NCBI GenBank assembly: GCA_019914995.1 | Contig: CM034140.1 | Location: 6,634,001 to 6,698,000, forward strand | Direction of reading: 5' to 3' | Source: Acanthochlamys bracteata | Taxonomy: Eukaryota > Streptophyta > Magnoliopsida > Pandanales > Velloziaceae | DNA length: 64,000 nucleotides | In this document: positions 1 to 64,000 of the stretch, piece after piece | Position numbering within the stretch: the first letter of the stretch is position 1 | How the letters are laid out: every line of letters starts with the position of its first letter | The notes under the pieces: model-generated | What the model was told of the DNA's origin: nothing | What the model saw: only the letters and a program-made list of their open reading frames with translations | Databases searched by the model: none | Position numbers and translations under genes: made by a program

Positions 1-3000
1 TTGTATATTTTATTATTTTTTTTAAAGTAAAAAAATAGAGCTTATTTTTTTAAAAAGATAAAAATATTCTATATTTTAAAAAAATTCTATTTCACGAGCA
101 ATTCTAAAATGCAACTTAAATCTCATATTGCTTAGTAATAATTCTGAAATAATATTTATAAAAAATTAAACTTATTCTTTTTATTGTCAGATGCTCTTGA
201 TTGTACTTGTAGGGTACAGTTGACATTATTCAGAAGTATCCTGTCCCTGAGTTTGACATCCGGTTTTATTTAATTTTCACAGGATTTTTCACTGCAAGGC
301 CACAGTTTTAGGTGAAACTTTCATCTTGAGGTAGTGTTGGAACATTTATCTGACTTAATGTTGCAATAGAAGGTTAGCTTTTTTTTAATAAAATTTTTCA
401 ATTTTATATTTTATATTTTTTAATATATATTTTATAAGTATATAAAAAATTTATTTAAAAATTTAGAAAATATAAAAAAATTTTACGAAGTGTGATTTTT
501 TTATTACATATTTTTATTATTTTTTTGAATTAAAAAAAATAAAATTCATTTTTTAAAATAAATAAAAATATTTTTTATTTTATAAAAATTCTATTTTATA
601 AATAATTCCAAACGGGTTCTATATAGTATACAGAAAATAACAGTGATTTAAGGAGGCAGCTTGCGGAAGACTAAGATCATATTTCAATCGTCCGAAAATT
701 TTTTTTTGTTAGAACTAGAGTTTCAAAAAGTTATATATTCATTTGCACAAATAACTAAGAATTTTAATTTCACACACAAAAATTCTAACATTATTGTTTA
801 CACACCTTTCAAATGCAGTTCTATATTTCAATTTTTAACTTATTTTAAAAATAATTAAAATATAAAAATTGAATTTTATTTTCAACATATTTTTTAAAAT
901 TTTGATTTTGTATTTTTCACTTGCGTAAAATTTAGTTTTAAATATTTGCAACACGCTCTGAACTCCATATTATTCTTCCGTCTAGTAACAGTGAAAAAAA
1001 AACCTTGCTTTTAAATGTTTGTCAAAATACACTTGTGACAAAACTGCAATGTAGTACGTCCAGGTTTCAATCAGGTGGAAACTACATCTCCTCCAATATG
1101 ATGCACCTTGCATAATCTGAAGTTTTACAGATTTTTAGTTGGATGAAACTCGATTTAGCATCCTGATCTGCATCAGTAGAAACCAGCAATTGAATTCTGG
1201 TTTCAATTAAAAGAATAAAAAATTTCAGTTTGGTTTAGAAGCTATTTTTGAGAAATTTATTTGCCACAAACTTCTATTGAAACTTGAAGTCTTTGATGAA
1301 ACAATGCCAAGTTTTGAGAATCTTGTTTTTGAGCAAACTTATGTTTCTCAAGTACTGCCAATTGACGAGTTCTGTGAAAGCCGGAAACCGCAAAGGAAAA
1401 GCTTCTAGCCCGTCCTGTCTCATAGCAAGGAAAAATTTTCATTACGGACGATGGCTCTCCTGATACAATCTTCAGCTTATTTGTATATTTGTTGTTTTTC
1501 CAGGTTGTACCACCCTCAAAGCAAATCTCCAACCAGACAAGACAGCTACACCTTTGATGGGAGATCACGACATTTTTTTGTTTCTGCGAATATCACAATC
1601 AAGGCTATTTGAGATTGATTATAAAATAGAATTTTTTTGAAATAAAAAATATTTTTATTTTTTTAAAAAATAAATTTTATTTTTTTTATTTTTAAAAAAT
1701 AATAAAAATATGTAATAAAAAGATTTCATTACGTAAAATTTTTTTACATTTTCTAAATTTTTAAATAAAAATTTTTAAATATTTATAAAATATATATTAA
1801 AAAATATGAAATGAAAAAAAATTAAAAAATAGTTTTTGAAAGTTACGCCAACCGCTGCGACTGAGGCTGACTTTTGGCATTGCTTCTCAAAGCTTTTCAA
1901 TAATAATTTTTATTTTATATTTTTAATAAAATTTTTATAATATTTTATAATTTATTTAAAAATTTAGAGAGTATGAAAAAAAAAACTTTGTTGCAAAATT
2001 CTTATTTTTATTATTTAAAAAGACATAAAACTCGTTTTTTAAAATAAAAATTTTTTTTATTTCAAAATAATTTATTTATAAGTAGTCTCAAATATCCGTC
2101 GGCTTGTCGTAAAGGTACTTCTATGTGAGTGTTTAGAAATAGGGATAATAATATATGACCTAATCCGAAAATATAATCCAAAATTGATCTATTTAATTAG
2201 GGTTAGGGTTAAAAAATTTGACCCGTATAAATATATAAGTTGGATTAGGGTTGAGTGAATTTGACCCGATTATTAAATATGTCGATCAGGATTAATCAGA
2301 CATTGACCTACCAATCCGAATTGACATCTTATGAAGAAATAATATTTGATTTTTTCTTTCCGTTTATTAAAATATTAGCAATAAAAATAATCAATAATAG
2401 TAATTTATAAATTATTAAATTATATAGTATTTATTATTAATTATTATTTTTGTATTTTAATAAAATAGTATAAGATGAGAATTATACTATTATCGAAAGT
2501 ATTATTATGTATGTGTTTCTATAATGACAATTTAGATTTTGTATAAAATTTTTTATCAAAATTTTGTTAGATAGTTATGTTTATCAAAATTTTTATCAAA
2601 ATTATTAGTATATATTTATAATAATAAAAATTCAGCTGTCATCATATATTTTTTAAAAATAAAAATAATTTTTTTAAATATTTTAAGGACCGATGAAGAT
2701 AATAAAAAAAGTACATTTTAACAAATATTCACCATATCTCGTCACCAAGAATATCGTGCATTTTTATTACAACTGATATTATAAATTCACTAAAATTTAA
2801 AAATATAAAATTAATAATTTTAATTATTAAATGTGTCGATCTGAATTTGATTTTATTATTAATAGGTTAGGTTAGAGTTGACAATTTTGATCAGTATAAA
2901 TTTATGAATTAAATTAGAATTAAACGAATTTGATATGATTATTAAATAGGTCGATCCAAAACTAATACAGCAATCTAAATTACCACCCTTATTTGGAAGT

Positions 3001-3660
3001 GCTTCTCCTCCTTTATTCTATAGAAGTACTTTGTATATTTTCAATACAATATATTTTATAATTTATTTATATTAAAAATTTATATTGTAAAAATTTATTA
3101 TTATTTATATTTATTATTTTTAAATAAAAATAATTTATTTTAAAAAAAATTAAAATATTTGTTTTAGGAAAACTATTTATTTTACATACTTCCATACGTC
3201 CCCTGTATGTAGGTGGGATTTGGTCCAATGTAAACAATTTCTTCCTGTAACTCGTATTTTTTTTAACGCACTTAACCGTATCAAGCCACCCAATGCTTGA
3301 TTTACTTCTCAAGTACTTAAACAAGCAGATTGGGCTGTGGCAAACGGCTGTTCAGGGAGTGTTTTTTAATATTCATAACTGAATTTTATATAAATAAAAA
3401 TTTTAAAGTAGAATATTTTAAAAATAAATTTAAAATAAAAATTAATTTTTTATTTTAATTATTTTTAGAAATAAGTTAGAAATTAAAAAATAAAACATTA
3501 ATGAAAAGTATATAAATAAAAATATTAGAATTGAAATTTTTAGCTTTTGTACAAACGAAACATATAAATTACTGAAATTCTAATTTTTGCCAAAAAATTA
3601 AAATTTTGTACGAATTAAAACAAACGCTTAAAATTTATTTGTTGTATCCTTCACGATAAC
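1..3660. other. AT-rich intergenic DNA with decayed miniature transposons
   Basis: No convincing gene is visible. Blocks near 370-615, 1600-1850 and 1905-2090 are poly-A/T-rich relatives of the miniature element at 55604-55862, recognisable by the phrase around 'TATATTTTATAAGTAT' and by ends rich in 'ATAAAATAGAA'. Positions 1-115 look like the tail of another copy. Between them, 2100-3000 is low-complexity AT DNA. Short open frames here are Phe/Ile/Lys-rich and have no family signature. Confidence 0.6.
1257..1568 (-). other. Unrecognised open stretch, possible exon or gene remnant
   Basis: A 103-codon open stretch on the minus strand is the only region in the first 3.6 kb with balanced base composition. 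It does not begin with ATG: the apparent first codon is GTG. The plus strand is also open for about 50 codons (about 1258-1410), with a plausible acidic, Phe/Val-rich reading followed by an in-frame TAG. Either strand could be the relic of an exon. I recognise no domain, and both flanks are miniature-transposon-like AT DNA. I would not call this a gene without expression or homology data. Confidence 0.15.
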
Positions 3661-4240
3661 TTACGCTGTGTTCGGATGAAGGGTTCATAAAGAAGTAGAA
3701 GTAGAAAGAAAGAAAGAGATAGGAAAAGAAGAAGAAGGAAGAGGAGAAGAAAATTTTGATAGTGTTTGGATAAATTAATAAGGAAAAGGAAGTAGAAAGA
3801 TAAAAAAGACAAAAATGCCCTTGTATATGTATTTCGTTGTAATAATTGAAAAAACATGTAAATTGCATAATTTTGTTTATCTTTGAGATGAAAATATTAA
3901 ATCTTATTTTTTATTTTGCGCAAACAATAAAAAAATATTTTTTTTCGACAACCACTGTCATAAAAAATGAAAAACAGTCAATACAAAGATGTTTCAAATT
4001 TACTTCAATATCATTAATAAGAATAATTACAAAGCACGGTCTTATAGTTGCAAGTGATATCATCAACATAATACAAACACTACTAACACATGATACAATA
4101 ATATGATGTAATATTACATAAATACTACAAATATCAATAATATATAATACAACATCAATACGATATCAACTAGAATAAAGTTTTCACTCCACCCGAACAA
4201 GATACTAGTACTAGTTACTAGAAATACAATATCAACATGA

Positions 4241-5268
4241 TTAATCAAGTGACATCATTGACAACAAAAGTTCCTTACGTTCTTCTACTGGAAATTGCAG
4301 TAATGATCTTAACTCCGCAGGATTTCTCATAAGAAAAATATAACATTGTCGACGAAGGCGACCTTCAAACCCAAGTTCATTTAAGAGAATAACGACCTCA
4401 TCACCTGACATTGGAGGGGTTTCCTTACCTGAGGCAAAGTTGGTAATAGCTTGAGCAACTTGTAGAATAGCATCAGTCATTTTGTCTGCGGCAGCACTCG
4501 AACTTGCCTTTGATTTAGATTTTCGAATCCTAGACGAAGTACCCGCCATAGTTTGTGAGTGGAGATCAACAGATGCAGGTGATTGTCGTCTTTCAGTATC
4601 CGCACTTCTGACATGAAAATCCTCCAAATCAACGCGATTTTCAGAAACCAATTCATCTATTTCTTGAATTCTGTTTCCAGATTGTCTCTGTTTAAAATAT
4701 CTCTCATTTCAGCAAAATTCGCAACTCTATGTCCCGAAGCTCTATCGCCTCCATATAGGATACTTAATTTATCATAAGGAAGAGAAAATGACTTGTTTCT
4801 CTATTCAACAACCTCAGGATTTTGCTACAATTGAAATAACAAAATCATATTATTAGAAGATGAGTTTAATAAAATAATATACAAGTTTATACCTTTTCAA
4901 ATGAAATAACTGAAGAAAAAATATACCTGAATCAATTCTTCCCAGACAGCAAGCTCAGCATCAAACTTACCCGTAGTACGGTTCTAGGCAAATCCACTAA
5001 AACTACCCTTAAATAAGTCCTATACTGGAGCAAATTTTTTTTTAATATACTTAATACGACTTTGAAGCTTTTCTTTATCTAATGCTTTATCTGAAAATAA
5101 TTCTTTCATCTCCTTTAGCACAATATCATATGCGTGTGTCGTGAAGGTTCCGTTAACCCGATTTCTCATATCATTTTGATGAAGTAAAGCATCAATAAGA
5201 GCATCATCCATAACCGAAGTCCATAAAAGATGAACTTGGCTACCAGCACTTGCCTTTCTCTTTGACAT
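4241..5268 (-). pseudogene. Harbinger ORF1: Myb/SANT-like DNA-binding protein, nonsense-mutated
   Basis: The first ATG is at 5268. Exon 1 (5268-4927) encodes a basic start followed by a Myb/SANT-like domain: 'LLWTSVMDDALIDALL', then helices ending in 'KLQSRIKYIKKKFAPV'. This module usually binds the transposon ends and brings in the transposase. A donor GTATAT follows 4927 and an acceptor TAG precedes 4824. Exon 2 (4824-4241) carries a Ser/Lys-rich linker and an acidic, helical C-terminus ending MMSLD. Stops interrupt the frame after 'KKFAPV', after 'SGFA' and after 'PEVVE'. At the last two the family normally has Trp (FAW, EW), so TGG has become TAG. The protein is therefore broken although its domains remain readable. 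Confidence 0.8.
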
Positions 5269-5488
5269 TTTGACGACTTTAAATCCATACAAAAAAACAC
5301 ATATAATAAAAAAGTTAATTTATCAAATAGTAAAAATACTAAACAATATCTAAATGTATGATATCACACGTACGAAACATAATGTCAATCATAAACGACA
5401 GTTAATAATATAATTCATACATCATAGTTAATATTTTGTAAACATCATAGGAATAATAATATTAAAAGATACATATAACAAGACATTA

Positions 5489-6831
5489 CTATCTAGTGTA
5501 ATCCCTCCACATAACTTGCGCAATTTGATCCCTAATTGACTCTCCTCGCTGTGTGTCTTCACTGCGACCATCATCATCATAATGAGTGTTGGCTGCAGTT
5601 GGTTGGTTGGCAAGCTCCTCATCTACTTCTCTAATAAGGTCATCATCTGGATCTTCACTTATAATATAGTTATGTATAATACAACATGCTAGTATGATTT
5701 TTGTTTGGGTTTCAACACCAAAAAATGGTTCATCCGAACTTGATATAACTGGGTACCGTTTCTTGAGAATGCCAAACGCTCTTTCAATTGTATTATGCAA
5801 TGATGCATGTCGAAGGTTAAATAATTCTCGATAATTTTTTGGTGGATTTGATGAATACTCTTGTAAATGATACCTGACCCTCCTGTAAGGTGTAATTAGT
5901 CCACTCGTTGTCATGAAACCAGCATCGATAAGATAGAATTTTCCTAAAATCAACATATCAAAAACATGTTACCAAACTATTAATGAACAACTTATCTATA
6001 TTTTTATTCATTAGTGATTACCTTGTGGTATGTGTAGCGGAAAGCGTCTTCTTAATGCACTTTTTAAAATTCTAGAATCTGATGCTGATCCTTCCCAACC
6101 TGCTAAAATATACGTGAACTTGAGATCAAAAGTACAAGCAGCAAAGACATTTTGTGTAGGATATTCTTTTCTACCACGATATCTAGGAGCATCTCTTGAG
6201 GAAACCTTAACTCGAATATGTGTTCCATCAATTGCACCAACACAATCCTAGAATAGACACTTATTACTTAGTAAGTTATCTAATATAAAATTATTATAAA
6301 TATGAATTGAAATATTATATTCACCTTGAAATACGGGTAGTATTTATGACTATTATATATTTCTTCAGGCACCCGTGATCTATCAGGCTGTTGCACCAAT
6401 TTTTCTTCTAATTCTATGATGGCCTTTAATACACTGTGGAAGTGACGATTAATAGTCTCTCCGGAACGCTGGAAAATACCTTGTGCTAAACGATTTCTAA
6501 GCTTTTGTCCAACAATACACATAAAACTAATAACTTGTTCTTCTGCACTAGTTCGCCGTGTAGGTCTAAGACCACCATATGTTACTAACATGTCACACAA
6601 TTTTATAAATGCCGATGGACTCATTCGACATATACGACGACATCTAGCTTCATTCGAAATGGAACTAAGTACTCCACGTCAAATTTTTTCTCTTTCTTCC
6701 TCAACAACACCACCAATTTCAATTCGCTTACTCTTAAGTGGGTTTTGAAACATCACCCAATGGACAACAATAAAAATAAAAAATGCCACAGCACAATGCA
6801 ACATATAGAGTCTTCTCAAGTTATCATCCAT
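5489..6831 (-). pseudogene. PIF/Harbinger (HARBI1-like) DDE transposase, three exons, one internal stop
   Basis: The chosen ATG is at 6831 (MDDNLRRL). Exon 1 (6831-6325) carries the N-terminal helical region, with 'MSPSAFIKLCDML' and 'TRRTSAEEQVISFM'. Exon 2 (6247-6022) begins 'DCVGAIDGTHIRVKV', whose second Asp is the first catalytic residue, and ends near 'SDSRIL' with the second Asp. Exon 3 (5943-5489) holds 'GKFYLIDAG', 'PYRRVRYHL' and 'LHNTIERAFGILKKRYPV', whose Glu is the third catalytic residue. All junctions are GT-AG and rejoin in frame. An in-frame TGA at 6679-6681, after 'EEEREKI', breaks exon 1. The catalytic core is otherwise intact, so this is a recently dead nuclease. Confidence 0.88.
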
Positions 6832-7329
6832 TATGTATATGAAGCCAAACTGCAACAAAATTGAATTCAACAAGCTACTTTAACAAATAGTGGACAATAA
6901 TAATATAATCAACAAGAGCATTCAATGTGCATTCAATGTAAGAAACATCAACACTTATAAGCTCATCTTGACAACTGAAAATATGGACAGCAGGGTTTAC
7001 AGACAGCATGCATAATTGAGTTTGTTTTGGAGGGTAGGAGAGTTTTGTACAACAAGGTCTAGAGAATCCTAACTACTTCAAATAGTTCAGGAGCAATATA
7101 TCCTACTATAAAAATGCTTAAACATTTGTCATCTGAGTAAACAACTTTTTCAGTAAATTTGTTTTCCTGACAAAAAGGGGGAAGAGGAGGGAGTTTCCTC
7201 TGTGAGGGGTTCATCAGATTTGTTAAAAAAATCTTAAAGTACTATACAATATGCATCTGAACGAACAACTTTTTCAAAAAAAAAACCATGTCTCAGTAAA
7301 ACAATTCTTCAGACAGCATACATTATCTT

Positions 7330-7456
7330 GGGGGGGGTGGGGGGTGGGGTGGAAAGGGAGTTCTCTAACAGCAGAGGGAGGAGAGGGGAGGTTCCTACAG
7401 CAGGGTTTCCTACATTCCTACATTATCTTTGGAGGGAAGGGAGGGGGAGAGTTTCC
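7330..7456 (+). other. G-rich tract inside the Harbinger element
   Basis: Runs of seven to four G separated by single T or A (7330-7352) are followed by GGGAG and GAGGGG clusters to about 7456. The phrase 'CCTACAGCAGGGTT' recurs around 7393, and related CCTACAG(CA/TA)GGG phrases appear near 7456 and 7538. The composition is sharply different from the AT-rich surroundings and could form G-quadruplex structure on the plus strand. Similar pieces near 7165-7210 suggest local minisatellite growth. Confidence 0.6.
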
Positions 7457-8796
7457 TACAGTAGGGGTTCATTCAGACAGTATTTTCTATAGCAAGATTC
7501 ATTCAGGCTGTTCAAAGAAACATACCAAGAACAAATTCTTCCTACAGCAGGGTATGCAGAATCCTAATGAACAACTTTTTCAAAAAAAAAACATGTCACA
7601 AAACAAGAAAATGTAAAAAGCAGTATAAAAAAATAGCAAAAGACTACTTTATGCATGTGTAAAATAGTGTTTGCTAGGCATAAAGAATTACATTATTTAT
7701 TATTATGTTCATTCTCTTTTATTTGACTTCTTTGGAAGAACACGAATGCATACAACTACTACTTAAACAGCAGATAAATTTTTTTCAAAGTTTAAATGTT
7801 TAATAAGTTAGATATACTTCTTTGTACTTTGAAGTACAACTCTTCTACTTTTATTTGCATGCTCACAAGTTTCGGACATGTTCTTTTGAATGAATATACC
7901 AAAAATTATTCTGATTATATGATAACATAAAAGGTCTCCCAACCGAAGCAATAAATGAAAATGGATGTAATGAGATGAGCTGCTACTTATGAGTAGTAAG
8001 TAAGCTGCAATGCATTTGCAATGCAGTTGCAGGGAGAATTTTATGGACCACATGAACTCATCATACCGTAATTGCATGCAGGTGAGTGATCTCATCCAAA
8101 CAAATTCAAGAAAAAATACAGAGAAGTAGCCAATAATTCAAGAAAAAATATAAAGCAGAGCCAATATTAAAGAAAATTTAACAAAAATAACAGAAAAATT
8201 GCTCAAATCTGCAGAAGTAAACGAATCACAAAAATGACAAAAAAATACCAACAAATATGGACAAAAATGCTAACGGATGGAGAATGGAGAGCCAATTTTA
8301 TCAATTCAAAATCGAAAATGTGCGAATGACAAAATCTAAGCAAATCGCAGCAATCTAACATGTTTTCAACTAAAATCCAAAAACAAATCACTGAAAATAA
8401 ATAAATACGTACCAAATGTAGTGCAGTCCGATCAGCAAAAAACTCTAGATTCGGAAGATCGAGCAAGTCCGCACGACGCCGCAGGAAGAAAAGACACACG
8501 GAGCCCGGAGAACGAAGGAGAGGAGCTAGACGCCGGAGCGAGAAGTCAGACGCGTCGGAAGGAACAATCGCATTGCTGCGTGTGGGAACGGATCAGAGGG
8601 AGGAAGTAACAAAGAGGGCAGAAATGAGAAAATCGGCTTACAAATCACGCTGCTGTGTGTGCAATTTTTTTCCCTTTTCTCCCCCATTCTCCTTCTCTCC
8701 TAAACAGTAACTATTAAACCAAACACACAATCAAGGAGAATTGATTCCCCTTCCCCCCCATCTTCTTTATCTATCCGTCAACCAAGCACAGCCTTA

Positions 8797-9074
8797 CCGT
8801 ACTCTTCCTTTTATGTAACCTGATGGATAGATTATCAAGAGTGTTCTTTTCATTTTAAAGGAACTTGTTTAAACTAAAAAAATATTTTCAAATAACTTTA
8901 TATATTTTATATAATTTATGTTTTAAAAAAGTCACTTTCTAAAAATGGACTTTCTAAAAGATGTTTGCAGAGAGAAATATTTGCTGAACATAATGGTGTT
9001 CTTTTTTTTACATCCAGCAGAAATGTCTGCTGACCTACCAACCCACCAACCCTAATAAATCATAAATTTATTTA
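8797..9074. other. Spacer between two TTA-flanked transposons
   Basis: About 280 bases of AT-rich DNA separate the two elements. Nothing coding or regulatory is recognisable. Confidence 0.5.
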
Positions 9075-11493
9075 AGATCTGTTTGGATACGAAAGTAATA
9101 AGTAAGAAAAAATAAGAATAAAAATAAATAAAAATAAATTATTCAGGTGGAGATAAGAATAAAAATAATAATTTATCTCGTCTTGTTTGGATATATTAAT
9201 AAGATTAATAAAGAGTACATATTATTCTTATTTGATAACTGAAAAAAAAAATAAGAATAATTTTTATAAAAAAACTGAAATATCTTTTTATGTTTTGTTT
9301 GTGTTTTTTGTTTTAACAATCTCAATAATAGACTGCTAGCATCGAAGAAGAACACTTTGCCTAGGAAAGAGCTCAACGAGAGGGGCTTGAAAAAATGTAC
9401 TAGCCTTGTTAGTTAAAAATGTAATGAAAAAGTGATGATGTCTAATATATGTATAATCTTCCAAACAAGATTTAGAACAATACTTCTATGCAGAAACCTT
9501 CGACGATATTAATGCAAACATCAACAATATTTAGACTGTAGAAAATGCTATCTCTATATTTTACTTTAACCCTTCAGCAACAACACCCTGTTTAGGAAAA
9601 AAAAACCATGAAAGTCTTGCTGTTGAAAAGAAAATGCTAGTTAAAAACCTACTCCAATAACTTAGATAGTCCAAATATTGGTATATCTCAGACTAGTCAA
9701 GAATCACATAAGGAGGCACATTTCAAGCTAGTTAATAATAAGAAATGAATGAATTTTGTACATCATGCTAAACAACCAGGAGTGTTTAAATTTTTGGCTA
9801 CACCGAAGTTTATAGGGATTTCCAGATGCAGTAGCAATCAAGCATCAGTAAGTTTATCCCTGTAAATCTCAAATACTGACATGCTACGTGAACTAATAAA
9901 GTTTTCATATGCTCTCTAGTTAGGACATACTAACTTGACTAATTGAACTCTGACATTTTAAAAAGAGTTGAAATTCTGATGCAACACTAAACTATACATT
10001 CTAATAGAAGAGCAAGATTCTAAAATCTTGGAATGATGCTAACTAAAGAACATTCCAACTGAATGATGAAATTCTAAAATACACTCATATGCCACGGTAT
10101 GAAATACATCATGCTACATAGCCATGAGTGCCACATTCTCCTCAATTTGTACCACATTATCTTCATTCTATTTCTGTTCAGTGGGTCCATCTGTTCATCA
10201 TTTCATCCGAATTCTGAAACCTGCTTTACAAAAACGAAAAAACCAACCAAGAGGGACAGTTAACTCTAGTAGAAAGTGTTAAAACTATCTTAACATTTTA
10301 AAAAATGATTCTTGTCATATTGCTTATGATGGTAAATATCTTTTGCAAACATCTTACTATAAACTCATTTCAAGATTTGATCCAAAATTTTGAAGTAATT
10401 CATAGGCTGGTTTGCTAGGGTAATACGAGCATGTAAACAATCTTGTTCTCAAAGCATTTACAAAGGGCAACATTTATTCGATAAACAAGCTATAATGATT
10501 TTTTTTTGTTTCCTCAACTAAGAACTGAACCTGAATGGCAACAGAGGCCGATTGTTGATTGCTACCCAAAGATTCCAGCTAGTAAAATCTGCTTGTTAAA
10601 ATGCCACCTAACAGAGGCATTCAGATAATAAAAAAACAACAACATTTATGTTAGTTTCAATTTTCAAAACACATCCATGCTACAAAATTCCGCAAGAAAC
10701 AAACAAGCAACAGATGCTCCATGGCTCTTTACTGCCACTAATTGAGAAAGATAATAAAGATAAAGAAATTACCTTTGATTATGCAGTCGAGCGAAGAAAT
10801 AGAAATTCTTAGAGAGACCCAAATAGAAGCTGTTCTCAAGCACTTGTTCTAAATCTACTCTCAGACTAAATAAATTTTCAACCAAGTTAACAAAATCAAC
10901 TAGACACTGCGGGAAAGAAATTGTTTAGAGACGTTTGATAGCTCTAACCTTTGCTACCATATGCTGCAATGTACTATCCTCATCGTGGAGTGGGCGTTAG
11001 CACCAATGAGGAAGAAGAGAAGAACAGACGAGAAACTATTAGACCTACGTTGATTGCGGTGGAGAGCGAAGAGATTATTGAAGCGAATTAGCACAGCTTC
11101 TGCAGCAGAGTAGGCGGAGAAATAGAATGAGAGTATTTTATTTCGCTTGAGGAAAGAAAGTGCCGGCGAGCAAGGTGGCATGGAACAACGAGCAAGGCAA
11201 ACCAGACAGATCGGTGAGCAACTGCCGAAGATGAGGAGTTACGAACGAAAAGTGATAGAATTGTTAAAATATAATGGATAATATAGAAATTCAACTATTT
11301 TAATAAATACCAAAATTTTCTTACTCCAGCTTACGCCCCAAGTTGGAATATAGCTAATTAATCTCCATATAAAATTAATAAAAAATAATATTTTCTCTAT
11401 TAATTTTATAAAATTATTGTCAAATAAAAATAGCATAGTAATTTATTCACTTACTCTCTATTATTCTCTCTTATTCTTAATCCAAACAGACCC
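9075..11493. mobile_element. Non-autonomous PIF/Harbinger-type element
   Basis: The left end AGATCTGTTTGGATACGAAA and the right end, reverse-complemented GGGTCTGTTTGGATTAAGAA, form a terminal inverted repeat around TCTGTTTGGAT. TTA flanks both ends (9072-9074 and 11494-11496). The 2.42 kb interior has no transposase or long open frame. Its right part (10950-11250) is less AT-rich and has short purine-rich open stretches without family signatures. TTA duplication and end sequence place it with PIF/Harbinger, but the ends differ enough from the 3664-8793 element that another transposase family probably mobilised it. Confidence 0.75.
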
Positions 11494-12109
11494 TTATATT
11501 TTTAAATTAATAAAATTTTAATAAAAGATTTAAAATTAAATTAAAATATAAATTAAAGATTTGAAATAAGAAAATTACTTTGATTAATATTTGTGTGACA
11601 GCGACGAAATTATCTTGATTAACATTTGTGTGACAACGAAGAAAATTATCTTGATTAAAAAAGTTTTTTAACAAGTTCGACACATGTCACAACTCACAGG
11701 CCTTCTCGCGCTGCTGGTACCAAACCCTTCTCGCACTAGTTTATCTGAAATATTTAAAATTATTTATTGAATTTTTAAAAACATTTTTTTAATTAAGAAT
11801 ATATTTATTTTTAATTTCAAATAATAATAATATTTTATTACGTGTAATTATTATATATTTTTTAACTTAAAAATTTAAATTATATATTAAAAAATATAAT
11901 ATAATATATATAATAAAGAAAGAATAAGCACAGCACTTTCGTCTTAATTGCTGACTCGTATCCTAGAAATTTTTATTATATTTATTCTTAACGAAATACC
12001 TATTTTAACCACTTCGCGTAATACGTATGAACGACGACTAAAAACAATGATCAATACATATTTCATATACAACGACACAATTAGTTTTTTTAAAACTAAT
12101 TATTTAGAT

Positions 12110-12162
12110 TTACAACGAGAGACACGTGATCGACGGAGCTCAGCCGCGCCGTGAGCGCTGGC
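12110..12162 (-). pseudogene. Short remnant of the CCCH zinc-finger exon
   Basis: The plus-strand phrase 'GTGATCGACGGAGCTC' and the following 'GTGAGCG...TGGCGAT' match the 3' half of the CCCH exon at 47440-47556. Only the end of the exon survives, just upstream of copy A of the small membrane gene. It shows that copy A sits in the same duplicated unit as the other copies. Confidence 0.45.
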
Positions 12163-12411
12163 GATCACACACCGCTCTAATATTAATCCAACTGTTGTGA
12201 AAATCTCTCGCTATCATCTAATAGTACGATCAGAAGCATTTCAAAAAACACGGTTTGCGTGTCTTCTTTCAAGTCAAAAGCTTTTAAGCGCGATGTGATT
12301 ATGAAATAAAAAATATTTCAGAAAAAAAATATTTTTATTTTATAAAATTAAATTCTATTTTTTTATTTTAAAAATAAAAAAAAAATTTTATTACGACTAT
12401 CCTTACGGCTG

Positions 12412-12417
12412 TATATA
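12412..12417 (+). promoter_or_regulatory. Probable TATA box of copy A
   Basis: TATATA lies 45 bases before the ATG of copy A. It is followed by 'CCCACCCAATGAATCC', which is shared almost base for base with the region before copy C. A similarly placed TATATATA precedes copy D. Confidence 0.45.
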
Positions 12418-12456
12418 CCCACCCAATGAATCCTTCTTTCTTTCCATATAACAGAT

Positions 12457-12810
12457 ATGTCTGCTGAACACTTTGATATAGAAGCAAACAACAACGGCAA
12501 CGGCGACGCCTCGTCGGCAACGTTGTTCAAATCCCTTTTACTAGCGCAAGGTTCGGTGGCTACCTCCTTCGCTTTGGCAGCTTTAATCAAGCCTCCCAAG
12601 TTCCATAACCTTATTCTTTTGTCCCTTTATTTTACTGCTGGTTTCATTCTCATGGTCTTTGGTCTCGTGCTTGTCGCCCTTTGGGCGATCATGATCACCA
12701 AATCCCCTAATGTGGCTGCTGCCTTCGCGAAGAAGATGATGCTTGCGACCTTAGCTCCGCTCATGATCCTTGTCGTCGCAGGAGCTTATGCCACTCTCGT
12801 GGCGGAGTAA
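12457..12810 (+). CDS. Small membrane protein, unrecognised family, copy A (117 aa)
   Basis: A complete single-exon frame from ATG to TAA. Residues 1-22 are polar and Asn-rich (MSAEHFDIEANNNGNGDASS). Residues 25-44 are moderately hydrophobic, ending 'SFALAALIKPP'. Residues 51-80 form a strong membrane segment ('LILLSLYFTAGF', 'GLVLVALWAIMI'). After a short loop with 'AAFAKKMM', residues 94-114 form a second one. A two- or three-pass membrane protein is inferred; I know no named family for it. Five relatives lie in this window (21733, 29384, 50791 on plus; 19660, 36434 on minus). A and D differ by one in-frame two-residue indel and conservative substitutions, which suggests coding constraint. 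A TATA box lies 45 bases upstream. Confidence 0.7.
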   Translation: MSAEHFDIEANNNGNGDASSATLFKSLLLAQGSVATSFALAALIKPPKFHNLILLSLYFTAGFILMVFGLVLVALWAIMITKSPNVAAAFAKKMMLATLAPLMILVVAGAYATLVAE

Positions 12811-14149
12811 GCATATATGCATGATGCTGCTATCCGTAGTTATATATTTATAAATAAGTGTAGGTAACCACTATCGGATTACCAAGCATGTTTTATAAAA
12901 ATATGCATCGTTGATGCGTTACGGGTGGTTTGTACGTGGTGACTTTTATGGATTGTTTGCTTCGTTTTGTATTGTTTCTGTGATTCTTCTTTTCCTTTAT
13001 TTGTAAGCATTGTTGGATAACTCATTATATGTGTTTGAGTTCTTATTTATAATTTGGTGTTTGAGTTCTACAGTGTTTAATAAAACGAGTCTTGGAAGTA
13101 ATTATAATTTTATATACCACCTTGTAGTTATGCATGATTTGGACCAATTTGGGCCAAATATTAGAGCCGATATTCGCTGAACGGGCTCAAATCTTCGTAT
13201 CTAGTCTTCAGCAATCAATGCAGATTAAGGTCCGTTTAGCAACGCTTATTCGAAATAATTTATAATAATTTATTTTATATTTTTTAAATAAGTTTTTTAA
13301 ATATTTTAGAATCTATTTAAAATTTTAAGAAATATAATATTTTTATTTTTATTTTAAAAAAATTATTTATAAGAACTTTCAAATGCTCCTAATTATTTAC
13401 TTTTCATCTAACTTTGGTTCAGAAAATCAAAATGCAAGTAAAAGTAAATACTAAATAAATAAATAAGTTAATTGATATGCTAATGTGTAAGATAAGTACG
13501 TTAATTTCCGTATATTCTTTTTTGAACAGTTTTTTTTTATCTTTTATTAATTTTAATCATCTGAATGGTTGAATCTTTAGATGTCTATAGTAACATATCA
13601 TTTCGCCAAGAATCACTTTCTTCTGAAAAAGTGGCGCTGTTTGAAAGTATTTATCAATTTTTTTTTGAAAAATGTTTTTTATAATAATTTATAAAAATTT
13701 ATTTAAAAATATTTTTAAAATATTTTTAAAATATGTTGTAAAATTTTATAACTAATTATTTTTATATCTTTTAGATTGAAAAAAATATTTTAAAAAAATA
13801 AAATAATTTTTATTTTAGAAAAGCTAATCATAAATATTTCTAAACATTCCTTCAATGATGTTCGTATAACACGTAGTATGCATATAATAGTATTAATCAT
13901 CTAAAATACCTAGTCAACAATTCAATCGATGGTTAGGCTACAAGATAACTTATATCCATTCTGATAAAAAACATAAAACTATAAAAGACTGAAATTTATA
14001 TTTATTTATGGGCTACAATCTCAACAAGAGTGCCGAACGGACTCTAAAAATTTTTGTTAACTAAAAGACCTTAGTTCTCCGGGGGACTTATAAGTTCTTA
14101 ACTCCTTATTTGAATGAAACAGTAAATACTCGAGTTCTAGCTATAGGGC
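12811..14149. repeat. Shared 3' flank of the small gene plus miniature-transposon remnants
   Basis: The first ~300 bases match the flanks of copies B, C and D (for example 'AAGTGTAGGTAACCACTAT' and 'ATGCATGATGCTGCTATCC'), so the duplicated unit includes the 3' untranslated region. At 13141-13260 a segment starting 'GGACCAATTTGGGCCAAATA' reappears at 35701-35830, next to the CCCH/RACK1 chimera. From 13640 to 13850 lies another AT-rich miniature-transposon remnant. No gene is seen. Confidence 0.6.
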
Positions 14150-14313
14150 TGTTAAAATATTTAGTTTTCTAAGTTAGATATTAGATTTGATATATTTTCT
14201 AACTTAGATATTAGATAATCTTCCTAATTTAGTTACTTGTATTCTTATATATATATAGTTCTTTCATTGAGGAATATAACAAGCAATTCAATTTGTGATT
14301 TTATTATTCAATT
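14150..14313 (+). repeat. Left LTR of the Copia element
   Basis: Begins TGTTAAAATATTTAG and ends TTATTATTCAATT. It contains two near-direct copies of a phrase around 'TTAGATATTAGA'. It is 164 bases against 145 for the right LTR, the difference being an extra stretch around 'TTATATATATATAG'. Confidence 0.88.
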
Positions 14314-14326
14314 TGATATCAGAGCC
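14314..14326 (+). other. Primer-binding site for initiator-Met tRNA
   Basis: TGATATCAGAGCC follows the LTR directly. It matches the standard plant LTR-element site TGGTATCAGAGCC except for one base. Confidence 0.8.
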
Positions 14327-14525
14327 AAATCTGATTTTACCATCATTATATCACAAAAAAAAAAAAAAAAGAGAAAGGGAAAATTTGAAACCCTAGCAAT
14401 CGCCGCCGCAGCTAAATCTTAGCACGCTGCCGACTCCGGATCGCGAGCTCGCCGCAAGCACGCTCGATGTGTCTCTGCCGCTGCTGTCTCTGTCGGTCGC
14501 CATAGCCTGCATCGTCGCAGCAGAT

Positions 14526-17500
14526 ATGTCTGGAACCACTCCAGTTATCATTCAATCAGAAGGTGCATTCAATTCAGGAATTATTCTTAATGAGACTAAT
14601 TATGATATATGGTCTCAATTAATGGAGATGTACATTGCTGAAAGAGAGAAGCTTTCTTATATACGTGGTAAGGCAAAACCACCTGATGAATCAGATGCTG
14701 GATATGAAAAATGGTATGCTGAAAATCAGAAGGTGAAGAGATGGCTACTTATGTCCATGACCTCAGAAATTATGAAACGCTATTTACGCTTACATACTGC
14801 TTGGGAGATTTGGAGTGCTTTATCAAAAGCGTTTTATGATGGGAGTGATGAACTGCAGGTATTCTCTTTAAACCAAAAAGTATTTACTGCTAAACAGAGT
14901 GGAAATTTTATCTCTGAATATTATGGAGAATTGACCGAAATTTTTCGAGAATTAGACCATCGTGATAAAGTGGAAATGAAAGATCCCGATGATATTTTAG
15001 CATATAGAAAGTCCATTGAGCGACTAAGAGTACACATATTTTTTGCTGGTTTGGATAGTGATTTTGAACAGATTCGTAGAGAAATCCTTCGTAAAGAATC
15101 AGTTCCAAATCTAAAAGAATGCTATTCGTTGATTCGTCGTGAGGCAGTACATCGCTCTACTATAAAAACTGAGTCTGAAAATACTGAAGCTTCCGCTATG
15201 ATGGTACAATATTGGCATGATCGTACAAAGGCAACACATTCTAAGACTGCACAAGAGTCAACATCCAAATGCACTCATTGTAATAAATCTGGCCATACTA
15301 AAATGAATTGCTTTGAACTTATTGGATATCCAGAATGATGGGATCATAGTCGTGATCAACAGAAGCGAGATTCCAAAAAGGGCCATATTGCTGCAGCTGT
15401 TGAGACGAAGATAGAGGACGATGACGATGCTACAAAGGGCTCAGCATTAGTAGCTACCACTGACACTGGAGGTAAGGTTTTACATACTTCTACACATGTT
15501 TCTAATAGTACATGGATAATTGATTCTGGTGCTACAGATCATATGCCGTTTGATTCTAGACATGTCTTAAACCTTAAATCTCCTCACAAAATTTTGTTTC
15601 AACTACCAATGATAATTTGAACTCTGTTATTGGTGCAGGATCTGTAAATCTCACTAATAATTTGAGTTTAAATTCAGTTTTAGTTGTTCCTTCCTTAGGT
15701 TATAATCTTTTATCTGTCTCTCAAATAACCAAAACTTTATCTTGTGTTGTAATTTTTTGGCCTGAATCTTGTGTGTTCAAGGACATCCAAACAAAGCAGA
15801 CGATTGGTTATGGTACTAAGCGAGAGCAATTGTATTATTTGGATTTGGTGCCAAAGAGTTCAGATAAGTTGCATCAGGCTTTGATAGTGGATGGCTTAAG
15901 AGGTGAGAAGATGAAATCAGAAATCTTGTTATGGCATCGACGGTTGGGGCATGCTTCTTTTGGTTATCTGAAAAAATTATTTCCCAGTTTATTTGCAAAA
16001 CTTGAAGTTTCTAGTTTTCAATGTGATGTTTGTGAACTGGCAAAAAGTCATCGTACTTCTTTTCCGTTATGCTTGAATAAAAGTCCATTACCTTTTATGA
16101 TAATACATTCTGATATTTGGGGTCCATCTAAAGTTACTACATTAGGTGTATCGCGATGGTTTGCTATTTTTATTGATGACTGTACCAAAATGACATGGCT
16201 TTTCTTGATGAAGTCCAAAGGTGAAGTGAGCTACTTGTTTCAAAAGTTCCATAAGATGGTTCGGACTCAATACAATGCACAAATTCAAGTTCTTCGCAGT
16301 GATAACGGTGGAGAATATAAGTGTTCCGCACTTCAACAGTATTTAGAAGCACATGGGATAGTTCATCAAATCATCAAACTACATGTCCTAATACACCCCA
16401 ACAAAACGGAGTTGTTGAAAGAAAGAATCGACACTTATTGGAAGTGGTTCGTGCCTTATTGATAGATGCCCATTTACCGTCAACTTATTGGGGAGAAGCA
16501 CTAGCTGCTGCAGCATATCTTATCAATCGGGTACCGTCGAGTTCTACAGATTTTAAAACACTATTTGCATATCTTTTGGAAGCAGTGGTTTCACCAGTAA
16601 CGTCGAATTTGCCCCCACGTATCTTTGGGTGTGTGGCGTTTGTACATCTTCACCATCACCAACGTAATAAGTTGAGTCCTCGAGATTTGAGATGTGTCTT
16701 TCTTGGGTATGCTGCGTCTCAAAAAGGGTACCGGTGTTATCATCCTCCAACTCAGCATATTTTTATCACAATGGATGTTGTATTTCATGAAAATACAATA
16801 TATTTTTCTTCTGAGGCTGAACTTCAAGGGGAGAATTTTAGGGAAGTTCAGACTTTAGATTATGAATCTCACTCTTTAGAGGAAAATAGATTGTCTGAGT
16901 TTGCCTATCAAGCAGTGGACAACAGTGGCGACAACTCTCTGTCAGAAGTAATTAACGATGACTTATTTGGTGTCACAGTGAATGAAAATACTGAACACTC
17001 AGGATCTGAAAATATGGCATCTTATCTAGAGTCCCTCGCTCCACAATCAACAAACACACCAAACCAATCGACTGCTGAGGATGTTCTTAACCCAATATCT
17101 GAAGCATTCAGAAGACAGTTACCACACCGTCATAATAGAGGTATTCCTAAGCCTACTTGTAAACCTGAACTTTCTAATAAAACCAAATACCCCATGAGTC
17201 ATTTTGTGTCTAATCATCGGCTGTCAGAATCAAATCTGTTATTTGTAAATCAATTATCTACTGTATCTATTCCTAACAGTGTGCAGGAAGTTTTAAATGA
17301 CCCAAGATGGAAAGAAGCTATGAATGAAGAGATGAAATCCTTACAAAAGAATAGAACTTGAGAACTTGTCAATCTCCCCCTAGGAAAGACCACAGTTGGA
17401 TGCCGATAGGTATATACTGTTAAGTATAAAGCAGATGGTACAGTCGAACGTTTCAAGGCAAGATTGGTTGCAAAAGGGTACACCCAAACCTACGGAATCG

Positions 17501-18811
17501 ACTACACAGATACTTTTGCACTTGTAGCTAAAATCAATACTGTTCGAGTCTTGTTATCTTTAGCTGTGAATTTAGATTGGCCATTGCAACAATTTGATGA
17601 GAAGAACGCATTTCTACATGGTGAATTGACTGAAGAGGTTTATATGGATCTTCCACCAGGATGTAATTCATCAGAAGTCCACAGACAGAAAGTGTGTAGA
17701 TTAAAGAAATCAATTTATGGGCTAAAACATCTCCAAAAGCATAGTTTGAAAGATTCACAAAGTCTATGGTAGTATTTGGATACCATCAGAGCAATTCAGA
17801 TCACACCTTATTTCTGAAGAAAAGGTATGACAAAATCACTGCTCTTATGGTATACGTAGATGACATGGTTGTTACAGGAAATGATTCGGAAAAAATGAAG
17901 GCATTGCAAGATTACTTATCTAGAGTATTTGAAATGAAAGATCTTGGTCCTTTAAAGTACTTTCTTGGAATCGAAGTGTCTCGATCTAAGAAGAAAATTT
18001 TTCTGTCACAACGAAAGTATGCCTTAGACCTATTAGAGGAGACTGGTATATCTACGTGTCAACCAATTGATACACCAGTGAAAAAAGGTTTGAAGCTGCG
18101 TATTGAGACTAATCAGGTACCAGCTAACAAAAAGAGATATCAGAGACTGGTAGGAAGATTGATGTACCTAGCACATACAGGACCTGATCTTGTCTATGCA
18201 TTGAGTATTGTTAGCCAATTTATGCATAATCCTGGAGAGCAACACATGAATGTAGTAATACGCATTTTGAGGTACTTAAAATCTGTTCCTGAAAAGAAAA
18301 TTCTGTTCACAAAGAATATAAATTGTCAAAATATAGATGTATATACTGATACTGACTGGGCTGGAGCAATTGATGATAGACGGTCCATCTCAGATTACTT
18401 TACATTTGTGGGCGGTAACCTAGTTACATGGAGAAGCAAAAAACAAAATATTGTAGCACGCTCAAGTGCAGAAGCTGAATTCAGAGGTTTAGCACTCGAG
18501 CTTTGTGAAGCATTATGGTTGAAACTTCTTCTAGAAGATTTGGGCTTTACATCTAAGCAATCGATTCGATTGTTTTGTGATAACAAAGCAGCATGTGACA
18601 TAGCACATAATCCAGTCCAATATGATCGCACAAAATATATTGAGGTAGACAAATTTTTCATAAAAAAAAATTGAATGAAAAAATTTTAGAATTACCTAAA
18701 ATTAGATCAGAAGATCAATTGGCCGACATTCTCATCAAGCCAATTTCAAAGCATATCTTCTCAAAATTTTTAGACAAATTAGACATGTGTGACATTTATG
18801 CACCAACTTAA
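14526..18811 (+). pseudogene. Copia gag-pol polyprotein, multiply disrupted
   Basis: The gag ATG is taken at 14526 (MSGTTPVI); a zinc knuckle 'CTHCNKSGHTKMNC' lies near 15270-15311. Protease 'IDSGATDHM' follows at about 15519 in the same frame. Integrase shows its HHCC region ('WHRRLGHAS', 'CDVCELAKSH') and DDE core ('HSDIWGP', 'RSDNGGEY'). Reverse transcriptase shows '[11 protein letters not shown]', 'AFLHGEL' and 'YVDDMVV' (near 17850). RNase H shows 'YTDTDWAG' and 'CDNKAA'. Lesions: TGA at 15336-15338, frameshift near 15590-15605, frameshift near 16365, TGA at 17359-17361, TAG at 17407-17409, frameshift near 17735, and frameshift near 18665. Terminal TAA is at 18809. Confidence 0.92.
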
Positions 18812-18818
18812 AGGGAAC
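18806..18818 (+). other. Polypurine tract of the Copia element
   Basis: An AAAGGGAA purine run ends two bases before the TG of the right LTR, where plus-strand DNA synthesis is primed in these elements. Confidence 0.7.
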
Positions 18819-18963
18819 TGTTAAAATATTTAATTTCCTAAATTAGATATTATATTTGATATATTTCATAACTTAGATATTAGATAATCTTCCTAATTTA
18901 ATTAGTAGCTCTTTCATTGAGGAATATAATAAGCAATTCAACTTGTGATTTTATTATTCAATT
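18819..18963 (+). repeat. Right LTR of the Copia element
   Basis: Matches the left LTR with several substitutions and one deletion of about 19 bases. It is followed directly by the duplicated target AGGGC. Confidence 0.88.
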
Positions 18964-18968
18964 AGGGC

Positions 18969-19160
18969 TTCAGGTGGCTCAGATCAGCACTTGCAGCCGA
19001 TGCAACTCCTTCGTCGCCGTTGTGGATGATTAAAGATCTCTACCATGGAGATGGAGACGAGGAAAGGATACATGCAGAGTTTTTGCTATTCAAGAAATCC
19101 AAACTTTAGAACTCTGAAACAGATGCCACATTAAATAAGAATACAATCTCCAACAGTACT
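18969..19160. other. Target locus beyond the Copia element
   Basis: About 190 bases of fairly balanced composition, including 'TCGTCGCCGTTGTGGATG'. It could be part of an exon interrupted by the insertion, but no family signature is visible on either strand. Confidence 0.3.
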
Positions 19161-20268
19161 TACAAATAAAGGGAACTAAAATTACAGAAACAATATAAAA
19201 CCAAGCAAAAAAAGCCATAAAAATCACTACAAGCTATTCACAACCACGCAGCGAGCATTCTTACCTACACAAAATGGTCTCCCATAGTGGTTACACTATT
19301 GATAAATGTATGGATAACAGCATCATGCATGCATGCTTACTCCGCCACTAAGAGTGCCATAAGTTCCTCCAACCACAAGAATCACGAGTGGAGCTAAAGG
19401 TAGCAAACATCATCTTCTTGGCGAAGGCAGCATCCACATTAGGGTATTTTGCCCACAGGGCGACAAGCACCAGACCAAAGATGAGGAGAAGAATACCAGC
19501 AAACAAATACAGTGACAAAAGAGTAAGAGTAACGAACTTCGGGGGCTTGATCAAAGCTGCCAAAGCGAAGGAGAATGCCTGCGAGCCTCCCAATAGTAAA
19601 AGGTCTTTGATCCGCGTCGCCGTTTTTGTTTGCTTCTGTATAAAATTGTTCAGCAGACATTTCTGTTCTTCTGCTGCTGCTTCTACGCCCACGACGGCAG
19701 GAAAGTAACAAAACTTTCTGCTTCGCTTTTTAGTAATCTTCCTTTCAATTTGGCAACGGACGAGCTGACCGAGCAAGAGAGAGTAACAGAAGCAGATCGA
19801 GTAAAAGCAACACTGTTTTCTGGAAATCTTTCTTTTGTGAAAGAGGAGGAGAAGAGTTTAGAGACGCGTGGAATTGTTCAGTAGTTCTGGTGGAAGAAGG
19901 TATGGACAACGGAAGACTGTGGAAGATGGTGTGGAAGAGTTTAAATCCAAACCTAAAATTATATTTTAATTTATAAAAAAATCTCTATAGAATTTTTTTT
20001 AATATGAAGTAATTTAAAACGATCCCAATGATATTTTAGTCAAAGTCACTTTCATAATAAACTATTTTCTTATTAACCAAACCCACCCGTTATGGACAGC
20101 TAATTTGTTGCATAGCCACGATAACGTATTGTACTCCCCGCTTATGTAACGTATGCATATAGCTTATCATGGTGGTTTTTGACTTTTTAGCTCTACGTGG
20201 ACGGATTAAGGTGTTATTTTTTCGCTCAAAAGTAAGTTTTCGAATCAAAAGTTTTTCCTAATAATTTT
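19161..20268. repeat. 1.1 kb duplicated block, copy 1 (pairs with 35932-37043)
   Basis: Begins 'ACAAATAAAGGGAACTAAAA' and ends near 'TTTTCCTAATAATTTTATTA'. It matches 35932-37043 in the same order and orientation with scattered substitutions and small indels. It contains pseudogene E and about 600 bases of its upstream region. Confidence 0.85.
19337..19660 (-). pseudogene. Small membrane protein family, copy E, doubly frameshifted
   Basis: The ATG at 19660 opens MSAEQFYTEANKNGDAD, the family start. The frame is lost in the next few codons: the family continuation (TRIKDLLLLGG, then 'SFALAALIKPPKF' and the first membrane segment) is in another frame. Near the second membrane segment an extra T ('GCTACCTTTAGC' against 'GCTACCTTAGC') shifts the frame again, so 'LAPLVILVV' is lost. 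The family's end 'GTGGCGGAGTAAGC' is still visible at 19337. The loop reads 'ALWAKYPNVDAAF' and lacks the 'IMITKS' found in the plus-strand copies. It is not a working member unless a longer upstream reading is used. Confidence 0.8.
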
Positions 20269-20727
20269 ATTAAAAATTTAAAATATATAAAGAAATTTTT
20301 TATAAAAGTTTTTTATTAATTATTTATATTTTTAAAAAATATTTTTAAAATAAATAAAAATATTTTGTATTTAAAATTTTTTATTTTATAACCACTCTCT
20401 AATTTCGTATCTCTTTGAATATATTCTTAATACAGAAAGCCGTTTGAAAAGCTTTCTAAAAAATTATTTTAATTTTTTAAGTTAATAATTTTTTAAAAGA
20501 TTTATTTAAACTTTAAAAATATAAAAAATTAGACGTAATAAATTTTTTTATTTTTAAAAAATAAAATATATAAAACTTATTTTTTAAAATAAATATTAAT
20601 ATTTGTTTATAAAAATTTTATTTCAAAAGTATGCGTAAATGCACTAAAATAGGTAGTTTATAGCATATGAAAGCCTCACATAGATGAAGATGGCTTCACT
20701 CTTTGTTTTTATGGCTAGATAGTTAAT

Positions 20728-21140
20728 GGCCTACGGGTGTTCAACTCACTTGAACGTTTAGGATATGTTTATTAAGTTAAAACTAAATTATTAAAAGTGA
20801 ATCATCAAAAGAAATTAGTATAAATAATAGTACTAAAATATGTTTAGTTTTTGTTTTTTATAAAAATATTGAACTAAAAATGAATTACTATATTTTCTAT
20901 ATAATTGAAAATGACTGTTTTTAAAGAAAATGAGCCATTGGACGGAAAGAACATATTCTTACGATGGATTTGCCGAAGCTGTTTTTCAATGCTGTAATTT
21001 GTTTAGGAAAAAAAGTGACGCTAGGAAGCTACACTGCTTTTTTTAATTTCTTTTCTATGATATATCTATCATATGATGGATATGATGCTAGGAAACCCAC
21101 TGTTTTTCTTTTCTTTTTTTTATGATAAGAACGGCGTTAC
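20728..21140. repeat. Dispersed duplicated segment, copy 1 (pairs with 48808-49150)
   Basis: From 'GGTGTTCAACTCACTTGAAC' on, the sequence matches 48808-49150 closely, including 'GTTTATTAAGTTAAAACTAA' and the later 'ACGATGGATTTGC'. Each copy lies a little upstream of a plus-strand member of the small gene family (B here, D there), so it belongs to the duplicated unit. Confidence 0.8.
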
Positions 21141-21640
21141 GTTCGACTATCGGGGTATTTATTTTGAAATAAATTTATTTTTTAAAAATAATTTAAAAAA
21201 TTAAATTAAAAATTAAAAGTGTTTAATAAAAAATAAATTTTTATATAAATTTTGTATTAGTAGTAAATTTTAAAATAAATATAAATAATTTATTTTATAT
21301 TAAAAATAAATCTAAAAAAGTGAAATTTACGGAATTGATGAACATCGTAAAATTTTATTGTTAATTATTTTTATATTTTAAAATTTTCTAAAAAAATTTT
21401 ATTTACAGTAAATCACAACAAAACACCTACCAATTGCAAACGCAACACCCGCTCGCTGTCGCTATCAACAAATTTGCATCACGATACTGCACTGCTTGTC
21501 CGTTAACTCATCACCTTGCATAACATCATCCAACTCTTTCTAAGTTTTCGAATATTATAATCAAATCAAATCAAATAAATGTAGTTTTAAACAATGTGGT
21601 GATGTTGGGAAGCTCCGCTGAAACGCTGTTAAACTAGTTC

Positions 21641-21647
21641 TATATAT
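21641..21647 (+). promoter_or_regulatory. Candidate TATA box of copy B
   Basis: TATATAT lies about 86 bases before the ATG of copy B. The spacing is longer than for copies A and D, so the assignment is tentative. Confidence 0.3.
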
Positions 21648-21732
21648 TCCTTCTTATATGTGGCACGTTTAAACCAACAAATTGTGCTACTTCCTTGCCG
21701 TGTGACCTTGTAGCAGAATCAGGACGACAGAA

Positions 21733-22101
21733 ATGGCTGCAGAAAGCTTTGATATAGAAGCAAACACCAACAGCGACGCCTCAATACAACAAGAAGCTCC
21801 GTCGGTGACGACGTGGATCGAAGCCCTTTCACTAACAGAAGGTTCGCTGGAGACTTCCTTCGCTTTGGCAGCTTTAACCAAGCCTCCAAAGTTCGTTAAC
21901 CTTATTTCTTTTTCCCTTTATTTTCTTGCTGCTATCCTTCTCCTAGTCTCTGGTCTGGTGCTCGTCGCCCTTTGGGCGATCATGATCACCAAATCCCGTG
22001 ATGTGGATGCTGCCTTCGCAAAGAAGATGATGCTTGCTACCTTAGCTCCACTCGTGATCCTTCTCGCTGTAGGAGCTTATGCCAGTCTGGTGGCGGAGTA
22101 A
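21733..22101 (+). CDS. Small membrane protein, unrecognised family, copy B (122 aa)
   Basis: A complete frame from ATG to TAA and the most divergent intact member. It keeps the opening 'FDIEAN', the central 'SFALAAL.KPPKF', the first membrane segment with 'GLVLVALWAIMITKS', the loop 'AAFAKKMMLATLAPL' and the ending 'LVAE'. A five- to seven-residue insertion (around 'QQEAPSVTTW') lies in the polar N-terminus. Despite many nucleotide differences from A and D the frame is unbroken, with indels kept to multiples of three. That supports purifying selection on the protein. Its 3' flank ('GTAAGTGTAGGTAACCACTA') is shared with the other copies. Function is unknown. Confidence 0.7.
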   Translation: MAAESFDIEANTNSDASIQQEAPSVTTWIEALSLTEGSLETSFALAALTKPPKFVNLISFSLYFLAAILLLVSGLVLVALWAIMITKSRDVDAAFAKKMMLATLAPLVILLAVGAYASLVAE

Positions 22102-23710
22102 GCATGCATGATTCTCGTATCCATATTTATATATTTATCAGTAAGTGTAGGTAACCACTATGGGATTACCATGCATGTTGTATAAATATGCATGGTTGAT
22201 GCTTTATTTATACAATATGTACGTGGTGACTTTTATTGATTGTTGCTTCGTTTTGTATTGTTTCTGTGATTTTCGGTTTCCTTTACTTTTTAAGTATTGT
22301 TGGAGATTGTATTCTAATTATTTAATGTGGTGTTTGAGTTATAAAGTTTGGATTTTCTTGAATCAATAAATTAAACGAGTCGTGATTTATATACCATATG
22401 TGTGGTTATGCATGAGTTGGGACTTTAAGGGTGTGTTTGGAGAAATTTTTGTTCCCCAAACGTACTACACAGTAAAAGTACTTGTTTAAAAGTGTTTAGT
22501 TGAAACGCAGCTTATCCGAACCAAAACGTTACTTTATCTAAATTACAAATTTAAACTCAACATAAATATTATCTAAATTAATTATATAAAGGGAACAAAT
22601 ATTATCTAAAATAATTTTTACAAATTATTTAAAAGATTATTAAATATCTAAAAACTTATTCAATATTTAATTAATTATTTAATTATTAATTATTTAACAA
22701 AATTTTAAATAATTATTTAACAAATTATTTTACAAAATAATAATAATTTTAATTTAAACATATATTTATAAAAATTAATTAATTTATGTATTTCTATTTT
22801 AAAAGAAAATTAATATTTATACAAAATCACTTTATTCAATATAATATTTTTTAAATAAGTATTTTATTCAAAATAGCATCAATAATTTAGTAAATATACA
22901 TGAATAACTAATACAAAACACTAAAATAATTCAGTAATTTTCATATCTTTTTATTCGGAAAGCATCTTATCTAAAAGCACTATCAAATACTATTCCAAAA
23001 TAACTCCTTTTTTCTTCATTTCTTGAAAGCTACTTTTTTTTCTAAAAACTTCATTTTAAAAAAGCTCTTTTTGTTCAAAATAAAAAATATTTCATTATAT
23101 TTTAAAAAATAAGTTTTCTATTTTCAAAATATTTTATTTTAGAAATTTTATTTTTAAAAATATTTTTAGATATCTCGTAAGTGATGGAAAATTTCACTTA
23201 GGGTTTCTTTGGGTTGATTTTGTATTGATTTGGGATTCGTATGTTCGTTTTAGTGGTTATTTATCTAAGTATTTTTTATTTCAAAAACAAATTTCATATG
23301 TTTTAATAAAATTTTTATAATATTTTATAAAAAATTTAAAATATTTAAATTATATCATACATTATTTTATATTTTTGTTAGAACAATTAATTTTGTTTTT
23401 AAAAAAACAAAACAGGCGCCGACATTTGGTCGACTTTTTTAGCAAATTTAAAAAGGTCAACCAATATCGATGCTGGCTTGTGTAGTTTTGATTTCGCTGA
23501 CAGGAGCAACGCTATAATACATGTCATCAAATTCACAAGCCTCTTACCAACGGTTTGTTGTTTACCAAAACTAAATAAAAAAACGTACATATAAAATAAA
23601 AAATTTTTAAAATAAAAATTACTTTGATTTTTTTTAAAGTTTTTTTAATTTAAAAAAAAAATAATAATAAAATATATAATTTTATTTTTTAAAAAATATT
23701 TTTAATTTTT
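22102..23710. other. 3' flank of copy B, then AT-rich DNA
   Basis: 22102-22430 matches the 3' flank of copies A, C and D. From 22440 a miniature-transposon-like AT stretch follows. Near 23205-23250 the phrase 'GATTTGGGATTCGTATGTTC' recalls the segment downstream of copies C and D (30650, 51860), so a trace of the unit's downstream part is retained. No gene is recognised. Confidence 0.5.
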
Positions 23711-24042
23711 AATTTAATTTTTTTAAGTGAGTTTTAAAAAAACTCATTTTATTTATTTTTTTTATCAACATAATGCCCTTAGTCTACTCGACACAAAAAA
23801 TAGAAAACTTCATGAATATTTAATTTAATTTTTTTAAGTGAGTTTTAAAAAATTTATTATTATTTTTTTTTTTATCAACATAACGTTCTTAGTCTACTCG
23901 ACTCAAAAAACTGAAAACTTCATGAATATTTAATTTAATTTTTTTAAGTGAGTTTTAAAAAAACTCACTTTATTTATTTTTTTTATCAACATAACGTCCT
24001 TAGTCTATCTCGACTCAAAAAATAGAAAACTTCATGAATATT
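23711..24042 (+). repeat. Tandem repeat, about three copies of 110-112 bp
   Basis: A unit running from 'TTAATTTAATTTTTTTAAGTGAG' to 'CTTCATGAATATT' occurs three times, with unit ends at 23820, 23930 and 24042. Each contains 'TTATCAACATAA' and 'TTAGTCTA' followed by CTCGAC. Sequence is highly similar between units, so the amplification is recent. No open frame is conserved across units. Confidence 0.85.
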
Positions 24043-24384
24043 TGACCGGCTTTGAAAGTAATATATATTTATCTACATCCAATAACTTGTATTTATAGGG
24101 CGTTGGCAATAACTTCGTGGGCCATTTACATAACAAAATGCCAAAATAGTCGTTTTCTGTTTACGTATTCGTTTTATGTCTAGCAACTCTGTTGACACGT
24201 GCGAGAACAGCAGCATGACCGAATATAAATTAAAGAATTCATTTTATAAGTCTTCTTACGAAAGCAACTGAGAAGAAAGATCCGTAACACTGAGGCCACT
24301 CCACTTATTGCACCGTCTTAAAAGTGGAATAATATTATATTTATGTTCTTATTTCCCTTGATGAATTACAGAATATGGGCACCT

Positions 24385-24850
24385 TTGACTGATCTTTGAA
24401 TTAAAAATTTTTGGACGAAAGTTATTATTTATATATTTTTACTAAAAAAAGTGATTGTTGAATTTTTTTTTAAAAAATTATTTTTTTGAATTTTATTTGA
24501 ATAAATTTTATTATTTAAATTTTTTTTTAAAAAATTAAAATTATATTTGATTAAATTTATGCTTATAATAATAAGATATATAATAACTAAAATACTCTTA
24601 AATATATAATAAATAATATATTAGTAGAATTTTGAATATATTTTCATATATTATCTAATTTTTTGAAAATTAATTTTATAACATATTTTTAAAATATTTT
24701 TATTTAATATTTTTAATAAAAATATTTATAAATATATTAATAAATATATATATTTTTTAAAAATTTTAAATATATAAAAATATTATTATTTAATATAATA
24801 ATAAATAATAATAATATATGTTAAGGAGATAATTGTATCTCCAATCATTA
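24385..24850 (+). repeat. Left terminal inverted repeat of the 24-28 kb element
   Basis: Pairs with the reverse complement of 27895-28440. Shared order of motifs includes 'TTTTTACTAAAAAAAG' with 'TTTTTACTGAAAGAAA', then 'ATATATAATAACTAAAATA', then 'CATATATTATCTAATTTTTT'. Extremely AT-rich. Confidence 0.6.
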
Positions 24851-26168
24851 GAATTATTTATGCAAAAAGTTCAAACAGTTTTATATCAGATCTATCAGGC
24901 TGATTAAAATTTTTCTCTAGTATGAACTTATTGCATAGACTGCAAACACAGAAACATGATTTATACCAGATAGCTACAACCAAACACAAGCATACACATA
25001 GAGCTCATAGGATAAAAAATGGCGATTAAATTTTATAGATAACATATGGTAAACATCAGAGTGTATTAACAAGTCATGACTAACATGAGCACTTAAGACA
25101 TTGGACATAAAAATTTATAGTTTATCTAGTACTTTCAACAATAGATAATGATGCATATTACAAAGTAGCCCAAAATCACAATGTAGTTATATGGAATGCC
25201 CTCCGCAAATCCATTTTAGTTTGGCTTTGTCTTTTCCAAAGCTATCAAAATAAGTAACACAACAAGAGTAAATATTAAAACTGCAGAAATTGTAGTTATA
25301 GTGCGACCATATAAGGTCACACAGAAACTGTAGAAGATCGTATCGAGTTTAAAAGAGGTCCTTAAGACTCCAAACTTGATCGTCTACGATCGAAATCTAA
25401 AGAAAAACATAATAGTTAGCCAAGAACCTACGATCACATGCTGTAATCGCCTGAGCTCTAGTTAGGGCTCGTTTATTTTATTTTTTAAGGTGAATTATGA
25501 AAAGTAAGTTAGAGTTTAACATGATGTAATTAATTATTAAAAAATAAGTTACTGAAAAATAAATTATTATAAATAATCTTTTGTATCTTTTGTGTAGCTA
25601 AATAACTTTTTAGTGAAAACTAAAGTTATAAGAATAAAGAGAGCACACTCTCTTATGAAAGTGGTGGTTAGAAATGAATTTAATTATTATGTTTACTTTT
25701 TTTTGTAAGGTGAGTTTGAAAATAATTTTTTATATTTAAAAAAGTGTATGTTGAAGTGAATATTAAATTACGGAGCGTTTGGAAGTGCTTTTAAAATAAA
25801 GCTTTTTTTAAACGAAAAATATTTTTGTTATATCAACTAGATTTAAGTAATATTACTCTCTAGATTAGATCTATAGAATTAAGTAATATATGCATTGATA
25901 GCTTGACGGGCATAATTAGGTCTATAGATTGCTGTCTTGTTATTAGAAATTTAGGATAGTCCAACTGCTTAAATTTCTAGGATTCAATAATTAGACTATT
26001 TTACCAATAATTTGATGGGTTTATCTAGGATTCCAAACTTTCCTTAAAGAATTTAAATGTGTATCACATCATGAAAACGTTTTATTGCTATCTGCGTCAC
26101 TTATCATCCTGGTTTCTGGTTCTCTGTAGTGAGCAATGATAGTTGAGTATTGTTTACAATGTACCTAA

Positions 26169-26424
26169 AGAGCTCTTGAAAGTTGTAAGAATGGATACAG
26201 TTGTTGTCTTTCATAGTTGAAGTTTTTGTAAGTTGTAACGATGCATGCAATTATTCTTTCATAGTTTAAGCTCTTGTAAGTTGTAATGATGCATGCAGTT
26301 GTTGTCTTTCATAGTTTAAGCTCTTATAAGTTGTAATGATGCATGCAGTTGTTGTCTTTCATAGTTTAAGCTCTTATAAGTTGTAATGATGCATGCAGTT
26401 GTTGTCTTTCATAGTTTAAGCTCT
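26169..26424 (+). repeat. 50 bp tandem repeat, about five copies
   Basis: The phrase 'TTGTAATGATGCATGCAGTT' recurs at 26281, 26331 and 26381 with exact 50-base spacing, and in more diverged form at about 26185 and 26231. Each unit continues 'GTTGTCTTTCATAGTTTAAG'. The last units are almost identical, which points to recent expansion. GATGCATGC is palindrome-like within each unit. Confidence 0.9.
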
Positions 26425-27894
26425 TTCATGGCTGTTTTTGTTGAGAGTTTGTATGTAATTTGTTGATGATAAAGTTGATATGTTTGAATTCCTATGCTTC
26501 AATCTGTCTGCAAGAAAGTGAAGCAAATATTTCCTATAAAGCTTCAATCTTTATGTAACTCTAAACATTTTAGTATTGATTGGAGTAGAACATTGCTGGA
26601 AATGGAACAAAGTGATGCCTACAAATATTAATGAATTTTCTTGCTGAAATTAAATATATCAGGGTTGCTGGATATGTTCTGATTGGTTTTAATTTACAAA
26701 TACTTGTGCTTTTGGAAAAAAATGCATCCTTCAATGTTGGAGAAACTTTTTGTTTGAACTAGGCTATTAATTTTTATTCGATAAACCACAAGACTAGATC
26801 AATATGCACATTATAGGAAACAAAAAATGGAATACAATTTGTGGTCCTTTTCCTTACTGGAATGTAATTTACACTGATTTTTTTGATTTTGCAAAGAGGT
26901 TTCTAGGTGAACAATTGAAACAAATAAGCAAATATATACTTGTTACTTCCATACATGTCTGTGTTTGTGATAATATTATGGTGCATGCAAGGTTTGTGAT
27001 CTAGCTTTCTGTTCTTGAGGATTATCTTAAAGAAAAACTTGTTGTTTTATCTGGAACTTCATCTATGCTTTGAAGTTTTTAATCAGAGCCATTGTAGAAT
27101 ATATTGAACATTCACTTCAATATCAATTCTGCAGCAAAAAAAGTATGCTTGTATCTGGTCCTTTGCTTGCTTTATGTACTTCTTTTAGTTTCCAGTATTT
27201 TGCTACTATGAGGTAGGAACTTCCATGTGTTATCCTAAGCTTAGCAATTACATGTTTAAACAATCACATAATATCTTGAAGGTTTTCAGTTTTAAAATAA
27301 ATATCTTACTGGTATGCAGGTGCTGAGATTGAAGGTTTTGGTGTTCCTCTATCCTGGAAGCAGAGTGGTGTTTCTTTGTTCTAGCCTGTTACTGCAAGCA
27401 GAGCGGTGTTCCTCTGTTGTTCCCTACTCTCATTTGCTTCCACTTATTGATAGCAGTTTGTAATATTTAAAAAAAAATTTTAACATCTTTTAAGCAGTGG
27501 TGTATGAATTAGCTAAAACAGTTAGTAATACATTTTTTCAATAGATTGTTTGAAAGATCAGTTAGCAAAAACAGTTAGCTAAAATTATTTGCAAGCTTAT
27601 TTAGCTAAAATATTTGGTTGTTGATAATTGCTATCTGTGTTGAAAAGATGCTTCTTTGGTTAGCAAAAATATTTGAAATTGTTTTTTTAACTAGGTTCCT
27701 GTTTAGTGAAATTTTAAAGGTTAAAGAGAATTTCTGTAAAGCAATTTTCTTTCTTATATATGTGATATCAACCATGAATCTGTTGAAATGTTTTTTTTTT
27801 TGTGAATTTCACTTTGTGAAGTAACAAGAAAAACAAGCAAGTGATTCTCTTTCGTTGTTAATTTTTACTATTATTTTACACCAATATTTTTCTT

Positions 27895-28440
27895 TGATTT
27901 GGAGATAACTATTAAAATGTATTATATTAAATATTAATATATTTATATATTTACAAGTAATTTAAATATATTATTACAAAATTTATAATAATAATAATAT
28001 ATTTATAAATATTATTATTAAAATATTAAACAAAAATATTCTTAAAATATATTATAAAATTAATTCAAAAAATTAGATAATATATGAAATAAACTTAAAA
28101 TTTTAATAATATATATTATTTATTATATACTTAAAAGCATTTTAGTTATTAAATTTAATAATATATTCGTAAATAGATTCATAAATTTAATAATATATTA
28201 TATATTATATACTTAAGGATATTTTAGTTATTATATATTATATTATTTATAAGCACAAGCTTAGCCAAATATATTTTAAATTTTTTTTTATAAAAAATTT
28301 AAAACAGTAAAATTCATCCAAACAGAATTCAATAAAAAGCAACTTTTTCAATAAGAAAGCACAAGCCATTTCTTTCAGTAAAAACATATAAACAGTAGTT
28401 TTTAAATGAAAAATCTAAATTTTAATCTTAGCCAAACATG
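27895..28440 (-). repeat. Right terminal inverted repeat of the 24-28 kb element
   Basis: Inverted partner of 24385-24850. It carries an internal duplication of a ~60 base phrase containing 'TTTAGTTATTA', which makes it longer than the left repeat. Confidence 0.6.
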
Positions 28441-28445
28441 TCCGG

Positions 28446-29383
28446 TCTATCAAACTTCGAGGCTTAATTAAAAACTTTTAAAATAAAATACAGTTGGGCT
28501 TTCTTTATTCGACATTGAACTTTCCAGGCGGCATTCGACCCGACGAACTTAACATTTCACAGTATTAAATATAGGTCAATCCTAATTTCTGAAGCAAAAC
28601 CTACTCATTGTCGCTAAAATTAAATTTTTTTAAAATAATTTTTTTTAATATTTTTAAAATAAATTCTAATTTTTTATTTTCAAAAAACTAATACAAATAT
28701 ATAATAAAAAATTTTATTTCGTAGAATTTTTTTATATTTTTTAAATATTTAAATAAATTATATATATATTTATAAAATATATATTAAAAACTATAAAATG
28801 TAAAAAAATTGAAAAATAAACGTTGCCAACGCACTGTAATAGTCCGATCAGAAGCGTTTTTAAAAAATACGGTTGCGTGCTTCTTTCTAGTCAAAAGCTT
28901 TTAACCTTAACCTTGTAGTTGAAGTGTTTAACCTTAATCTTGTAGTGATTTTGAAAAAATATTTCTATTTTTTTAAAATTAAATTCTATTTTTAAAATTA
29001 AATTCTATTTTGTGAAAGAACATACCCATCAGAAATCTGCGACTTCTGGCGTACATCTGTTGGAGCTGTTTGATTTAGCCAATAGCTGCCGTACATCTCC
29101 TTGATCCGCTCTTTCCGGATGTGATGGAAGATGCAATCGATAATTAAGTGTTTAAATAGTTGCGGCACACATGCCGCTTTCTCTCCATCTCCTCCTCGAC
29201 ATCGTAAAATTTTATTGTTAATTATTTTTATGTTTTAAAATTTTCTAAAAACATTTTATTTACAGTAAACCACAACAAAACTCCTACCAAGCTGTCGCTA
29301 TCAATTGTGGGCCTTCTTTCTAATCAAAGGCATTTCTATATATACCCACCCCATGAATCCTTCTTTCTATCCATACAACAGAT
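28446..29383. other. Upstream region of copy C, with AT-rich remnant
   Basis: 28630-28830 is a miniature-transposon-like block. 28845-28920 matches the upstream region of copy A ('GATCAGAAGC', 'TTGCGTG', 'GTCAAAAGCTTTTAA'). 29130-29200 resembles the stretch before copy D ('GATGGAAGATGCAAT', 'TTTCTCTCCATCTCCTCC'). A TATATATA at 29337-29344 sits 40 bases before the old start codon. Confidence 0.55.
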
Positions 29384-29730
29384 ATGTCTACTGAACACTT
29401 TGATATAGAAGCAAAAACAACGGCAACGCCTCGTCAGCGACGTTGTTCAAATCCCTTTTACTGGCGGAAGGTTCGCTGGCTACCTCCTTCGCTTTGGCAG
29501 CTTTAATCAAGCCTCCGAAGTTCCATAACCTTATTCTTTTGTCCCTTTATTTTACTGCTGGTTTCATTCTCATGGTCTTTGGTCTGGTGCTTGTCGCCCT
29601 TTGGGGAATCATGATCACCAACTCCACTAATGTATCTGCTGCCTTCGCCAAGAAAATGATGTTTGCTACCTTAGCTCCGCTCATGATCCTTGTCGTCGCA
29701 GGAGCTTATGCCACTTTGGTGGCGGAGTAA
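29384..29730 (+). pseudogene. Small membrane protein family, copy C, 5' frameshift
   Basis: The family ATG at 29384 is present and reads MSTEHFDIEAK. A one-base deletion (and a six-base deletion) in the Asn-rich stretch, 'GCAAAAACAACGGCAACGCC' against 'GCAAACAACAACGGCAACGG' in copy A, throws the frame off. From about 29443 the correct frame is open to the normal TAA at 29728-29730, encoding 'FKSLLLAEGS', both membrane segments and 'ATLVAE'. That frame has no ATG before the first membrane segment. With the promoter-like TATATATA still in place, it may be transcribed but would not give the normal protein. It is very close in sequence to A and D. Confidence 0.75.
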
Positions 29731-32700
29731 GCATATATGCATGATGCTGCTAACCATAGTTATATAGTTATAAATAAGTGTAGGGATTACCATGCATGTT
29801 TTGTATAAATATGCATGGTTGATGCGTTATGGGTAGCTTCTACGTAATGATTTTTATGGTTTGTTGCTTCGTTTTATATTAATTGTTTCTGTGTTTTTTC
29901 TTTTCCTTTATTTGTAAGCGTTTGTTAAAGATTGTATTCTACAGTGTTTAATACAGCGAGTCTTTAAATTATAATGTTACATACCGCCTTGTAGTTATGC
30001 ATGAGATGGATTTAAATTGCTTCCCTGACCAAACCAGCATGCGAGTAACGCCGAAGTCAGTCATCAGCGCCTTGCTTCGACAAACCGTAATCGGAGATCA
30101 GGCGATTACCGGCCTGTGATCGCCGGTGCTCTGCTGACCATGCCACAATCTGAATCCAATCTGAATCAGTCTTCTTACATTTGCCAAATTGTAGTTATGC
30201 TAATATATCATTTTCTTAGTGGATGTATTTTGCAAATTGTAATATTTGAACGGATGAGTTTACTTTTAGTTTCTGCGATTCATTCAAATAATGGCGTAAT
30301 CTCAAGGTCTGACAGCGGTGGCGATGGTTTGGGTGGACAGCTGGTGGTGGGATATTTAACGGCGTCAAGGAAGAAGGATTCAGGGAGGAAAGAGACCTCT
30401 CTACGCCATTGCTTTCAACTTCATCGACTCCCGTTACATCGATGTCTGCGCTCCCGTCGGCGGCAATAGCGTTTAGCAAATTCTTTTCTCTTTAATGAGG
30501 TATGTTTTTGTCGATTTTTGGGTTCTTTTTTTCCCAAGAAGTTGGTATTTTAAAGAAGAAGATCGAACTTTTTTCCCCCCTTAAATGGAATAAATGATGG
30601 AAATTCTCTTTTTTAGGTTTTATTTATTTAATATTTTTTGTTTCTTTTTGGGGTGATTTTCTATTGATTTTGGATTCGTATTTTGTCTTTAATCTGTCAA
30701 AAACTAATCTTTTTCCTTTCAAGCATTTCTTTTTGTATTTTGTTTTGGTTTAAAATGGCTTGATCGAAGAAATAGTTTTAGAGGTTGTGGGGGGCATAAC
30801 TCTTAGTTGAGACATCAGATATTTTTTTTGGCTTCCGCCAAAATTAAAAAATACAGAAATATTTTATATCATAAAATTTTCATATTTATAATTTTTGTTT
30901 TAATTAAAAAAATTAAAATTATTTTTGAAAAAATTTAAAATATATTTCATTCAATAATTTTTTATTATTATTTGGGTGCGTTTGATACTGCAAATTAAAA
31001 ATAATTTTTTAATTTTATATTTTTTAATATATATTTTATAAGTATTTAAAATATTAAAAAATTTAATTAATGTAAAATAAATTTACATAATATAATTTTT
31101 TATTATATATTTTTATTATTTTAAAAAAAAAAAAAAATAAAATTTAGTTTTTAAAAAAGAAAAATATTTCAAAAAAATTTAATAGTGCATATCAAAAAAT
31201 AGTTTCTTAATTTTTTTCTATTTTATATTTTTTAATATATATTTTATAAATATTTAAAAATTTTAAATAATATACAAAAAAATTTTATTATACTTTTTAT
31301 TATTTTTTTAAATATAAAAAATAAAATATATTTACGGGTTACGCACCTACATCGTAAGCACTCTGAAATGTCCTAGCAGTACGTTCAGGTTGTGGCAAGC
31401 AGCTTCTATGGCTACTGTCTGCAGCTAATTTGTTGTATCGTCCTAACTTACAGCACTCCCCGTTTCATATAACCCGATAAATAGCTTATTATGGCAGCTT
31501 TTTTTTATCTCGTTTGGGATAGCGTTTGGGAAAAGCTAATTTTGTTTTTTTATTTTATATTTTTTAATATATTTTTTATAAATAGTTATAAAATTTATTT
31601 AAAATTTTAAAAATATAAAAAAATTTATAAATTTATTTTATTATATATTATTATTATTTTTTAAAAAATTAAAAAAATAAAATTTATTTATTAAAAAAAT
31701 AAAAATACTAGTTATTTTAGAAAAATTTGACTTCATCAGCACTTCTGCATATGGATTAAGGGTGTCCTCTTTTCACTTAAAATAACTTTTAAGTCATAAA
31801 CTATCCGATAATTTTTATATTTTTAAAATATTTTTATTTTATAACTCACTTTTTTAAAAGTTCATTTCTCAATAAAAATACATTTCTGAAAAATAACTTT
31901 GTCTAAAATAAATTATTGAACTAATTTATTTCACAAAAATATAAGAAAGTTATTCCGCAAGTTATCTTTTGAAAAAAAAGTCACTTGCAAGAAAAAAGCA
32001 CAACCTAAATGTGTAAACTATGAAGTCAGACATGCTCATACTTATAATCGTTTGCTAAGTGCTCCAACATATGGTTGTGATTCTCTGTAAGTTACTCTCC
32101 GTTAGATTCACAGCAGAAGTCGCCGACTTCAGTTGATACATGCCTTTTCTCTAAGTTCATCATCGACAAACTTTTTGGTTACCAAAAACAATTCGATGTA
32201 TTACACATAATTAAAATAGAAAAACTTTTTTGGTCTAGCAGAACACACCGAAAAAGATAATCTTTTTTTCATGTAAACTCAAAAATAATACAGATACCTC
32301 TTAGATTTTCACTATGATACAGTTAAGTTATACATGAAACAGTGACACAAAAATTTTGCTAAGCAAAATTTACATGAGTATTTTTCAGCCGAATACATTA
32401 ACCACCATTATACACTACTATGTACAAAAAGAATGGATACAATAGAAAGGAGTCACCTGTCTCCCAAAACTTTGTATACTTGAACTTTTGCTTTACCTAT
32501 ATTCATAGTTGGGTTCGCAATCTGCTCAACAACACTTGCAACATCGCAAGCTTCTGACTGAGGTGCTTCACATCAGCAAGATGTTTAGAAGCATCAGGGC
32601 TGGTTAAGTCTGACATAAGGACTGAGCAAGTGGCCTCAGAATCTGAGACCTCAGCTTCTAGAGAAGCTACTGAGGACTCTAAAGTGTGTCAAGGGCTATC

Positions 32701-33173
32701 ATTAATGGCAGCTGAAGTCGGGGGTGAAACAGATACTACCAAAGCTACTGCACCCGCTGAGTTTTTCTGGTGTGAAAACCTTGTCTAAGCCACTACTTCC
32801 TGCATGTCCAGAGTTCATAAATCAAGCTCAAATCACCAACATGAGAGAGACATTCCCCATAAGATAAAGGGCAATGTTATAGATAAAATTACAATTGGAA
32901 CAGTTATAATATGAGCTTTGACATCTTGATATGGACAGTTCAATCTCAATGAATCATAATATTGCCGAAATTTGAGCAGAAAAAAACTGAGCGTTCTCAT
33001 TCTAGCTTTCTATTTCTAAAACGTAAAGGATAAAAAAAATAATTGAAGATCATAACAGGAAACTATTCTAAGAGAATGATAGATTTATGCAAGTCCGGCA
33101 GAACCTAAAGTGTGATTTCCATATCATTTATATGGTAAACTCAAACAGTCCAAGCAATTGTATTAAAAAATTA
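29731..33173. repeat. Downstream part of the duplicated unit, with nested AT elements
   Basis: 30010-30160 matches 51440-51560 ('CCAAACCAGCATGC', 'GTAACGCCGAAGTCAGTCAT'), and 30500-30720 matches 51720-51910. 30840-31340 and 31540-31740 hold several AT-rich miniature elements. 31370-31500 matches 52600-52720 and parts of 20080-20180 and 36850-36930 ('GCTAATTTGTTG', 'ACTCCCCG'). 32040-32560 matches 37437-37960. Open frames of up to 117 codons near 30116-30480 are not conserved in the 51.5 kb copy and are not called. Confidence 0.6.
32500..32790 (-). pseudogene. Gene remnant related to the middle part of the 35 kb chimera
   Basis: On the minus strand a readable Ser/Ala-rich stretch ('AGAVALVVSVSPPTSAAIND') meets a TGA. 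It then continues 'HTLESSVASLEAEVSDSE', followed by 'MSDLTSPDASKHLADVKHLS' and a short helical tail ending at TGA. The 'HTLESSVASLEAEVSDSE' part recurs as 'HTLDSTLASLEAEISDSG' in the chimera at 35118-35556. The Leu/Glu periodicity suggests a coiled coil. The parent gene is not recognised. It may be a later exon of the CCCH zinc-finger gene, because the two are joined at 35.5 kb. Confidence 0.4.
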
Positions 33174-33440
33174 GGAGGTGTTTGGCATACTTATAAAATA
33201 GAACTTTTTTAAAATAAAAAATAATTTTATTTTTTTAATAAACAAGCTATATTTTTTTTACTTCTAAAAAAAATAAAAATATACAATAAAAAAATTTGAT
33301 AAGCTGAAAAATAGAATTTTTTTTATATTTTCTAAATTTTTAAATAAATTTTATATATACTTTAAAAATATGCAGTGAAAAACGTAAAATAAAAAAAAAA
33401 TTAAGAAAAACTGATAAGCTGCTTTTCAAACGCAGCCCCA
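33174..33440. mobile_element. Miniature inverted-repeat element
   Basis: Starts GGAGGTGTTTGGCATACTTA after a TTA and ends near 'GCTTTTCAAACGCAGCCCCA', an inverted counterpart. The interior is the same AT-rich family as 55604-55862, in the opposite orientation. The right-hand target duplication could not be confirmed. Confidence 0.5.
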
Positions 33441-33501
33441 GACAGCCTAGGTTAGGTTCACCAAAATCTAAGCATACATCTATCGGTACTCTACATACGC
33501 C

Positions 33502-34898
33502 CATAGTTTTAAAACCCAAACCGCTCTTGGACCCGGAAAAGTTGCCGGGTCACCGAATCACCGGTTTACTCGTTGGGTCATCGGGTTGACCCATGGGGTC
33601 GTCTGCCAAACTATGAATCTACGAAAGCTGGTGATCAATGGGTTGTGCAATGAAATGAAATCTTATCAAACTTTCTTCTTCACATTGAGTCAGATAAGGC
33701 TTAATAAAATCTTTTCATACTCCTTTACAGAGGAAGTAGAACAATATAAGATGTGTACCGTAAGGAGAAACTTGATTGGAAACCACAAGTCACCGTTCCA
33801 GATAAAAAGATATCACCAACCATGGCTTCGTTCAGGGAGACGAAGTCCCTGCATGCCAAAATACAGAAACAACAAAATATTTGACACTTCAATCCTAACA
33901 TTCCTTATGGTGAGAAGGTGTTAGCAAATAGCGATCACTAACACTGGTAGATTGTATCATTCCTACACTCACAGTAATAATCATGGAAACCTCATCGTAG
34001 CTCTTTGAAATTTCACCAAGTTCCATACTCCCATGAAAATCAAAACCAACAACAACAAAAATAATAATCAGTTTTTCTTCTTATTCTCTACTAATCTTAG
34101 ATCCATTAAGTGTCGATCTTTGAATAGAAGGAAACTTCAAATAAAAAAAGAAATAAATAAAGAAGAGGAAAACATAATTAAAACATCGGAATTCTCTGTT
34201 AGTGCATGTTGATTCAAAAACTAGAGCAAAAAAATAACTCTTTTCAAGCTTTGTGAGTTAAAACAAAAAAAATACTCATAAAACATTTTATCAACAACCA
34301 GAGGTTTAGAAAAATAGAAGAAATCAATCGATTGAATTTGATTTGATCTCTTACAGTTTTTTATTCTAGAAAAAAAAAATCCATATATTTGAGCTGTGTG
34401 GAAAATTTTTTTGTTTCCCTCGAAATAGTGGGCATTTGTTCGACTGAGAGAAGGGAGAGCGAAGACTTCCGACACTGCTCGCGACGGCAAAAAGAAAGGA
34501 GGTGGCTCTTGCAACTGCATTTGGCTCAACCAACGACGATGTGAAGAAGAAGCACCTCAGATCTGAAGAAGAAGAATCTTAAATGGCCAAAGAAGAACCA
34601 GAAAATTTTCAAAATCTCAGGTCTCAGTAAGAAAAGAATAAGATCTCCGAAGAGGAAAGAAGAAGAACTTCGGATGGTGAAGAAAAAGAAATCACTGTGC
34701 GATCTTTATTAGCAGAAGAAAGAAGAAGAGAAAATTCTAGAGAAGATGAAAGCCACGTACTAAAGCAAATGAATTAATTTTATTATTTAATTATTTTAAA
34801 CATCAGACCCGTTAAAATGATGACTCGGCCCGGATTCGGTCCCGGTTCACCGGTTCCCGGTCTGAACAGGCCGGTCCGGGCCGAGTTTTAAAACACTG
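33502..34898. mobile_element. Non-autonomous hAT-type element with 8 bp duplication
   Basis: The left end CATAGTTTTAAAACCCAAAC and the right end, reverse-complemented CAGTGTTTTAAAACTCGGCC, are inverted repeats. The 8-base sequence CATACGCC flanks both (33494-33501 and 34899-34906), the duplication size of hAT elements. Sub-terminal regions are rich in CCGGTTC/CCGGG motifs on both sides, possibly transposase-binding clusters. The 1.4 kb interior has purine-rich stretches (34550-34740) and no transposase. Confidence 0.85.
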
Positions 34899-35117
34899 CA
34901 TACGCCTAACATAATACCCAAACAATCACAAAAAAAAGGAAAACTAAAAAGAATCCAAATTAAAAGCAATGCACAAATGCTACCACAAGAATTGCAACAA
35001 TTCAAAACAACTTCAACTAATCAGTGATCTATCTATCTAGCTATAACGGAAATTACGAATCAACGAAAACAAAGAACAGATGCTTCACTAAATCAAATTG
35101 ACAAAAGAAGAACATAC

Positions 35118-35556
35118 CTGAATGGTTACTTGCATTCACCGTGAGTGTTCCAGAGCTTAATAGTCTCATCTCTGGAAGCAGGCATGATATGCCTGTCAAC
35201 CGAGAAGGCAATACTCACACATCCTTGATTTGTCCAACAAACCTTCTCTAGTAACACCAGAAGCCAAATCCCAGAGCTGGAGCTTACCGTCCCACGATCT
35301 AGAGAGCGCAAACTATCCATCTGGCGAAAACACAACGTCCTGAAGGAAGTGGGAGTAAGCGGTGAGACTCGACGAGTAACGCCGTAGCGACCGGAGCATG
35401 GTTCTGCTCCGGTGGCGGCAGCGTATTCCTTCGTGAGATTCCAGAATCTGAGATCTCAGCTTCTAGAGAAGCTAATGTGGAGTCTAAAGTGTGTCTAGAG
35501 TCTAGACATCGACCGTTTTGATAGAGCTTGCAGAGCTTTAAAATCCTCAATCATTT
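35118..35556 (-). pseudogene. Chimeric exon: CCCH finger + unknown segment + RACK1 WD repeat
   Basis: Reading down the minus strand, a stretch encoding 'LKLCKLYQNGRC' matches the CCCH exon at 47440-47556. It passes into 'HTLDSTLASLEAEISDSG', which matches the remnant at 32500-32790. It then passes into a RACK1 first-exon segment. The RACK1 part shows, across frames, 'YGV.RR', the equivalent of 'SHFLQDVVFSPDG.FALS', 'RSWDGKLQLWDLASGV', then 'VAFSVD' and 'SRDETIKLWNTHGECK'. The block ends at CATTCAG|GTATG (35118), the position where RACK1 'ECKYTIQ' meets its first intron. Stops and frame changes rule out a working WD protein. Three sources joined without introns between them suggest exon shuffling or transposon-mediated capture. 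Confidence 0.65.
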
Positions 35557-35931
35557 CAATTAATCCATAGATCAATTCAACAAAGGAATCGATGGAATTC
35601 AAAGCTCCGACTTATCTCTCTCTCTCTCATGAGTTTGTTGTTTGTTTTGAGACTTCGATTGATTCAGAGACTGCAATCAATCCGGTGGACTCTTCTTAGT
35701 GGACCAATTTGGGCCAAATATTGAGCCTATATTCGCTGAACGGGCCCAAATCTTCGTCTCCAGTCTTCAGTGAGCAATGCAGATTTAAGGAGTTGTTTAG
35801 CGACGCTTATCTGAAAAATTCTTTAATAATTTTTTTATTTTAAAATTTTATTTAAAATTTGAAGTGTAGTAAACAAAGATTTTCTTCGAAGAATAAATAA
35901 AGTTAATTGATATGCTAATGTGTAAGAGAAG
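35557..35931. repeat. Upstream flank shared by the CCCH copies
   Basis: 'GGAATTCAAAGCTC' followed by a CT-dinucleotide run (35611-35627) recurs before the CCCH copies at 47.6 and 53.8 kb. 35701-35830 ('GGACCAATTTGGGCCAAATA') matches 13141-13260 and more weakly 47750 and 53925. This is probably the 5' leader and promoter of the ancestral zinc-finger gene. Confidence 0.6.
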
Positions 35932-37043
35932 TACAAATAAAGGGAACTAAAATCACAGAAACAATATAAAACCAAGCCAAAAAAAAAAACATAAAAATCA
36001 ATGCAAACTTTTCACAACCACGCAGCGAGCATTCTTACCTACACAAAATGGTCTTCCATAATGGTTACACTATTGATAAATGTATGGATAACAGCATCAT
36101 GCCTGCATGCTTACTCCGCCACTAAGAGTGCCATAAGTTCCTCCAACCACAAGAATCACGAGTGGAGCTAAAGGTAGCAAACATCATCTTCTTGGCGAAG
36201 GCAGCATCCACATTAGGGTATTTTGCCCAGAGGGCGACAAGCACCAGACCAAAGATGAGGAGAAGAATACCAGCAAACAAATACAGGGACAAAAGACTAA
36301 GAGTAACGAACTTCGGGGGCTTGATCAAAGCTGCCAAAGCAAAGGAGAATGCCTGCAAACCTCCCAATAGTAAAAGGTCTTTGATCCGCGTCGCCGTTTT
36401 TGTTTGCTTCTGTATCAAATTGTTTAGCAGACATATCTGTTCTTCTGCTGCTGCTTGTACGCCCACGACGGCAGGAAAGTAACAAAACTTTCTGCTTCGC
36501 TTTTTAGTAATCTTCCTTTCAATTTGCAACGGACCAGCTGACCGAGCAAGAGAGAGTAACAGAAGCAGAGCAAAAGCAACACTTTTTTCTGGAAATCTTT
36601 CTTTTGTGAAAGAGGAGGAGAAGAGTTTAGAGACGCGTGGAATTGTTCAGTAGTTCTGGTGGAAGAAGGTATGGACAACGGAAGACTGTGGAAGATGGTG
36701 TGGAAGAGTTTAAATCCAAACCTAAAATTATATTTTAATTTATAAAAAAATCTCTATAGAATTTTTTTTAATATGAAGTAATTTAAAACGATCCCAATGA
36801 TATTTTAGTCAAAAAGTCACTTTCATAATAAAATATACCCTGATTAGCCAAACCCACCCGTTATGTTTCATCGCCACGATAACGTAGTGTACTCCCCGCT
36901 TATTATGTAATGTAATGGATATAGCTATATAGCTTATCATGGTGGTTTTTTTATCTTTTGAGCTCTGCGTAATCTATTGAGGTATTATTTTTAGAGCTCA
37001 AAAGTAAGTTTTTGAATCAAAAGCTTTTCCTAATAATTTTATT
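35932..37043. repeat. 1.1 kb duplicated block, copy 2 (pairs with 19161-20268)
   Basis: Same content and orientation as 19161-20268, including pseudogene F and the stretch 'TGTGGAAGATGGTGTGGAAG' with the AT-rich DNA beyond it. The two blocks lie 16.8 kb apart. Confidence 0.85.
36111..36434 (-). pseudogene. Small membrane protein family, copy F, doubly frameshifted
   Basis: The ATG at 36434 opens MSAKQFDTEANKNGDAD. As in copy E, the frame is lost right after this point and again at 'GCTACCTTTAGC' before the second membrane segment. Both lesions are identical to copy E, so they predate the duplication of the block. Between the lesions the readable part is 'LLLLGGLQAFSFALAALIKP', the first membrane segment and 'ALWAKYPNVDAAFAKKMM'. 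A longer reading in the central frame extends upstream and would replace the N-terminus with a basic sequence; whether that is used is unknown. Confidence 0.8.
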
Positions 37044-37436
37044 ATAATTTATAAAATTATTTTATAGAAAATATTTTAATGAAAATTGATTTTCTAATTT
37101 TTTTAAAATTAAGTTCTTACAAGTAAGTTATTGAAAAAAACACTGCAAAGAAGTATAAAAAATAATCTGAAATTTAGTTTTTGCCAAAAAATAAATTACT
37201 TACCGGTGAAAAACAATACAACATAAATGTGTAGAATATGTATGTCAGACATGCTCATACTAAGTCAGACATTCTTCACTTTGATTTTCATTTACTATCA
37301 TTCAAAATTTTCATTTTACATTTTTTATTGAATTCTTATAATATTTTATAAAATTTATTTTAAAATTTAAAAATATTTCATGCAGTTAATTTTTTTATTA
37401 CTTTTTTTAATAAACACTTTCAAACTTCTAATAAAT

Positions 37437-37960
37437 TGTTTGCTAGGTGCTCCAATATATATATAGTTATGATTTTCTGCGAGTTATTCTTCATTAGATT
37501 CCCAGCAGAAAACTGCGACTTCATTTGATACATGTCTTTTCGTTACGTTCATCATCGGCAAATTTAGTTATGGGAAACAGTTGGATGTATACATAATTAA
37601 AATAGAGAAACACTTTTGCTCTAGCAGAACACAACCAAAAAAATAATCTTGTTTTGATGTAAACTCAAACATAATACAGATGCCTCTTAGATTTTCTCTA
37701 TGTTAAGCTAAGTTATACATGAAACAATGACACTAAAATTTTGCTATGCAAAATGCCCTTATGATTATTTTCAGCTCAAATATATTAACCACCAATATAC
37801 ACTACAATGTACAAAAAGAACGGATACAATAGAAAGGAATCACCTCTCCCAAAAACTTGTATACTTGAACTTTTTCTTTACCTGTATTCATATCTGTGTC
37901 CGCAATCTGTTCAACAATATTTGCAACATCTCAAACTTCTGACTGAGCTGCTTCACACCA
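37437..37960. repeat. Duplicated segment (pairs with 32040-32560)
   Basis: Matches 32040-32560 over about 520 bases, for example 'TTAGATTCCCAGCAGAA' against 'TTAGATTCACAGCAGAA', 'TCTAGCAGAACACA' and 'TTTGCAACATC'. Pairing ends near the 'CAGCAAGATGTTTAG' phrase. Confidence 0.8.
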
Positions 37961-38654
37961 GCAAGATGTTTAGTTAGCTAGCAGAGCTTGATATAAGGTC
38001 GCAATATGATAAATAGGATGAACCATCTTGGTGGGAATTCCTACCAATTAGATACAATAAGCAAGAACACTAATTGCGAATTACCAAAGCTGTAGAACAG
38101 GTTGACTGAACTCTGAACCGCTATATAAATGCCTTGCACAACACAAAAAACAATGTACACAATTGGAAGAGCAATTTAGTATATATGAGAATCCAATGAA
38201 ATACGGTTTAAACATGTTTCAAAGTTTGAATATACTTCTCAGGTCGGTTCACTCCCTTGGTTGCAAGAGATTGCTGAGCTGATCCAAAGCAGCGTGACAA
38301 GCTTGAGCTAACGATAATAGACCACCATAAATAAAGAGCACCCCTAATCATTGACGTCTGTTTCATCTTTCCTTTTATTCTTCAAACGTACAGTGCTGCC
38401 TAGCTTGTAGCACAATGCTCCATGCATACAATGTCAGTCTTGCCGAGAAATGCTGTTCGAGTGATCTTCGTGTCAGAAATATTAACACTTTCTGGAAAAC
38501 CTCACAGTGATGAACTCAATAAATGCCACAGTTATTAAGTGTTAATGTTCACGGTGAAGTGAAGTACTTGGTGGGCAACTTGGCATGAGATACAATAAAG
38601 TTGAGAAAGGAAGACTAAAGCCATGTCATATTTATTCAACACGCTTGTAACCTG
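37961..38654. other. Unassigned stretch with possible exon remnants
   Basis: Less AT-rich than its surroundings. On the minus strand 38270-38390 can be read as a short hydrophobic peptide ('GVLFIYGGLLSLAQACHAAL'), but with stops around it and no family I recognise. No transposon ends were found. Confidence 0.3.
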
Positions 38655-39460
38655 AACAGATTTAAGTAACAAAACCAGAGCATGGCGTCTTCTGCACAGA
38701 GGTTTTAATTTCCTGCACAACTTAGTCCTGACTCACAAAGATGAAATGTCAAAACACAGTAGCAGATGCAAGATAAACAGAGAACATGACTAAAAACATC
38801 TAATTCTAACAAAGATATAAACAGAAGTGATTATACTGTTGACAAGCACAATGGCATTTCATAAGAAGTTGTCATGCCTTTACAAACAATCATCACAGAA
38901 TAGTTCCGATAAAGATAGAAAGAACAATAGATTACAAAATTGATAAACACAACAACATTTCACAAGAAACTTTCATGTAATTAGATACAAACATAACAGA
39001 ACATATGTTATATCGAAGATTATTCCCATGCTAATATAAGCTTCAATTACTTACACATAAATATATCCTCCGAATGTTGATACCAGATCCTCCATTCTTT
39101 AACAATGATAAAGATTTATTTCTATATAGCCACAAGATTAACCTGAATCAATATATATTTCTTTATATGCATTTGCTGAGTTACCTGAATTAAAACTTAA
39201 ATATGCCAAAAACTTGAGAAACTTGAATATCATCAATCTGATCGACATGTCAAGTTAACATATGTAAGCAGAACATATTCTTGTTTTACACATAACAAAG
39301 ACGACAGACTAAAAATTATAACAACAATTAACTTATTCTACTAATACAATGTCAATAATTAATAATTCCAGGCAAGGTGAGAGTATTAACAACACAAGTA
39401 ACTACGAAATTGAAGCAAAATGTATCATTGAGTTAGTATAAGAAAGGCAACAAAAAAAAA
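38655..39460. repeat. Intron-like duplicated segment, copy 1 of 3
   Basis: Begins 'GAACAGATTTAAGTAACAAA' and contains 'TTTCATAAGAAG', 'ACAATCATCACA', 'GAACATATG' and 'ATGCCAAAAACTTG'. It recurs at 39735-40376 (continued at 47356) and at 52921-53714. Each copy leads into a CCCH zinc-finger exon fragment in the same relative position, so it is probably the first intron of that ancestral gene (minus strand). Confidence 0.75.
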
Positions 39461-39590
39461 CCACCGATAGGTGATCGACGGAGTTTGGGGAGCCGTGAGC
39501 GAAGGACCAGTTTTGATGATTGCACTGATCATTCCGGTAGAGCTTGCAGAGCTTCGTCTTGTAGAATCTCCGCCAAATGAATCAAAAGGA
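39461..39590 (-). pseudogene. CCCH zinc-finger exon, degenerate copy
   Basis: The minus strand reads 'RRFYKTKLCKLYRNDQCNHQ' then 'NWSFAHGS'. The finger keeps two Cys and the His but the third Cys is Trp, so zinc could not be held normally. The start codon region is altered (the ATGATC of the better copies is not present). Upstream 'GAATTCAAAGGTTAGAC' matches the shared leader in shortened form. Confidence 0.6.
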
Positions 39591-39734
39591 ATTCAAAGGT
39601 TAGACTTAGGCCATTTACCTACCAATCAAACTATATTTTTTTCAAACTCAATTTTAATATAAAAAAAACAAAATTTTTTAGATAAATTTTTCTATCAATA
39701 TTTTTTTTAAAATTCAATTTTAAATTCTAGCAAA

Positions 39735-40376
39735 TTACTTGACTAAAAACAGAGAACATGACTTAAAATATCTAATTCTAACAAAGATATAACAAGAACT
39801 AATTACACTACTGACTAACACAATTGACATTTCATAAGAAGCTGTCATGTCTTCACATACAATCATCACAAAACAGTTCTGATTGATATAGAACGAACAG
39901 TAGAGCACAAAATCAATAAACAAAACAACATCTCATATTTCACATTCATTAGATACAATCATAATAGAACATATGTTATATACAATCATAATAGAACATA
40001 TGTTATATATGACGATTATTGCATTCTAAAGTAAGCTCCAATTACTTATCTTGACATAAATATTTCCTCCAGAAAGCTGGTTCTATATCCTACATTCTTT
40101 AACAACGATAAACATTTAGTATATAACCACAAGAATAACCTAAATCAAAATATATTTCTTTTATATGCATTTTTCTGAGTTATCTGAATCAAAATCTAAA
40201 CATGCCAAAAACTTGCGAAAATCGAACATCATCAATATGATCGACATGTCAAGTTATACAAGTAGCAGAACAAATTCTAGTTTTACTCATAACAACGACC
40301 GACTAAAATTATAACAACAGTTAACTAATGCTAAAACAATATCAGTAACTAATTAATAATTTCACGCAACATGAGA
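39735..40376. repeat. Intron-like duplicated segment, copy 2 of 3, split by an LTR
   Basis: Matches 38655-39460 and 52921-53714. It is interrupted at 40377-40381 by the LTR insertion and resumes at 47356 with 'GTTCAACAACACAAGTAACT', which aligns with 'TATTAACAACACAAGTAACT' in copy 1. Two copies of 'AATCATAATAGAACATATGT' sit side by side at 39956-40004. Confidence 0.75.
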
Positions 40377-41312
40377 GTTCATGTCACGACCCGAGGCCCT
40401 GTCAGGCACTAGACTAATCCAAACTCAAGCTCAGACTCGTCCAGTCAGCCTACCAAAACTCGGTACAAATAATAAGTACATAATTTCTTCAAACTTTTCG
40501 GCAAAACCTCCCATAAAAATCCAAGAGAAAACTTTTACAAATTCAACTACTGTAACAAACTCAACAATTTACTCACAAAGATACCAAACAATCTTCAAAC
40601 TTCAATCACCCATAAAAGAAATAAACACCTCATTGGACTATTACAAGCCAACAACTTTTAATATGAAAACCAATAAATATGAATACAACTCGGCATAATA
40701 CACAAATAAAACGTACAAATCCCTCGAAGTTACAGAGCTCACTAAGAAATATGAAACACAAGAGTATACCATCATCGTGTCACTCCAATCTACATCCGTG
40801 AGCGCCCATTTTATCAGCTCTACTCTGCAACAACTGGGGGAGGCCAAAGAAGAGAATACTGAACCCAATCTCAATGAGGTGAAAAATTAGAATGCACCAT
40901 TTAAGGCTTCTAATGCATTACTCTACCGTTATCTCAACATATCTCTATATGAAACGATGCAACGATAGATCAAATTAGTCTTGCTAAGCCCTAAGTCGTC
41001 TCATACCAACTCAGTCCTTAACAAGAAAAAAAAGGCTAAAAATGTGATGCAACACACTTGAAAATTATTTCTCTTATAAAGTCATTCATTATACGCATGA
41101 CGTTATAGTACTTAACTTTCGTAATATCAACATGTACATATCTAAATATTTAACCATATACTACAAAAATAATTCTAATGGTCTTCTATGTATGTCGATA
41201 TATGCAACCTCCTAAGCCATTAATAATTTTATCCACTCATGGCAGATGTATTATATGGACTAGAAAATGATAATAGTATAACATAAGTAGTGAGAGAGAC
41301 TACGTCTCCAAC

Positions 41313-41657
41313 TGTTACGCCACGAGCCGTAGCTTGGAGTGAGCCACTACCTATCGGGAAGAAATAAAAGAGTCCAAGTCTTATTAGGAGTCTTTGGGTT
41401 TTTCCTCATTAGGAGTATTAGAGTTTCATTGGAAAACTAATATTTAGTGTCCAAGTTAGATTGAAATCCTAACTTTATTAGTGTAGTAAATCTAAAACTT
41501 TAGCTATGAATTTTAGCTATAAATAAGAGTGCTTATACTTATTAAAGTGGAGGAAGAAGAATTGAATTAGTTAGTTTATATTAGTTTTATCTTAAGTTCT
41601 TTAGTTTATTTAGCTTCAAACTACTTCTACGGTTCGTATGATTTACGAATCGTATCA
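41313..41657 (+). repeat. Left LTR of the gene-carrying element
   Basis: TGTTACGCCACGAGCC to GAATCGTATCA. Contains 'CTATAAATAAGAG' near 41519, a likely promoter TATA, with transcription starting inside the LTR. 345 bases against 348 in the right copy. Confidence 0.9.
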
Positions 41658-41672
41658 ACTAGTATCAGAGCC
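41658..41672 (+). other. Primer-binding site
   Basis: ACTAGTATCAGAGCC follows the left LTR. The last twelve bases match the initiator-Met tRNA site used by most plant LTR elements with one difference. Confidence 0.7.
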
Positions 41673-41707
41673 GTCGATCTGCACCCTCGCTTTTGCTGTC
41701 AGCTACG

Positions 41708-42504
41708 ATGTCCTCATTGTACCAGCAACAAATACAATACCCACAATATTATCAACAATATTATCAGCAACAGAAGTTTCATCTGCAATCGTATTACGGT
41801 AATGATTCTTACCAGCAATATAATCAGTCATATGAGTTATATCCGCAACAATATTCTCATAATCTTAATCAGCAATATTATTGGCAACAAGAGCCATATT
41901 CGCATGGGTTTCATCAAAATCCTTATGAGCAATCTTATCAACAATATCAAATTCAGCATCAGAGTTCACAAATTTATTATCATCAACAATATCAAATCCA
42001 ACCACCGCAAACTCATGCAATGCCTAAACCTCAGCATACGAGTGATGCTCTAGAGCGGTTAAGCTTACTTCTAGCCGAGCTAAAGGAGTTTTCTGCCGGA
42101 CTTCAGAAATTTAAGAATAAACAGAACCAAATAGAAGAAGTTCAACAACAACAGCTTCCTATTTCACATGATCCAACTCATGTTTCTTTGGATACTACTC
42201 AAGCCACTGCGGCCACCGGAATTAAATCGCTTCATATGGATTCTTCACAATATTTTCCCACTCTAATCACTCGTCCCACTGCCGCTACCGAAATCCAACA
42301 ACCACCGCCACCAACTGCTACCACAAGCGCTGCCTCATCCCTTTCAGACAGCATATTCAAAATTGATGAGTTTAGACTTCCAACTTTAGCACCGCTAGCA
42401 CCAGCAAAAGAACGGAGGTATTCGGCTGAACCAAAATCTCCCAAATCGTCAAATTCGAAATCAAATCAATCACCAACAGTGATGTCAGATCGTGCCGACG
42501 ACGA
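41708..42504 (+). CDS. Gln/Tyr-rich leader frame of the gene-carrying element
   Basis: The first ATG after the primer site (41708, MSSLYQQQIQYPQYYQ) opens a frame that runs on to a TGA at 42662-42664. Residues 1-110 are dominated by Gln, Tyr, Ser and His in QQY-like repeats, a prion-like composition. A helical stretch follows ('LERLSLLLAELKEFSAGLQK'), then Pro/Ser/Thr-rich linker sequence with 'FRLPTLAPLAPAKERRYS' and 'AEPKSPKSSNSKSNQS'. No zinc knuckle or other gag landmark is present. It could be a derived gag, a second captured gene or a new protein. From about 42505 the frame passes into the start of the captured host gene. Confidence 0.45.
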
Positions 42505-43954
42505 TAAGGCTACTAAGCTGCCTGGGATGAAACAAGCCGACAAATCCCGTCTCAAGAGTGAAGCTCAGAAATCTACCGCTGTTCAAATCTCTTTCAAAAT
42601 TGTCTTTATATCTTACAACAACAACATTATTAGCATCAACCTTCAGAGGCCGAATCGAACATGACGGCGACGATGATGAATTTGAAGAAGAGCGCATCAA
42701 AAAGCCTATAGATCCACCCGATCCTACAAAGTCTCTCTGTGCAGACCTTGGTATCGCAAGTGGAACTGGTTACTCTCATTCATCGCTCATGTTCATCGTA
42801 GAGGACTCCGGTGGCCGGCGGGTTCCACATAGTGAAGAGGATATCGCTATTTTAGGAGGTAACAGTGCCGGCACCTATTCTGTTACTTGTGCTGTTCCAC
42901 AACTTCTGAAATTTTGGGGTCATATGGAGTTAGATTTACGAGCAATGATGGGTAGACCATTTTCTGTGTTCTTTGGCTCGGCATTAGCAACACGCAGAAT
43001 CAGTGTTACTAGTTTATTGACAACATCTTCGAGTCACTGTCCCAAAAAAGTCAATCAGATGATGTGCAACATGCCTAACTATACTGGAGGGGTATTGGAC
43101 ACTTGTGCTAGATCTTCTGGATGGGTTGTGTTGCCAAACATTGGTTCGACGTTACGAAAAGTTTGTAGACATCACTTGACAGAATGGTGCATGAAGAATA
43201 ATGATTGCATGTATGGACAATTGCCACATAATTTGCTAGTGATGGCGATTACTGGGACGACGATAGTGGTATCCCTAAGCCAGACTTCCATGGCGCCCTC
43301 TGAAGTTACGGTGGCTAGCTCACATGCTATTAATGCTACTAGGATGCTCCAGCCCCATGCTGCCCAGATGCACGGACAGCAAGCCAAGGTAAAAAAAAGG
43401 CACGAGGTTCTCTTGATAAAGTTGATAATGAGGACATCTTGAAGAAAACACTCGAAGTTAGCAACCTTAGTCCTCTCTTTGCTGCAGATGACCTCAAACA
43501 ATTTTTTGGTTATTATGGCACTATTGTTAAGTGTATACTCGCAGAAGATGAGCACTTTGCATATGTTGAGTACTCAAAGCAAGAAGAAGCTAGTGCAGGT
43601 TTAGCACTCAACAATATGTACGTGGGTAGCGGTTCACTGAATGGTGAGATGGCAAAGTCCTCTCGTCTGAAACCAGCTTTGGCTAACTCATTCTATGTGT
43701 CAACGTCATTGATGATGCAGCAAGCAGAAGTAGTGCAGCAGAAGAATTTTCTGCAGACTTTACTTATGCAACAAGCATTAGCTATGCAGCAGGCTGCTAA
43801 CAAAGCGACAACAATGAAGTCTTCAATTGCGATAGCATCTACCAGAGCTACTGAATTAAGTAAGAACCTCAAGCCAGAAAGGTTAATTATGGATGGGAAG
43901 GAAGATGGAAACAAAATGAGGTCATGCCTCCTTTACGTCAGAAATCAAGGTTGA
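42505..43954 (+). pseudogene. Captured, intronless host gene: SR-like protein with filamin, CCCH and RRM domains
   Basis: Colinear with a plant nuclear RNA-binding protein family that I recall from Arabidopsis At3g23900. In order: an N-terminal helix 'PGMKQADKSRLKSEAQKS'; an acidic stretch 'DDDEFEEERIKKPIDPPDP'; a filamin-type repeat ('GTYSVTCAVPQ', 'MMGRPFSVFFGSA'); a CCCH-like segment ('EWCMKNNDC', 'LPHNLLVM'); an Ala/Gln helix; an RRM ('KKTLEVSNLSPLF' with RNP2, 'HFAYVEYSKQEEA' with RNP1); and a Met/Gln-rich tail 'LLMQQALAMQQAANKATTMK'. No introns interrupt these domains, so the source was spliced RNA. Frames change near 42600-42650 and at the A-run near 43390, so the full protein is not made now. 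Frame 43388-43954 keeps the RRM open. Confidence 0.8.
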
Positions 43955-44437
43955 ATGTTGAGCGTCTTGTGCATGCAAAGACTGTTGATTCAGAGGGAGA
44001 TAAGTTTTATTGGCTGTCGTCTGTTCTTCTGTTTGTGTCTTCAGCCTGGGACAGATTGCTCTTCGCTTATGACATCGGTGCTAGTTTTCAAATTAATGCA
44101 GTTGGACGAAGATACAAGTATGGGTTAAGTGCTCCTATAGCAGAGTTGTTGGGCAGACGGATGTGGACTTGGTCATCATCCCCTCACTGGTTATTTCTTA
44201 GGGCTGTTCAAAGCCAAGGGTTAATATAGGAGGCTTATGCAGAATTAAAAGACTCATTGTTCGTGACTGATTGGATCTCTTAGTACTTCTTAGTTGCTGC
44301 AGTAAAGATAAATGTAACACTCTTAGTAGAGGAGCTCTGTGCACTTAGCTCACTCGATAGAAATGTGCTCTCTTCCTGTATGAGCTTGCTGAGCAGAACC
44401 AACGGCATTGTCAACCTTGAGAACAAGGTTGATTTTC

Positions 44438-44450
44438 AGGAGGGGTGGAA
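44438..44450 (+). other. Polypurine tract of the gene-carrying element
   Basis: AGGAGGGGTGGAA, interrupted by one T, ends directly at the TG of the right LTR. Confidence 0.75.
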
Positions 44451-44798
44451 TGTTACGCCACGAGCCGTAGCTTGGAGTGAGCCACTACCTATCGGGAAGA
44501 AATAAGAGAGTCCAAGTCTTATTAGGAGTCTTTGGGCTTTTCCTCATTAGGAGTATTAGAGTTTCATTGGAAAACTAATATTTAGTGTCCAAGTTAGGTT
44601 GAAGTCCTAACTTTATTAGAGTTGTGGTAAAGCTAGAACTTTAGCTATGAATTTTAGCTATAAATAAGAGTGCTTATACTCATTAAAAAGGAGGAAGAAG
44701 AATTGAATTAGTTAGTTTATTTTAGTTTTATCTGAAGTTCTTTAGTTTATTTAGCTTCAAACTACTTCTACGGTTAGTATGATTTACGAATCGTATCA
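44451..44798 (+). repeat. Right LTR of the gene-carrying element
   Basis: Near-identical to the left LTR. Visible differences include an inserted G/T stretch around 'AGAGTTGTGGTAAAGCTAG' and a few single-base changes. Followed by the duplicated CCAAC. Confidence 0.9.
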
Positions 44799-47439
44799 CC
44801 AACTCACACCATATCATCACAAGCATGCGCATATATATGAATCAATCTAACATATGCAAATCTTATTTCTTAATATCTAGATAAGCACAAGTCAATATGT
44901 ATATCGCTAATGCATCAAGCACTCTTAACCATACCTCACAAGCGATCGAGTGAGATCACGTCTCCAACTCGCATCACATCAAACTCTTTGCATATATGCA
45001 TGCATAAAGGTACCATAAATATATCAATACATAACACATCTTCTTGTAATGCTTATGTATGCACGTGACATTCATGACAATAAATCTTTGAATGCATACG
45101 TGTATAGATGCGTGCAGTAAAAGGTGAAATGCATACCTATACTATCTATATATGTGGCCGTGCATGTAGTATCTAACTACATGACGCGATACTGTTTAGA
45201 GAATCAGGATAATATAATCATATAGTATAGAGCGAAACCCAGTCTCCAGCTCAACCTACCAATCAAGCTACTTCTGCCTCGGCGAGATACAACCATCCCA
45301 AGTGATCAAATCGGATGAACGTGGTATCGGCCCCACACGCATGGGCCTGATAATACTATGACCGTAGTTGGATGCCCGCCCCACACCCACTGGGGTCCTA
45401 ATCTCAACTCCTGACTCGCCTGCCCTCGTGTATCGCGAGTGTCCATACATAAAAAGTCAATCAAATTCAATTATCTACAAGCATTAATCATAGGTCATAT
45501 GCTTATGCATATACAAACATAATCAACCAAGCCTAAAAGCCTCTATTGGATTTCCATCACCATCAGGTGTCCATGCACATGTAGGTACACAAAGTTACAT
45601 ACTCTATGCTTGAAATTCATATACAAACAATATGTGAAAGTCACACTCACATATCTAAACTTACAATGCATCATGATTACAATAATTGTCATTCTTGATG
45701 AGCATGCTTTACAAGTGAAAAGTGCATTCGATGCAGAACCCAATATGGCGTACGAAATGGTGCATGCAATTTAATAGTATCACGTGTCTTCAAAATCATT
45801 TGAGTCACGTATAAACTAGTTAAGCATGCTAATCCATTTACCAGTGATATACTAATATACTTGTGTTGTGATTATTATGCACATATGCCAATCTAAGCAT
45901 GCTAATATGTTAGATTCAAAACTTCTAGTAGCTTAGCATATATCATAACTTGATATAGAGTTAAAATGTCTATACTTTAGCCACTTTAATAGCATAATAC
46001 CAATGTCAAGTTTACATGATATCCAATATATAGAAGACATTTTATAGATCTCATGTACTTGTATATCACAAATTCTAGATTATAACATACAAAAATGGTA
46101 TTCTCATCAATCATACAACTAATCAATTCCTAACATTTTATCTTAATTACTATTACTGTCCTAATTTTATGCAGGCATGCACATATAAACATTCTATGGC
46201 ATGAAAGATCAAATCTCACTATGCATTGAATTGTAAGGTTATGCCGAATGCACCAAAGAATATATTACTTGCGTTGAAAACTTAACGGTAAAGCTAAAAA
46301 CAAAAGACACAAGTAACCCTCACCTGTATGTCCATATAATTTCTAAATTTCTACGGCTATCATCAACTTGAATATCCAAGATGCTCATCAAGACCATAAT
46401 ATACACGAAAAAAATTACCATCCAATCTTCATAACATGAACTAATTCACAATCTTAACACGCATCCAAAACCCATTTAACTCAATTAGCTCTAAAGCACA
46501 ATCGAACCAAGATCCATTATTAACTATTAAATCCAATCAATCAATAACTTATAAACCATAATACCGACTAATACTAAAACTAGCGGGAACAAAGGCCTAC
46601 CAAATCAAAGCAAGTCGAGCTCCTAAATAGCCTCACAGTCTCAACGGCGAACTTACCGATTTTCGACCCGAACAACACCTATGACAAAACGGGTTACCCA
46701 AAGGCTCAAAGACAAGATAAAACGCCATAAGAGATTATTACAACTTACCTTAGCCGCGGGTCTCGCCGGCTCGCCGGATTCCGGCGAAAATTAGGTTTCC
46801 GACCAAAGGTGGATTTCAGGCGGCAAAGAGGCGGCAAAAATAACGAAAATCCAATAAGAGGGACGGTGAAGCCAAAGGAGAACGCCGGCGGGCGAAATCG
46901 GCAAAACAACATCCGACGGAAAACCCTTTTTCAATCACATGCCTAGGCTAGAATTCATTCAAACTGAGGGAGGGAAAAGCTAAAACATGCCAAGGAGAAG
47001 GATATTAGAAGATCGGAATTGAATAATCGCCGGCGAAACGCCCGGCGAAACTCTAGGATTATGCCGGCGCGAAGGGAGAGATCGTTCGAGAGCCAGATGC
47101 GAGGAAACGTTGACGGAGAAGAAAGATGCCGGAGGTAAGGAAAGAGATGAGCGCCGGAGGGAAGACCAAAGGCCGGCGAGATGAGCCGCACCAAGCGGCG
47201 CTCGGGTGAGAGCTTGGGGACCGAGCAGGGAAGACGATAGGGAAAAGAAAAATTAAATGAAATCAAGGAAGAGTGAATTGAAGGCATTGGGCTTATACTT
47301 GTTAGCAATTAGCTTAAACATGGGCTTTAGTCCAAACAAGTATTGAGATGTTACAGTTCAACAACACAAGTAACTATGAAATTGAAGCAAAACGTATCAT
47401 CGAGGAAGGGTATTAAAGACAAACAAATTATATACCGGG

Positions 47440-47556
47440 GATAGGTGATCGACGGAGCTCGGATGCGTAGTGAGCGAAAGAGCACGTCTGGCGATGGCAC
47501 CGACCGTTCTGGTAGAGCTTGCAGAGCTTCGTCTTGTAGAATTTCAGCCCGATCAT
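47440..47556 (-). pseudogene. CCCH zinc-finger protein, exon 1 (best preserved copy)
   Basis: The ATG at 47556 opens MIGLKFYKTKLCKLYQNGRC, followed by 'HRQTCSFAHYASELRRSPIP'. The finger is C-x7-C-x4-C-x3-H, intact. The 'YKTKLC.LYQ.GRC', 'FAH' and 'ELRR' pattern is that of the plant CCCH proteins related, as I recall, to Arabidopsis C3H13. After about 39 codons a donor-like G|GTATATAAT follows, and then the intron-like repeat. No later exons of a C3H13-type protein are recognisable within the window, so this is an orphan first exon. Four poorer copies lie at 12.1, 35.5, 39.5 and 53.8 kb. The family usually binds RNA; nothing can be said about function here. Confidence 0.6.
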
Positions 47557-48807
47557 TTCAATGAATAGATTGATCAATTCAACAAACGAATCAATGGAAT
47601 TCAAAGCTCAGACTTACAAGCTGGAGAATTTCTACTCTCTCTCTCTCTCTCTTTCTGTCGCTCTCCGTCTCTGTATGTCTCTGTATTGTGTTTTCTTATT
47701 GGACCAATCCACTGCACTCTGCAGTGAATTTTGTTTTCTCATTTGGACCAATTTGGGTTCAAGATTAAAGCAGGCCCAAATCTTTCTCTTTATTTTCATT
47801 TAACTTTGGCTATAAATTTAAACTGCAAGAAGAACTAAGTACTAGAAATTCGAAATCTTAAATTCAATCTTTCGTTACAGAAATAACCAGATAATTAATT
47901 AATTGAATATGCTAATGTCTACACTTAACATTTTCTTTCGTCCAAAACAACCTGTGGTTCAACACGTATTTTTCATTCTCCAATTGAACGATGTCTTAGT
48001 GTTGGGAAATGTTTAGAATGCTTATTAAAAAATATTTGTAAAAATAAAAAATATTTTAAATATTTTTTAAATATTATTTTTTTATCTGAAAAAAATAATA
48101 AATAATAAAATTTTATATTATAAAAGTTTTTGTATTTTAAAAATTATTAAAAGTTTTATAAAATATTTTAAAATATTTATTAACAAATATATAATTTAAA
48201 AACTAAAATTAAAAAAATAAAGAGAAAATAAGTAACGTCAATTACCTTAATTATCTACAATAAAAACATAGACAATATATATTGGATCAATATCAATTTA
48301 TAACAATATCTATTAACTATGTGGAATACATGAGAAAACCTGCCAGTTCGTCCAGATTCACTGGGTCAAGTGAATTCATCGGCAACATGATTACCCACGA
48401 GAATTATGGGTCCCGATTTTATAATTTGTTTTTGATTCAGACCTGTGCATTGACTGCAAGTGGTTTCCGTTTTCGTTACGCTTTTTCTAGTGTATGGGCG
48501 GATCCATTTTTTTGGATGTGTTTGCTTAAGCCCAAAATCTTTTATATAGCTGAAAGCTTACGTTCAAAATCACGGTACCAACAAGAGATTAATAAATATG
48601 TGGAAATATCTAAGCACTTCCAATTCATTAAGATCCCAAAAACAAAAAAACCAACAAACAAACAAATAAATAAGTAACAAGAACAATCTCAATTCTTGGA
48701 TAAGTAGTTGATTTATCCTGGTGGATGCTTCTTTCGTATTTCTATTGTTGCTATCGTTGATACGCCACGGTGATTTGTTTCCCAACTTTGTATTTGCAAT
48801 GTTAACA
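47557..48807. repeat. Leader of the CCCH copy plus duplicated flank
   Basis: 47600-47655 contains 'GGAATTCAAAGCTCAGACTT' and a (CT) run (47637-47651), shared with 53815-53870. 47700-47830 matches 53890-53990 ('GGACCAATCCACTG', 'GGACCAATTTGGG'). 48290-48520 matches the two sides of the hAT element at 54.5-55.4 kb, and so represents that locus without the insertion. 48010-48200 is an AT-rich miniature element. Confidence 0.6.
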
Positions 48808-49150
48808 GGTGTTCAACTCACTTGAACGTTTAGGATATGTTTATTAAGTTAAAACTAAATTATTAAAAGTGAATCATAAAAAGAAATTAGTATAAATAAT
48901 AGTATTAAAATATGTTTAGTTTTTGTTTTTTATAAAAATATTGAGCTAAAAATGAATTACTATACTTTTTATATAATTGAAAATGATCTTTTTTTTTAAA
49001 AATGAGTCGTTGGACGGAAAGAACACATCCTTACGATGGATTTGCTGAAGGTGTTTTGTAATGCTGTATTTTATTTAGGAAAAGAAACTGACGCTTAGGA
49101 AGCTACACAGCTTTTTAAAAAAAAATTTCTGTGATAAGAATGGCGTTCCG
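48808..49150. repeat. Dispersed duplicated segment, copy 2 (pairs with 20728-21140)
   Basis: Close match to 20728-21140 in the same orientation, again some kilobases upstream of a plus-strand small membrane gene. Confidence 0.8.
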
Positions 49151-50744
49151 TTCGAGTATTTCTATGATATTTTGTATGATAAGAGTGGGGTTCCGTTCGA
49201 CTAGCATGGGGTCGGTTGGCAACAAGTTTTAAAAATATAATTTTTTTAATTTTATATTTATATTTTTAAAAAATACAGTTTTTTAAATTTTAAAAAAATT
49301 TATAAAATATAAAACATTTATATAATAAAATTTTATTACATTTATGTTAATATGTTATTAAATAAAAAATAATAAATTACAAAATTTTAAAATATTTTTG
49401 AATATTCTATATATATATGACGCTAGGAAGCTACAATGTTTTTTCTATTTTATTTTTTTTCTACGATAAGAATGGCGTTCCGTTTGCTATGGTCAAGCAA
49501 AACTTTGATGAATAATAAATTCCGAAACAAATGACGTATTTGATCGTGTGAAATAATTAATAACTACTGAGTGCTGCAGTGCTGCAGTGCTGCTCACGAG
49601 TCCCTAATTTTAAAATTTGTTTGTAATTGAGACCTGTCCGTTTACGGCATGGTAGTTGTCTTTTTCTACTACGGATCGATTCTAGAACTAATTAAAAAGT
49701 TCTCTAAATAAAATACAGTTGTGGGCCTTATTTCTTCGACATTGTTTTTTCATTTGAGAATTAGGCGAACGTTTGGAAGTATTACTAAAATAAATTTTTT
49801 AAAATAAAAAATAAATTTTAAAATAAATTTTATTTTTTATTTTTAAAAAATAAAAATATATATAATTTTTATTATTTAAAATTTTTTTATAATTTATAAA
49901 ATTTTAAATAAATTTTTATATATTTATAAAATATATATTAAAAATATAAAATTAAAAATTAAAAAAATTATTTTTTTAATAAGCTAAGCTACGAGACAAT
50001 CGCTTGAAATTTTCCAGTCGGCTTTCTAGCCCGACGAAGTTGGCATTTCAAGTTATTAGAATATAAGTCAACTACTACGTCTCTCCTGGCAAATTTTGTG
50101 ACCTGAAAAACCTCGCTAACTAGTTGACCTGGAAAACCTGTAGCAAGAGTTTATCGAAAAGAAAAGCAAAAAACTAAACGATACTAAAAATCTATGTTAG
50201 TCTTTAGAACATTTAAGAATATTATAAATAAAATTTTCTAAAATAAAAAATAGTTTAATTTTTTAAAAATAAGTTTAATTTATCAAAAAATAATAATAAT
50301 GAATAATAATAAATATTATTTATCTATAATCATTATTTCTGATACAAATAATTCTTTATAATTTCTAAAAATTTAATAAATTTATAAAATATTATATAAA
50401 TTTATAGAAAATATATTTTAAAAAAAATAAAAAGTGATTAGGGTACACCGTCAAAATACCGCCTTAGTCCATCTCACAATTTGAAGAATGCGTTTAGAGG
50501 TTATAAGCATTTCATTTTATTTTATGTCATTATTTTATTTTAAATTTTCATTTTTACATAAATTTTTATATTATTTTAAATTTTTCTAAAAAATTTAAAA
50601 AATATAGATAAGTAATTCGTCAATTGATGCGCTCTTTCCAGATATGATGGAAGATGCAATTGATAAGTAAGTGTTTTTACAACCTAATGTTGTTTCTGTG
50701 TGTGAAAAGAGTGCACATGCCGCTTTCTCTCCATCTCCTCCCTC
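49151..50744. other. AT-rich intergenic DNA upstream of copy D
   Basis: Miniature-transposon remnants lie at 49240-49400, 49760-49990 and 50210-50420. 49590-49690 is a further, short relative of the 55320-55440 flank ('GAGACCTGTCCGTTTACGG'). No gene is recognised. Confidence 0.5.
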
Positions 50745-50752
50745 TATATATA
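50745..50752 (+). promoter_or_regulatory. Probable TATA box of copy D
   Basis: TATATATA lies 46 bases before the ATG at 50791, preceded by pyrimidine-rich 'CTCTCCATCTCCTCCCTC'. The spacing equals that for copy A. Confidence 0.5.
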
Positions 50753-50790
50753 CTTCCATGAAAGGATTCTTTTTTTTCCATCTAACAGAA

Positions 50791-51138
50791 ATGTCTGCTG
50801 AACGCTTTGATATAGAAGCAAACAACAACGACAACGCCTCGTCGGCGACGTTGTTCGAATCCCTTTTACTAGCGGAAGGTTCGCTGGCTACCTCCTTCGC
50901 TTTGGCAGCTTTAATCAAGCCTCCGAACTTCCATAACCTTATTATTTTGTCCCTTTATTTTACTGCTGGTTTCATTCTCATGGTCTTTGGTCTCGTGCTT
51001 GTCGCCCTTTGGGGAATCATGATCGCCAAATCCCCTATTGTTGCTGCTGCCTTCGCCAAGAAGATGATGTTTGCTACCTTAGCTCCGCTAATGATCCTTG
51101 TCGTCGCAGGAGCTTATGCCACTTTGGTGGCGGAGTAA
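50791..51138 (+). CDS. Small membrane protein, unrecognised family, copy D (115 aa)
   Basis: Complete frame from ATG (MSAERFDIEANNNDNASS) to TAA. The frame is open further upstream, but the family ATG and the TATA spacing decide this start. It is nearly identical to copy A with two fewer residues in the Asn-rich stretch. Residues ~23-42 ('LFESLLLAEGSLATSFALAAL') are semi-hydrophobic, ~49-78 form the first strong membrane segment and ~92-112 the second, with the basic 'AFAKKMM' in the short loop. The C-terminus 'AGAYATLVAE' matches A and C. It is likely transcribed from the nearby TATA box. Function and location are unknown beyond being a probable membrane protein. Confidence 0.72.
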   Translation: MSAERFDIEANNNDNASSATLFESLLLAEGSLATSFALAALIKPPNFHNLIILSLYFTAGFILMVFGLVLVALWGIMIAKSPIVAAAFAKKMMFATLAPLMILVVAGAYATLVAE

Positions 51139-52920
51139 GCATATATGCATGATGCTGGTATCCATAGTTATATATTTATAAATAAGTGTAGGTAACCACT
51201 ATGGGATTACCATGCATGTTTTGTATAAATATGCATGGTTAATGTGTTATGGGTAGCTTGTACGTAATGATTTTTATGGTTTGTTGCTTCGTTTTATACT
51301 TAATTGTGTCTGTGTTTTTTCGTTTCCTTTATTTTGTAAGGCGTTGTTAAAGACTGTATGCTACAGTGTTTAATACAACGAGTCTTGAAAATATAATGTT
51401 ATATACCACCTTGTAGTTATGCATGAGTTGGACTTTAAAGTTTAAATTGCTCCCCAGACCAAACCAGCATGCCAGTAACGCCGAAGTCAGTCATCAGCGA
51501 TTACCGGCCTGTGACCGCCGGTGCTCTGCTGGCCTTGCCACAATCTGAATCCAAACTGAATCTTATTTTCATATTCTGCCAATTTATCCAGTTAATGTCG
51601 AAATTATATCAAGGTCTGACAGCGGCGGCTACTGTTTGGGTAGCCAGCTAGGGTGGGACCTTTCCCTGCGTCGAGAAAAAAGGCACCGCAGTGACCTCTC
51701 CACGCCATTGGTTTAAACACTAACAAGGTATGCTTATTGTCGACTTATATTGGTTTTTATTTCTTCTTTTTGTTCCACCCAAGAAGTTGGTATTTTAAAG
51801 AAGTTTGAACTTTTTCCCCCCCTTAAAAGGAGTAAATGATGAAACTTTTCTCTTTTTTTGGGTTGATTTTGGATTCGTATGTCTTTCAATCTGTCAAAAA
51901 CTGATCTTTTTCTTTCCAAGAAGTTGGTTCTTGTGCAATAATATAACATTTTGACTTAGCTTAAATACTTTTCATTTAAAAAAAAACACCTCAGTTATTA
52001 TAATTTTTCAAATATGATCGGTACCTGCATGGAGCCACCGTCGCATCGTATTGGCGTGTCAACTTCGGATCACTACTCCCGAAGTTGACGAGAGCAGGGG
52101 AATCTTATTGGAACTGTCCATATCCGGTTTAGTATTTTATAGTTTTTTTAAAAATTTTTGAAAAGTAAACAAAATTACATATCATAAAATTTATATATAC
52201 ATATAACTTTTATTTTTTAGTTACAAATTTAAAATATCTTTTAAAACAAATTTTGAATATTTTTTTTAAAATTAATTCCTCTTATTATAAGCACTTCAAA
52301 ACGTTATATTAAGAGCGTGTTTTAAATGCCCGCAACTGAGTTATGTGAAAGTGAAAAATGAGAAGTGGAGTTTCTTGAAAAATAAGGTGGAAGTGAAGTT
52401 TAGTTTTTTTATTTTAATTGATTATTGAAGTGGGTTGGAAGTGAATTGAAAAAGAAAAATGTAGTAGAATTTGAGTTTTACTTGTATGGAACTGAGAACT
52501 TGAGTTTCCAATTCTATTTGTAATTGAAATAAAAAAAATAAGTAAAATTCAAATTCTGACGGAAGAAAGTGGAGTTCCACTCCATTGAAACACGCACTCA
52601 TATGCCCGCTGTGGCTAGCTGTTTCTATTGATGTGTGCAGCTAATTTGTTGTATCGTCCATAATAACTTACTGTACTCTCAATCTTATATAACCCGATAG
52701 ATAGCTTATTATCATAACTTTTGAGCTCTGCCTAGATAGATTAAGGATGTGTTTTTTTCAAACCGTAGTAACTTTTTAGTCAAAAACTACTTTTCGATAA
52801 TCTTCTATGTTTTTGTAGTAATTTATTCTTTATAACTCACTTTCTTAAAAAAATCATTTCTCAGTAAATTTCTAAAAAATAAATTTTTAAAAATAAAATT
52901 TCTCTGTAGTCATGTTAGCT
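51139..52920. repeat. Downstream part of the duplicated unit (pairs with 29731-32000)
   Basis: 51139-51430 is the shared 3' flank. 51440-51960 matches 30010-30720 with a deletion of about 200 bases. 52140-52300 is AT-rich filler. 52320-52600 looks like a separate miniature element bounded by 'GAGCGTGTTTTAAATG' and its inverted partner 'CCATTGAAACACGCACTC', without a convincing target duplication. 52600-52900 matches 31370-31500 and 31740-31920. Confidence 0.6.
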
Positions 52921-53714
52921 GAACAGATTTAAGTAACAAAACCAGAGCATGATGTCCACTGCATGGAGGTTCTAAATTCTTGAATCACAACTTAGTCCTT
53001 ACAAAGATGAAATATCAAAACATAGTAGCAGATGCAAGGTAAACACAGAACAGGACCAAAAACATCTTGCTAACAAGGATATAAAGAAGAGCTGATTACA
53101 CTATTGACAAACACAATGACCTTTCATAAGAAGCTGTCATGTCTTTGCATACAATCATCACAGAACAGTTCTGATAAAGAGAAAATGAAAAATAGAGTAC
53201 AAACTTGATAAACACAATAACATTTCATAATATCTTTTCATGTCGTTAGATACAATCAAAATAGAACATATGCTATATCAACGATTATTCCCATTCTAAC
53301 GTAAGCTTCAAGTACTTGTCTTCACATAAATATTTCCTCCAGGAAGCTGATTCCAGATCCTCCATTCTTTAACAATGATAAAGATTTATTTCTATATAAA
53401 CACAAGAATAACATGAATCAAAACATATTTCTTTTCTATGCATTTTCTGAGTTAGCTGAATCAAAATCTAAACATGCCAAAAACTTGAGAAACTTGAATA
53501 TCATCAATCTGATAGACATGTCAAGTTATCATATGTAGCAGAACAAATTCTGTTTACACATAACAACAACATAAGACCTAAAATTATAACAACAAATAAC
53601 TCAGCTAAAACAACGTCAGTAATTAATAATCCCACGCTATATGAGAGTATTAACATCACGAGAACTAGGAAATTGAAGCAAAATGTATCAACGAGGAAGG
53701 GTAAGAAAGGCAAA
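52921..53714. repeat. Intron-like duplicated segment, copy 3 of 3
   Basis: Begins 'GAACAGATTTAAGTAACAAA', as at 38655, and runs in parallel with 38655-39460 and 39735-40376 up to the CCCH exon fragment at 53715. Confidence 0.75.
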
Positions 53715-53810
53715 GAAATTATACCGCCGACAGGTAAGCGAAGGAGCAGGTTGGCGATGGCACCGACTGTTCTGGTGGAGCTTCGTCTTGTAGGTTTTCC
53801 GCCCGATCAT
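53715..53810 (-). pseudogene. CCCH zinc-finger exon, deleted copy
   Basis: The ATG at 53810 opens MIGRKTYKTKLHQNSRCHRQ. Nine bases that would encode the first Cys region (CKLY) are deleted, and a one-base loss after 'CHRQ' turns 'TCSFAH' into 'PAPSLT'. Only one zinc ligand remains. The leader with 'GGAATTCAAAGCTCAGACTT' and a long CT run (53847-53866) is well kept. Confidence 0.6.
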
Positions 53811-54554
53811 TTCAATGGAATTCAAAGCTCAGACTTATGAGCTAGAGTCTCTCTCTCTCTCTCTCTGTTACGTGTTTTCCTATGGACCAATCCACTGGAT
53901 TCTTGCAGCGAAATTTGTTTTCTTATTGGACCAATTTGGGCTTAAGCTTAGAACAGGCCCAAATATTTGTCTCACTTTTCGAAATGCAGCAGATTAATAA
54001 AGTAATTAACTATTTTATTTTCATCTAATTTGGCTAAAAGTTCAAAATACAACAATAACTAAATACTAGAAATTCGATCCAATCTTTGGTTCCAGAAATA
54101 ACTTAATTAATTAATTAATTGAATATGCTAATGTGTAAGGATTTAATTTGAGCGCATTAACTTTTGTGTATTTTTGTTAATTTTAATCTCAATGTATCGC
54201 TGTTCTTCATTTTCTGAAGGAGAAGCAACCGAGCGCAGTGGTTGTGATATCTTTATTCTGTAAATAAACAAAGTGGCCACACCCGTCTTCTTCCGTTCTT
54301 CATTCATTATTGATTGATATCTTCGTGTTAATTATATATAACATAAAACACGGACAGTATATATTAGATCAATATTATTTAATTAATAATACTATGAATG
54401 ATGTGTCCTCCAAATTCATTCATTGGTGTCGAAATACTTTCTATTAAATTAATAAAATGATGTGTCCTCCAATATTCATTATTAATAATATCTATTAATG
54501 AGGTGTCCTTCAATCACCGGTCTCCAATGAATGAACTCCTCGGCAACATGCATC

Positions 54555-55312
54555 CATAGTTGTAATTGCACCGGACATCGATCCAACCATCGGATCAATT
54601 ATCGAACCGTCGTATCAATAATATTAAAGTATTTTAATTAATAATAATTATTATAATAAAAAATTTACTGTCAATAATATTATTAATAATAATAATTATA
54701 GTAATTATAATAAAAAATTAAAGTATTTTTATTATGTTATACTATTGACAATAACAGTAATAATAATCACAGCGAAAATTAAAATATTACTATCATAATT
54801 ACCATTATCAATAATAATAATAACAATTAAAATTTATAATAAGAAATATTTAAATAAATTAGGAGATTAGAAAAAAATAAAACTACAAAATAGATAAATT
54901 ATAAAAAAGATATAACTAACTTTTTTAGATTTACATATTTGAGTCTAAATATTTTACGATATAAAAATTTAAAAATCACTAATAATTGATATTTATAAAT
55001 AAGACATAATCAATTATATTTTTATATTATCATATCCAAATGTAAAATATAAACTAAATATTATTTTTCAACATAGAACTATTAATAATTTTTTATTTAA
55101 TATATTATCAATTTAAAAATTTTTAATTAATTTTTAAAATTTTTTTTTAATTCTAATTTGACTCGGACGGACGGATTGACCGGATTGAAGCGGATCAAAC
55201 GGATCAAATCGGATCAAAATTGGTCGATAATATAAACGATTTTTTTACAAATTCGAATCGATTTATCGTCTGAATCGACGAATTTTGAGTCGATCCGGAT
55301 CTGACAACTATG
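54555..55312. mobile_element. Non-autonomous hAT-type element, 758 bp
   Basis: Ends CATAGTTGTAATTGCACCGG and, reverse-complemented, CATAGTTGTCAGATCCGGAT form the inverted repeat. CATGCATC (8 bases) is duplicated at 54547-54554 and 55313-55320. Sub-terminal DNA has repeated GGATCAAA/CGGATC motifs (54570-54625 and 55150-55240), and the core is AT-rich without coding capacity. Its CATAGTT start resembles the element at 33502, so the same transposase family may have moved both. The paralogous stretch near 48350-48480 lacks it. Confidence 0.85.
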
Positions 55313-55603
55313 CATGCATCGGGAGTCCAGATTTTAGAATTTGTTTTTAATTCAGACCTGTGCATGTCTCTGCAAGTGGTTTCCGTTTTCTTTCCGTTTT
55401 TTTATTTTAGTATATGGATCGATCGATTTCCATATATTTTTAGCTTATTAAAATTTACTAAAATTTTATTTTTAATTAATATTTTTTAAAAAAGGTAAAG
55501 TGGCAGGTAGAAAAGTAAAAAAAGAAAGAATCATAGGTTTTTAGTTCCACAGACGAATCAGTCTAAATAGTTTTTTATAACTCCGGTGACGACGACTAAT
55601 TAA

Positions 55604-55862
55604 GGAGGTGTTTGGGATTGCTTTTTCTCCAAACACTCCTTTTCAATTCTTTATTTTACGTTTTTAAATATATATTTTATAAGTATATAAATATTTATTT
55701 AAAAATTTAAAAAATATAAAAAAATTTTACAGAGTGAGATCTTTTTATTATATATTTTTATTATTTTTTAAAAGTAAAAAAAATAGAGCTTATTTTTTTA
55801 AAAAATAAAAATACTTTCTATTTTACAAAAGTTCTATTTTATAAGCAATTTCAAACGCCCTC
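55604..55862. mobile_element. Tourist-like miniature element, reference copy
   Basis: GGAGGTGTTTGGGATTGCTT at the left and, reverse-complemented, GAGGGCGTTTGAAATTGCTT at the right, flanked by TAA on both sides (55601-55603 and 55863-55865). 259 bases, poly-A/T interior. Many older copies occur in the window (for example 1-115, 370-615, 33174-33440), making it the commonest repeat here. Confidence 0.75.
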
Positions 55863-56194
55863 TAAATGTATATGATAAAATTTTATTAAAATTTTATTTT
55901 TAAAATAAAATTTTTTAATTTATTTAAATTGTGGCCTGAAGTTGGACGGGACCCACAAGACGAAGCTCTGCATTTCGGCAGAGTCGTTTTGTTATGTTAG
56001 TTTTGGTGCTTGATACTAAGAAAATATTTAGAAATATTTATTGAAAAAAATTTATAAATAAAATTTATAAAAAATTTTAAAACAAGCTTTATTATTTTAT
56101 TTTAAAAAATAATAAATTATAATAAATTTTTATTAATGTAAATTTTTTTATATTTTAAAAATTTTAAAAAATTATTAATAAATATAATTAATAA

Positions 56195-58905
56195 ATTAGT
56201 ATGAAAATAAAAAGGATGAACAAGAAAGCCACGACCAGTTCCCATTATTTATGGCCCAATCATGATCTATAAGCAACCTCTCAAAGACATCTCGACCTTT
56301 CTCCCAGTGAATAAACTGTAAAATAGACAGATGTAGTTTACCCAATTTGCACAAGAACGTGCAAGTTACAAGAGCAAAGAGGTTATCAGTTTTGAAGCAG
56401 TAAATATTTTCGTTAGAGGGTTGATTCAGAAATTCCATCACACGGAATATAAGAAAGCCCTAACTAGCAGTCAGTTCCAAATTAGTCGGAAGAAGAAACA
56501 TATTGCAGAAATATCCGACTGGCAACAAAATTACCCATCTGAGCTATCAACCAAAGAATATAGAGTCGTACCAAATCGCCTCGTGTAAGAAAACACGCTA
56601 CTGAATGTGTTGCTAAATGATGCACCCATCCCCACTTCTTAAGCTACAAGTAGAAGAAGAAATATCCAGATTTGATTCAATGTAAAATGTGTTTTGAATG
56701 AAAAGCAGTTCCAATGCCATGAAACTGAAACCTGGATCATGATGGCATCTATCCAAGGATAACCTGTTTGTCCTTCCCTCCAAGCTGTCAGCAATCTTTC
56801 GTCGTTGTCCCAAGGTATCTAGTATGAAACAATCATTTTCATATGTAAGTTATGTGCTTCCAAAGAATATGGAAGCTAACATAGCATCACGACAGAAAAA
56901 TTACCCCGCGTTACCTGCTTGCATATTTTGTTTCCTCTCATCTGATCGAAGTTTGGATTTTCAAATGCCACAGTGTAGAAAAAGTCTCTCCATAACAACT
57001 AAAAACCACTTACTAAAATACATCACAAAAGTGAAAATCTATTTCATTTAATCAGTACTCAATAAGCTAATGCATTATTAACCTGACCAACAAGGGATAC
57101 TGGTGGAGATGGGTACTTCTTTGTGCTTCGATAAACATCTTGTAGGCAGTGATAAAAATATCTTGCAGAAAGACATCCAAACTACATTATTCAACAAAAA
57201 AAAAAAGAGTTTAGGATTCAAATAGAGACAAGTAGAGTCTACTGAAATTATCGAAATTGAAATAGTTTTTTATAATGTAATTTACTTTCAGATATGGTGA
57301 TAAAACAGTGGTAGCAGGCTTTAGAAAAGCAGAATCACTTTTTGGTTTCTCAAAGTTTGCAACCCATTCCTATGTTAGGTGAAACAACATAAGGAGAGAT
57401 GTGAATGCACTTTATCAATACCATCAGATAATTAGAAATAAATAAGAGTATAAGATGCGAGAAAATCACTTGACTATGAATTCACAGGATGCTTAAGCAC
57501 TAGAGGAAAAGTTTTAACTTGTACATAATTAAGCAAATTTAAAAGTGTGATTATATCTGAATCAAATTCCAGGATTCAACCACACAAAAAGGTCCATCAA
57601 GACAAAATAATAAAAGAGGGCTTACTTACTTACCTTATCATCGAGACATTGCTTCAACCTTCTTAAAGCTTCTGATTCACCTCCTCTGACTGGGAAAAAT
57701 TCTTTCTATGATTTTACAGAAGAACACAGCTCAGACACAGCAACTTTTGGAACCAATGCTAAATCGTAAATGGTGTTTCTCTTGCATAATGACAAACCTG
57801 ACATATATCACCATATCCAAGCTTGTCGATAGTTGGGACTTCCAAGATGTTGTAGCCTTTAACATCCCCAATAGGTGGTAAACAAGAGTATGATTGGGCA
57901 ACTGGAGCTGGTGGTTCCCAGCAAGCTTTACAAATGACTGATATGTCAATGGAGGTTGCCCCTTATTCTGTTGTAGAAATAAGCAATAGACATGAAACCA
58001 TAGCATTCAGTGACAAACTTCAGGATACACAGAAACAACTCTAGAATATCATGAACGTGTGATCACTAAAAACTTAGTTAGGTCACACTGCTGCCTTTTC
58101 TAGTCATTTAAGACCCGCGGCAACAAAGAACTTCCGAAATCGAACACAATCACATCACGACTTAGTAGTATTTGTTCTCAGTTACCTTTTGAATGATATC
58201 AGCAGGATCAAAGAGGGTATGGCTTACAGGTGAGAACACTTCAATTCCAGATACAGAAGCAAATTCCTTTAAAAAAGAATAATAAAAATTATTCTAGGAA
58301 AAAACAACCGATTGTCGTCAAAAGCATAAAATTGCAGCACAAATTTATAAACTTTTCAATGGCATTTCATGTAGGCTAAGAAAAATCATTTAAATATTAC
58401 CTTCACTCTTCGATCCATTTCTTGGTAGTATGGCTCTGTGTCAAACTCAAAGCACAATTTCCTGATATTCCACTACACCATCAAAAACAATACACACCTT
58501 AAACTCCCTAAGTTCTCCATCTCAATTTCCAAAATCTTTACTATCAGCAACAAGGAAAAGATATGCTACTCATAAGTCTGAAATTTAAAAATAGACATAG
58601 TCACCAACATAACGGATAGCGTTGGGGACGACATCAGCAGGATTTCCATGGAAAAGCAGTAGACGCGACCCAAGTCGACGAAGGGAGGAGTCAAGATCGG
58701 CAAGGGAATCTAGGAAGAACCGTATTCTGTTCACATCAGAACGGGCAGAACCGGGTGACGGTGCAGTCGGATCCGGTTCAAGATACCGCGGGTCAAGTAC
58801 GAATACCGGGAACAAGTTTGAGCTCCACTGCACCGCGTACTCTAACGCTGCATTGTCGTGGATCCGTAAACCTTTACGGAACCAAACCATAGCGTTCAAC
58901 TCCAT
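56195..58905 (-). pseudogene. UVR3: (6-4) photolyase (UVR3-like), frameshifted and lacking its 3' exons
   Basis: The ATG at 58905 opens MELNAMVWFRKGLRIHDN. Eleven exons are traceable: 58905-58609, 58472-58401, 58266-58186, 57967-57798, 57705-57634, 57369-57286, 57181-57083, 56998-56915, 56818-56732, 56643-56572 and from 56315. Together they give the photolyase N-domain and most of the FAD domain ('[12 protein letters not shown]', '[10 protein letters not shown]', '[20 protein letters not shown]', '[11 protein letters not shown]'). The family repairs UV (6-4) photoproducts using FAD and light. Exon 4 is 170 bases where 171 are needed: one base is lost in the GGGAACC near 57915, where the family reads AGEP. 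'HHLATHSV' has Thr where relatives have Arg. After 'WLSCSS' the sequence turns into AT-rich DNA and the exons for 'FNRIYSP...' onward are missing. Confidence 0.88.
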
Positions 58906-59060
58906 CTCTTTCTTTAAATTTGGTTTCCCGCCGGGAAATGGAAAGAAAGAAAGAAACCGGCAACGAAGTCGGGTTAGTTGGGAGAATTCTCGTGATGGCG
59001 GGAACGAAATAGCCGTTCGATGGGAATCGAACGGTGAATATTTAAACTAGAGTGTTAACA

Positions 59061-59996
59061 CTATTCGCGGTAATGGAAAGATCTAGCGAGTTCAGCGAGT
59101 CGAAGCCCTACTTCACGGAGTGTGTCATGGCCATCAGGTGAAGGCGGACCGATTCCAGTGTGCCGAAGAGAGGGTGGCCCACCAGGCCTGAGAGCAAGAG
59201 CTTGGATTAAAGCTGGCCATTGAAGACCTTGCATGAGACTGAAATCAACGACGTGGACACGATTGTAGCCGTCGAATGCTTCGAGAATCGCTTGGTTTGC
59301 GGTGAAGTGAGCAAACGGGCTTGCTTCATAGAAATGGTGATAGAGAATCTCGTGCTCCGCAGGAGAGATCTCAGCGACAGAAGAAACAACGTTGTAGATC
59401 CGACAGCAGAGAGCGTCGGCGAAACATGCGGCGACTTTACCGATGCCTGACACGTTGCTAACGCGGGAAAGAAGAAGCTTGATCTCTTCAAGCAAAGTGC
59501 AGGCGAGAATCGTCTCTGCCCGGTGAACAGAATCAGCACAAGACATTAGAAGGTGAACCAACCGGATTCCGGAATCTTCTTCTTCTTCAACCCGCTGCGC
59601 AACCGCCGCTGCAGCTGCTGCTAATGTTGTAACAGGTGGCGGAGGTGGATAAGTAGATTCCGGCCAGGAACTAAACTCAGAACTATTAATTTGCATAGGC
59701 GGTGGAGGAGGTAGAACTAATGCTTGATCTGAACAACTGTTGAACTCAGAAAGCATCGAATCAACCCAAGCGGCGATGTCCGAAGGGTTCGAATGAACGA
59801 CATCGAATGGATTGACAGTGGTAGCTGTAGTTGGACAAGAAACCATAACCGTCTCGAGCTGTTCTAGACGTTGTGCTACGTGTTGTAGCTCGGATGAAAG
59901 AACTCTGTAGCCAGCACAGGCGAGTTCGCCGTCGATCTCCGCTGTTGTAGGCGGACTGTAGCAAGCATTTGCTGCACAGTATGGGTATGTTCCCAT
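59061..59996 (-). pseudogene. DELLA-like GRAS regulator, truncated after the VHIID region (311 aa)
   Basis: The first ATG is at 59996 (MGTYPYCAANAC); the open frame extends 11 codons further but starts with TTG. Residues 22-48, 'DGELACAGYRVLSSELQHVA' and 'QRLEQLE', align with the DELLA domain, but DELLA itself has become DGELA. 'VVHSNPSDIAAWVDSML' (66-82) stands for the TVHYNP motif. Poly-Pro and poly-Ala linkers follow, then the GRAS leucine-heptad region ('LVHLLMSCADSVHRAETI') and 'VHVVDFSLMQGLQWPALIQ' (VHIID). The frame ends shortly after 'GIGPPSPDGHDTLREVGLRL', where DELLA proteins have about 240 more residues including PFYRE and SAW. DELLA proteins are nuclear repressors of gibberellin responses. 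A truncated form could not bind partners normally, and the altered DELLA motif would weaken gibberellin-dependent removal. Confidence 0.85.
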
Positions 59997-60373
59997 CCCT
60001 TGAGTTTTGGATAGATAGATTAGATTCAACTGCTGTGCTTAATCATATACTTCGAACTGAAGAGGAAGAAGAGAAGAAGAAGTTTGTCTCCCTGTTTTCC
60101 TGTTGCGGTGAAGTTGTCATGTCGGGTCTTAAACGAAGAAGAAAGAGTGACGTCAGCAGAAACAGACACACGTGGCAAGGAAATCTCCACTGGACCGCCA
60201 CGTTTGCTCAGAGGTACGAGATTTGAGCTGTTTAATTGAAATTAAAAAAACAATTTTGATGCTTTTTCAGTTTAGGAAAATATTATTCATGAAAACATCA
60301 TAATCAAATAATACATGAGTTAAAACGTCAATATAACTAAACCAATAATTAGAAATACAAAATTTATTAAATA

Positions 60374-60613
60374 CGGGAAGTGGAGTTTTTGGGTGAAGTG
60401 GAATTTTTAGAAAGTAAATTTAAAAAATAAAATTAAAAATAAAAAATATTTTAATAAAAAATAAAATTATAATTTAATTATATATTTATAGTAAGTTTTA
60501 AAGAATTTTAAAAAACATTTTATTAATAAAAAATTTATTTAATTTTTGTATGTATTTTATGTTAAAAATAAGTTTAAAGAAAGTGGAATTTAGGGTGTTG
60601 GTAAACACGCCCA
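60374..60613. mobile_element. Second miniature-element family, copy 1
   Basis: A 'GGAAGTGGAGTTTTTGGGTG' start and a 'TTAGGGTGTTGGTAAACACG' end enclose an AT-rich core containing 'TTTGTATGTATTTTATGTTA'. The same order is seen at 61480-61730 and in part at 63755-63960. Exact ends are uncertain. Confidence 0.5.
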
Positions 60614-61479
60614 AGAAATACGCTGAAAGTTTTGTTAGTGGTTTGGTTTGTTGGGAGTCCAAATCAAGCCCATACCTACTGTAGAGTACTGAACCGACTT
60701 TATACGGGTCCACATCATGGGCTCTATCAACCATCTGATGAAGAGTCTCCATCCATCGGTCCGGCTCGATTCCGAACCAATTGGACCACATCTTGACTTA
60801 ATTGACCATATTCGATCTGACTTGAGTTGGACAATCTTAAAACCCTAAAACACGATCGAACCAATTTGATTGCCTACGCTCTCATTTGTGGACCACCGTT
60901 TCGACATGGGCGGTCAGAATCGTAGACGTGTCGTGCATTCGGGTTTGTGCTCATCTCCGAATGCCGTCATAGTTTACACCGAGTTATAAAACTTAATGTT
61001 GACGTTTTAGAAACTGTAGGGAGGTTTGCCAACCAAGACATTTTGCACTAGAGGAAGACGATGCCTACGTTAGTTTAGGCGAAACTTTGATTTCTTGTCA
61101 ACCGCCTTAGCTTGGCTAGCTTAAAATGAGTAAATATGAGTTGGAGATGCATGCATGTTGCATTTTTATATAATATATGTGTTCTGACGATGCTTCCTCA
61201 AATTGGTAAATTGATATATGTTATCGCAATTTTTCATCTATTAATTTAAGGTTTTATTAATTTAGGATATGTATCAACTGCAATAAAGTAAAATTTGTAA
61301 AAATTCAAATTTGTGACGATTTAATTTAAAAGTGTTTTTTTTTCAAAATTAATTTAAAAAAATTTGATAATAAAAAAAAAGTAAGTAATAATAAATTTTT
61401 ATCAATATCATGTTAAAAATGAGTTTAAACTAAGTGGAGTTTATTGATAAATAAAGTAAAACTAAAACTATTTTTTTAT
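60614..61479. other. Intergenic, no clear gene
   Basis: 60640-61010 has balanced composition and a minus-strand frame of about 65 codons from an ATG at 60791 ('MWSNWFGIEPDRWMETLHQM') that runs into the miniature element. No domain is recognised and no flanking exon is seen. The rest is AT-rich. Confidence 0.35.
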
Positions 61480-61730
61480 TAGTGTTTATTAGGTGGGGTG
61501 AAGTGAAGTTTTTAGGTAAAGTAGAGTTTTTAGGAAGTAAATTTAAAAAATAAAATTAAAAATTAAAAATATTTAATAAAAATAAAATTTTATATTAATT
61601 ATATATTTATAATAAATTTTAAATTAAATTAAAAAAATTATTAATAAAAAATTTTATTTTAATTTTTGTATGTATTTTATGTTAAAAATGAATTTAAAAG
61701 AAGTGGACTTTAGGGTGTTGGTAAATTAAA
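61480..61730. mobile_element. Second miniature-element family, copy 2
   Basis: Parallel to 60374-60613: 'AGTTTTTAGG' phrases, the shared 'TTTGTATGTATTTTATGTTA', and the end 'GGACTTTAGGGTGTTGGTAA'. Confidence 0.5.
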
Positions 61731-64000
61731 CAGTTTGATGATTGTAGTAAACTGTAAAAAATGTAAAACTAAATTTTTCTTTAACATGTTTTAATTGGAA
61801 TTGCTAAGTTTTGCAAAGTGTGTGTTTTTTTGTTGGTAAATTGAACTAATGGCATATACGCATTTTCATTATTATTTTATTTTCTAAACAAATAAAGCGG
61901 ACTAATTTTGATCTGAAATAAAGCGGATTATGAAGGTCCTAAATAGATATGGATAATAAAGTTTGATTTAGTCTAAATTTTGGGCCGATTCGGTCCAATC
62001 CGCTCTGATATTATATGATGAATTTAGGATTCTTTTCAAAACCAATTGGCGATGAGAAGAGTGAGCCCAAATCTTTATAAATATCATCTCAGGATCATTG
62101 ATAAGTAATGTGGGACTAAACTTTTCTTTAACAAAATATAAATTTTTTTAAAATGTATATTTTAAAGTAGGTTTACAAAGTGACTGAAAGTTTTGTATGT
62201 GATTGTTAAAAAAAAATCTGAAAACAATTTTTATATTTTATTATATTGAAAAGTGACTCTAAATATAAGTATTAAGTGTGTTTTAATTAGTTGGATTTGA
62301 ATTTTATGAAACTTAGTTCAATGCAATTGAGTCTTGTGAAACTGTGTTTGATAAAAAATAAATTAACATGAGTTTGATGATTGTGGTAAACTGAAATTTA
62401 AAAATCGTATATAAATTAAAATCTGATTGAAAAAAATGAATTCTGCCCAATTGAAACATGTTTTTATTGGAATTGATAAGTTTTGATCAAATTGATACAT
62501 GTCTTTAAGTTTTTTCAGGTATAATGCTAGGCGAGTAGCTTTTGGAGTAGAAGAATAAATTTGTGTTTATAAGCATGACCGTCTAACTAAGAGACATACA
62601 TATAATGTGCATATATATAAAAAGCATTTCATTATTATTTTATAAATTTTCTAGACACAATTAATGTCGTCAATATTATTTTATTTCAATAGAACTAATG
62701 ACTTCAAACTCGGGGTCGTTTGGCTTAGCATTTTGAAAAAAATAATTTTTTAACTTTTTAATATGTTTTTTTATAAATATTTAGATAATTTATTTAAAAT
62801 TTTAAAAAATATTAAAAAATTTTACGTAAGAAAATTATTTTGACGATTATTTTTATTATTTTTTAGTTATAAAAATAGAGTTTTTTAGAAAAAATAAAAA
62901 TATTTTTTATTTTATAAAAATTTTATTTTATAAATAATTTCAAACATTATTTTAATTTTTTTATATAATAAAATATAGATGGGGCATATTCATTGTTTTA
63001 ATATAGTATGTACAACTGTTTCATCTTATTTCGTCTACGTTTAGCTATTAATTTAATCTACAGCTCAATTTTTTTTAAAGAAAATTCATAGGAAAATGTT
63101 ATGGCGTAATGAAATAGCAGTATCTCTGTATCTCCGCTTAGTTTAGCATCTTAATAATATATAATAATTTTCGAGGCAACATAATGTTATCTAATCTAAT
63201 CTAAAAATATAATGTAAGTAGCAAGCAAAGTTGTAGATTAAAAGCAATAATACATGTTTAAACTAGTGTTAAGTACAACATCATGACATGATTTAAGGTC
63301 CGTTAATGATAAAAAAATTCATGCATTTGTTTATTGCAACGAAAACTACAATTAGAGTTTGATGAATTTTATATAGGATGAATTTTATTAAAATTTTATT
63401 TAAATTAAATACTTCGGTTTCAGAAAGGGTGTCACGGGTGGTCATTATCAAATGTTTTATAATCTATTTCATAAGATTTCACGTACGCCGTAGAATATAA
63501 GATTAAACTGTTTACTTAATTCAAACAGCGTACATAGTAAAATAATTAACTTTGGAAAAAAGAACATTTAGATCTAGACCCTATTTTAATTTACTGAAAT
63601 TTTAATTTTTCTTATCAAATTTAAAATTTCGATAAATCACCTATTTTAATACTATAAAAAAAAATTTATTTTTGTGAAATTGAATTAAAACGCTGTTATT
63701 AAAATTTGTGTAAACTTGTAAACCGGTAATTGAATTGTTAACATATAGTGCACGTTTACTTTATAGATAAAGTAAGTGAGGTGAATTTTTTGAAAATTAA
63801 ATTAAAAAATTAATTAAAAATTAAAACTATTTAATAAAAAAATAAAATTATATATTAATTAATATTTATAGTCAGTTTCTAAAAAATAAACTCTTGATCT
63901 AAAAATAAATCTTTTTTTCTTTCCATTGTAAATATTTCTTATTTTTTAAGGTTTATAAGATAAAGACGTTACATTAGACAGCTACGTATCCGACGGATCA
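61731..64000. other. AT-rich intergenic DNA to the window end
   Basis: 62725-62950 is a copy of the first miniature-element family. 63755-63960 is a partial copy of the second. Nothing coding or RNA-like is recognised. Confidence 0.5.

Follow-up and report, generated by a model that had tools for sequence, protein, structure and literature searches.

The analysed window is a stretch of 64,000 nucleotides (C15:6634001-6698000) from a 195.5-Mb source genome which, judged by its genes, belongs to a flowering plant. It contains a 3486-bp element with the structural marks of an LTR retrotransposon, as a preliminary description of this DNA had proposed (Table 1). The two direct LTRs (345 and 348 bp) both have TG...CA ends, differ by a K2P distance of 0.039 (345 sites: 8 transitions, 5 transversions) and are flanked by a 5-bp target-site duplication. 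By eye, the 5' LTR is followed by a primer-binding-site-like stretch, ACTAGTATCAGAGCC..., presumably of the tRNA-iMet type, and the purine-rich CAGGAGGGG lies directly upstream of 44451. The 3' tail, which carries a short hairpin (CAACCTTG..CAAGGTTG), includes a NLEDKVDFQEG stretch that is taken to resemble the end of plant gypsy polyproteins. A Pfam scan of four sense frames gave RRM_1 as the sole match above cut-off (7.6e-9, in 43343-43951); BES1_N (0.14) and RRM_occluded (0.064) remained below their own cut-offs. The scan thus bears out the claim that the LTRs enclose no pol, and because no gag-pol domain was present in these four frames, the element is regarded as non-autonomous.

Table 1. 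Parts of the C15 element and its flanks, in window coordinates
Feature	Position	Strand	Basis
Whole element	41313..44798		
Target-site duplication CCAAC, left	41308..41312	+	sequence
5' LTR	41313..41657	+	95.4% identity to 3' LTR
Primer-binding-site-like sequence	41658..41675	+	by eye
Family leader ORF, in frame with captured gene A	41708..42428	+	ORF reading
Captured host gene A, with 53 nt of parent 5' leader	42429..43951	+	genome search, parent on C4
Gene A exon 1/exon 2 join, 1218-nt intron gone	43406..43407	+	alignment to C4 parent
Gene A exon 2/exon 3 join, 348-nt intron gone	43920..43921	+	alignment to C4 parent
Captured host gene B, Sugar_tr cDNA pieces	43954..44232	+	parent on C10
Family 3' tail: NLE(D/N)KVDFQEG stretch, hairpin, purine tract	44329..44450	+	genome matches
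3' LTR	44451..44798	+	comparison with 5' LTR
Target-site duplication CCAAC, right	44799..44803	+	sequence

The larger captured segment, gene A, is a cDNA of exons 1 and 2 and the start of exon 3 of a host gene. Searching the genome with the interior of the element locates 42429-43922 at one other place, C4:9313442-9316273 on the minus strand, where the parent contains two GT..AG introns that are missing exactly from the element. Specifically (slashes mark exon edges), C4 exon 1 ends in AAAGCACCAG/GTTCGT and exon 2 starts at CAACAG/GTTCTCC, exon 2 ends in ATTGAG/GTGGGT and exon 3 starts at CAGCAG/GTCTCC; the element runs uninterrupted through CACGAG/GTTCTC and ATGAG/GTCATGCC. The copy begins upstream of the parent ATG and stops 32-35 nt inside exon 3. 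The intronless, colinear host copy of the preliminary description is therefore present, with its limits corrected from 42505-43954 to 42429-43951. "Most" of a host gene proves generous: the parent has 908 or more predicted codons, of which the copy covers about 530, and the RS-rich C-terminus is absent (the 908-aa protein was spliced by the analyst and has a provisional 3' end). This predicted protein has 299 relatives at E <= 0.001, the best among the 120 listed being from Dioscorea alata (61% identity), and relatives among the matches listed are annotated as SR-like or RRM-containing. Its plant orthologs carry filamin (PF00630) and RRM (PF00076) domains, so the expected alignment to this family and to an intron-containing parent was obtained. 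In the element itself, Pfam recognizes the RRM and nothing in the filamin region. By its alignment, gene A is derived from a gene for a predicted SR-like filamin/CCCH/RRM protein.

A single host gene had been envisaged, but the segment behind gene A is, by sequence comparison, a second, unlinked and spliced one, a putative sugar transporter from the minus strand of C10. The segment 44083-44232 matches C10:7842332-7842484 at 80%, in a frame recognized as Sugar_tr (E 1.1e-9), and 44031-44081 matches an upstream C10 exon at 78% over 51 nt, with a local score of 58, where the best of 200 shuffles reached 42.4. The preceding C10 exon is matched by 43954-44030 (score 82.4, versus 28.0 for the reversed query), and in the element the two meet at 44030/44031, which corresponds to the host acceptor site. 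With the two introns of gene A, the number of introns precisely removed thus comes to three, and they belong to two unlinked genes. Near 44081-44083, an internal jump passes over roughly 1.2 kb of the host locus, other exons included; this jump lies off the inferred C10 exon edge.

The captured pieces are linked to each other and to the leader in frame. The leader ORF starts with an ATG at 41708 and encodes a Gln/Tyr-rich start (31% Q and 21% Y in the first 107 aa), a Leu-rich stretch and a Pro/Ser/Thr linker, with no Pfam match in this frame. As first described, it runs straight into the captured N-terminus, continuing through the parent 5' leader and the parent ATG at 42482 to a stop at 42662. 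At the other end, the exon-3 frame passes into gene B and ends at the only stop in that segment, 44227-44229. Three frameshifts (8, 1 and net 1 nt) interrupt the gene A chain, and with these and one stop the C15 copy is now dead. While the element was active, a single long frame most likely ran through its RNA from the Gln/Tyr-rich leader onward.

The element belongs to a dispersed family. A search of the source genome with the 5' LTR gave 151 candidates, 40 of them scored matches that include both LTRs of the C15 element, and further family places came from searches with the leader, the tail or inner ORFs. The leading ~625 bases of the interior are common to six other copies at 79-85%, the 3' tail is also matched at C9:6129351, and a 34-nt 3' pattern occurs at 15 places with at most 3 mismatches, as opposed to 0 for the reversed pattern. 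The best LTR match elsewhere, C6:7094406 (86-88%), resembles a solo LTR with flanks AACTA/TACTA (one mismatch), has no Pfam match and was excluded from the count of copies. The family does not fit the TR-GAG, TRIM or LARD classes, since there is no gag match, the element measures 3486 bp and the interior is coding-derived; the limits applied, partly from general knowledge, are a GAG ORF for TR-GAG, ~1.5 kb or less for TRIM and a long non-coding interior for LARD. No pol was present in the ~1 kb upstream of 5 of the 15 tail-pattern places, with one or two ORFs scanned at each.

Inner ORFs were analysed for 32 copies, 31 by Pfam (some ORFs only, and some loci just ~1 kb long) and C6:6928k through alignment to host exons. 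Twelve of these copies, the C15 copy included, contain identified host sequence, and no host gene was identified in the other 20, where a subset of ORFs was scanned and several loci were partial. The copy at C14:2944k contains pieces of a methyltransferase-like gene from C3:3093k, SecY and GH116 (6.9e-45), and C6:6928k contains the same methyltransferase-like gene and SecY. The C3:3093k host exons, presumably of a methionine S-methyltransferase, give only weak methyltransferase matches in Pfam. SecY, with its host locus at C19:826k, also occurs in the copies at C9:2960k, C20:3711k, C5:4075k, C5:6712k and C13:6020k. ClpB is found at C2:12700k (AAA_2, 3.5e-21) and at C2:6311k, where GST_C (1.1e-5), ClpB (3.4e-50) and a third stretch matching C14:7155-7156k share one 509-aa frame and Adaptin_N (2.4e-12) lies in the next frame. 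The copy at C9:6452k carries Asn_synthase (1.4e-15). A 719-aa frame at C9:3520k, without a Pfam match, combines EF-1alpha (1e-9) and FGAM synthase (3.2e-5), both below the NCBIfam whole-protein cut-offs; EF-1alpha is also matched at 1e-6 in the PDB, where three other sister ORFs found nothing. For a 719-aa sister ORF, the one database match at E <= 0.001 was a host enzyme. The GH116, asparagine synthetase, EF-1alpha, FGAM synthase and adaptin-like calls come from domain or protein matches, without located host loci. Several candidates were set aside: C2:6311k as a ClpB parent (75%), because family ORF sequence adjoins it at C2:6312638; a 992-aa frame at C6:6930483, as the stretch holds a TGA; and sub-cut-off Pfam matches (Na_Pi_cotrans 0.0043 in L016, Tfb2 0.0082 in L006, others), which were not counted as captured genes. 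The likelier host exons for ClpB are at C14:6751-6752k, C1:12929k and C6:2637k.

Sister interiors are intron-free in both cases checked: the methyltransferase-like copy reads CCTCTAAAG/GTACATGG at the host intron position, and ClpB pieces are contiguous in copy L054 where the host exons stand apart. Sister loci also have long open frames. Across 16 sister loci (14 copies), the longest sense frames span 269-719 aa versus 102-220 aa on the opposite strand, and the sense frame is the longer one at all 16. A sense frame of at least 325 aa occurs at 12 of the 16, compared with shuffle maxima of 133-259 aa (100 shuffles each), and in six sisters a frame stays open over 509-719 aa. The family thus seems to take up cellular messages repeatedly and to string them into long protein-like frames. 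Sister copies had been sought with unrelated interiors named in advance as evidence against capture; such interiors were found, to the letter, but they do not refute it, because those identified consist of host coding sequence. The original interpretation is therefore supported but incomplete.

These observations point, with high probability, to a short LTR family without pol that carries spliced host mRNA behind a shared leader, probably acquired by chimeric reverse transcription. Supporting this model, the C4 parent has introns where the C15 copy has none, with breakpoints at GT..AG sites. Element RNA and a stray cellular mRNA would be packaged together in particles of an autonomous partner, and reverse transcriptase would switch template between the element RNA and the spliced host mRNA. 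The chimera would then integrate and propagate onward before the C15 insertion, mobilised in trans by the partner, and its frame may formerly have been translated. Mobilisation in trans and the reverse transcriptase ascribed to the partner are hypothetical, as the searches turned up no autonomous element.

Read-through transcription is the older model for transduction: an element beside a host gene is transcribed into it, the transcript is spliced, and packaged RNAs then recombine. This likewise yields spliced host sequence between LTRs and fits the C15 junctions, which do not separate it from template switching, but it requires element copies adjoining each of about 10 host genes, and neither parent stretch (C4:9311937-9317773, C10:7840832-7843984) contains an LTR match, which leaves this route unlikely. 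There is very little chance that an ordinary processed pseudogene of the C4 gene, poly(A)-primed and LINE-made, fell into an older element: gene A is indeed intron-free, but its truncated ends show by eye neither a poly(A) run nor a flanking duplication of their own, cDNA from another gene lies directly against it, it shares one frame with the leader, and different genes are captured in the sisters; on the truncated ends, the second gene and the in-frame joins, this explanation was rejected. DNA-level capture of the Pack type is rejected by the exact loss of introns.

The timing of capture can be approached through divergence. Between gene A and the C4 parent, 314 of 1469 nt differ (21%), and dS to the parent is 0.29-0.56 by segment, far above the K2P distance between the LTRs. 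Capture therefore seems much older than the C15 insertion, and looks several times older on these distances, barring LTR conversion or error-prone copying. As the genome search found gene A in the C15 copy only, this divergence is the evidence for its passage through earlier copies.

Despite this divergence, gene A has 0 stops in 481 aligned codons, a count that does not include gene B. The mean expected is 4.9, 6.9 or 8.8 stops if half, three quarters or all of the changes occurred on the element, and 8, 0 and 0 of 1000 simulation runs, respectively, had as few. The alignment to the parent has 13 gaps, unpolarised in direction: seven are multiples of three, four are not (8, 1, +1, -2), and two, of 17 and 28, lie four bases apart and sum to 45. 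Protein-level constraint appears weaker. The dN/dS values of gene A against the parent are 0.58, 0.47 and 0.60 in three stretches, and polarisation by 14 plant orthologs assigns 128 amino acid differences to the element side, 10 to the parent side and 37 to neither, with sites conserved among distant orthologs tilting somewhat toward the parent. If half of the synonymous change is assumed to lie on the element, its branch is estimated at a dN/dS of about 1. Six sister pairs give 0.54-1.03. For the leader, dN/dS is lowest in the comparisons with L010 (0.39) and L024 (0.36, over just 79 codons). It is 0.48-0.65 for L011-L014 and L016, four of which have 1-2 stops, and reaches 0.65-1.04 for six copies at greater distance (L018, L020-L023, L026); read in the two wrong frames, the comparison with L010 gives 0.58 (5 stops) and 1.42 (12 stops). 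Constraint thus seems moderate on the leader and slight on the captured parts. In gene A, what was preserved may have been the open frame more than the protein, a reading based on a single element and a single simulation.

In plants, nonsense-mediated decay tends to target RNAs in which an early stop is followed by a long 3' region. It is conceivable, as a tentative explanation, that survival of the element RNA depends on one long open frame from the leader to near the 3' LTR, with selection on openness and not on the protein. Because RNAs with early stops risk this decay, any in-frame spliced host coding sequence would do; the captured mRNAs would be interchangeable stuffer, and the family a running exon-shuffling machine. 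A somewhat doubtful alternative is that the open frames are meaningless, being host coding sequence that has had too little time to decay. The near-neutral ratios of the sister pairs, the frameshifts and stop of the C15 copy, and stops in captured or leader parts of several sister copies agree with this, but the stop-free gene A codons and the frame-preserving gaps speak against it. Selection of the captured RNA-binding domain for a function, such as a substitute nucleocapsid that binds element RNA, is improbable. Exon 2, which contains the RRM, is the best-kept part (66% amino acid identity versus 53% and 59% elsewhere, besides its Pfam score) and is fused to the Gln/Tyr-rich leader, but 128 of 138 polarised differences fall on the element side, and identified sisters hold enzyme, transporter and chaperone pieces instead.

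Precedents exist in other plants. Maize Bs1, as described in the accessible text, is an LTR element that contains exons, without introns, from three host genes, and its chimeric gene is transcribed and translated (review PMC13317346; PMC4717578). The C15 element likewise holds intron-free host exons between LTRs, with known parents from more than one host gene (C4 and C10); the hybrid ORF of Bs1-like elements is broken in this copy and is known here from sequence alone. Unlike Bs1, one element with three genes in that account, the C15 family comprises several copies with different host genes and one leader ORF. The soybean TRIM GmaRetroS15 is reported as a small LTR element with a 5-bp target-site duplication and exon-only pieces of three host genes (PMC4717578), and the C15 element shares the duplication length and the exon-only pieces. 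In the same source, as available, TRIMs with gene fragments measure 1172-1449 bp; the C15 element is longer, at 3486 bp, and has a leader ORF and in-frame joins, the frame of the GmaRetroS15 joins being unstated in that text. On these partial accounts, Bs1 and GmaRetroS15 are true precedents. Gene capture by LTR elements is described as common in grasses, with 672 captured genes in rice, 1343 in sorghum and 424 in maize, in a study whose main text, as accessed, contains neither "intron" nor "more than one gene" (PMC3726574). TR-GAG elements, according to the portion available, are mobile LTR elements without pol and with one ORF (PMC8704663); the C15 element also lacks pol, but their ORF is GAG and the C15 leader frame has no Pfam match. 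Among the titles and abstract openings surveyed, with few subscription papers, none described a family of plant LTR elements in which one common leader ORF is joined to many different host mosaics.

Single LTR elements with transduced genes are already known. What is new here is the second captured gene beside the first, and the different captured genes across several sisters: at least 12 copies with host coding pieces, from about 10 source genes and with in-frame joins, in one small genome. This makes two questions testable: the frequency with which plant reverse transcription crosses between element RNA and cellular mRNA, and the reason why elements without pol keep long open frames. The C15 family constitutes a natural capture series in which junctions, ages and selection are measurable.

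The left flank of the insertion resembles two short stretches on the right of the LTR retrotransposon over 22 nt each (86% and 73% identity). Perhaps an old repeat served as the target, or perhaps the resemblance arose by chance. A tandem duplication of ~1 kb, which lies a short way to the left of the element, consists of blocks that are 80-94% identical and spaced mostly 968-1000 apart, and two short tandem arrays with 90% matches also occur in the window.

Beside the purine tract lies a 34-nt stretch containing a short perfect hairpin. A pattern search of the source genome that allowed no more than 3 mismatches found 15 occurrences of this stretch, whereas most relatives of the LTR are 75-80% identical. 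It is possibly a cis signal or a relic of a polyprotein end.

An element-specific module of the type HDDLDLLCPN...LDRRR...FSIDPGDQ is repeated across many sister copies (loci L010, L035, L045, L051, L054, L062, L064 and L065), and scans of the sister ORFs containing it gave no Pfam match to the module. In one sister copy, a 509-aa ORF with GST and ClpB pieces has separate parts that are found again at separate places in the genome. Because these parts recur apart from one another, modules seem to have been swapped around among copies of the element family.

Positions of the features in the window and in the source genome (C, contig; k, coordinate in kb)
Feature	Position
Insertion flank	41292-41313
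Stretch, 86% identity	44948-44969
Stretch, 73% identity	45230-45251
Tandem duplication	38775-40378
Tandem array, 110-bp units	23704-24043
Tandem array, 50-bp units	26171-26425
34-nt stretch	44412-44445
509-aa ORF	G000:C2:6311073-6312599
Residues 2-203 (GST and the initial part of ClpB)	at or close to C2:10427k, C15:1199k, C1:9620k, C3:5564k
Residues 188-496	C2:12700k
End, from ~residue 430	C14:7743k, C9:259k, C16:4041k
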